DNA from: a virus
Strand: one strand, 5' to 3'
Length of the DNA stretch: 35,193 nt
Virus record (IMG/VR): IMGVR_UViG_3300013099_000051
Location: 1 to 35,193 of that record
The first letter of the stretch is position 1, and the number at the start of each line of letters is the position of its first letter. Below are positions 1 to 35,193 of this stretch, in pieces. Under the pieces are notes generated by a model. It was given only the letters and a program-made list of their open reading frames with translations. It did not search any database and had not been told where the DNA came from. Made by a program: the position numbers and the translations under genes.

Positions 1-4
1 AGTC

Positions 5-148
5 ATGGCTTCTGATCAGCACGCCGACAGAGCACGCAGCCTGGAGACAGCACTTGAGAAGCGGGATGCTGAGATTGAGACGCTCCGCTGGACGCTTGGG
101 CAGGTCGCGAAAGCGAACAAGCCCGATCCGATCCTGGAGCAGTGGTAA
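5..148 (+). CDS. Small hypothetical protein, possibly 5'-truncated by the window edge
   Basis: An open frame runs from ATG at 5 to TAA at 146-148 (47 residues if that ATG is the start). The frame is open to the window edge, so this may be the tail of a longer gene. The product is rich in charged residues with Leu/Ala at heptad-like spacing (about residues 13-32), suggesting a short amphipathic helix or coiled coil. It ends only 2 bases before the ATG of the next gene, so it looks like part of the same operon. I do not recognise a family. It is supported only by gene packing and codon flow. Confidence 0.45.
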   Translation: MASDQHADRARSLETALEKRDAEIETLRWTLGQVAKANKPDPILEQW

Positions 149-150
149 CG

Positions 151-387
151 ATGTCGTTACTACCACCTCCAGGACGACGTAAGCCACCAGACGACGAGAC
201 AGCCGACGCCATTGCTGTGGCGAAGTCAGGGACCGATCAGATGCAGGCTGTCTACATGGACATCTGGATTCCGTTCTTCTCCAGCCTCGGCAAAGAGATG
301 GACAAGAAGGGGATGAGCGCTGAGCTCAGGGACCGAGTCATCGGTGACCTGCACCACAAGTTCATCACCATGTCGGAGGTGCGTTGA
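151..387 (+). CDS. Hypothetical small protein
   Basis: This encodes 78 residues from ATG 151. A GTG at 142 is in frame, but it lies only 2 bases after the GGAG at 136-139, whereas ATG 151 has an 11-base spacing, so ATG is preferred. The N-terminus carries a basic, proline-rich stretch (PPPGRRKPP). The rest is probably helical, with an aromatic segment (DIWIPFFSSLGKEM). The stop TGA at 385-387 overlaps the next ATG by one base, indicating translational coupling. No family is recognised. Confidence 0.55.
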   Translation: MSLLPPPGRRKPPDDETADAIAVAKSGTDQMQAVYMDIWIPFFSSLGKEMDKKGMSAELRDRVIGDLHHKFITMSEVR

Positions 388-587
388 TGAGCAAGGTAGA
401 GAAGTTGGAGTTCTTGCTGGTCGTAGTTGATAGCTTCGGCGGGAAGCACTATACTGAGAAGCGAGATCGTGAGCACGCTAACACTGGGCTCAAGCACGCC
501 ATCAGAGACCGAGAGCGAAGTCCGTTCTACAGGGACGGCGACGCGTGGATTGAGTCACGAACCGTATCAGGATGGGAGAAGATCTAG
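387..587 (+). CDS. Hypothetical small protein
   Basis: This encodes 66 residues. ATG 387 shares its A with the upstream TGA, and a GGAGG at 375-379 lies 7 bases before it, so this start is preferred over the TTG at 384. The product is highly charged, with a hydrophobic N-terminal helix (LEFLLVVVDSFGG) followed by a Arg/Glu-rich segment. The stop TAG overlaps the GTG start proposed for the next gene. No family is recognised. Confidence 0.6.
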   Translation: MSKVEKLEFLLVVVDSFGGKHYTEKRDREHANTGLKHAIRDRERSPFYRDGDAWIESRTVSGWEKI

Positions 588-1216
588 TGGTCACAAAGAT
601 TGACAAGAGCAAGCACACGCTGATCGCATCGCGGGTCTCTGGCGGTGAGACTCTTCAGTCCATCGCTGACGATCTCGGCGTCACTCGCGAGCGGATCCGA
701 CAGATCGCACGGCACTGCGGTGTGGTTCCGAGTCGCATCACGCGAGACACTCGTGACGAGCTCATCAAGGCGCAGGCCGATCAGATCGTCAAGGATCGTG
801 AGTGGTGGATTCCGTCTCGTTTCAGCGAACGTGGATTCACGCGGGCCCAGTTTGAGGAATGGCTGTTTGAGCACGACGGGCTGCTGTTGGCGCGGTGGGT
901 ATCTGCGCAGGATCTTCCGACGTCGACCACTGGAGTAGCCAACCCGAATCAACGGCGCTGCGTCATGTGCCACGAGTGGAAGCCGTGGTCGGAGTTCTAC
1001 AACGACCGACACGGGGTGAACGGCAAGGCGCAGAAGTGCGCTGACTGCTCCCGTGCTGAGGTTGAGATGTACCGGCAGAGGCGCAACTACCCAGAGCCGA
1101 CCGTCACCGAGAAGCGGTGCGCCGGTTGTGGTGAGACAAAGCTGGCCACGTCGTTCAGTAGGCTCACGTCTGCTACCTCTGGGTTGCAGTCCCGATGCAA
1201 GGAGTGTCAGAAATGA
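587..1216 (+). CDS. Helix-turn-helix protein with two C-terminal zinc ribbons
   Basis: I place the start at GTG 587, which overlaps the previous TAG; GGGAGAAG at 574-581 is a fair ribosome site. An in-frame ATG at 572 has no good site. The 209-residue product has an N-terminal helix-turn-helix resembling sigma-70 region 4 (LQSIADDLGVTRERIRQIA, about residues 23-41). It then has two CxxC...CxxC zinc-ribbon repeats: C125/C128 with C151/C154, and C178/C181 with C204/C207. Both repeats carry an aromatic W/F-S-x-F-type segment after the first knuckle, as in zinc ribbons found with phage endonuclease VII/HNH-type proteins. No nuclease motif is visible here. A DNA-binding regulator or an accessory packaging protein is plausible. 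The function is inferred from motifs only. Confidence 0.75.
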   Translation: MVTKIDKSKHTLIASRVSGGETLQSIADDLGVTRERIRQIARHCGVVPSRITRDTRDELIKAQADQIVKDREWWIPSRFSERGFTRAQFEEWLFEHDGLLLARWVSAQDLPTSTTGVANPNQRRCVMCHEWKPWSEFYNDRHGVNGKAQKCADCSRAEVEMYRQRRNYPEPTVTEKRCAGCGETKLATSFSRLTSATSGLQSRCKECQK

Positions 1217-1377
1217 GCTGGACACTTCTTCTCGTTGGGTGGGGAATACTCACTGTCGGCATTCTCATCGGTGGTCTTCTCTGTTCGGTGAGCCGACAAG
1301 ACGACGCTGTGATGATCGCACTCCAGGACGCTGCGCTTCGCGAGCACGACATCGATATGTGGTGGATGACAGATTGA
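1213..1377 (+). CDS. Single-pass membrane peptide
   Basis: This encodes 54 residues from ATG 1213, which overlaps the upstream TGA (ATGA). AAGGAG at 1199-1204 sits 8 bases upstream and decides this start over ATG 1195. Residues 3-28 form one strongly hydrophobic helix (LLLVGWGILTVGILIGGLLC), followed by an acidic cytoplasmic-type tail. It could be a small membrane effector or a superinfection-exclusion-type peptide, but that is only a guess from topology. The stop overlaps the TTG proposed for the WhiB gene. Confidence 0.6.
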   Translation: MSWTLLLVGWGILTVGILIGGLLCSVSRQDDAVMIALQDAALREHDIDMWWMTD

Positions 1378-1625
1378 AACTGAGCTGGTCCGACTGGATC
1401 GAAGAGGACTGGGAGAAGGATGCCAACTGCAAGGGATCGGACTCAGCGCTCTTCTTCACCTCCAGAGGACTCCAGCACTTCAAGGCTCGGCAGATCTGTG
1501 CGCAGTGTTCCGTGAGGGAGCAGTGCACTGCGTTCGCTACGGTGCACAACCAGGAGTTTGGCTACTGGGGCTCGACGGCGAACGACAGAAGGATCAGCCG
1601 AAGAGATCAAAGGAACGACGACTGA
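1374..1625 (+). CDS. whiB: WhiB-family transcriptional regulator
   Basis: The 83-residue product has the WhiB signature of four cysteines that bind a [4Fe-4S] cluster: ANC, then CxxC (ICAQC), then Cx5C (CSVREQC). These are preceded by a W-x-x-x-A-x-C-x-G block and FF, and followed by the GYWGS turn (usually G[VI]WGG) and a basic Arg-rich tail (RRISRRDQR). WhiB proteins bind the primary sigma factor region 4 and adjust promoter choice. Phage copies can repress or mimic host WhiB proteins, as shown for mycobacteriophage TM4 WhiB. The start is taken as TTG 1374, overlapping the upstream TGA with GGTGG at 1361-1365 upstream. GTG 1359 or 1362 are alternatives. The presence of this gene is the main evidence for an actinobacterial host. 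Confidence 0.88.
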   Translation: MKLSWSDWIEEDWEKDANCKGSDSALFFTSRGLQHFKARQICAQCSVREQCTAFATVHNQEFGYWGSTANDRRISRRDQRNDD

Positions 1626-1658
1626 CCACAATGGTCGGTCGGTGACAAGCAGCCCGAA

Positions 1659-1754
1659 TAGGTGGGAACATAACCCCCCGCCTAGAAGCCCCGCTCAGGG
1701 AGGCAGGACATCCATATGATGCCCGACGTTCCAGCACCTCCCTGGGTGCGGGCT
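1659..1754 (+). other. Two consecutive RNA-structure candidates upstream of the mini-gene
   Basis: The gap 1626-1769 has no gene but is rich in inverted repeats. The first is 1659-1666 pairing with 1677-1684 (8 bp, one G-U, 10-base loop). The second is compound: 1687-1694 pairs with 1748-1754 (7 bp with one bulged C), and inside it CAGGGAGG at 1696-1703 pairs with CCTCCCTG at 1737-1744. Its 33-base apical region contains a further CATC/GATG mini-stem. No U-tract follows, so it is not a classic terminator. The ribosome site of the next gene begins 6 bases after the second structure, so a cis-acting leader or a small RNA are both possible. It does not fold as a tRNA cloverleaf. Confidence 0.45.
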
Positions 1755-1769
1755 GCACATAGGAGAGAC

Positions 1770-1859
1770 ATGCCGAAGAGCAAACGCACGAGGGCCAAGG
1801 TGCGGAGCCGCATGCCGCTGAAGCGGCGAGTCGGCAGAGGCGCCAAGAAACGCAAGTGA
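1770..1859 (+). CDS. 29-residue arginine/lysine-rich mini-protein
   Basis: ATG 1770 is preceded by AGGAGA at 1761-1766, 3 bases before the start, a strong if closely spaced site. The frame ends at TGA 1857-1859. More than half of the 29 residues are Arg or Lys (it opens MPKSKRTRAK and ends GRGAKKRK), with no acidic residue at all. Such composition fits a nucleic-acid-binding peptide, for example an RNA-binding or DNA-condensing peptide, but I recognise no family. It sits alone between a structured leader and a perfect terminator, so it may be its own transcription unit or the last cistron of the left operon. Confidence 0.6.
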   Translation: MPKSKRTRAKVRSRMPLKRRVGRGAKKRK

Positions 1860-1867
1860 GCCAAGAC

Positions 1868-1909
1868 GAAGAAGATCCCCAGTAAGCGAGTGCCCTGGGG
1901 ATCTTCTTC
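1868..1909 (+). terminator. Strong terminator hairpin (15-bp perfect stem)
   Basis: Bases 1868-1882 and 1895-1909 are perfect reverse complements (15 bp) around a 12-base loop. The stem's 3' arm ends in TCTTCTTCC, followed by ATGTTGTTTC, giving a modest U-rich tail. It lies 8 bases after the stop of the basic mini-gene and before the terminase promoter. It would isolate the left-arm operon from the late operon. Confidence 0.85.
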
Positions 1910-2008
1910 CATGTTGTTTCAGGTTCTGAGCCGTCAAGACAGGAGGGTCAAGAACCGGCTCGTTCCTGAAGACGACATCATAGCGCAACATTCACCAGTG
2001 TGCGCCAC

Positions 2009-2043
2009 TTCACGCTGTATCACGTTTGGGTTATGCTCCGATC
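2009..2043 (+). promoter_or_regulatory. Promoter for the late operon, placed for a leaderless start
   Basis: TTCACG at 2009-2014 (-35, 4 of 6 to TTGACA) and TATGCT at 2032-2037 (-10, 4 of 6 to TATAAT) are separated by exactly 17 bases. Six bases after the -10 comes the ATG at 2044, which is where transcription would be expected to begin. No Shine-Dalgarno sequence precedes that ATG. Leaderless mRNAs are common in Actinobacteria. An imperfect inverted repeat AGTG-5-CACT (1997-2009) abuts the -35. Confidence 0.6.
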
Positions 2044-2964
2044 ATGGGTACCCCCTCAACATTCCTGGACATGCACGACATCGAGGATCCAGACACGTTG
2101 CCGTCGCCACCGGTGACCGATGTCGTGACTACTCCAGAGGACGATGTTCGTGGCAGAGCAGACATGAAGATTAAACGTCGATACGGTCACCTCATGGAGT
2201 ACGGCACGGTCATCTCAGAGACGTGGGATGACGACTGGATCAGTCTCGTCATGGAGGCTGAGCAGCAGAAGGGCCGCGCCGTGTGCGGAGCTCGTAAGAC
2301 GGCAGAGGCTCTCAAGAATCAAGTTGAAAGAGGCAAGATCACGTACGATGAACTTGCTGAGGATCCGGTCATCATGGTCTGCAAGAGTCCAGCTGGGCTA
2401 TCGACGGATCATCCAGGTGAAGGCCGGTGCATCATGCACGGCGGCGGTCTCGACAACGGAACCGTGAAGACGGGGCAGTTCTCTCTGCTCAAGCACAACC
2501 GGTTGGCTCCTCGCGTCTCCGAGTACTTTGAGATGGAGCAGCTGATGGATCTGCGATCAGCGATCGCGATTATCTACGCCGCAATGGACGAGATGCTCGG
2601 GTCAGACGAGGCGATCACACCGGAACGAGCTCAAGAGATCGGCGCGTTGATGTCACGCGTTGGACAGCTCACGAAGCAGCACAACGACATCACAGCAAGC
2701 AAGCAGATCACGATCGAGGTTCCGGAGTTCATGGCATGGGCCGAGTTCTTCTACGAGCTGGCGATCAAGTACATCCAAGATGGGAAGGGCAATGTCGCAG
2801 GATTCCTTGGTGAGGCCCAACAGTTCTACAACGCAACAGTCACCCTCACAATCGGAGATGAGCGGGTCCAAGCTCAGGCTCGACGAGACGGCGATGGAGC
2901 GCTCAGGGATGGCAGTGGTGTCGAGGTTGTTGGCCTACCACGTACCGGAGTCGAAGAGTCCTGA
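2044..2964 (+). CDS. terS: Terminase small subunit (zinc-finger type)
   Basis: This encodes 306 residues from ATG 2044. A TTG at 2026 is in frame but lies inside the promoter. The product should recognise phage DNA and load the large terminase. Its central part has Cys81 (CGARKT), Cys113 (VCKSPAG), His123 and the block HPGEGRCIMHGG with Cys129 and His132. That C/H pattern, with the GxGRCxxHGG ending, recurs in small terminases of actinobacterial phages. The N-terminal 40 residues are acidic and proline-rich. The C-terminal half is helical and probably oligomerises. The next gene, a clear large terminase, overlaps its 3' end, which supports the assignment. Confidence 0.8.
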   Translation: MGTPSTFLDMHDIEDPDTLPSPPVTDVVTTPEDDVRGRADMKIKRRYGHLMEYGTVISETWDDDWISLVMEAEQQKGRAVCGARKTAEALKNQVERGKITYDELAEDPVIMVCKSPAGLSTDHPGEGRCIMHGGGLDNGTVKTGQFSLLKHNRLAPRVSEYFEMEQLMDLRSAIAIIYAAMDEMLGSDEAITPERAQEIGALMSRVGQLTKQHNDITASKQITIEVPEFMAWAEFFYELAIKYIQDGKGNVAGFLGEAQQFYNATVTLTIGDERVQAQARRDGDGALRDGSGVEVVGLPRTGVEES

Positions 2965-4453
2965 GGCTCGGCGGGCCCGCATTGATCCGATCTACTTCGG
3001 TGAGCGGTACGTCAAGCCTCACGACGCTCGTTGGACCTCGGAGACGCAGCCGTTCCAACGGGACATGGTGCACCATCTCCTCAGGGGGAGCCGGTTCGAT
3101 CCTGAGATCCTGAAGCTGTATCCGCGCCCTGACGACGCCAAGAAGAACGCCGAGACTGTCTTCAAGACACTCTGGATTCCGATCGAGCACGCCAAGACAA
3201 CCTGGATGTCGATCGTGATCCCACTTTGGATCCTGGCGATCGATCAGGAGACGATGGGCACGCTCATCGGCAACCGACAGGGTGACGCCATGAAGTCTCT
3301 CGGGCCGATCAAGTGGCACATTGAGAACAACCAGCTCCTGCGAGCTGAGTTCCCTGAGCTCCGACCCGACTACGTTGCTGGTTGGTCTGATCAGCGGATC
3401 TTCGTGGAGCGCAAGTCACGATCGAAGGATCCGTCAATCTGGACGACCGGCATCACCGGCACGATCCAGGGTGCCCGCCTCGACTGGGTGTTCGGTGACG
3501 ACGTCCAGGACCGCACACGCGCCCTGTCCGAGATCAAGAACCAGGCCGACCAGGAGATGTGGCAGGAGATCATTGAGAACCGTGTTGTCGATGGTGGGAT
3601 CTGTGCGAGCTACGGCACACTCCAGACCGGCAGAGACCTCACAGCAACGCTCAGTCGTTCCGAGGGCTACCAGCACATGCACCTGTCAGCGGTCGATACC
3701 GATGGGACGTACGGCAAGAAGGGAGCTCCGCTGTGGATGCCGCAGGAAAGGCTCGATGCTGCGCTCAAGCGACAGGGCACCAGGCGGTTCGCTCGTAAGT
3801 ATCTGAACGACGCCACTGACGAAGGCGGCAAGCTCCTCAAGGCCGACATCCTCACGTTCGTCTCGCACAACCAGATCCCGTGGCAGCGCCTCATCTACTT
3901 CGGAGGTGTCGATCCAGCAACCGGTGAAACCGAGGTGGCTGAACCAGACGAGTACGCCATTGCTTGGGGCGGTCGGACACCTGACGGCGTCGTGTATCTG
4001 CTCGGGACGATGGGCAGCTCAGATTGGAACATCGCTGATGGAACGAGGCAGCTCCAGAAGCTCCACAATGAGAAGGGGCTACGACGTGTGGCGATCGAAG
4101 CCGTCGCATTCTCAGTGGCGGCGAAGCAGGACATCTGGAGAAACACCAACGTCCCTGCGTACAAGAGCCCCACAACCAAGAGCAAAGAGCTACGGTTTGA
4201 GACGATGAGCGTGCACTTTGAGACCGACAGAGTGCTCGTGTACGAAGGCGGTCCTGGCATCTTCCCAACTGGGAAGGACGACATTGACAGCGAGAACTTC
4301 TACGATCAGTGGATCGACTTCAATGAAGGAAGACATGACGATCGGCTTGATGCCGTTGAGAAGATGCTGGAGGCTGCGATGATCTCAGGCATGGCGCCAG
4401 GTGATAAGTCTGATAGCATCCGAAACGCGCTGACGAAGGCGAGCTTCACATGA
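2909..4453 (+). CDS. terL: Terminase large subunit (packaging ATPase and nuclease)
   Basis: TerL pumps DNA into the prohead and cuts concatemers. The ATPase region has a divergent Walker A (PIEHAKTTW, Lys96) and a Walker B-like segment (WVFGDDVQD, Asp197/Asp198). The C-terminal RNase H-fold nuclease shows GGVDPATGE (Asp335), a beta-strand Glu (VAIEAVA, Glu397) and HDDRLDAVE (Asp478/Asp481). The proposed start ATG 2909 has GGAG at 2896-2899 and gives 514 residues, overlapping terS by 56 bases. ATG 2858, ATG 2894 and GTG 2915 are alternatives, and the frame is open as far as 2660. It is coupled to the portal gene by ATGA. Confidence 0.93.
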   Translation: MAVVSRLLAYHVPESKSPEARRARIDPIYFGERYVKPHDARWTSETQPFQRDMVHHLLRGSRFDPEILKLYPRPDDAKKNAETVFKTLWIPIEHAKTTWMSIVIPLWILAIDQETMGTLIGNRQGDAMKSLGPIKWHIENNQLLRAEFPELRPDYVAGWSDQRIFVERKSRSKDPSIWTTGITGTIQGARLDWVFGDDVQDRTRALSEIKNQADQEMWQEIIENRVVDGGICASYGTLQTGRDLTATLSRSEGYQHMHLSAVDTDGTYGKKGAPLWMPQERLDAALKRQGTRRFARKYLNDATDEGGKLLKADILTFVSHNQIPWQRLIYFGGVDPATGETEVAEPDEYAIAWGGRTPDGVVYLLGTMGSSDWNIADGTRQLQKLHNEKGLRRVAIEAVAFSVAAKQDIWRNTNVPAYKSPTTKSKELRFETMSVHFETDRVLVYEGGPGIFPTGKDDIDSENFYDQWIDFNEGRHDDRLDAVEKMLEAAMISGMAPGDKSDSIRNALTKASFT

Positions 4454-5964
4454 TCCCAATTACCATCCCAGATCCAAACCTTGAGACACAGCTGCGGTCA
4501 CCTGGATCGCTGCCAACATTCGACCCGACGTTCACCTCTCCGTACCGCCTCGACACCTCTGAGGTGGACTACGCGCTGGCTCGGCGTCTCTACTACAACC
4601 GAGATCAGCGGTACAAGCTCGGATCCGGATTCTCACGACCTGCGATCAATGTGCCGGTTGGATTCATGGGCGTACCGATCCTCACTGCTGATACCCAGGG
4701 CGGCGATGAGCAGATGTGGCTCGATCGATTGACTGCTCAGTGGGCATCACAGATGCAGAAGGCGCACAAGATGTGTCTTCGTGACGGGGAAGTGCTGGTC
4801 AAGCTGAGGCCGATGAACAGGTCAGGCGCTTACGCTGCGCTGTACACCCCTGACGACAAAGACCTGGAGCTCGCGCTGATCCCAACCGAAGCGTTTGAGA
4901 TCATCTCCAAGGATGAGGATCTCGACGCCATCGAAGCCGTCAAGATCAAGCATGTGTTCATGCGGCCAGACGGATCGACGGGTGAGTTGGTGGAAGTGAT
5001 CCTCTACGAGACGATCACTGCCGACAAGATCATCCTCAAGTACGAGAACGACGAAGAGCCACCTCGTGACATGGACAACCCGCTCGGGTTCGTGCCAGCT
5101 GTTCACCTCCAGAACGAGGATGAGATCGGTGAGCTCCACGCCAGTTCGGACCTGGAACCGATTGAGCCGTACATGAAGTTCTACAACGACGTGATGCTCC
5201 ATGCAGGATCATCGAGCGAGCTCCACTCCACAGCGAAGCTGATCATCCGAGCCCGTGACGTCACTCGGTTCATCAACAACAACTTCTCTGACGCCGAGAT
5301 TCTTGAGGGTCGTCTCAGATTTAAGAACAAGGACGTCCTCTTCTTTGAGTCCGGAGATCCGGACATCATGGCGACCGGATCCTCGATCTATTCCGAAGGT
5401 GCTGAGATCATCCAGGCCCGTGCGCCTCTTGGCGACACGACCACGCTGTTGGAGTTCATCTTCCTCAACATCGTTGATGCGTCCGAGGTGCCTGAGTGGG
5501 CATTCGGCGGGGCGATCGCAAGCTCCAAGGCGTCGGTCGGTGAGCAGGGGTCGCCGCTCGTGCACAAGACCAAACGCAAGAGAACGATGACAGAGTCTGT
5601 GTGGTCACTTATCGGTCGCATGGCTCTCAAGTCGATCCTCAACAAGCGCGAGCGGGTCACCGTTACGTGGGATGAGCTTGCACTGCGAGACCTCAAGACT
5701 GAGGGTGAGGCATTCCGCAACTTTGCTGAGTCCCTGATCGCTCTCAACGACGGTCAGATGGTCTCCAAGCACACAGCGAACAACGTGCTGATGAAGCTCA
5801 TCAAGGAGATCGATCCGTACGACCTTGATGAATCTCCAACTGAGAGTGATAGGATCGAGGACGAAGTCAAAGAGAAGATGGCTCAGGCCGAGGCTCTCAT
5901 GAAGGACGAGCAAGAGGAGTTTGAGGATGAAGATCGTGAAACAGGGCTCACAGCTGCTGGGTGA
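4450..5964 (+). CDS. Portal protein
   Basis: This 504-residue protein sits immediately after TerL with a 4-base ATGA overlap and before the protease. This is the invariant position of the dodecameric portal that forms the DNA channel at one head vertex. The N-terminal part (YYNRDQRYKLGSGF, about residues 49-62) and the central helical region, with TTTLLEFIFLNIVDASEVPEWAF, fit portals of long-tailed phages. The C-terminus is strongly acidic (EEFEDEDRE), as is common for the portal crown. Its last 38 bases overlap the protease gene in another frame. The identification rests on size, position and overall pattern rather than a catalytic motif. Confidence 0.85.
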   Translation: MIPITIPDPNLETQLRSPGSLPTFDPTFTSPYRLDTSEVDYALARRLYYNRDQRYKLGSGFSRPAINVPVGFMGVPILTADTQGGDEQMWLDRLTAQWASQMQKAHKMCLRDGEVLVKLRPMNRSGAYAALYTPDDKDLELALIPTEAFEIISKDEDLDAIEAVKIKHVFMRPDGSTGELVEVILYETITADKIILKYENDEEPPRDMDNPLGFVPAVHLQNEDEIGELHASSDLEPIEPYMKFYNDVMLHAGSSSELHSTAKLIIRARDVTRFINNNFSDAEILEGRLRFKNKDVLFFESGDPDIMATGSSIYSEGAEIIQARAPLGDTTTLLEFIFLNIVDASEVPEWAFGGAIASSKASVGEQGSPLVHKTKRKRTMTESVWSLIGRMALKSILNKRERVTVTWDELALRDLKTEGEAFRNFAESLIALNDGQMVSKHTANNVLMKLIKEIDPYDLDESPTESDRIEDEVKEKMAQAEALMKDEQEEFEDEDRETGLTAAG

Positions 5965-6976
5965 GATCGCCGTTCTTACTCCAGCTGAAGCCAGCGGACA
6001 TGAAGTTCCGTTTGCATCTGGGTTCGACATCGAGAAGCTCAAGGAAACAGACGACGACCCGTTCTTTGTGACGGTGTCGATCAAGCCGAGTCGTGGAGAC
6101 CAGGGCGCAGGTCCGGTCTACGACGAGGCTCTTCTCAGAAACCTGGAGGCGCAGTTCAACACGAAGCGTCCTCCAGGCTACAAAGGTCACCAGGATCCTG
6201 AGAAGGTGTCCTGGGAATATCGGGATGCGGTCACGGCATGGGTAGGTGCCCAGTACGTGTCGGATTCCGAAGGTAAGGGTCAGCTGTTGGTGAAGGGATA
6301 CGTACCGCGCACAGCGGAGGATCTCAGAACCCAGTTGAGACTGGCAGAGTCCGGAGCCGACATCGTCAACAGTGTTTCGATCTTTGGGGTCAGAAGCACT
6401 GAGGACGACAGGGTGACGGAGTTCGACCTCTGGTCATTGGACTGGACGCCAAAGGGTCGAGCTGGAATGGAGACCGAACTGATCAATGTAAGTGGCGAGC
6501 AGACCAAGGAGGATGTAGTGACTCGTGAAGAGGTCATCGCTTCCCTCAAGCTCGATGAGGTGCCTGCACACCTTGCTACCGCACTTCGTGCGGAGGGCAG
6601 GGATGAGCTGTCTAGCGACGTAGAACTCGCTGGCGAGATGCGGGTCATCTTTGAGTTTGATGATGAAGCAGATTCCTCGGCTGTGATTGATGCCGTTCGG
6701 TCCCTAGTTGGAGCTAGCAAAGCTGTAGAGCTTGGCAAGGCTGTTGACGAGGCGATTGATGGTGCGGAGATCACAGCTGAGATGGCGAAGGAAGCGGTGC
6801 GTGACGCAGTCATGTCATCCGTAACCAACGCTTCAACCAAGGAAGAGATCACCGGTGAGATCACCAAAGCTCTCGACCGTCCGTACATCAAGGCACTCGT
6901 GGGTAAGACCACGGTCGTGTCAGGTGGCGGTTCCAACAAGACGGACGATGCCCGCCAGGGCACCGTCTGGGAATAG
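5927..6976 (+). CDS. Prohead protease fused to a scaffold-like C-terminus
   Basis: ATG 5927 is preceded by GAGGAG (5914-5919) at 7 bases; an in-frame TTG lies at 5921. The 349-residue product has an N-terminal protease-like domain. A candidate catalytic His is in GYKGHQDP (His88), and a candidate Ser is in ADIVNSVSIFG (Ser149 or Ser151), the spacing expected of herpes/HK97-type capsid proteases. From about residue 185 onward it is acidic, helical and Ala/Glu-rich, like a scaffold that would be degraded during maturation. The position between portal and capsid genes agrees. The exact catalytic triad is not proven from sequence alone. Confidence 0.8.
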   Translation: MKIVKQGSQLLGEIAVLTPAEASGHEVPFASGFDIEKLKETDDDPFFVTVSIKPSRGDQGAGPVYDEALLRNLEAQFNTKRPPGYKGHQDPEKVSWEYRDAVTAWVGAQYVSDSEGKGQLLVKGYVPRTAEDLRTQLRLAESGADIVNSVSIFGVRSTEDDRVTEFDLWSLDWTPKGRAGMETELINVSGEQTKEDVVTREEVIASLKLDEVPAHLATALRAEGRDELSSDVELAGEMRVIFEFDDEADSSAVIDAVRSLVGASKAVELGKAVDEAIDGAEITAEMAKEAVRDAVMSSVTNASTKEEITGEITKALDRPYIKALVGKTTVVSGGGSNKTDDARQGTVWE

Positions 6977-6985
6977 GAGACACAC

Positions 6986-7345
6986 ATGGGTCACAAGACC
7001 TCTGATGGACTGTCTCTCGTAGTCACCAATGACTCTGGTGGCGATCTTCTGCACGGCGATCCTGCTGGTATTAGTGGAGTCTTCGGATTCTGTGATACCG
7101 ATGTGGTCGACACAGCGGAAGTGTCGCTGTCAATCGGTCAGGAAGAGCGCGAAGTGCAGCTGCCCGCCAAGGCTGGCGGCTGGGCGATAGGAGACGATGT
7201 CTTCTTCACCGGCACAGCGTTCATCGATGTGGCGCAGTCAGCACCGTGGGACACGCCGGTTGGCACCGTCGCACGAGTTGTTGCTGCTGCTGGTGGTTTC
7301 GGGTGGATGGTCGTCATCCCAGGCGCGTTTGCAGGGAGGGCATAA
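6986..7345 (+). CDS. Putative capsid decoration protein (DUF2190-like)
   Basis: ATG 6986 follows ATAGGAGACACAC, a clear ribosome site. The 119-residue product is Gly/Val/Ala-rich and predicted all-beta, with short turns such as WAIGDDVFF and the segment TPVGTVARVVAAAGGFGW. This resembles the small beta-barrel decoration proteins annotated as DUF2190 that sit just upstream of major capsid genes. It would bind the outside of the mature head. The family assignment is by pattern only. Starting a separate cistron 9 bases after the protease and ending 2 bases before the capsid ATG is consistent with a virion protein made in large amounts. Confidence 0.65.
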   Translation: MGHKTSDGLSLVVTNDSGGDLLHGDPAGISGVFGFCDTDVVDTAEVSLSIGQEEREVQLPAKAGGWAIGDDVFFTGTAFIDVAQSAPWDTPVGTVARVVAAAGGFGWMVVIPGAFAGRA

Positions 7346-7347
7346 CC

Positions 7348-8475
7348 ATGGCGAGAATGATTACCAAGGAAAGCCTCCTCGCTGAGCGCAGCGGCTCGGT
7401 CATGACCGAGTACGCGGTGGGAGAAGCAGCACAATCCGGAGCAGCCGGTACACGATTTGAGATTCCTCGTGGGCCTGACGGCTCGCTGAAGAAGCTCAAC
7501 CTGACCAAGCCGATGGGTGAGTTCCTCGGATCGAGCGCGATGGTCGAAGAGTTGGCGCAGTACGTCACGGTGCAGATCGAGAGTGGCAGGGACGAGCACC
7601 CGCTTCTCTACAAGCCGATCTACCAGACGATCAGCAATCCCAACCTTCCCCGTCTGATCGATTCAGGCTTCCAGATGTACGCCGACTCTGTCTGGCTCAA
7701 GCATCTTGAGGGGCAGGAAGTTCGATTCGGCACCACGCGTGCAGAGCAGGGCCCGACCGTTCCGATGATCACTTACACCAACGGGTTTGAGTGGGATGAG
7801 GACGTCGAGGTCTACGACGAAGGTTGGAAGGTTGAGCTTGCGAACAAGTCACTCGGTGACTCGTACAACGCACTGCTCAACCACATCTACCTGTCGCCGT
7901 TGCTCGGCTTCAACTACGCGGCTGTTGGGAACACGACCGCTCTCCAGACGGCGCCTTCGGGCAACCGGCTGGAAGCAATCAGGTTGACTCTCCGTAAGGC
8001 GCTTGCTGACGCAGCGCTGAAGGAAGACGGCTTCGGTCGTAGGCATGCCATCCGTCCCACGATTGCCCTGTGCAGTCTCGCGACGGCGTATGAGCTCAAT
8101 GATGCGCTTTCGCTCATCAGCGATACCTCTTCGATTGGTGCCGGTACCAACGCCACAGACCTGTTCCTCGGACGTCAGTCCGACACAGCTGGTCCCAACC
8201 CGAGTGTCAACCAGATCTCCAGCATCATCGTCTACGAAGGCGACAACATGCAGATGGGGAACCTGCGTTGGGACTACGAGGGAGCGGCAGCTGATGAGGT
8301 TCTCCTCATTCAGCCGAAGCGGAACACGTTTGAGTACATCAAGCATGACATGCGGGTTGACACCGAGCGTCCCTCGGACATCTCCCGTCTTGTCATCGCT
8401 CAGATGGTTGCGCGGACGAGGCGCGGTATGCTTGCCGTTCCCGAGTCCTCGATGTGGAAGGTGGCACTTGCATGA
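7348..8475 (+). CDS. Major capsid protein
   Basis: This encodes 375 residues from ATG 7348, with an excellent GGGAGGG (7334-7340) at 7 bases. The same frame is open upstream into the decoration gene, but ATG 7348 is the credible start. The position (after protease and decoration genes, before the head-tail adaptor) and size fit an HK97-fold capsid protein. Supporting features are a helical N-terminus (MARMITKESLLAERSG), a long spine-helix candidate (NRLEAIRLTLRKALADAAL) and a late beta-rich region (DEVLLIQPKRNTFEYIKHDM). There is no long delta-domain, in keeping with the scaffold being carried on the protease gene. Confidence 0.87.
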   Translation: MARMITKESLLAERSGSVMTEYAVGEAAQSGAAGTRFEIPRGPDGSLKKLNLTKPMGEFLGSSAMVEELAQYVTVQIESGRDEHPLLYKPIYQTISNPNLPRLIDSGFQMYADSVWLKHLEGQEVRFGTTRAEQGPTVPMITYTNGFEWDEDVEVYDEGWKVELANKSLGDSYNALLNHIYLSPLLGFNYAAVGNTTALQTAPSGNRLEAIRLTLRKALADAALKEDGFGRRHAIRPTIALCSLATAYELNDALSLISDTSSIGAGTNATDLFLGRQSDTAGPNPSVNQISSIIVYEGDNMQMGNLRWDYEGAAADEVLLIQPKRNTFEYIKHDMRVDTERPSDISRLVIAQMVARTRRGMLAVPESSMWKVALA

Positions 8476-8708
8476 GTCCACAAAGATACCCAAACGCCGA
8501 TTACCCCACGGCATACGACGAGGCCAACATGGTCAAGATCACTGACGTTCCTGTGAACGTCACTGGTACTGGCGTGGTTGTCTCGGACGTCACCGCGGGC
8601 CAGGGGCCGCTCATGGAAATGGACGCGCTCACTGGAAGTGATGTCAAGGGAACGGATTCACGGGGCACAGCTCCTGTGGAAACACCCGAACCCGAAGCAG
8701 CGGAGTAA
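8472..8708 (+). CDS. Small acidic protein after the capsid gene
   Basis: This encodes 78 residues from ATG 8472, overlapping the capsid stop (ATGA), with GGAAGG upstream at 8457-8462. The middle is Val/Thr/Gly-rich (VPVNVTGTGVVVSDV) and the last 15 residues are Pro/Glu-rich. It may be a minor head protein or a decoration-type accessory, but I recognise no family. It is followed at once by a perfect hairpin, so it ends the high-expression capsid block. Confidence 0.6.
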   Translation: MSPQRYPNADYPTAYDEANMVKITDVPVNVTGTGVVVSDVTAGQGPLMEMDALTGSDVKGTDSRGTAPVETPEPEAAE

Positions 8709-8714
8709 GCGAAT

Positions 8715-8746
8715 GGACCGGAGAGGTGCTCATACCTCTCCGGTCC
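8715..8746 (+). terminator. 13-bp perfect hairpin between capsid block and adaptor gene
   Basis: Bases 8715-8727 and 8734-8746 are exact reverse complements (13 bp) with a 6-base loop (GCTCAT). No T-run follows, so it may act as a partial terminator or as an mRNA-stabilising 3' end that raises capsid message over downstream genes. It lies wholly in the short gap between two cistrons and 12 bases before the next ribosome site (CGGAGGAAC). Confidence 0.6.
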
Positions 8747-8765
8747 CACTCGTTCGGAGGAACAG

Positions 8766-9167
8766 ATGAACACGATCGCCACAATGCGGCTGTACCTCAG
8801 AGACACAGGCGATCCGTGTAGGTTCTCAGACGAAGAGCTCCAGGCTCTTTACGATCAAGCAGGCACCATCGAAGGCGCCACCGCGATGGGCTGGCTGCTC
8901 ACCGCTTCCGAAACTGGTGGAGACCCAGTCTCCCAGTCGGTTGGAAACACCTCTGAATCTTGGGGCCAACCCACCGAGAAGTACAAGGTCGCAATCAGGA
9001 TGTGGAAGTTCTGGTTGGACAAGGACAAGGAAGCCAACGGTACCGACACCGGATCTGTTGGAGTCTGGATGGAGCTCGTGCCAGACGATGCGAACGGCAC
9101 CGGCACTCTGGTGGCAAGACTCATGGAGCACCAGAAGTCCATGCAGGACATCTACGCCACCGTGTAG
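8766..9167 (+). CDS. Head-tail connector (adaptor-type) protein
   Basis: ATG 8766 follows GGAGGAAC, a strong ribosome site. The 133-residue protein begins with the pattern typical of phage adaptors: a short N-terminal strand (MRLYLRDTGDPCRFSDEEL), then helices with AMGWLLTASE and YKVAIRMWKFWL. Such proteins bind the portal ring after packaging and form the next ring of the neck. The gene position, shortly after the capsid gene, agrees. The C-terminus (LVARLMEHQKSMQDIY) is helical. The assignment is by pattern and position. Confidence 0.65.
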   Translation: MNTIATMRLYLRDTGDPCRFSDEELQALYDQAGTIEGATAMGWLLTASETGGDPVSQSVGNTSESWGQPTEKYKVAIRMWKFWLDKDKEANGTDTGSVGVWMELVPDDANGTGTLVARLMEHQKSMQDIYATV

Positions 9168-9176
9168 GGGGCGACG

Positions 9177-12100
9177 ATGGACTTCAAGGCACCAGGAGTT
9201 GAAGACGAGAGGCAGAGTTGGCTTCTCACTCAGATCCACGAAGCTCAGGGAACACTCGATTCCAAGATCGCTGAGGCAAACGCACTGCCTGACAGTGAGC
9301 TGTCGAAGGCTTCTCAAATCTCCAGACTGAACGCCATGAAGCGTGAGGTCAGCACCTCGTTCTCTGGGCTCGACTCAAGCGTGCAGCTGTGGGCAGACGA
9401 TGGGATCACGAGCCTCTACGAGGAAGGGTGGTTCATCGCTGGAAGAGAGACCGGCGCCTCGATGGAGTTCAGTCTTCCGCACCGAGAGGCGCTTGACGTC
9501 CTCTCGTGGGATGCGTACGACGACGTCGGCACGAAACTCCAGCAGTACTCAGCTGAGTTCGATCGAAAGATCGAGCTCCAGAAGATGTACCAGGGGATGG
9601 ATCCAGGAGACATCGCTCTCATTCAGACGAAGAGCAGAGAGGCGATAGCGCAGGCTCTGCTCACTGGAGAGGCAGATCCGAAGAAGGTCTCCAAGAAGCT
9701 CGCTGACGATCTGTGGGAAGACGGCGTCACCATCATCGACGCTGGTGGCAACCACTGGGAGATGGAGACGTACACGCGCATGCTTGTGCGCACGAAGTCA
9801 GCCAACGCCTACAGCTCTGGGACGCTCAACAAGTACGCCGAGGACGGCGTCAGTCGTGTGAAGGTGCACGATGGCGTTGTCGACGATGAAGAGTGTGCTG
9901 AGGCTGACGGCAAGACGTGGACGATCAAGTATGCAATGGAGCACGTGATCGAGCACCCAAACTGCCGACGTGCCTTCTCTGCGAAGCAGGGCCACGGGGC
10001 GGTCGACAACAAGGCGGCTGAAGAGCAGGTCGTGTCGATCAAGGCTGACCGCAGAAAGAACACGTGGCGTGACTGGGCCAAGGCGGTTAGACGTGCGTAC
10101 CGAACCGGAGAGTTCAACGTGGCGTCGACCACAGCGATCTACCTCACAGAGAAGGTGGCCGACAAGACCGGTATCTCTCAGCCACTTGTTCAGTTCGCTA
10201 CGAAGCTCACGCTCGGCAACTTCATCAAGGCTGGTGATGCGTACTTTGAGTCGCTCGTCGACCCAGTTCTCTACTCGATCGGTCTGATTGACAACATCCC
10301 ACAGCGTGCGATCTTGATGAAGGCGAAGTACCCGAGCAAGATCGTTGACGTGATCACTGAGTCGATCATGGCGGCGAACTTCGACGCGTTCGGATCTGTG
10401 GTTCATCCGAAGGTCAAGGCACTCACCACGATCTTGGACAAGGCATCTGAGTCGATACTCGGGAAGGGTGGGTACGCGTATCGAGCAGATGACTTCTATC
10501 GGAAGGTGACTCAGAGGGACGTCATCAAGATGTTCGGCCTGCTCACTGGAGAGCTCAAGAAGATCAACAACTTCGGCGTCCAAGTCGACGCCATGTACAA
10601 CGGGGTCATCAAGGGCTACATCACCGATGGCCTCAAGCACTACAAGAACATTCAGAGAACAGGAAAGAAGTTCGGAGTCGACATCGACCTCTACCGAGAC
10701 TACGTGGACCGCGCTCTCCGTGAGCTCGGGGTGAGTGAGGCTGACTACCGGAGAAAGAAGCGAGCGCTGGAGCAATACCTATCTGGTGGCGTGAGGCGCG
10801 TCCAGGATCCACAGGTGCTCCAGCGTCTCATGGATCCAATGGCTCGGCAGGCTGACGTATTGACGGCGTCTGTTGCTGACGCTCGCAAGCAGCTCGATGA
10901 GATCGTGAAGAACCTTGGGTGGGTGACGAAGACGAAGTCAGAGATCACTGAGATTCAGGCTCGGTTCTTTGGGAGGCTCCCGTCGATCATCGACGAGGAG
11001 GCGCTCAAGGCTGCGGTCAATGTGCGGTCCAGCGAGAACATTGCTCGGACAATCGCTGACGACATCATCGACGAGACGACCGGCACAGTGGTTGACATCA
11101 ACAAGTATCGGCGCAGCGTGACCGGCACAGCTGAGGTTGTAGACGAGCGGACGCCGTCCTCGGTGGCCGACTTCCAAGCGTTCGTGGCAACGAAGGAAGC
11201 TGCTGAAGCAAGGGAGACAGCTGATCGGATCGACAGTCTTGATGATCGGCTCAAGGCGCTCGGCAAGAGAGCTGAAGAGAACAGGCGCGCTCGTCTGGTT
11301 GAAGAGGGGATCTATGGTGACGACGGAACGGTTGCCAAGGTGCTCGACCTTGATGAAGCTCGTCTCAGGAGATGGTTCCGTGAGGCTGGCGAACCAGAAG
11401 ACCCAGCTCCGTCATGGCAGCTTCCGCAGGTGGCGACCGGCACCGCTGCTGGAACTGGAACAGGGTTCGGCATGGCGACCGGCACCGCTGCTGGCACCGG
11501 CACCGGTCTCAGGGCTGTGCCTCCGCACGCTGGCACTGACATCACCGGAGGCCGCAAGTTGACGATGGGTGCCGCTGCGGACGCTGTTGATCCGTTCGGC
11601 AACGAGACGATTCTTGGCCCAGACGACATGGACAATGTAATTCGGTACATGCGTGGGTCGCTGGACGACATCGATAGCACGTACAGCGAGGAAGCGATCG
11701 ACGACTTCGTCAAGTACCTCAAGCTGATCCAAGACGACGGGGAAGAGGGAGCTCTCTTCGCTGAGATCGAGCAGTTCATCTTCACGCTCAAGGGGCCAAT
11801 CGACATCCAGACCGGTCGACCAGTGGCGCTTACGAAGTGGGAGACGTTTGAGCAGGTCGTTGAGCAGCTTGAAGGGCTGAAGATCAACAGAGCTACCGGA
11901 GTAGCAGAGGTCAACGGCGTTCCTCTCGTTCCTAACTCACCTGAGAGCACCAAGTTCATCTGGTCAATGCTGGCGATTGAGCCAGAGTTCTGGGAGAAGA
12001 CTGGGTTCTGGCAGGACGTCATCGGGTTCGGGTCAGACACCGACATGATCTTCCGTCACCTCCCTCCGCAAGCTGAGTCCACGTATGAGCGCGGACAGCA

Positions 12101-15100
12101 AGCAGCTCGTCTGTGGAAGAACCTGATGGACGAGCTCCAGACAGTGAGCGACGGCATCGGCACAAGCCAAGTTCACTTCGGTAATCTGCGCAGATCACTC
12201 GATGAGATCTACGGCGCAGCGAATGTGTCGGTCATCGGTGACGCTGGAGTCAACGGAGAGATATTCAAGGTCATCGACGGCGACGGTCGTGTGTTCCTCA
12301 TCAAGCCGCTCACCTCTGGGCATGGCGGTGAGCCATACACCATCACGCTGTCACACGGCGTGTCCGACTTCATCGGCAGCAAGCTGGACGACATTCCAAT
12401 CTCTATCGAGACTCGTGTCATTCCTCTCAGTGAACAGGGCGAGGACTACATCGCCGTCATGCCGTACTTCGTTGGCGATCAGATCAGCGAGGCGTTTGAC
12501 GAGATCACCGCTGAGGGGATGTCTCGTCTCAACCTGTTTGACCGGCTTGTCATGGAGGCAGATCCGAACACTGGAAACTCGATGGTCAACAGGGCGAACC
12601 GTCGTGCTGTGTCGATCGACACTGAGTCCTCGTTCGCTCTACTCACGATCGGTGAGGTGCACCCAGGGATCGCTGACAGGGTTGTCGACTACGGATTCAA
12701 CGGTGAGCTGCCGTCGATATTCAGGATCAAGAACATCGAGGACTGGGTCGGCGGCACCGAGGTGTACCGGCGAGCAACGAACGCACCAGCGCTCACAGAG
12801 ATCAAGCTCACTCTCGCTGAACAGGACTTCCTAGTTCCAAGAGCTCGACGGTTTGTCTCAAAGGGCAAGGACGGATTCGCTGGTGGCGTGAACGTGGACG
12901 GAGTCAACGGCGGGGCAACGATTGAATGGAAGGGACTGCCGACGCTGGTGCGTGGCGACAAGGCGTCTCTGATCGGAGGTCGAGCCACAGTCCGCACCGG
13001 TAACTTCACGACGTACATGGAGGTAACGCACTTCGCTACGCCGAAGGAAGCGGAGCTCCTGCGCGACATGCTCGCCCGTAATCTTGATGACGAACTTGCA
13101 GACGTGATCAGGAAGCGTGTTGGTGAGCTGTCAGAAACGAGCAGGAGCAAGTTCATTGACCTGTGGGAGCCTGGCGGCACCCTCGACGAGGCGATCGACA
13201 GCGCTACAGCTCACCTCTCTGGTGTGTTCGCTCGCAGGGCTGAGTACCTGCTCGACAACAACATCGTCAACACGACTGGCGGCATCACCAAGCACGTGGC
13301 CGACGACGGAACCGTGTACGAGATTGGCAAGAAGATCGACATCGTCCGGACCACTGAGGCTGACCAGTGGAACCCGATGCACGGCATCGTCACTGACATC
13401 TTCGACGACGCTCAGGGCAGACGTCAGATCGTGGTGGCAAACGAGATGGGTCAGGGACACTCCACGAAGCAGCTTGAAGCGATCTTCGGTAGACGAGGGA
13501 CAGACCAGTACCACCGCGGTCCGCGCACAGAGATCTACGCAGACGAGTGGTCAGATGCTGTGACTGCTGAGCGTATTGAGACGAACACATTCGTTGAAGC
13601 GGTCCAAGAGAAGCTCGACACGAAGCACGTGAGACGTCGTACGTCTGACAGTCCTCGCGATGTTGATGTTCACGTGTACGACGCTGAGGGCGTTCCGGTT
13701 GGGTTCAGGACCGAGAACGTGCAGGTTCATGTCGACAAGCCAGGACGATCAGGTGTCCGATTCAGGAACGAGACTGAAGAGACGGTCGTGTCGTGGGAGC
13801 AGATCATCGACTCAGGAAAGGTCGATGAGCTCGTAGATGCTGAGCTTGCGAAGATGGCGCCAGCAGATCGACCGATGTCTGTCGTTGTCCACTTCGCTCC
13901 GATCAGAGACAGTGAGGGAGACATTGCGTTCGGCTACATCCGGATGGATGAGCGACAGCTCCACATCACTGTTCAGTCAGCGACACAGCTTCCGTCGTCC
14001 AGTGGTCCGGTCACAGGCCGCACCGCCATATCACTAGCGCGTGACGCTGATCTTGACGACGTGGAGTCCCTCATCGATACGCTCGACTGGGACGGATTCA
14101 CGTTGGTTCTGCGTCATGAGCTCTCGCACTCGATGGACTCAGGTCGCGAGGCAACACAGCGGTCTGCAATCGCCAAGAAGGTGGTGCAGGAGCTGCTCGA
14201 CGAGTACCCAGACGTCGACTCGATCGGCGCGCTCGATGATCTGCTCATGTACACCGGTGGTGTTGACCTCATTCCAAAGACGTACGTTCCGTCAAGACCG
14301 GACATGTCTGTCCTTGCCCAGCTTGTTGAGTATCGGGTAGAGCTCGTCGAGGACGTCATCAACACACAGCTCGTGCGTGAATCCAAAGAGGTGCTCCAGG
14401 CAACGTCGAGCGACGGGTCGATGCCGTCGTGGATGCAGAAGGCGTACAAGGGGATCCGTGAGGGAGATCCGGACGCTCACCACGAGTTCATTGCTGAGAT
14501 CTATACGAGAATCCTTGGGGTTGGAAAGGGAGCTACCGCAGCTGAGATCGACCGTGAGGTGTGGAGCCTGTTCGCCAACAAGCGAGCGGCGAAGAAGCTA
14601 CTCAGTCGATCTGACATTCCGTTGCCAAAGAGCTGGTATCCAAACTCGCCTGAGTTCGTTGCGTGGCTCCAAAGGTACACAGACGGCGAGATCATCCCGA
14701 GGCACCGGAGCACGAACACGAAGTTCTACCACGAGGAGATCAGCGGCAAGAAGCTCGCTCGTGAGATCTCAGAAGCTCTGGAAGCTGGAGCTGAAGAGGT
14801 TGGTGGTACGACGCACCTCACTGGGTTCCGACCAGACACTGGGTTTGCTGTTGCTCGTTCCGGAAGTGAAGAGATCGTCAAGCTGAAGCTGGACGTCACA
14901 CCAGAGATGCTGGAGAAGGCGCTCACCAAGGAGATCGACAAGTACCTCAAGGCCAACCGGAAGAGGTTCCTCGCAGAAGACGACTGGTACTTCGGCTACT
15001 GGCTTGAGCCAGCAAAGGGAGCTGATGGGGAGGACATCTTTGAGCTGTACCTCGACGTAACCAGGGTCATCGATGACGAGCTGGACGCTGCCTACTTTGG

Positions 15101-16934
15101 GTACCGAGAGCAGCAGAAGGCGATGTACCGACTGCACGACGGTGGCGAGACGATCAGACTCACCGACGAGACGCCAGACTTCAAGATGTGGCTCAACACT
15201 CACTACCCAGATATGACTGAGCACCAGCTGTCAATCATGCTCAACCGGATCGGTGCGTCAAGAACAAAGGTGAGCCCAACAAAGGACATCGTTGAGGTGA
15301 TAGACAAGAGAGGTCGAATGGTTCCGATCTCACTGGAGTGGATGACGAAAGCGATGCGTGAGCGCCTTCAGCATTCGTACATGCACGAGTACTGGTACGC
15401 GCAGACGAAGATAGCGAAGACCGGCAAGCAGAAGGGCAAAGAGGTTCTTGTCATCGTCAAGGACAAGGCTGTTCCGCTGGCATCTCGCAAGAAGGTTGTT
15501 GTCACCAAGAAGAGGATCAAGAAGAACTTTGAGCGGATCCTGAAGCAGGCTAGCGAGTACATCGGTGAGGATCTCGTTCCTGATTCACTGCCAGACAAGA
15601 GCTGGTTGTCGCGTAGGAGAGTGAAGCTGACTGGCGCAGCTGAGGACTCCAAGGAAACTATCAGCGCCCTCCGCAGAGCGTTCAAGACGCTCGACGAGAA
15701 CATGCTTCTTGCTCCGTACCGCTTTGAGCTCGATGAGATTCCACCCAACAAGGTGCGACTGTCCATGGCTCGCACACAGGACGAGGTTGTCTTGCTCAAG
15801 ATGGGCATGGCGTACGATCCTGACGGTCTGTTCGGCAAGGCGATGCGGGAGATGGGGTTCAATCCTGTCTCCAAGTACGCAGCCAAGGGAGACCAGGAGT
15901 TCTTTGCGGAGTCGGTACTTGCTGTGCTCACCGGCAGAGCCAGCGATGAGCTCACAGCAGTAGTCATTGATCTGTTGCCAGAGAATCAGAGCCTCAGGCG
16001 ACGTCATGAGATGCGGTTCTACCAGGCGTGGAACGGAGCATTCAAGGAGGTCGCATCCAACACTGGGATCTCTGTTGACCGCATCGTTGCGAACGCAGCC
16101 ATTCTCTCCGCAGGCATGGACGCCACGGTGAACCGTGCTGCTGGTGTTTGGATGGCGCAGATGGTGTCCGAGAATCACCTGTTCACGGCGGCAGAGGCGA
16201 AGGCGGTGCGCGCGTACTTCACTGATCAGATCGAGAAACGAACAAAGGACTTGAAACCCAACGGGAACAAGAAGACGTACGAGAAGAAACTCGCTGAGAT
16301 CGCCAAGTTCAAGAAGTACCGCGGCAAGGTCAAGGGTGGAATGCGCCTCGATGAGGCGATCACCAACGACATGGGAGCTCACATGCTCCAGGGCCTCACC
16401 AACACGGTGACTGAGCAGGTCATCATGCCTAACGGGGCCACGAGGAAGCTCTCTCTCACCGGTCGGTACGGCATGCCGCAGGTGGAGCGTGGGTACGCTG
16501 TTCTCACCGGCAATACATCTGTCAACGACGCACTAGGCGACACGAAGATCCGCTCGTTCTTCAACAACATCCTGGATCCGAAGGACTGGTACGCAGTCGG
16601 TGACGTGACCGTCGACTTCCACATGGCGAACATGGCTCTCTGGGTTCTCGGCATGCAGCTCCCGACAGCAAACTCTGACTCACCGAAGATCCTCGGAATG
16701 GCAGCGGGCCTGAGACCGATCGTTGGTGACGCACTACGTGAGTTGTTTGCCGACTCAGAATGGGGTACAATACTGGATGCAGACTCTCCCGCTGAGCTCC
16801 AAGAGCTCTTGTGGGAGATATGGAGACTCGGCTTTGAGAAGGAGAACGAATGGTGGGGAACAGTCCCGCAAGCGACGAAGGTACCGTACGATCGGCTGGT
16901 GGCCATGGGGTGGAAGCCTCCCCTGGAGAAGTAG
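9177..16934 (+). CDS. Giant MuF-type minor head protein with kinase-like, zincin-like and other domains
   Basis: The 2,585-residue product is one uninterrupted frame (ATG 9177, AGGGGG at 9165-9170). Residues about 190-265 are a MuF head-morphogenesis domain: Cys240 in DDEECAEADGKTW and the diagnostic HPNC (His260-Cys263). Residues about 270-740 are long helices. Residues 752-779 are a Gly/Thr/Ala linker with a 14-residue repeat. Residues about 1015-1155 look like a protein-kinase/HipA-like core: Lys1043 in FLIKP, DPNTGN (Asp1129-Asn1134) and SIDTE (Asp1148). Residues about 1560-1790 look like a zincin: HELSH (His1647-His1651) with downstream EFIAE (Glu1770/Glu1774). Residues about 1860-1990 hold a YFGYW...LYLDVTRVIDD module. 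The C-terminus (about 2290-2500) has IVANAAILSAG, KIRSFFNNILDP and VTVDFH. The MuF part should sit in the neck or head interior. The rest may enter the cell with the DNA. Only the MuF call is firm; other domains are motif-level inferences. Confidence 0.8.
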   Translation: MDFKAPGVEDERQSWLLTQIHEAQGTLDSKIAEANALPDSELSKASQISRLNAMKREVSTSFSGLDSSVQLWADDGITSLYEEGWFIAGRETGASMEFSLPHREALDVLSWDAYDDVGTKLQQYSAEFDRKIELQKMYQGMDPGDIALIQTKSREAIAQALLTGEADPKKVSKKLADDLWEDGVTIIDAGGNHWEMETYTRMLVRTKSANAYSSGTLNKYAEDGVSRVKVHDGVVDDEECAEADGKTWTIKYAMEHVIEHPNCRRAFSAKQGHGAVDNKAAEEQVVSIKADRRKNTWRDWAKAVRRAYRTGEFNVASTTAIYLTEKVADKTGISQPLVQFATKLTLGNFIKAGDAYFESLVDPVLYSIGLIDNIPQRAILMKAKYPSKIVDVITESIMAANFDAFGSVVHPKVKALTTILDKASESILGKGGYAYRADDFYRKVTQRDVIKMFGLLTGELKKINNFGVQVDAMYNGVIKGYITDGLKHYKNIQRTGKKFGVDIDLYRDYVDRALRELGVSEADYRRKKRALEQYLSGGVRRVQDPQVLQRLMDPMARQADVLTASVADARKQLDEIVKNLGWVTKTKSEITEIQARFFGRLPSIIDEEALKAAVNVRSSENIARTIADDIIDETTGTVVDINKYRRSVTGTAEVVDERTPSSVADFQAFVATKEAAEARETADRIDSLDDRLKALGKRAEENRRARLVEEGIYGDDGTVAKVLDLDEARLRRWFREAGEPEDPAPSWQLPQVATGTAAGTGTGFGMATGTAAGTGTGLRAVPPHAGTDITGGRKLTMGAAADAVDPFGNETILGPDDMDNVIRYMRGSLDDIDSTYSEEAIDDFVKYLKLIQDDGEEGALFAEIEQFIFTLKGPIDIQTGRPVALTKWETFEQVVEQLEGLKINRATGVAEVNGVPLVPNSPESTKFIWSMLAIEPEFWEKTGFWQDVIGFGSDTDMIFRHLPPQAESTYERGQQAARLWKNLMDELQTVSDGIGTSQVHFGNLRRSLDEIYGAANVSVIGDAGVNGEIFKVIDGDGRVFLIKPLTSGHGGEPYTITLSHGVSDFIGSKLDDIPISIETRVIPLSEQGEDYIAVMPYFVGDQISEAFDEITAEGMSRLNLFDRLVMEADPNTGNSMVNRANRRAVSIDTESSFALLTIGEVHPGIADRVVDYGFNGELPSIFRIKNIEDWVGGTEVYRRATNAPALTEIKLTLAEQDFLVPRARRFVSKGKDGFAGGVNVDGVNGGATIEWKGLPTLVRGDKASLIGGRATVRTGNFTTYMEVTHFATPKEAELLRDMLARNLDDELADVIRKRVGELSETSRSKFIDLWEPGGTLDEAIDSATAHLSGVFARRAEYLLDNNIVNTTGGITKHVADDGTVYEIGKKIDIVRTTEADQWNPMHGIVTDIFDDAQGRRQIVVANEMGQGHSTKQLEAIFGRRGTDQYHRGPRTEIYADEWSDAVTAERIETNTFVEAVQEKLDTKHVRRRTSDSPRDVDVHVYDAEGVPVGFRTENVQVHVDKPGRSGVRFRNETEETVVSWEQIIDSGKVDELVDAELAKMAPADRPMSVVVHFAPIRDSEGDIAFGYIRMDERQLHITVQSATQLPSSSGPVTGRTAISLARDADLDDVESLIDTLDWDGFTLVLRHELSHSMDSGREATQRSAIAKKVVQELLDEYPDVDSIGALDDLLMYTGGVDLIPKTYVPSRPDMSVLAQLVEYRVELVEDVINTQLVRESKEVLQATSSDGSMPSWMQKAYKGIREGDPDAHHEFIAEIYTRILGVGKGATAAEIDREVWSLFANKRAAKKLLSRSDIPLPKSWYPNSPEFVAWLQRYTDGEIIPRHRSTNTKFYHEEISGKKLAREISEALEAGAEEVGGTTHLTGFRPDTGFAVARSGSEEIVKLKLDVTPEMLEKALTKEIDKYLKANRKRFLAEDDWYFGYWLEPAKGADGEDIFELYLDVTRVIDDELDAAYFGYREQQKAMYRLHDGGETIRLTDETPDFKMWLNTHYPDMTEHQLSIMLNRIGASRTKVSPTKDIVEVIDKRGRMVPISLEWMTKAMRERLQHSYMHEYWYAQTKIAKTGKQKGKEVLVIVKDKAVPLASRKKVVVTKKRIKKNFERILKQASEYIGEDLVPDSLPDKSWLSRRRVKLTGAAEDSKETISALRRAFKTLDENMLLAPYRFELDEIPPNKVRLSMARTQDEVVLLKMGMAYDPDGLFGKAMREMGFNPVSKYAAKGDQEFFAESVLAVLTGRASDELTAVVIDLLPENQSLRRRHEMRFYQAWNGAFKEVASNTGISVDRIVANAAILSAGMDATVNRAAGVWMAQMVSENHLFTAAEAKAVRAYFTDQIEKRTKDLKPNGNKKTYEKKLAEIAKFKKYRGKVKGGMRLDEAITNDMGAHMLQGLTNTVTEQVIMPNGATRKLSLTGRYGMPQVERGYAVLTGNTSVNDALGDTKIRSFFNNILDPKDWYAVGDVTVDFHMANMALWVLGMQLPTANSDSPKILGMAAGLRPIVGDALRELFADSEWGTILDADSPAELQELLWEIWRLGFEKENEWWGTVPQATKVPYDRLVAMGWKPPLEK
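11431..11494 (+). repeat. 22-bp direct repeat encoding a Gly/Thr/Ala linker
   Basis: The same 22 bases occur at 11431-11452 and 11473-11494, a period of 42 bases or 14 codons. They encode two units of the form [VM]ATGTAAGTGTG[FL] inside the giant MuF protein. The composition marks a flexible linker separating the head-binding N-terminal part from the enzyme-like part. The repeat could expand or contract by slippage without breaking the frame. Confidence 0.85.
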
Positions 16935-17317
16935 ACCCCACCACTGGTGTTCCGATCGAGGATCTCATGGTGAGCGCCGCCACAGTCGGCACGCTCTACG
17001 ATCCAGCCACGGACGATCCGTCACAGCCTGAAGAGGTTGCAGACGTAGACCTTCAAGAGCGCGGTACGCCAGTCATGATGGGCCAACACAAGGTCAACTT
17101 CGACAGCGACAAGGAAGTGTCTGAGCTCGGCAAGGGGATCGCTGCGGCCATTCTCAATAAGGCTCGCAAGTTGGGAATGGAACCGAGCGGCAAGCGGACT
17201 GAGGGATCAGCAACAACGATCGTCAGCATCGGCGGTGTCGCTATTCCTGAGGAGCACGGCAACAGCCGTGAGGACGCTGACTCCTACCTGGAGAACCGAG
17301 CAAGGGAGAGTGGCTAA
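16850..17317 (+). CDS. Hypothetical protein in the head-tail connector region
   Basis: This encodes 155 residues if it starts at ATG 16850, which has AAGGAG (16839-16844) at 5 bases and overlaps the giant gene by 85 bases. ATG 16967 with GAGG nearby is a shorter, non-overlapping alternative giving 116 residues. The N-terminus is low-complexity and acidic. Residues about 80-110 form a helix (VSELGKGIAAAILNKARKLG). No known family is recognised. The stop overlaps the next start as TAATG, so it belongs to the structural operon. Confidence 0.6.
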   Translation: MVGNSPASDEGTVRSAGGHGVEASPGEVDPTTGVPIEDLMVSAATVGTLYDPATDDPSQPEEVADVDLQERGTPVMMGQHKVNFDSDKEVSELGKGIAAAILNKARKLGMEPSGKRTEGSATTIVSIGGVAIPEEHGNSREDADSYLENRARESG

Positions 17318-17553
17318 TGGCTGTTCCATTCCACGAGGGGATCCGTGTCGATGACGTCGACATCAGCTTCAAGGATCCGAACATCCGAGGCGCTACGGGC
17401 TCGATCATGCACGCCGGTACCGAGGCTGATCGCGAAGACTTTGAGCGCTGGCTCAAGGAGGGTGTGCCGTACGACGACGCACTCCAGAACCTGGCGAAGC
17501 GGATTGCTCGTCGCGCTCAGCGTTCTCTTGAGTCCACGCAGGAGGAGATGTGA
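17317..17553 (+). CDS. Small hypothetical protein, connector region
   Basis: This encodes 78 residues, with ATG 17317 sharing its A with the previous TAA and AAGGGAGAG at 17302-17310 upstream. It opens with a beta-like segment (GIRVDDVDISFKDP) and ends with a charged helix (ALQNLAKRIARRAQRSLE). No family is recognised. The next gene starts with GTG inside its stop (GTGA). Confidence 0.6.
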   Translation: MAVPFHEGIRVDDVDISFKDPNIRGATGSIMHAGTEADREDFERWLKEGVPYDDALQNLAKRIARRAQRSLESTQEEM

Positions 17554-17873
17554 GGACGTTCACGTTCATGCTCGCGCGTGACGACTACGGCGAGTTCATC
17601 AAGCGCCCGAACTTCGTGATCTCAAAGAGCATCTTCATCTACACGCAGCTGTCTCTTGACGGCGGCGGCTCACCGGCGTTCTATTGGGATCCAGGCGGCA
17701 CGTACCTCATGCTCGACAACTGGACCCAGCGTGAGCTTGACGCATTCGCTTCCTTCCACGCTGTTGCTGCGGTATCCTCGCTAGAGCTAACAGATGAGGA
17801 AGCAAGTGCCATCATCGCTCTCGCAGACAGCCGTACAGTCCGCAGTACAGCGGCGAAACCAATCCCAAGTTGA
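17550..17873 (+). CDS. Hypothetical protein, connector region
   Basis: This encodes 107 residues from GTG 17550 (GTGA overlap, GGAGGAG immediately upstream though closely spaced). ATG 17568 in frame would shorten it by six residues. It is mixed alpha/beta with an aromatic core (FIYTQLSLDGGG, AFYWDPGG, LMLDNWTQRELDAFASFH). No family is recognised. Its last 80 bases overlap the next gene in another frame. The position suggests a neck or head-completion role. Confidence 0.55.
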   Translation: MRTFTFMLARDDYGEFIKRPNFVISKSIFIYTQLSLDGGGSPAFYWDPGGTYLMLDNWTQRELDAFASFHAVAAVSSLELTDEEASAIIALADSRTVRSTAAKPIPS

Positions 17874-18150
17874 TGGTTGGGCCGGTGAGGAGACGGAACT
17901 ACTCGTCACCATCGACCCAGCAATCCCTGTCCGTGTGGAGTGGTCAGAAGGCGTAACTCCGCTTTGGGACATCTGGATCTTCAAGGAATCAGTTGACATC
18001 CAGATCGGTGATGTGCTGGTCGTGGAATCATTGGGGCTTGGGCTAACCGTCAATCGTGTGTCCACGTGGATGGGTCTCAAGGGCAAGTTCCACCATTACG
18101 AGATCATGACCGAAGAGCATGAGTGGACAGCCGAAGAGCTGCTCGCCTGA
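17794..18150 (+). CDS. Putative head-tail stopper
   Basis: This encodes 118 residues from ATG 17794, the only credible start because no in-frame alternative follows for some distance; the ribosome site is weak. The first 25 residues are polar (rich in Gln/Ser). The remainder is a compact beta-rich domain with WSEGVTPLWDIWIF, IQIGDVLVVES and a tail of acidic residues. That size and fold pattern, immediately before an HK97 gp10-like gene, match neck stopper proteins that plug the portal channel. The call is mainly by gene order. Confidence 0.5.
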   Translation: MRKQVPSSLSQTAVQSAVQRRNQSQVDGWAGEETELLVTIDPAIPVRVEWSEGVTPLWDIWIFKESVDIQIGDVLVVESLGLGLTVNRVSTWMGLKGKFHHYEIMTEEHEWTAEELLA

Positions 18151-18473
18151 TGGGACTCATCAACGTAGATGGGTTCCACCTCAAGCTCGATCGCAAGGCG
18201 ATTGAGAGCCTCGGTACTGGCGAGGACATGACTCAGTCTTTGTCTGTCATCGGACAGGTTGGTGAGGCAGCTGCCAAGGAACGTGTACCTGTCGACACCG
18301 GCAACCTCCGTCGATCGATCACCTATGAAGTGAACAGCGGTAGCAATCCATACGTGCGGATCGGGACGAACGTGCGGTACGGTATCTACCAAGAGCTCGG
18401 CACACGATTCCATCCAGCGCATCCGTATCTGCGGCCAGCGCTTGTGGACATTGCTGCGTATATGAAGGGTTGA
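18150..18473 (+). CDS. HK97 gp10-like tail-completion/neck protein
   Basis: This encodes 107 residues from ATG 18150, sharing its A with the previous TGA. The sequence shows the hallmark of the HK97 gp10 family: RVPVDTGNLRRSI (about residues 45-57), then GTNVRYGIYQELGT, then HPAHPYLRPAL near the C-terminus. Members join the connector to the tail tube. The neighbours (stopper before, tail terminator after) are exactly those expected. This is one of the firmer assignments in the connector block. Confidence 0.88.
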   Translation: MGLINVDGFHLKLDRKAIESLGTGEDMTQSLSVIGQVGEAAAKERVPVDTGNLRRSITYEVNSGSNPYVRIGTNVRYGIYQELGTRFHPAHPYLRPALVDIAAYMKG

Positions 18474-18475
18474 CG

Positions 18476-18943
18476 ATGACGATCAACATCACACCAGGCA
18501 AGCCATCGAGGATGCTTCCGTCGACTGTCGACATGGTGGTCGACTGGCTCAAGGCACTACCGAGCCTCCAAGCAATCATCGATCCTGGGTCTCGTATCTC
18601 CTCAACACTGCCGGTGGATGACGACAAGATCGTCTATCCGTGGCTCACCGTCGCTCGTGTGGTCGGCGTGCCTGTGCTGCCAGAGGCGGGTATTGATCGT
18701 GCGCGCATCACGTTCAACTCGTGGGGCGGCACGACGAGCTCAGGAGCTCCGTACTGGCCAGCGTCAGACCTGCTCATGAGGACTGTCGAGCACGAGCTGC
18801 GGCAGGTATTGTCTGTTCATGTGGTCGGCAAGGGACACATCGTGTCCGTGTCTGGCCTTGAAGGAATCCAACAGCTTCAAGATCCGGATACCAACGGAGC
18901 TCGATGGTGGATGGATGCAATCGTTGTCACACGAGGAGAGTGA
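18476..18943 (+). CDS. Tail terminator protein
   Basis: This encodes 155 residues from ATG 18476, with GAAGGG at 18464-18469 upstream; an in-frame TTG at 18470 overlaps the previous stop and is less likely. Size, mixed alpha/beta character and features such as VVDWLKALP near the N-terminus and YPWLTVARVVG followed by a beta-rich middle fit the tail terminator that caps the tube. It lies between the gp10-like gene and the major tail gene, the usual site. The C-terminus ends in a strand (ARWWMDAIVV). Confidence 0.7.
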   Translation: MTINITPGKPSRMLPSTVDMVVDWLKALPSLQAIIDPGSRISSTLPVDDDKIVYPWLTVARVVGVPVLPEAGIDRARITFNSWGGTTSSGAPYWPASDLLMRTVEHELRQVLSVHVVGKGHIVSVSGLEGIQQLQDPDTNGARWWMDAIVVTRGE

Positions 18944-18944
18944 T

Positions 18945-19175
18945 ATGAAGGTTCGACTGAACCCAGGAGGATGGATCTCCGAGTATCAGTACTCAGAGAA
19001 AGTCCGACTCACGAAGCAGTGGCAGACCGTCCCATCGAAGATGGGTAAGGCGATGCTACAGTTGCAATACAAGGGACGACCGATGGTGGAGTCCGACGAA
19101 GCTGAGGCTGGTGAGGCCGAGGTGGAGGATCCGGTAGCGGAGTCCGAAGACGCCGAACAGGAGGGTGAATCCTAA
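18945..19175 (+). CDS. Small acidic hypothetical protein
   Basis: This encodes 76 residues from ATG 18945, one base after the previous stop, with GAGGAG at 18933-18938. The first 45 residues are basic and possibly beta (VRLNPGGWISEYQYSEKVRL). The last 30 are almost all Glu, Ala, Asp and Ser. No family is recognised. Its TAA overlaps the major tail gene start (TAATG). It could be a small tail or connector factor. Confidence 0.6.
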   Translation: MKVRLNPGGWISEYQYSEKVRLTKQWQTVPSKMGKAMLQLQYKGRPMVESDEAEAGEAEVEDPVAESEDAEQEGES

Positions 19176-19795
19176 TGGCGAGAACTGAAGAGGCCGTAAT
19201 TATCGGCCCTGGATACATGTACATTGCGGCCTGGGCCGCTGGTGCGGCTGAGCCGTACACGCCGATCATCGGTGCGGACGACGTCACCACTGATCCAGCT
19301 GGCAACTGGGAAGATGTTGGCTACTCCGAAGACGGTTGGAACCTCGTCGCAGAGAATGAGTACGGCTTCTGGACCCCTGCCGAGTTGGTCGATCCGATCG
19401 CCACCGTCAAGGACTCCCAGACCCTCAAGTTCCGTGGAGTCGCTGCACAGTTCTCGCTTGAGAACCTCAAGATCGCACTCGGCGGTGGCACGATCACCAT
19501 CGAGACGCCTGGTACCCTCGGGTCCGCTGCTGCGATCCACAAGTATGTGCCACCGGCATCGACCGGCTTTGAGTACTTCTCAGTGCTCTTCCGTGTCTTG
19601 ACTGAGGGCATCAACGAAGAGTCCGGTGAGCAGAATGTCCGTGACTTCTACGTGCCGAAGTGCATCTCCATCGCTACGCTCGACGTAGCCCATACGAAGG
19701 GTGCGAACCCATCGATGGCAGCGTTGGAGCTTCAGGCTGTGAAGCCCGCAGGCGACATCTTTGAGACGTACGAGCAGGCACTGGCCGCCGCATGA
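19175..19795 (+). CDS. Major tail protein (tail tube)
   Basis: This encodes 206 residues from ATG 19175, with GGAGGG at 19160-19165. It is placed directly before the frameshifting tail assembly chaperones, the conserved position of the tube protein. It is largely beta with repeated strands (QTLKFRGVAAQFSLENLKIAL, read in short pieces) and ends with a helix (FETYEQALAAA). An interior segment, GTITIETPGT, and the aromatic stretch FEYFSVLFRVL fit the tube fold. The fold is that of the Hcp/gpV-type tube superfamily by inference. The start overlaps the preceding TAA. Confidence 0.8.
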   Translation: MARTEEAVIIGPGYMYIAAWAAGAAEPYTPIIGADDVTTDPAGNWEDVGYSEDGWNLVAENEYGFWTPAELVDPIATVKDSQTLKFRGVAAQFSLENLKIALGGGTITIETPGTLGSAAAIHKYVPPASTGFEYFSVLFRVLTEGINEESGEQNVRDFYVPKCISIATLDVAHTKGANPSMAALELQAVKPAGDIFETYEQALAAA

Positions 19796-20088
19796 GCGAC
19801 CAAATCTTCAAGGACTTCGACGCAGCTGCTGACGAAGAAGAGGAGATACGACTTGCCACGTTCGTGTACGGAGGTGAGACGTTTGAGGACGTCAACCTCA
19901 ACGTGCACGCTGGCAAGATGCTCCTCTGGATGCGCGGTGGTCAGTCGATCGAAGCTGTTCCTGAGATGCTCGTGCTCTTTCTCGGAGAAGACGAGTTCCT
20001 TCGTCTCTGCGAGATCGATGTCGATTGGTCGAGGCTTCAGAACCTCGTCAAGTGGCTCGCCAGTGAGCTGGGTGGTTCGGGAAACTGA
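19792..20088 (+). CDS. Tail assembly chaperone, short form (gpG-like)
   Basis: This encodes 98 residues, ATG overlapping the previous stop (ATGA). The product is acidic and helical and ends with LGGSGN just at a GGGAAAC heptamer. In siphoviruses the short (G) and long (GT) chaperones recruit tape measure and tube subunits. The long form is made by a -1 frameshift at the end of the short gene. Here the stop TGA (20086-20088) follows the heptamer directly, and the -1 frame continues open. The assignment rests on gene order and on the slippery site. Confidence 0.85.
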   Translation: MSDQIFKDFDAAADEEEEIRLATFVYGGETFEDVNLNVHAGKMLLWMRGGQSIEAVPEMLVLFLGEDEFLRLCEIDVDWSRLQNLVKWLASELGGSGN

Positions 20089-20129
20089 AGGAGTACTGGA
20101 GGTGGTTGGCCCGATACGGGTCGGCCACC
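20079..20129 (+). promoter_or_regulatory. Programmed -1 frameshift element: GGGAAAC slippery site and downstream hairpin
   Basis: The heptamer G GGA AAC lies at 20079-20085 in the correct phase of the chaperone frame, directly before its TGA. Bases 20101-20112 pair with 20118-20129 (12 bp, three G-U pairs, 5-base loop GATAC). The gap of 15 bases from the heptamer to the stem is longer than usual, so the hairpin's stimulatory role is an inference. An AAGGAG at 20088-20093 lies between them. Confidence 0.88.
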
Positions 20130-20414
20130 GTCCAGTGGAGCAATGTTGAGGCGCAGATGGCGTTCCATTTCAACCTAACGCTGCATGACATCTGGACAAT
20201 GTCGTGGCGCAGGTTTGTCGTACTCTTTGATGCGCTCTTCCCTCGTAAGTTGCAGGAGGACGCCACCGATAACTCCGGTGTTGGCCCCAACGACAATGGC
20301 GTGAAGAAGTTCGACGTCATCAAAGACTGGAATGAGCTTGTTGGTTCACAGGCAACCGCAGGGAAGCCGAAAGAGCTGCACCAGTACATGAAGGAGCAGG
20401 GCATTGGCCAATAA
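20085..20414 (+). CDS. Tail assembly chaperone, long-form extension made by -1 frameshift
   Basis: The long product is read as 19792-20085 joined to 20085-20414 (base 20085 is used twice), giving 98 + 109 = 207 residues. The extension starts LKEYWRWLARYGSA and includes WSNVEAQMAFHFNLT and SWRRFVVLFDALFP, then a polar, basic C-terminus (KPKELHQYMKEQG). An internal ATG at 20106 exists in this frame but has no good ribosome site, which favours frameshifting over independent initiation. The extension's 3' end overlaps the tape measure start by 11 bases. Confidence 0.85.
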   Translation: MKEYWRWLARYGSATVQWSNVEAQMAFHFNLTLHDIWTMSWRRFVVLFDALFPRKLQEDATDNSGVGPNDNGVKKFDVIKDWNELVGSQATAGKPKELHQYMKEQGIGQ

Positions 20415-23400
20415 CAAACTGGCCGAAGCGTTCATTGAGATCGCGCCAGACTTCGGAGGGTTCACCAGCAAGCTGGTCGAGGGATTCGACTTTGCATTCG
20501 GATCCGCGGCGGTGTCGATCTCTTCCTCGTTCGATGCCGCTGGGCGTGCTCTGTTCAAGAAGTTCTCCATCCCGCTTGCAGTAGCAACCGCTGCAAACAT
20601 CGCTCAGTTCCAGGCGCTGGAGCGCGAGATCAACACGGTCATGACGCTGTTCGGAACGTCTGGTCTCACAGCTGTTGACACATTCTCTGAGATGTCACAG
20701 GGCGTGCGTGAGGTAGCTCGTGAGGTAGGTGGTCTTGAGAAGGACATCGCCGGTGGTCTCTACCAGGCGATCTCTGCCGGTGTCCCGAGAGACAGTGTCT
20801 TTGAGTTCCTTGACGTTGCGCAGATGGCTGCGATGGCTGACAAGGCAGCGGACCTCACGGTCGCTGTCGACGGTATCAGCACAGGAGTCAACGCATTCGC
20901 AGCGGAGGAACTGAGCGCAGCTGAAGCGTCTGACATCATGTTCGCTACGGTCGCCGCTGGTAAGACCACGTTCGCTGAGCTCGGTAGCTCCATCGGTAGA
21001 GCGGCTGGTCTAGCGGCCAACGCTGGTGTTGAGTTCACTGAGTTCAACGCGATCATCGCTGAGATGACGAAGTCTGGTATCGCTACGTCTGAAGCTGTCT
21101 CGTACATGCGAGCTGCGCTGACGAGCCTGCTCAGGCCGTCAGAGGATATGAACGCCATCTTCCGTGAGATCGGCTTTGAGACAGCCGAGGCTGCTGTGCC
21201 GGTAATCGGACTCCAGGCGTCGTTGCAGGCGCTTGTTGACGCTACTGGTGGATCCACAACAGAGCTCCAGGAGCTGTTGGGCTCAGCTGAGGCTGTGTCC
21301 ACGACGCTCGCTGTCACCGGCGACAAGGCAGACAGCTTTGAGGCAACACTGCGCAAGCTAGAGAACTCAGCAGGCGCCACTGAGAAGGCGTACGACCTCA
21401 TGCAACGTGGCATCGGTCGGTCGTTTGGGCGATTGACTGAGGGGTTCGACCAGCTCGGAAACATCTTCGGTGAGATGGGTGCGGCGATCGTCAAGCCAGT
21501 AGTTGATGTGCTCGCTGACCTCGTGTCCGGACTCGGTGAGATCTTTGAGGACATGATTCCGATGGCTCAGACGCTCGGTGGAGCCATGAAGGGTCTTATG
21601 AGCGTGTTTGATATTCCGCTGATCGGAGGCTTCGCCAAGGGACTGCTCGCAGCTGGCATTGCAATGAGCGGTTTACTCGGTGTGCTCGGTTTGATTCTTG
21701 TTCCACTCGGCAAGTTCATCTACTTGATGTTCTCACTCAAGATTATGGGCAGGATTGCTCCGCTCATGGAGACGCTTGGCCTCAAGCTCCTGTACCTCAA
21801 TGACGCAATGCTCACATCGATCAAGAGCGGCGGGATCTTTGGCAAGATGCTCGGAGGACTGCGCACGGGAGTTGCCAAGCTCGGCGGCGCAATGCTCACG
21901 ACATCTGGTGCGATTGCTGTCTCGTTCGGTGCGTTGGCTGTTGCCGGTGTTGCCATCTGGGGGATCGTCAAGGCGTTCACCGCAGTGCGCGAGGCGTCTG
22001 AAGAGGCAGCGAAGCAGAACGACATCTTCGGATACGGAGTCGTCAGCGCTCTGGAGGCTGCCGGTATCGCTGTGCAGGACTTCTCGCCAGCCTTTGAGGA
22101 CACCACAAGGTCTGCCATTGAGACTCGCACAGAGTTCAACGCTCTCCTCCAGGAGGTGCGTGAGCTGAAGACGGAAGTCGGCTCAGTCGGCGCATCTGAT
22201 CTGCTCCTGAACATCGGCGTATCGATGGTGTGGCAGGGTGCTACTCCTGAAGAAGCGTATGCGCTCATGCAGGAGATCAGTAAGTCTGAAGGGCTCACCT
22301 TCCCAGTCAACATGGAGGGCTTTGAGAATGCGCTCACTGACGTCACTGCGTTGGACGATGGGCTAGACGTTCTCGTCGAGAAGGCAAAGATCGATTGGAA
22401 GAGCTTCGGAATACTCCCTGACTGGATGAAGAGCGACACGCTGAAGAAGTCAACCACCGACGTGACTGGCCTTGGTAAGGCACTCGGCCAGATGTACACA
22501 CAGGCTGCAAAGAATGAGCAGCTGCCTGAGTTCATTGACATCCTTGGTGACCTTGAAGGCGACATCGACAACGCCGCTCTGTTCGGTCTTGTCATTGACT
22601 CCATGGTCGCAAGCGTGGAAGAGATCAACGACATTGATCTTGACATGGGAGCTGGGTACGGCACGTTCGACGCTACATCGCAGCAGTTCATCGACCGGAT
22701 GATGGAGATGGGGATCATCGTCAACGAGCTGGAGGATGACTTTGAGGGAATCTCGCTTTCTGAAGCTATCGACCCTGGACTTGTTGCTGATGAGTTCAAG
22801 GAAGTTGGCAACGTAGCTGCCGCTGCCTTGAACCAACTGCCAGCGAAGATCAACGGCATGAACGTCCTCTACGGAGAGCAGGGAGCGATCCTACGTCAGC
22901 TGAAGACCGACACAGATGGTGTGTTTGCCGCTGCGGTAGAGGGAATCAACAACGCAAAGACAGCGATCGTCAGCAGTCTTGAGGCCCAGATCCCGCTCTT
23001 CGGTGGGTACACAGCGGCAGTGGAGCTCACCAAGGAAGCGCTGCGCACGTCAGCTGACGCATGGCAGACCGACGTTGACCTGATCGCCTCGCGCACACAG
23101 GTGCTGCAAGACAACCTCACCCAAGAAGAGCTCGACATCTTCAACCAGAAGGGTGTTGCTGAGCAAGCGGCCTTCCTCATGGGTGACCTTGACAATGTGA
23201 TTGAGAAGCTCGGCATCTTCAAGGAAACAGCTGCGTCGATGGATGAGCTTGGTGAGATCAAGATCGACGAAGCAATGGGCACGATCATGGCCGACGCTCA
23301 GACCGCTATCGACGAAGGTATAACAGCTCTCGTCACATCAGCCGGTGAAGCTGGCACTGCTGTGTCGGCTGCGTATATCGACTCGTTTGAGAGCGCGAAT

Positions 23401-23610
23401 GGGGCAACCACATGGGGTCCGTCCGCTCAGACGTACATGGACGAAGTTGAGGGCGTCATCGGAGCCGAGATCGCTGGTCCGACAATCTCCGCTCCTACGT
23501 TCGTCGGAGGATCGACGACGTACACTGTCAACGTGAGCGCCACAACAAGCAAGAACCCAGGACAGGCCGTGTCGAGAGCTCTCCAATACGTCAATGAGCA
23601 CAACCGATGA
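20404..23610 (+). CDS. Tape measure protein (TP901-family core)
   Basis: This encodes 1,068 residues from TTG 20404. AAGGAG at 20391-20396 is 7 bases before this TTG, and no ATG or GTG in frame precedes it, so TTG is the start. Residues about 90-260 match the TP901 tape measure core pattern: AGGLYQAISAGV, a long series of Ala-rich helices, TTFAELGSS and LLRPSEDM. Two hydrophobic segments (about residues 410-447 and 502-525) fit membrane-insertion helices used during DNA ejection. The rest is helical, and the C-terminus has a Thr/Ser-rich beta tip (TTYTVNVSATTS). The tape measure sets tail length. At about 1.5 angstrom per residue, a known rule of thumb, it would give a tail near 150-160 nm. 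The product starts inside the chaperone gene. Confidence 0.92.
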   Translation: MANNKLAEAFIEIAPDFGGFTSKLVEGFDFAFGSAAVSISSSFDAAGRALFKKFSIPLAVATAANIAQFQALEREINTVMTLFGTSGLTAVDTFSEMSQGVREVAREVGGLEKDIAGGLYQAISAGVPRDSVFEFLDVAQMAAMADKAADLTVAVDGISTGVNAFAAEELSAAEASDIMFATVAAGKTTFAELGSSIGRAAGLAANAGVEFTEFNAIIAEMTKSGIATSEAVSYMRAALTSLLRPSEDMNAIFREIGFETAEAAVPVIGLQASLQALVDATGGSTTELQELLGSAEAVSTTLAVTGDKADSFEATLRKLENSAGATEKAYDLMQRGIGRSFGRLTEGFDQLGNIFGEMGAAIVKPVVDVLADLVSGLGEIFEDMIPMAQTLGGAMKGLMSVFDIPLIGGFAKGLLAAGIAMSGLLGVLGLILVPLGKFIYLMFSLKIMGRIAPLMETLGLKLLYLNDAMLTSIKSGGIFGKMLGGLRTGVAKLGGAMLTTSGAIAVSFGALAVAGVAIWGIVKAFTAVREASEEAAKQNDIFGYGVVSALEAAGIAVQDFSPAFEDTTRSAIETRTEFNALLQEVRELKTEVGSVGASDLLLNIGVSMVWQGATPEEAYALMQEISKSEGLTFPVNMEGFENALTDVTALDDGLDVLVEKAKIDWKSFGILPDWMKSDTLKKSTTDVTGLGKALGQMYTQAAKNEQLPEFIDILGDLEGDIDNAALFGLVIDSMVASVEEINDIDLDMGAGYGTFDATSQQFIDRMMEMGIIVNELEDDFEGISLSEAIDPGLVADEFKEVGNVAAAALNQLPAKINGMNVLYGEQGAILRQLKTDTDGVFAAAVEGINNAKTAIVSSLEAQIPLFGGYTAAVELTKEALRTSADAWQTDVDLIASRTQVLQDNLTQEELDIFNQKGVAEQAAFLMGDLDNVIEKLGIFKETAASMDELGEIKIDEAMGTIMADAQTAIDEGITALVTSAGEAGTAVSAAYIDSFESANGATTWGPSAQTYMDEVEGVIGAEIAGPTISAPTFVGGSTTYTVNVSATTSKNPGQAVSRALQYVNEHNR

Positions 23611-24440
23611 GCAACACGACTCCCCGCTACTACGCACTCAACGCAACGAGCCTTCAGACGTACCGGTGGAACCTCGTCAAGATCGACGGCATCAACAGTC
23701 GTCCGTCAATGCGTGGATCCAACCCGCAGACTCCGTACCGCCACGGCTCCTACTCATACGGACGCAAGTTCTTTGAGGAGAAGTTCATGGTGCTCCGGAT
23801 GGCGATCCTCAACACCGATGCGGACGGCGCCATCACGCTGTCAAACTCGTGGGAGCACCTCTACAAGAACCTCGATGACTTCTTCAATCTGCTCTACGAT
23901 GACCAGGCGCTCGTGCTCAGCAAGTACCTCGCTGACGAGGCCACTCAGCGCGAGATAGACGTTGAGGTGATTGACGAGGTGCAGGTCAAGAGCGAAGCTG
24001 CCGACCAGCGATACCTGCTCGACGTTCCGCTCCTCGCCGCTCGTCCGTTCTGGCGAGCTCTCCCGATGATCACTGATCTTGAGTCATCGATCACCGGCAC
24101 TCGGGCGTTCAACATCGACATCGACGGCAATGCGCCGACCGACGACATGATCATCACGATCGACTGCACGTCGGCGGGCTCAACTCCAGCGCTGTCAGTG
24201 CCTCTCACTGAAGAAGTGATCACGATCGCTGACGGGTCGATCTCCGCAGGTGACCAGATCGTCGTCAACCTGCGTGATCGTGAGTTCACAAAGAACGGCG
24301 TCAGGTACGACCAGTCGGTTGATCACAATCGTGCGTGGTTCATCGAGCTACCAAAGGGACCGGCTACGATCGGCATGGAGTTCACATCGATCAGCGGCAC
24401 CTACAATCTCAAGATCGAAAGGTATGACAAGTGGTTCTAA
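23607..24440 (+). CDS. Minor tail protein, distal-tail (Dit)-like
   Basis: This encodes 277 residues, ATG overlapping the tape measure stop (ATGA). It is the first gene after the tape measure, where Dit-type baseplate hub proteins lie. The N-terminal half has the short-strand, aromatic and basic pattern of such hubs (YRWNLVKIDGINSRPS, YSYGRKFFEEKFMVLRM, YKNLDDFFNLLYDD). The C-terminal half is beta-rich (AFNIDIDGNAPTDDMIITID, then EFTSISGTYNLKIERYD) and could be a galectin-like or carbohydrate-binding insert. The exact function is inferred from position. Confidence 0.7.
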   Translation: MSNTTPRYYALNATSLQTYRWNLVKIDGINSRPSMRGSNPQTPYRHGSYSYGRKFFEEKFMVLRMAILNTDADGAITLSNSWEHLYKNLDDFFNLLYDDQALVLSKYLADEATQREIDVEVIDEVQVKSEAADQRYLLDVPLLAARPFWRALPMITDLESSITGTRAFNIDIDGNAPTDDMIITIDCTSAGSTPALSVPLTEEVITIADGSISAGDQIVVNLRDREFTKNGVRYDQSVDHNRAWFIELPKGPATIGMEFTSISGTYNLKIERYDKWF

Positions 24441-24883
24441 GAGAAGACATCAGGCAGTACGCCATCTACAAGCCAGACGTTGTTGTGGCGATGTTTGAGG
24501 CGCTCCAGGCAGCGATGCTCGTTTCTGGTGGTGCTCGTCTTGAGCGTCGTGCGGCGCAGGTTCCGTCCACGATCAGGGATGACCTTGGTGTGATCGGATC
24601 GATGATGTCCGAAGCTGGGTTCGCTCGTCAACAGATCAACGCTGGACTCGCACCAAACGACGTACCTGACGAACTAGCTAAGGCTCAGCGTATGTGGGAT
24701 GTGTTTGTGCGTTGGGAGAAAGACCCAAGTTCGGTCGACTTTGAGGTGGTCAAGATGGTGCTCAACGAGTTTGCTGGAGCGATGGCGTACCTCAACGAGA
24801 GAACGCATGAAACCGGCACATTCCATCCACGATGGAACGCTGGTCTTGTCTCAGGTCAACCGTGTGAAAGCTGCGGGAGGTAG
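24431..24883 (+). CDS. Hypothetical tail-region protein with C-terminal CxxC
   Basis: This encodes 150 residues from GTG 24431, which overlaps the previous gene by 10 bases, with GAAAGG (24417-24422) at 8 bases. The sequence is mostly helical (VVAMFEALQAAMLVSGGARLERRA; a second helix near FEVVKMVLNEFAGAMAYL). It ends in a Cys pair (CESCGR) preceded by a conserved-looking HPRWNAG stretch, hinting at a metal knuckle in a partner-dependent form. No family is recognised. It lies between two minor tail genes. Confidence 0.6.
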   Translation: MVLREDIRQYAIYKPDVVVAMFEALQAAMLVSGGARLERRAAQVPSTIRDDLGVIGSMMSEAGFARQQINAGLAPNDVPDELAKAQRMWDVFVRWEKDPSSVDFEVVKMVLNEFAGAMAYLNERTHETGTFHPRWNAGLVSGQPCESCGR

Positions 24884-24886
24884 CTC

Positions 24887-25783
24887 ATGGCAGGTAACTA
24901 CCCAGACGCACCGTCTCGCAGATTCGCATACGACGCTGATGGCACTGTTGTTCTACAAGTAACAACGATTGGTGCGTTCCCATTAGGAGGATTCGGCAGT
25001 TCTCCGTGGTCGGATATGTCAGGATCAAACGCTGTGAAGGCAAACAGCGAGAACATGAACGACACAAAGATTCTTGATTCTGGCGGCAGCACCCAGGGTG
25101 AGGGTGTGACAATGGTCGGACTGTTGTTCCCAGAGGCACGAGAGTTTGACGGAGCGTGGTGGAACACTTGGGAGAACGGCGGTGGCACCGTGACTCGACT
25201 GTCATCGAGCATAGACACAACAAACGGTGTTGACGGAACATGGGTAGATCGAGCGATCTCAAGCCTCCATGACGGGACGCCATCATTTGCTGTGTGGCGA
25301 ACTGGCATTACGTCTGCGGCTGTGAGCAACGTCACTGGTCTTCGGTTCTATGCGCAGCAGAGCACCCCATACAGATCAGAGTGGAGGAAAGCTCACGCTT
25401 ACGGGACGTTCTCACCTGGGACAACACCGGATCGAATCCTGTTCTTGGATACGGAGAACTCAGACGCTGTGTTCTCAAAGGTGCTCGACTACGCCGAGGT
25501 ACCACGCGGTCAGACTCAGGTCCGCACAATCAAGCTGAAGAACAACTCTGCCACGAAGACGATCAACACGATCCAGTTGACAGCAACTGCTCTCTACCTG
25601 AACGCCGCTTCGTGGTATACGTTCTCTCTTGATGACGTGGCGTACCAGGCAACACTCAACACCATCGGGAACCTCGGACCTGGAGATACGAAGCTCATCT
25701 ACGTCAAGCAGTCTGTGCCAGACGCAGAGCAGCTTGTTCCACAAACGGCACGCCTGCGGGTCGCACACGCGTCACTGACATAG
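24887..25783 (+). CDS. Minor tail protein
   Basis: This encodes 298 residues from ATG 24887, with GGGAGGT at 24873-24879. It is beta-rich throughout and low in Cys, with strand-turn patterns such as FDGAWWNTWENGGG, TVTRLSSSIDTTNGVDG and TIKLKNNSATKTINTIQL. The middle resembles jelly-roll style structural proteins of siphovirus tips. It may sit at the baseplate next to the Dit-like protein. No enzymatic motif is visible. The role is assigned from its position between the Dit-like gene and the receptor-binding candidate. Confidence 0.65.
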   Translation: MAGNYPDAPSRRFAYDADGTVVLQVTTIGAFPLGGFGSSPWSDMSGSNAVKANSENMNDTKILDSGGSTQGEGVTMVGLLFPEAREFDGAWWNTWENGGGTVTRLSSSIDTTNGVDGTWVDRAISSLHDGTPSFAVWRTGITSAAVSNVTGLRFYAQQSTPYRSEWRKAHAYGTFSPGTTPDRILFLDTENSDAVFSKVLDYAEVPRGQTQVRTIKLKNNSATKTINTIQLTATALYLNAASWYTFSLDDVAYQATLNTIGNLGPGDTKLIYVKQSVPDAEQLVPQTARLRVAHASLT

Positions 25784-25792
25784 GAGGCGACT

Positions 25793-28700
25793 GTGGCAGT
25801 CACCTCACTCACGATTCTCTCCCCAGGATTCAGCGAGTTCGACACGTCTATTCTGCGACCACGTACGAGCGTCGTGTGGGTTGGTGGGACGGGGCCGTTC
25901 GACATCCTGTACGAGTGGGACACAGTGCAGACGTTCGACTCTGGGAACCTCGTCTCCGATCTGAATCAAGGCGTGGCGTCTCCAGACGAAGGCGTTCCTC
26001 CGTCAGATCTGGGACCGTTCGGGACTGACTGGTACCTCCGAGCCACGATCTACGACTTGTCAGACACCGGAGTAGACGAGATCCAGTCGATCTACAACGA
26101 CGCTACTGGTGGCACATTCACGCTGGTGTTCCTTGGACAGGAAACCGGAGAGATTGACTTTGACGCACCAGATGTAACCGTTGCTGCTGAAGGAACGCTC
26201 ACGCTCGACACGCAGCCGACAGATGGTGACACGTTCACAGTAGACACGAAGACGTACACGTTTGAGTCGGCGCTCACGAACGTAGACGGGAACATCGCCA
26301 TTGGTGTTGACCTCGCAGGATCGCAGGCGAACCTCGTGGCAGCGTTTGATCTGTCTGGAGTGGCAGGTACTGACTACGCCACCGCTATGACTGCGCACAC
26401 GTCTGTGGACATCGCTGCGTTCGCCACGAACGCTGCCGTACTCACCGCCAAGACATCGGGACCAGACGGCAACTCGATAGCGACGACAGAGACGTTCAAC
26501 GCAGGTACCAACGTCTTCGATGCTGCAACACTCGGCACTACGACGAAAGGCGCAACAGGACTCACTGAGCTTCTTGAAGCGATCTCTACGATCACAGACG
26601 TCACAGTCACAGGATCTGGTACGTCCGGAGATCCGTGGCTCGTCACCTTTGTTGACCCAGGCAATCGTGACGTACCGTTGATGACCACCACCGACACGAA
26701 CCTCACTGGGCACACAGTCGGTACGACGATCGCAGAGGACACACAGGGTGTCTACCCCGCTGGAACCGTTTCCCCAGGGACCGGCTTCCACATACTCAAC
26801 TTCATCGACCCATCTGTGAACGCTCGGTTCCTCTACGCTCAAGCGAACATCGGTGCTTCGTTCGGTCCAGGTGGCATTGCAGCTGAGCACAGCGACGGAG
26901 ACCCAGACGAGTTTCCACGATTCATTTACGCCAACGCGAACGTCGGAGCAGGTTTCGGATCAGACACTGACGGACCTCTCGGTGACGGAGAGCCGAACGA
27001 CTCAGATCGATTCCTGTACCTCAACGCCAACATCACAGATGAGCAGCCGTGCCCGTACCTCCAGAAGATCGCTCCAACACTCACCACGCAGGGTGGCGCT
27101 ATCACGCTCTACGGTGACTCATTCGGCGCTACCTCTGGGACGTACCAGGCCGAGGTGCGGCTCTATGAAGACCAGGACAAGAGCGGCTCGTATACCGTGC
27201 TCGCTACTGGTGACTGGGCAGACACACAGATCAGCGCCATTGTTCCAGCAGCGGCTACGACTGGTTGGGTAGCGGTCGTCCACACCAACGGACTAGAGAC
27301 GTGCGTTGGATCCAGAACACGACTGCTCACGATTGAGTTGGTACCTCCTGACCCAGACGCTGGGTGGTGGCTCAAGACTGCAAACCGGCTCAACGTGCCA
27401 ACCGCTGAGCACACGGTTCAGCCAGGTAACAACGTCACAACGTCGTTCCGCAAGATCATGAACTCGATCGGGTCAGGTCGTCTTGAGCTTCCGCTCGGTG
27501 ATCCAGTGATCAACGACTTCGTTGATCCTGTCACCCGCAAGGGTGTGATCGTTCAGACGTTCATAGACAAGAGAATGCGGTACGCCTGGTTCGCTGAGAA
27601 TCTGTCGCACGACTACGACGAAGAGGGCAACGCTGTAGCAGTCATCTCTGGCCGAGGCATGGAGGTTGTGGCGCTCTGGAACAAGCTCCTGCCGCACGAC
27701 TACCCAGCGTCCCCTACGAAGAATCCGACCTGGATCTATGGGTCCACCGATAACTTCGTCCAGAACCCTGGCTTCGACGACGCAGCTGACAACCCAATTC
27801 TGAGTAACCCTGGAGGCGAAGACGGAAACGACGACGACGGCAACGCTGAGGGCTGGTCAAAGCGTGGCGATAACGTCATCAGCTACACAGCGATCCAAGA
27901 CACTAACGCTGCAATGGAGGACGACTGGTACATCGAGGTGGAAGCCTCGGACAACCACTCAGGAATCCAACAGTCTGTCTCGGTGACGCCCAACCGGACG
28001 TACCACGTTCGCACCTACGTCAAGGATCCTCTCGCCTCTGGCATGCGTGTGACTCTGGCGCTCGGTGGAGCTGATGACATCGCAGCGACCGGTACCTACG
28101 GGAACAACTTTGAGTTTGGCAACGAGATCCTTGCCGAACTTGATAACGTAGCCCGCAATCCTTCTGGTGACGGAACACCTGGCGGTGCAACAAACGGCAA
28201 CTGGCAGGTACTCGACGTTGAGGTGCAGACCGGTGACGAGCAGACATCACTTACGATCTCCATCCAGAACGATCATCACCAGAGCGGCATCTTCAACCCG
28301 TTCTGGATCGACCACACTGAGATCGAGGGCTGGGGTCTCGGGCTTGAGCCGTGGAAGGCGTACCAGCCGTCACATCACGCATCAAACAGCTTCCGACTTC
28401 AGACTGTCAAGACGTACGACGCATCACCGTACGGTCTGTACCTCAACCCACTAACAACGTGGGCTGGGATCGAACAGGTCATGCCGGTCAACCCGCTTAC
28501 CAAGTACACGATGTCGCTCTGGATGTTCACCGGACTCGCCAATCCAGACGACACGTTCAAGCTAGAGGCACACAAGAACGACGGACTTGACACCTGGATT
28601 GGCACTGCTGACGAGAAGGTACCAAACGACAACGGCTGGACTCAGTACCAGATCATATTCACGACGGACGACATCACTGAAGAGCTGGTACTCAGGTTCG

Positions 28701-31105
28701 TGTACTCGGGACCGAACAACCCGAGTCCTGCGTACGTCGACTCGGTGTCTGTTGTTCCAGGAGAACCACCATCAACCGCTGGTGTGATCCTCAACGACAT
28801 TCTCAACAAGATGAACGACCACGGGAAACTCACGTACCTTGGGGATGAAGTGTCCCGTACGTTCACCGATGGTCTCGACTCCGCAGGACAACCGTGGCCA
28901 GCAGCACTGTCGCTTGATCTTCAGCCGAGCGAGTCACTCTACGACGTGCTCGGTCGACTCGTGGCACTTGGTCATGAGTGGGAGATCGTTCCGTCTGGGT
29001 TTGCTGAGGGCGGTGACACCGGCTTTGAGCTGAACGTCTACACAGCACGACCATTCTCACCAGAGAGCGGAATCGGAATCAACTGGATCAACGACCCAGA
29101 GGGTCCGGTCATCATGCCTGGTGACGCCACCATTGGTGGGCGCATGCTCAAGTCAGCGTTCAACGTCAACACGGTCATGGCGATCGGTGACGACGGTTTG
29201 TGGTCTCGGGTCACTCAGTACCCCTGGCTCGACGAGGACAAGCAGCCGACAGACCCAGCCGAACACGGCTACCGAGACGCCTTCGGATCGATCGAGGATG
29301 TCCTCTCAGTGTCTGCTGGGGATACTCAGACTATCGCTCAGTACGCGCAGGCTCGTCTCGCTGACGCAAAGGACAAAGAGCGAGCAATCCAGCTTCAGAT
29401 GCAACGGAGCTCGGTGATTCGTCCGTTCATGAGCTTCAAGGTTGGTGACTCGCTCTACGTCGACATGCCGCCGACCGATCCTGATCCGATCGTGGACTAC
29501 GGAGACGGCTACACACGTTCATACCCGAAGCGGATCCGCTCGATCCAGGCTGATCTTGCAGGTGAAGGATCAGACATCACGTTCCAGGTCGACATCGATC
29601 GTGTGATCTACGAGGACGAGCTCGCTTGGTTCGCTACGATCGCCCAGCTCGCTGAACGTGATCCTGGCGGCACATCTGGCCAGGGCACCGGCAACATCAG
29701 CGGCACTGGCGGCGCTGTGTCTGTGGTGGTCGGTGGTAGCACTACCGGTGACGTTGCGCCGCACAACCACAGCATGAAGTCGACGGAGATCAGGGACAAG
29801 GCAGCGTCTGGTGACGTGTCTGGAAGCCTGCCTGGTCCGCTGACGGTGAACGCTGTCAAGGGCCAGCCGATGTCTGGTGCGATCCCGTCACCGACAACCC
29901 CAGAAGATCCGCTACCGGTTGTCAGGGTCTACGACCGCGACACGCTTACCTGGACACCGGAAGAGTTTGAGGCTGGGAGTGGTGGTGGTGGCGTTGCGAC
30001 AGACGCTGCGTCAGCACGCATCTATCGCTCTGCTGCGTTCTCAGTCGTGGACGCTGGAACCAACAACTCGACGCTGCTCTCGTTCGACGCTCTCGACTAC
30101 GACACAGGAGACGGCGTGTACGCCAGCGGCACACCGACTCGACTGACCGCTCCAGCGGACGGCACCTACCTGCTCAACGCGAGCATCGGCGCACAAGGGT
30201 CGATGGCGAACGACTGGTTCCGATTCCAGTTCATCAAGAACGGCACCGAGGTCATCGGGCAGCGTGGGCTATCGGTCGGCGGTGGCGATTGGCCGATATG
30301 GGATTACTCGCTTGTTGTCGAACTCGCCGCTGATGACTACATCGAAGTCCAGTACGAGAACCGTGGGGGAACCGTAACTGGATGGGCTGGAGCGAACACG
30401 ACATTCCTCTCGATGACACAACTCGTCGGCGGCGGTGCTGCTGGTTCGTCATGGTCTCCGATCCTCGATACTAAGACGACCGGTGACGACCCACCGGACG
30501 ACGAGTTTGACTCCACGACACTGGACGGCAAATGGACCGCTGTGTCTGGTGCGGCAGGGACTGTCAACCTGTTTGAGACTGGGGCTATCTCGGTTTACGA
30601 CCTGGCAACCCGAGAGGGGATGCTTCTGCTCCAATCGGATACGTCTCCGGTCTCACTCCGTCAGGATTACACGCTCGCTGACGGCGCGTCGATCATCATC
30701 GCGATCTCTGGTATGCAGAACTGGGGCGGCGACAACGCCCGCATCGGTCTGTCCCTGAACGACAACGACACAGATCGCACTTCTGGCAACGCCGTGCATT
30801 TGTTCTACGAGCAGGACGGGAACGGTCGCGAACTCCAATGGATGACCGGCACGGACACCGCTGGCAACGAGGTTCAATACATTGATCTTGGACGCTTGTA
30901 CTTCCGTATCGCTCGGGTCGGACTCGTCTACCACGGCATGGTCTCGACCGATGGAATGTCCTGGTACAACTATGATCGCGACACGATGCCTGGTGCACTC
31001 ACGAACATTTGGATCACGGCAGACGGCGGCGGCAACGACGTCGTTCCGATCACGGCGATCGACTGGATCCGACTGGGCACCAACGACTTGGACCCATGGA
31101 CATGA
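25793..31105 (+). CDS. Large modular minor tail protein, receptor-binding candidate
   Basis: This encodes 1,770 residues from GTG 25793, with AGGAGG (25782-25787) at 5 bases. Domains in order by pattern: an N-terminal beta region (residues about 1-110); a beta repeat starting TLDTQPTDGDTFTVDTKTYT (about 138-320); three short repeats around residues 345, 376 and 406; an IPT/TIG-like Ig domain (about 425-515, GGAITLYGDSFGATSGT); a Gp37-like tail hub segment (about 535-640); carbohydrate-binding jelly-rolls (about 650-990); a long assembly region; the tail-fibre hinge motif GDVSGSLPGPLTVNAVKG (about 1341); a C1q-like jelly-roll (about 1400-1546); and a concanavalin/DUF1349-like final domain (about 1560-1768). 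Such a chain of sugar-binding folds fits a baseplate protein that contacts the host cell envelope. Domain names are recognised by pattern, not by search. Confidence 0.78.
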   Translation: MAVTSLTILSPGFSEFDTSILRPRTSVVWVGGTGPFDILYEWDTVQTFDSGNLVSDLNQGVASPDEGVPPSDLGPFGTDWYLRATIYDLSDTGVDEIQSIYNDATGGTFTLVFLGQETGEIDFDAPDVTVAAEGTLTLDTQPTDGDTFTVDTKTYTFESALTNVDGNIAIGVDLAGSQANLVAAFDLSGVAGTDYATAMTAHTSVDIAAFATNAAVLTAKTSGPDGNSIATTETFNAGTNVFDAATLGTTTKGATGLTELLEAISTITDVTVTGSGTSGDPWLVTFVDPGNRDVPLMTTTDTNLTGHTVGTTIAEDTQGVYPAGTVSPGTGFHILNFIDPSVNARFLYAQANIGASFGPGGIAAEHSDGDPDEFPRFIYANANVGAGFGSDTDGPLGDGEPNDSDRFLYLNANITDEQPCPYLQKIAPTLTTQGGAITLYGDSFGATSGTYQAEVRLYEDQDKSGSYTVLATGDWADTQISAIVPAAATTGWVAVVHTNGLETCVGSRTRLLTIELVPPDPDAGWWLKTANRLNVPTAEHTVQPGNNVTTSFRKIMNSIGSGRLELPLGDPVINDFVDPVTRKGVIVQTFIDKRMRYAWFAENLSHDYDEEGNAVAVISGRGMEVVALWNKLLPHDYPASPTKNPTWIYGSTDNFVQNPGFDDAADNPILSNPGGEDGNDDDGNAEGWSKRGDNVISYTAIQDTNAAMEDDWYIEVEASDNHSGIQQSVSVTPNRTYHVRTYVKDPLASGMRVTLALGGADDIAATGTYGNNFEFGNEILAELDNVARNPSGDGTPGGATNGNWQVLDVEVQTGDEQTSLTISIQNDHHQSGIFNPFWIDHTEIEGWGLGLEPWKAYQPSHHASNSFRLQTVKTYDASPYGLYLNPLTTWAGIEQVMPVNPLTKYTMSLWMFTGLANPDDTFKLEAHKNDGLDTWIGTADEKVPNDNGWTQYQIIFTTDDITEELVLRFVYSGPNNPSPAYVDSVSVVPGEPPSTAGVILNDILNKMNDHGKLTYLGDEVSRTFTDGLDSAGQPWPAALSLDLQPSESLYDVLGRLVALGHEWEIVPSGFAEGGDTGFELNVYTARPFSPESGIGINWINDPEGPVIMPGDATIGGRMLKSAFNVNTVMAIGDDGLWSRVTQYPWLDEDKQPTDPAEHGYRDAFGSIEDVLSVSAGDTQTIAQYAQARLADAKDKERAIQLQMQRSSVIRPFMSFKVGDSLYVDMPPTDPDPIVDYGDGYTRSYPKRIRSIQADLAGEGSDITFQVDIDRVIYEDELAWFATIAQLAERDPGGTSGQGTGNISGTGGAVSVVVGGSTTGDVAPHNHSMKSTEIRDKAASGDVSGSLPGPLTVNAVKGQPMSGAIPSPTTPEDPLPVVRVYDRDTLTWTPEEFEAGSGGGGVATDAASARIYRSAAFSVVDAGTNNSTLLSFDALDYDTGDGVYASGTPTRLTAPADGTYLLNASIGAQGSMANDWFRFQFIKNGTEVIGQRGLSVGGGDWPIWDYSLVVELAADDYIEVQYENRGGTVTGWAGANTTFLSMTQLVGGGAAGSSWSPILDTKTTGDDPPDDEFDSTTLDGKWTAVSGAAGTVNLFETGAISVYDLATREGMLLLQSDTSPVSLRQDYTLADGASIIIAISGMQNWGGDNARIGLSLNDNDTDRTSGNAVHLFYEQDGNGRELQWMTGTDTAGNEVQYIDLGRLYFRIARVGLVYHGMVSTDGMSWYNYDRDTMPGALTNIWITADGGGNDVVPITAIDWIRLGTNDLDPWT
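26825..27034 (+). repeat. Three short protein repeats in the large tail protein
   Basis: The motif RF[LI]Y.[NQ]AN[IV] occurs at residues 345, 376 and 406 of the large tail protein, spaced 31 and 30 residues apart. Each of the first two is followed by a G.[SG]FG segment and a run of Asp/Glu/Gly. The acidic loops could hold calcium ions, which is an inference. The DNA is diverged between units, so these are old repeats. Confidence 0.75.
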
Positions 31106-31458
31106 TCATCGCAGTAGAGACATTCTGGCCCGAAACCTTCGGAGGCTGGCTCGGGATCATGGTCGCCGTCGTCATCATTGCGTCGGGTGTTGCGGGGATG
31201 ATCAGGTACATGCAGCACACAACGCTGGTCGCCATCAAGGGAGAGCTGGTGGGGATCCGTAAGGCGCAGGCCACGAACATCGCATCGACCTTGACTGCGA
31301 TCACTAGAGTCGAAGCTCTGGAGGTCACGATCAACAACGGACTCACCCACAAGACGCAGGCAACCAGCGACGAAGTGACCAAGCTCCGAGAGGCGCAGGT
31401 TCACATACGAACCGACATCGCAGAGATGATTGGACTACTCAAAGGGAAGGACATCTGA
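31102..31458 (+). CDS. Membrane-anchored coiled-coil protein (DUF2746/holin-like)
   Basis: This encodes 118 residues from ATG 31102, overlapping the stop of the tail gene (ATGA). ATG 31096 two codons earlier is in frame. Residues about 13-34 are one transmembrane helix (GWLGIMVAVVIIASGVAGMI), followed by a long helical, Thr/Ala/Glu-rich segment likely to be a coiled coil. This layout is that of DUF2746-type proteins of actinobacterial phages found beside the lysis genes. It could take part in membrane disruption or spanin-like bridging. Its stop overlaps the endolysin start (TGATG). Confidence 0.65.
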   Translation: MIIAVETFWPETFGGWLGIMVAVVIIASGVAGMIRYMQHTTLVAIKGELVGIRKAQATNIASTLTAITRVEALEVTINNGLTHKTQATSDEVTKLREAQVHIRTDIAEMIGLLKGKDI

Positions 31459-32330
31459 TGGGGTTGTACCCAGGATCAGTCGACAGCGCTGTACGGTCGA
31501 AGACCTACGGTCCTCTGCCGACACATGGAAGAACGAAAGTGGCACTCGTGCTGCACACCACCGAGACCACAGGAATGCCTGGGTTCGGGAACGGCAGTCG
31601 CGGCCCGCACTACACCTACGGACTTCGCACACGGCTGTGGACGAAGTGGGCTGAGTACGAGGACGGCTACGTTGGGACGCTCACCGGCCACACGACCGGT
31701 GGCCACCTGAACTGCAAGGCGCTCCAGGTTGAGACCATCGGCTACTCCAACCTCAACTACAGCCCGAACGTGCTGGAGATGACCAACGAGAACTACGAAG
31801 ATCTCGCTGCGTTCTACCGCTGGGCGCGCGAGCGCTACGGGATCGGCAACGTCGTCACACCAACGCCACCTGGCGGGTGGCTGTACGGCACCTCATCGAA
31901 GTACCGCATGTCGCACGCTGAGTGGGACGCCTTCAGTGGTCTGACTTGCCACGGCGCTGTCCCATCCACGCGTCACTGGGACACGGGTCTCATGGATCTC
32001 TCACGCATCCACGCACTATCCAACGGCGACGTCATCGACCCGCCGCCACCGATCGATCCACCAGTCACCGAGGAGTACATCATGCAGACAGTCCGACAGG
32101 GCGACGGCTACCTAGCCAAGAAGGACGGCAAGCGTCGTGCGGTAAAGTCGTTGCAGGTCATGCTCGCTGACCACGGGTTCGCTGACAAGAACACACAGGA
32201 TGGACAGTGCGCTGCGGACGGTGCATTCGGTAGCGGGACACATGAGTCCGTAGTAGCGTTCCAACACAGTGTCGACCTCGTCCCCGATGGGGTCGTCGGC
32301 CCACAAACGTGGGACTTGCTCGACAGCTAG
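31458..32330 (+). CDS. lysA: Endolysin: N-acetylmuramoyl-L-alanine amidase with peptidoglycan-binding domain
   Basis: This encodes 290 residues from ATG 31458, coupled to the previous gene by TGATG. An N-terminal amidase-2-type domain shows LVLHTTET (His33) and the second zinc site CHGAVPSTRHWDTG (His165, His173, Asp175). A proline-rich hinge (DPPPPIDPP, about residue 194) leads to a C-terminal PG_binding_1 domain (about 220-289), with VKSLQVMLADHGF, DGAFGSGTHESVVAFQ and DGVVGPQTWDLL. The enzyme cuts the bond between muramic acid and the peptide stem to burst the host. No lysin B (mycolylarabinogalactan esterase) gene is visible in this window. Cleavage specificity is from family knowledge. 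Confidence 0.92.
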   Translation: MGLYPGSVDSAVRSKTYGPLPTHGRTKVALVLHTTETTGMPGFGNGSRGPHYTYGLRTRLWTKWAEYEDGYVGTLTGHTTGGHLNCKALQVETIGYSNLNYSPNVLEMTNENYEDLAAFYRWARERYGIGNVVTPTPPGGWLYGTSSKYRMSHAEWDAFSGLTCHGAVPSTRHWDTGLMDLSRIHALSNGDVIDPPPPIDPPVTEEYIMQTVRQGDGYLAKKDGKRRAVKSLQVMLADHGFADKNTQDGQCAADGAFGSGTHESVVAFQHSVDLVPDGVVGPQTWDLLDS

Positions 32331-32337
32331 GAGATAT

Positions 32338-32538
32338 ATGGACTTCATCAAGAACGAACCCGTCAGGTTCTGGGCGTTGGTTACAACGCTTGTTGCCGCA
32401 CTCATCGCACTGCTTCAGATCTTCGGTGTCATCAACTGGAGTGGCGAGCAGGTGGCTGCGGTCATGGCGATCGTCGCTGCGGTTGGTGGTCTGATCATGT
32501 TCTTCCTTGTGAGGAATCAAGTCAGCCCCGTTGCTTAG
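32338..32538 (+). CDS. Holin, two transmembrane segments
   Basis: This encodes 66 residues from ATG 32338, with AGGAGA at 32329-32334. The sequence has two hydrophobic helices (about residues 11-32 and 38-60) with a short polar turn (NWSGE) and charged ends, which is a class II holin topology. It follows the endolysin within 7 bases and is the last gene before a strong terminator. Holins form pores that release the endolysin at a set time. Which of the two membrane proteins around the endolysin is the actual holin is not shown by sequence. Confidence 0.72.
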   Translation: MDFIKNEPVRFWALVTTLVAALIALLQIFGVINWSGEQVAAVMAIVAAVGGLIMFFLVRNQVSPVA

Positions 32539-32561
32539 ACGTACCGCTACCTGGACGCAAG

Positions 32562-32591
32562 AGACCCCCGTCGTGAGACGGGGGTCTTCTT
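32562..32591 (+). terminator. Late-operon terminator (11-bp stem with GTGA tetraloop)
   Basis: AGACCCCCGTC (32562-32572) pairs with GACGGGGGTCT (32577-32587) around the loop GTGA, a GNRA-type tetraloop, followed by TCTT. It has the features of a factor-independent terminator and lies 24 bases after the holin stop. It separates the late genes from the replication operon. Confidence 0.9.
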
Positions 32592-32647
32592 GCAGCCAGA
32601 TCACAGAGTTTGGAGACCCATGACCATGCCGACAGCATACACGATAT

Positions 32648-32683
32648 TTGTGCACACAGGGAAGGTGTGATACACTACTCGGT
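32648..32683 (+). promoter_or_regulatory. Promoter for the replication operon, placed for a leaderless start, with palindromes
   Basis: TTGTGC (32648-32653, -35) and TACACT (32671-32676, -10, 4 of 6) are 17 bases apart; the ATG at 32684 is 7 bases after the -10, near the expected +1. The only SD-like GAAGG (32661-32665) is too far upstream. Two palindromes overlap the elements: TGTGCACA (32649-32656) and GTGT-GAT-ACAC (32665-32675), their centres about 17-18 bases apart. They may be operators. Confidence 0.6.
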
Positions 32684-34429
32684 ATGCCAGATCCAGACCT
32701 GAGACTCATAGAGTCATTCGACGAAGCCCAGCAGTTCATGACGTGGCTCGGTGAGAGACGTACGTGGCTAGCTGTAGACACAGAAACCGGTGGCCTTGAT
32801 TGGTGGCGCGAGAGACTTCGCACTGTCCAGATAGGGGATACAGAAACCGGCTGGACGATCCCTTGGGAGATGTGGGGAGGACTAGCCAAGGACGCCATTG
32901 AGCGCTACACGGGGCCCACCGTGATGCACAACTCCAAGTTCGATCTCCACTTCCTGGAGCACAACGGAGTCAAGTACCCGAGGCACAACCTCCACGACAC
33001 CATGCCAATGGTCGGACTCATCGAGCCCGCAATGGCCAAGGGACTCAAGCCTGCATCTGAGCGCCACGTCCTGAAGGGAGCAGCACAGGGCGGCAGAGCT
33101 CTCAAGTCAGCAATGTCCAAAGGTAAATGGACGTGGGACACCGTGCCGATCAACCTCCCCGAGTACTGGATCTACGCCTCGCTCGACACCGTGCTCACCG
33201 CTCGTCTCGCTGAGAAGTTCTACCCGATCATCGAGGCCCAGTACAAGCGTGCCTACGAGACCGAGGTGGCTGTTGCTCAGGTGCTCTGTGACATGGAGAC
33301 CAGAGGCATGCTGATCGACCCACACTACGTGGCCGACATGTCCATCTGGCTCGACCTGCAAGAGGTAGACCTGCTCGGGTGGTTCCGAGACGAGGTTCAC
33401 ATCAAGAACCCAATGGCTGACGCACAGACGATCCGCTGGTTCCAATCCAACGGACACCAGTTCACCAAGCGAACCGAGAAGGGAAACCTTGCGCTCGACA
33501 GTGAGGTGCTGCTCGACATAGCTGCGTCTGACGTCTGGTACTCACCGGTGGCGGCTGGGGTGAACCGCCTGCGAGATCTCCACAAGACTCGGGTCACCTA
33601 CTTCGATGCGTTCATGGAGTTCGCTGACGACAACGACCGGATCCACACACAGATCAATCCAATGGAAGCAATCACCGCTCGTATGAGCTCTACCCGTCCG
33701 AACCTCCAGAACATCCCAGCGCGCAAGCACGGCAAGATGGTTCGTGACTCGTTCCTCGCAGGCCCTGGCAACAAGCTCATATCTGCTGACTTTGATCAGA
33801 TCGAATACCGGATCATGGTGAGTCGTGCAGGTGAGCAGAACCTGATCGACGCTATCAACGGCGGTCAGGATCTGCACACCTACATGACGTCGGTCGTGTA
33901 CGGCAAGCCGTACGAGGATGTCCAGCCAGAAGAGCGCGGCGTCATGAAGAACGCCACGTTCGCCTTCCTCTACGGAGCTGGCAACACCAAGTTCGCTGAT
34001 ATGGCAGGGATCTCCATCAACGATGCTGTTGAGTTCCGCAAGATGTACTCGACTCAGTTCCCAGCGATCGACCACTACGCGCGCACGATCAACCAGCTCG
34101 GCGCCACACAGGGCAGCGTGGTCACCGGCTACCTTGGGCGCAAGCAAGCGATCTGGTCGAAGAAAGAGTCGTACAAGCTGCTCAACTACGCCACCCAGGG
34201 AGAGGCCGGTGACGTACTCAAGGCGAAGATGGTGGAGCTGTCGATGACTGACGCCGGTCAATACATGCTGCTCCCGATCCACGATGAGCTTCTCTTTGAG
34301 GTTCCAGAAGAAGACGCTGAAGAGATCAAGAACATCATCGAGGATGTCATGCCAGAGAACCACGCATTCCACGTGCCGCTCTCTGTCGGCGCTGACATCG
34401 TCACAAGATGGGGAGACAAGTACTCATGA
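32684..34429 (+). CDS. polA: DNA polymerase I (family A) with 3'-5' exonuclease
   Basis: This encodes 581 residues. The exonuclease domain has AVDTETGG (Asp32, Glu34), MHNSKFDLHF (Asp87) and YASLDT (Tyr164, Asp168). The polymerase domain has TARMSSTRPNLQNIP, motif A as ADFDQIEYRIM (Asp369, Glu374), motif B KNATFAFLYG (Lys422, Phe426, Tyr430) and motif C PIHDELLF (His533, Asp534, Glu535). There is no 5'-3' exonuclease domain, as is usual for phage enzymes. Motif A is DFDQIEYR rather than the classical DYSQIELR. The frame is open upstream to 32648, but ATG 32684 is the first start after the promoter. It is coupled to the next gene by ATGA. Confidence 0.95.
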   Translation: MPDPDLRLIESFDEAQQFMTWLGERRTWLAVDTETGGLDWWRERLRTVQIGDTETGWTIPWEMWGGLAKDAIERYTGPTVMHNSKFDLHFLEHNGVKYPRHNLHDTMPMVGLIEPAMAKGLKPASERHVLKGAAQGGRALKSAMSKGKWTWDTVPINLPEYWIYASLDTVLTARLAEKFYPIIEAQYKRAYETEVAVAQVLCDMETRGMLIDPHYVADMSIWLDLQEVDLLGWFRDEVHIKNPMADAQTIRWFQSNGHQFTKRTEKGNLALDSEVLLDIAASDVWYSPVAAGVNRLRDLHKTRVTYFDAFMEFADDNDRIHTQINPMEAITARMSSTRPNLQNIPARKHGKMVRDSFLAGPGNKLISADFDQIEYRIMVSRAGEQNLIDAINGGQDLHTYMTSVVYGKPYEDVQPEERGVMKNATFAFLYGAGNTKFADMAGISINDAVEFRKMYSTQFPAIDHYARTINQLGATQGSVVTGYLGRKQAIWSKKESYKLLNYATQGEAGDVLKAKMVELSMTDAGQYMLLPIHDELLFEVPEEDAEEIKNIIEDVMPENHAFHVPLSVGADIVTRWGDKYS

Positions 34430-34899
34430 CGGTACCGCTCGATCAACGAACAATCGTCGCTGTAGATCCAGGGAAGATGACCGGCTGGGCTCAGCTCAGA
34501 CTCGGTGAGTTCTCCAGTGGACAGACAGACGACATCGCGTTCCTCTTGTGGATTGACGACTCAATCACAAGAGGTCTTCTGCCGACGATCGTGTGTGAGG
34601 ACTTCATCTACACGACGGAGACGGCCAAGAAGACTCGCCAGACATACAGCACCGAGTCGATCGGAGTGCTTCGGTTCCTGGCGGCAAAGCACTCGCTCAG
34701 TTTCACACTTCAGACACCGGCAGACGCCAAGGGGTTCTCCAAGAACGACAAGCTCAAGGCGATGGACTGGTACATGCCAACGAAGGGTGGGCACGCCAAC
34801 GACGCAGCGCGCCACCTCCTGCTCTACTGCGTCAAGAACAAGCTGATCGATCCACGACAGCTGCTAGAGATCCAGCCAGATCAAATAGAGGAGACCTGA
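34426..34899 (+). CDS. RuvC-like Holliday junction resolvase (RNase H fold)
   Basis: This encodes 157 residues from ATG 34426, overlapping the polymerase stop (ATGA). Acidic residues are in the order of the RuvC superfamily: VAVDPGKMTGWA (Asp14), VCEDF (Glu58/Asp59) and GGHANDAARHLL (His123, Asp126). They would coordinate two metal ions to cut branched DNA, clearing recombination junctions before packaging. The gene sits in the replication operon, between polymerase and helicase. The RNase H-fold call is strong by pattern; the substrate is inferred. Confidence 0.82.
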   Translation: MTVPLDQRTIVAVDPGKMTGWAQLRLGEFSSGQTDDIAFLLWIDDSITRGLLPTIVCEDFIYTTETAKKTRQTYSTESIGVLRFLAAKHSLSFTLQTPADAKGFSKNDKLKAMDWYMPTKGGHANDAARHLLLYCVKNKLIDPRQLLEIQPDQIEET

Positions 34900-35193
34900 T
34901 GCCCACCATCGACTTGTACACAGACGGAAAGATCCACGTTGCATCCGAGATGCGCGAGCGGGACATGGTCAAGCTCGTGCCAGGAACCACGTGGGATCGA
35001 GAAGGCAAGCAGTGGACTGCTCCGCTCTCGTGGGGCTCGTGCATTGCGTTCCGAGGTGTCTTCGGTGACGCCCTTCAGATCGGACCTGGGCTCATGGACT
35101 GGGCTCAGCGTGCTCGTGACGAGCGCATTGATCCAGCAATGAGGATGCGTACAGCCCTGGAGTCTCCGGCACTCATGGAGTCCGAGCCAAACC
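34899..35193 (+). CDS. SNF2/DEXH-type DNA helicase, N-terminal fragment (runs off the window)
   Basis: ATG 34899 shares its A with the previous TGA, and GAGGAG at 34888-34893 is 5 bases upstream. The frame stays open to the window end, so about 98 residues are seen. They carry the HARP-like N-terminal pattern found ahead of phage SNF2-family helicases: LVPGTTWDREGKQWTAPLSW, then FGDALQIGP and MDWAQRARDERIDP. Walker motifs would lie beyond the window. This call is by pattern from the N-terminal part only. It would unwind or remodel DNA for replication or recombination. Confidence 0.7.
   Translation, partial: MPTIDLYTDGKIHVASEMRERDMVKLVPGTTWDREGKQWTAPLSWGSCIAFRGVFGDALQIGPGLMDWAQRARDERIDPAMRMRTALESPALMESEPN

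Follow-up and report, generated by a model that had tools for sequence, protein, structure and literature searches.

A 2,585-residue MuF gene in a siphovirus head module

The window, that is, the whole stretch of DNA analysed, is a virus contig of 35,193 bases and represents a 35-kb fragment. The ORF and translation check revealed an ATG-started frame at 9177..16934 (+) that encodes 2,585 aa without an internal stop, so that the 7.76-kb frame of the original prediction was present exactly where it had been placed. GC bias by codon position continued all along 9177-16934, with a third-position GC of 0.68-0.74, and 100 shuffles of the window gave no stop-free run above 365 codons. The frame is a real coding frame.

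The setting of this gene is a siphovirus head module, downstream of the major capsid gene. The gene order starts with terminase (TerL), portal, phrog_3219, a capsid-like protein (phrog_3116), a small ORF and the MuF gene; small ORFs, neck, tail terminator, tail tube, tape measure and Dit follow, and the last part contains a 1,770-aa protein with a carbohydrate-binding domain, an endolysin and a DNA polymerase. Upstream of the terminase, an ORF at 572-1216 matched endonuclease VII-like and Lar-like (restriction alleviation) PHROGs. The 1,770-aa tail-region protein (25793-31105) carries a CBM_4_9 domain, and a segment of about 60 residues within it (264-322) shares 55% identity with a small ORF that, in the relative L005, is located between the genes for capsid and MuF (L005:5665-6132). 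A WhiB-like transcription factor gene is located at 1053-1625; since WhiB proteins are not known outside Actinobacteria and the phages of this group, this gene suggests an actinobacterial host, and the host of this uncultured phage is probably an actinobacterium. In contrast to this pointer, the nearest cultured relatives of the capsid protein are phages of Firmicutes.

A scan with an alignment of the capsid protein found the collinear relatives L005, L094 and L096-L098, as well as the partial L095. Their MuF proteins differ widely in length: 2,787 aa in L005, 2,229-2,233 aa in L094 and 927 aa in L096-L098, compared with 2,585 aa in the window. Searches with the whole protein yielded no match in 50,697 phages (tblastn) or in the PDB (phmmer); a reverse-strand tblastn match inside the MuF gene was set aside as chance.

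Table 1. Features of the MuF gene and of the ORFs that follow it (window coordinates)
Feature	Position	Strand	Residues and remarks
MuF / minor head (SPP1 gp7-like) domain	9177..10046	+	1-290; H260-P-N-C263
R2 module	10059..10646	+	295-490; mainly helical
Spacer	10647..12146	+	~491-990
Putative minimal atypical (HipA/PI4K-like) kinase	12174..12656	+	~1000-1160; K1043, D1129, N1134, D1148-x-E1150
M2 module	13224..13571	+	1350-1465
Z1, predicted zincin metallopeptidase	13860..14576	+	1562-1800; H1596, HELSH 1647-1651, D1654, E1770
Q domain, alpha/beta	14694..15356	+	1840-2060
Z2, second zincin, predicted to be decayed	15474..16001	+	L2207 K2208 M G M2211 A Y D2214 vs L005 H-E-I-G-H-Q-L-D
C domain, DUF7178-type, putatively HhH-GPD DNA-glycosylase-like	16014..16931	+	2280-2585; K2457, D2480, H2482
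Small ORFs, candidate accessory or immunity genes	16850-17317, 17317-17550	+	no PHROG match

A chain of predicted enzymes behind the MuF domain

The MuF call of the original prediction, which named His260 and Cys263, was borne out by three results. Residues 159-255 matched Phage_min_cap2 (PF06152) at 41.6 bits against a cut-off of 26.3 (E 1e-10), PHROG minor head proteins matched residues 15-264 (phrog_4611, E 7e-17), and H260-P-N-C263 was the same in all three long relatives. TIGR01641, the more specific model of SPP1 gp7, scored 16.1 bits, under its NCBIfam cut-off of 39.65. The protein resembles the minor head proteins SPP1 gp7 and Mu gp30 in its MuF domain and its place in a head module, but differs from them in the about 2,300 residues after the MuF domain and in the position of its gene downstream of the capsid gene.

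Directly after the MuF domain lies the R2 module, whose profile matched twice over its full length in L005 (iE 2e-86 and 2e-85) and once in L094; in L005 (7683-9000) this module of about 190 residues is thus present in two copies and in the window in one. Its AF2 model was of low confidence. The spacer that follows was poorly conserved in L005 and L094, with pLDDT mostly below 50, and contains a direct repeat rich in Ala, Gly and Thr (11431-11506). The M2 module was kept in both L005 and L094 (iterated profile, E 4e-45 or better).

The kinase-like set of the original prediction is supported by conservation and by structure matches. G1024, N1026, G1027, K1043, D1129, N1134, D1148, E1150 and F1153 were invariant in four relatives, and the order K1043, D1129, N1134 and D1148 corresponds to the Lys, catalytic Asp, Asn and metal Asp of kinases. 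The AF2 model of residues 280-1479 was poor (mean pLDDT 39.6); kinase-fold proteins nevertheless made up 50 of the 50 matches listed, for Foldseek as well as for VIA, and these matches fell on model positions 720-820, that is, residues 999-1099, with a best VIA Z of 6.0. For one matched kinase without a full C-lobe, the alignment reached over the catalytic loop. A sequence profile placed the catalytic loop of PI4K2B (PI4K type 2-beta) in register (E 1.7), and HipA_C matched the L096 version of the region (E 0.012). These lines, though individually weak, converge on the same residues, and a kinase fold at residues ~1000-1160 is therefore supported at the level of sequence and model. Comparison with PHROGs, Pfam and phages gave chance-level matches only, and a scan of viral sequences with the kinase pattern found only the contig of L005. 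The Gln in the last N-lobe strand that marks the polyvalent kinase group was absent in the window, L005 and L094 and present in L096, and no His of the HxD type of this group was found in the window; since the Gln and the His-Asp insert of the group are lacking here, we classed the domain only as HipA/PI4K-like. That group has been reported mainly from prophages of Verrucomicrobia-Chlamydia and Bacteroidetes (PMC5512222), whereas the window phage has a WhiB gene typical of actinobacterial phages.

The zincin-like HELSH claimed earlier is present at residue 1647. The motif alone proves little, because one HEXXH is expected in a protein of this composition with a probability of about 0.056; its His, Glu and His, however, align with those of two relatives (44% and 33% identical), which read HEINH and HEIGH. 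H1596, H1647, E1648, H1651 and E1770 were invariant in all three sequences compared, and we infer that E1770 would act as the third metal ligand in a following helix. D1654 was shared by the window and L005, and was replaced with Gly in L094. The phage-type clade of polyvalent metallopeptidases has a conserved His that ends core strand 2 and an Asp three residues past HEXXH (Iyer et al., PMC5512222); H1596 and D1654 resemble this extra His and +3 Asp, with a model that is weak around H1596. The top five Foldseek matches for residues 1480-2585 were clostridial collagenase peptidase domains, which carry HEXXH, at E values of 0.16-0.75 that are not significant.

The Q domain gave a confident model (pLDDT mostly 80-93 over the core). 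The family was also found in L022, L066 and L077, and, at residues 599-702 (iE 2e-18), within an internal virion protein of 1,610 aa from the T7-like phage S-CBP42; the gene of this Synechococcus phage protein (L206:4258-9090) adjoins a tail fibre gene. The order HEXXH, Q and C was identical in the window, L022 and L066. Comparison of Q with PHROGs and Pfam revealed chance-level matches only, and the viral scan with a Q pattern found only the contig of L005.

A second zincin follows at residues ~2203-2250, with its decayed motif LKMGMAYD at 15795-15818. Its counterpart is the second HEXXH at about residue 2407 of the L005 MuF protein, and the alignment reads HEIGHQLD...SKY...DELWSES in L005 and LKMGMAYD...SKY...QEFFAES in the window. 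The L005 copy had a weak Zincin_1 match (E 0.16), and matches of Z2 to PHROGs, Pfam and phages were at chance level. The window copy lacks both His and the Glu and is predicted to be inactive. In L094, a Rho_N domain takes this position (29.4 bits against a cut-off of 24.9). With an intact copy in L005 and Rho_N instead in L094, the Z2 of the window is predicted to be a pseudo-enzyme in the making.

The original prediction had listed a kinase, a zincin and a C-terminal motif set, all of which held, but it had missed the decayed Z2, the Q domain and the identity of the C domain. The structure prediction and Foldseek search that it had proposed as a check returned kinase-fold and collagenase matches, together with a VIA match to hOGG1; across all structure searches, however, no PDB match had a Foldseek E below 0.04, and no VIA Z reached 8.

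The C-terminal domain and its resemblance to DNA glycosylases

The C-terminal motif set proved to be a conserved domain found in about 80 viral contigs, often within ORFs of 1,000-3,500 aa. The window copy scored 26.2 bits with DUF7178 (PF23802), just under the cut-off of 27, which was exceeded by L005 (28.0), L022, L066, L082 and L062; with an iterated profile of the C family, whose seed includes the window sequence, the window copy matched at E about 1e-50. The domain recurs beside head genes: L041 encodes MuF (~216-281) and C (~1301-1512) in one ORF, and gp40 of Roseobacter phage CRP-738, which contains the C domain, is encoded between the portal and coat genes. A standalone short C domain is encoded by many Mycobacterium and Streptomyces phages, mostly as 'hypothetical protein' (e.g. 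Popcicle gp87, L205:1456-2031). Among the matches listed, the short homologue was labelled 'glycosylase' in three mycobacteriophage records.

Analysis of 55 sequences showed that S2311, N2319, K2457, R2459, N2463, N2464, D2480 and H2482 are invariant. The model had a pLDDT of 85-96 over the core, in which K2457 starts one helix and D2480 lies just before the next. In the VIA search, the domain matched hOGG1 (6rlw, Z 6.3, rmsd 4.9, 181 residues; 2noe, Z 5.8, 185 residues), and hOGG1 was the only domain-wide match (>125 residues) among the matches listed. Matches of the model of residues 1480-2585 to Vip1 phosphatase, ABC transporter and flagellin structures were judged to be helical noise. The likeness to HhH-GPD glycosylases such as hOGG1 and endonuclease III lies in the order of helices, in the Lys and Asp at successive helix starts and in the domain-wide hOGG1 match; unlike these enzymes, the C domain carries an insertion of additional helices and a beta hairpin ahead of the Lys. 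The spacing between Lys and Asp is 23 in the window, and 18 in both Popcicle gp87 and E. coli Nth. In the best local alignment by hhalign of the actinophage version with proteins of the endonuclease III/MutY type, a gapless stretch of 32 residues pairs the two Lys and the two Asp (P 0.055).

On the basis of sequence conservation and the structural model, we consider that the C domain probably has an HhH-GPD DNA-glycosylase fold. The alternative, a different helical DNA-binding or nucleotide-acting domain with a fortuitous resemblance to HhH-GPD, appears rather unlikely. In its favour, the domain showed no significant sequence-profile link: profile-profile comparison of the C family with E. coli Nth and MutY gave no significant score, profile comparison of the whole family with 25 genome-derived and E. 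coli HhH-GPD proteins gave no support, PF00730 had no match in the window, and sequence profiles from the PDB returned only unrelated low scores; a VIA Z of 6.3 is also within the range of chance helical arrangements. A fortuitous resemblance fits less well with hOGG1 as the single match longer than 125 residues among those listed, with a Lys and an Asp that are invariant at helix starts throughout the 55 sequences, and with actinophage versions that share the 18-residue spacing of Nth in a gapless alignment.

Payload exchange and a proposed delivery with the DNA

Comparison of the collinear relatives revealed that they keep the head genes and swap the payloads behind a conserved head domain. 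Identity to the window in L005, L094 and L097 was 84%, 70% and 59% for TerL, 74%, 65% and 50% for the portal, and 75%, 71% and 55% for the capsid, respectively; in the MuF region, it was about 70-71% (core) in L005 and 43-46% in L094-L098. The 927-aa MuF proteins of L096, L097 and L098 are identical to each other. The MuF region of L096 is 43% identical to that of the window although the payload differs: Z1, Q and C were not detected in this 927-aa protein (L096:6042-8807), which has a kinase-like motif set of its own (NNDSHEHN ... IDLERTFG) about 200 residues past MuF. As this 927-aa protein, with MuF and the kinase-like region only, occurs alongside the same head genes in collinear relatives, the payload is dispensable for capsid building, and its exchange behind a conserved head domain is the pattern of effector cargo, which argues against an essential role in assembly. 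A genome scan with the C-terminal pair found nothing; a genome scan with the capsid alignment found Firmicutes, unclassified genomes and one Acidobacteria MAG, with the payload domains absent from the stretch examined.

Conservation and fold place at least two disparate domains in one polypeptide, namely MuF, a predicted kinase, a predicted zincin and the DUF7178-type domain. The reading that we favour, and hold to be fairly probable, is a MuF-anchored polyvalent protein in which MuF is followed by a kinase, a zincin, Q, a decayed zincin and a DNA-glycosylase-like domain, as cargo that would leave the head with the DNA. The multi-enzyme, polyvalent interpretation of the original prediction thereby gained independent evidence from the MuF domain, the kinase fold, the zincin, the conserved C domain and the payload swaps. 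In SPP1, the portal targets gp7 to the procapsid interior, and virions without gp7 assemble normally and are only about 25% infectious, which indicates that gp7 supports infection (PMC6316719). By analogy, the MuF domain would most likely bind the portal and bring a few copies into the procapsid, and the C-terminal ~2,300 residues would form a string of enzymes on helical spacers, with activities predicted from conservation and fold. The whole protein, or pieces released by the zincin, as has been proposed for the processing of polyvalent proteins (PMC5512222), would then exit the head together with the DNA. Once in the cell, the kinase might phosphorylate proteins of the host or some other substrate, and the glycosylase-like domain might excise bases from host DNA or repair the incoming phage DNA. 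Entry into the host with the DNA is inferred from the MuF domain, the gene position, the Q homologue in an internal virion protein of the T7 type and the case of SPP1 gp7; the location of the gene after the capsid gene, and not directly after the portal gene, counts against the main reading.

A payload that acts only in the head or at the portal, in the processing of head proteins or in DNA exit, and never in the host, is an improbable explanation. MuF proteins are structural components, head proteins would be possible substrates for a zincin, and the SPP1 virions that lack gp7 would suit an aid to ejection as well; against this, Z1, Q and C were not detected in L096, where the capsid genes are kept, and it is hard to see what a kinase or a DNA-glycosylase-like domain would contribute to assembly. 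It is likewise unlikely that the protein is a MuF polymorphic toxin, in which the C domain would be toxic to competitors or to hosts that lack immunity, and immunity would come from a small ORF downstream of the gene. Such toxins (Jamet et al. 2017, PMC5576092) do share with the window protein a MuF N-terminus, a long enzymatic C-terminal extension and small ORFs behind the gene. Both small ORFs of the window have relatives in L005, and the second also in L094, and none were found in L096 after its short-payload MuF gene. MuF toxins, in contrast, have been described from temperate phages, whereas the genes examined on this 35-kb fragment include a DNA polymerase and no integrase; several chained enzymes suit the polyvalent pattern better than a single toxin tip, and the C domain is also a standalone protein of actinophages.

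The polyvalent reading agrees with the proteins of that class (Iyer et al. 2017, PMC5512222) in the chaining of unrelated enzymes in one phage polypeptide, in a virion gene module, in a zincin as the common hub and in a kinase and MuF among the domains listed, and differs in that the main text of that study names no DNA glycosylase. In the literature searched, no mention of DUF7178 was found, and the domain combination appears to be new, as does the presence of a glycosylase-like domain in a head protein. 'Novel injected effector', as the original prediction put it, overstates the class, given that effectors of the MuF-fused and polyvalent kinds have already been described (PMC5512222, PMC5576092); what appears new is the combination of domains and the glycosylase reading of the C domain.

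More tentatively, a virion-delivered DNA glycosylase of the DUF7178 type may be a recurrent polyvalent warhead across several lineages of phage heads, accompanied here by a kinase and by an intact and a decayed zincin; within minutes of the start of infection, it would excise bases either from the DNA of the host or from phage DNA that is modified or damaged. If this is true, a Pfam family of unknown function, with 83 cultured-phage records and many metagenomic contigs, could be tested for an activity in DNA base excision, and the virion would be the likely route of its multi-domain versions. This lineage would show a head protein that exchanges enzymatic payloads, with one zincin decaying while another stays, and self-processing effectors inside heads would become a testable idea, for which the short actinophage homologues in cultured phages of Mycobacterium smegmatis offer an immediate test bed.
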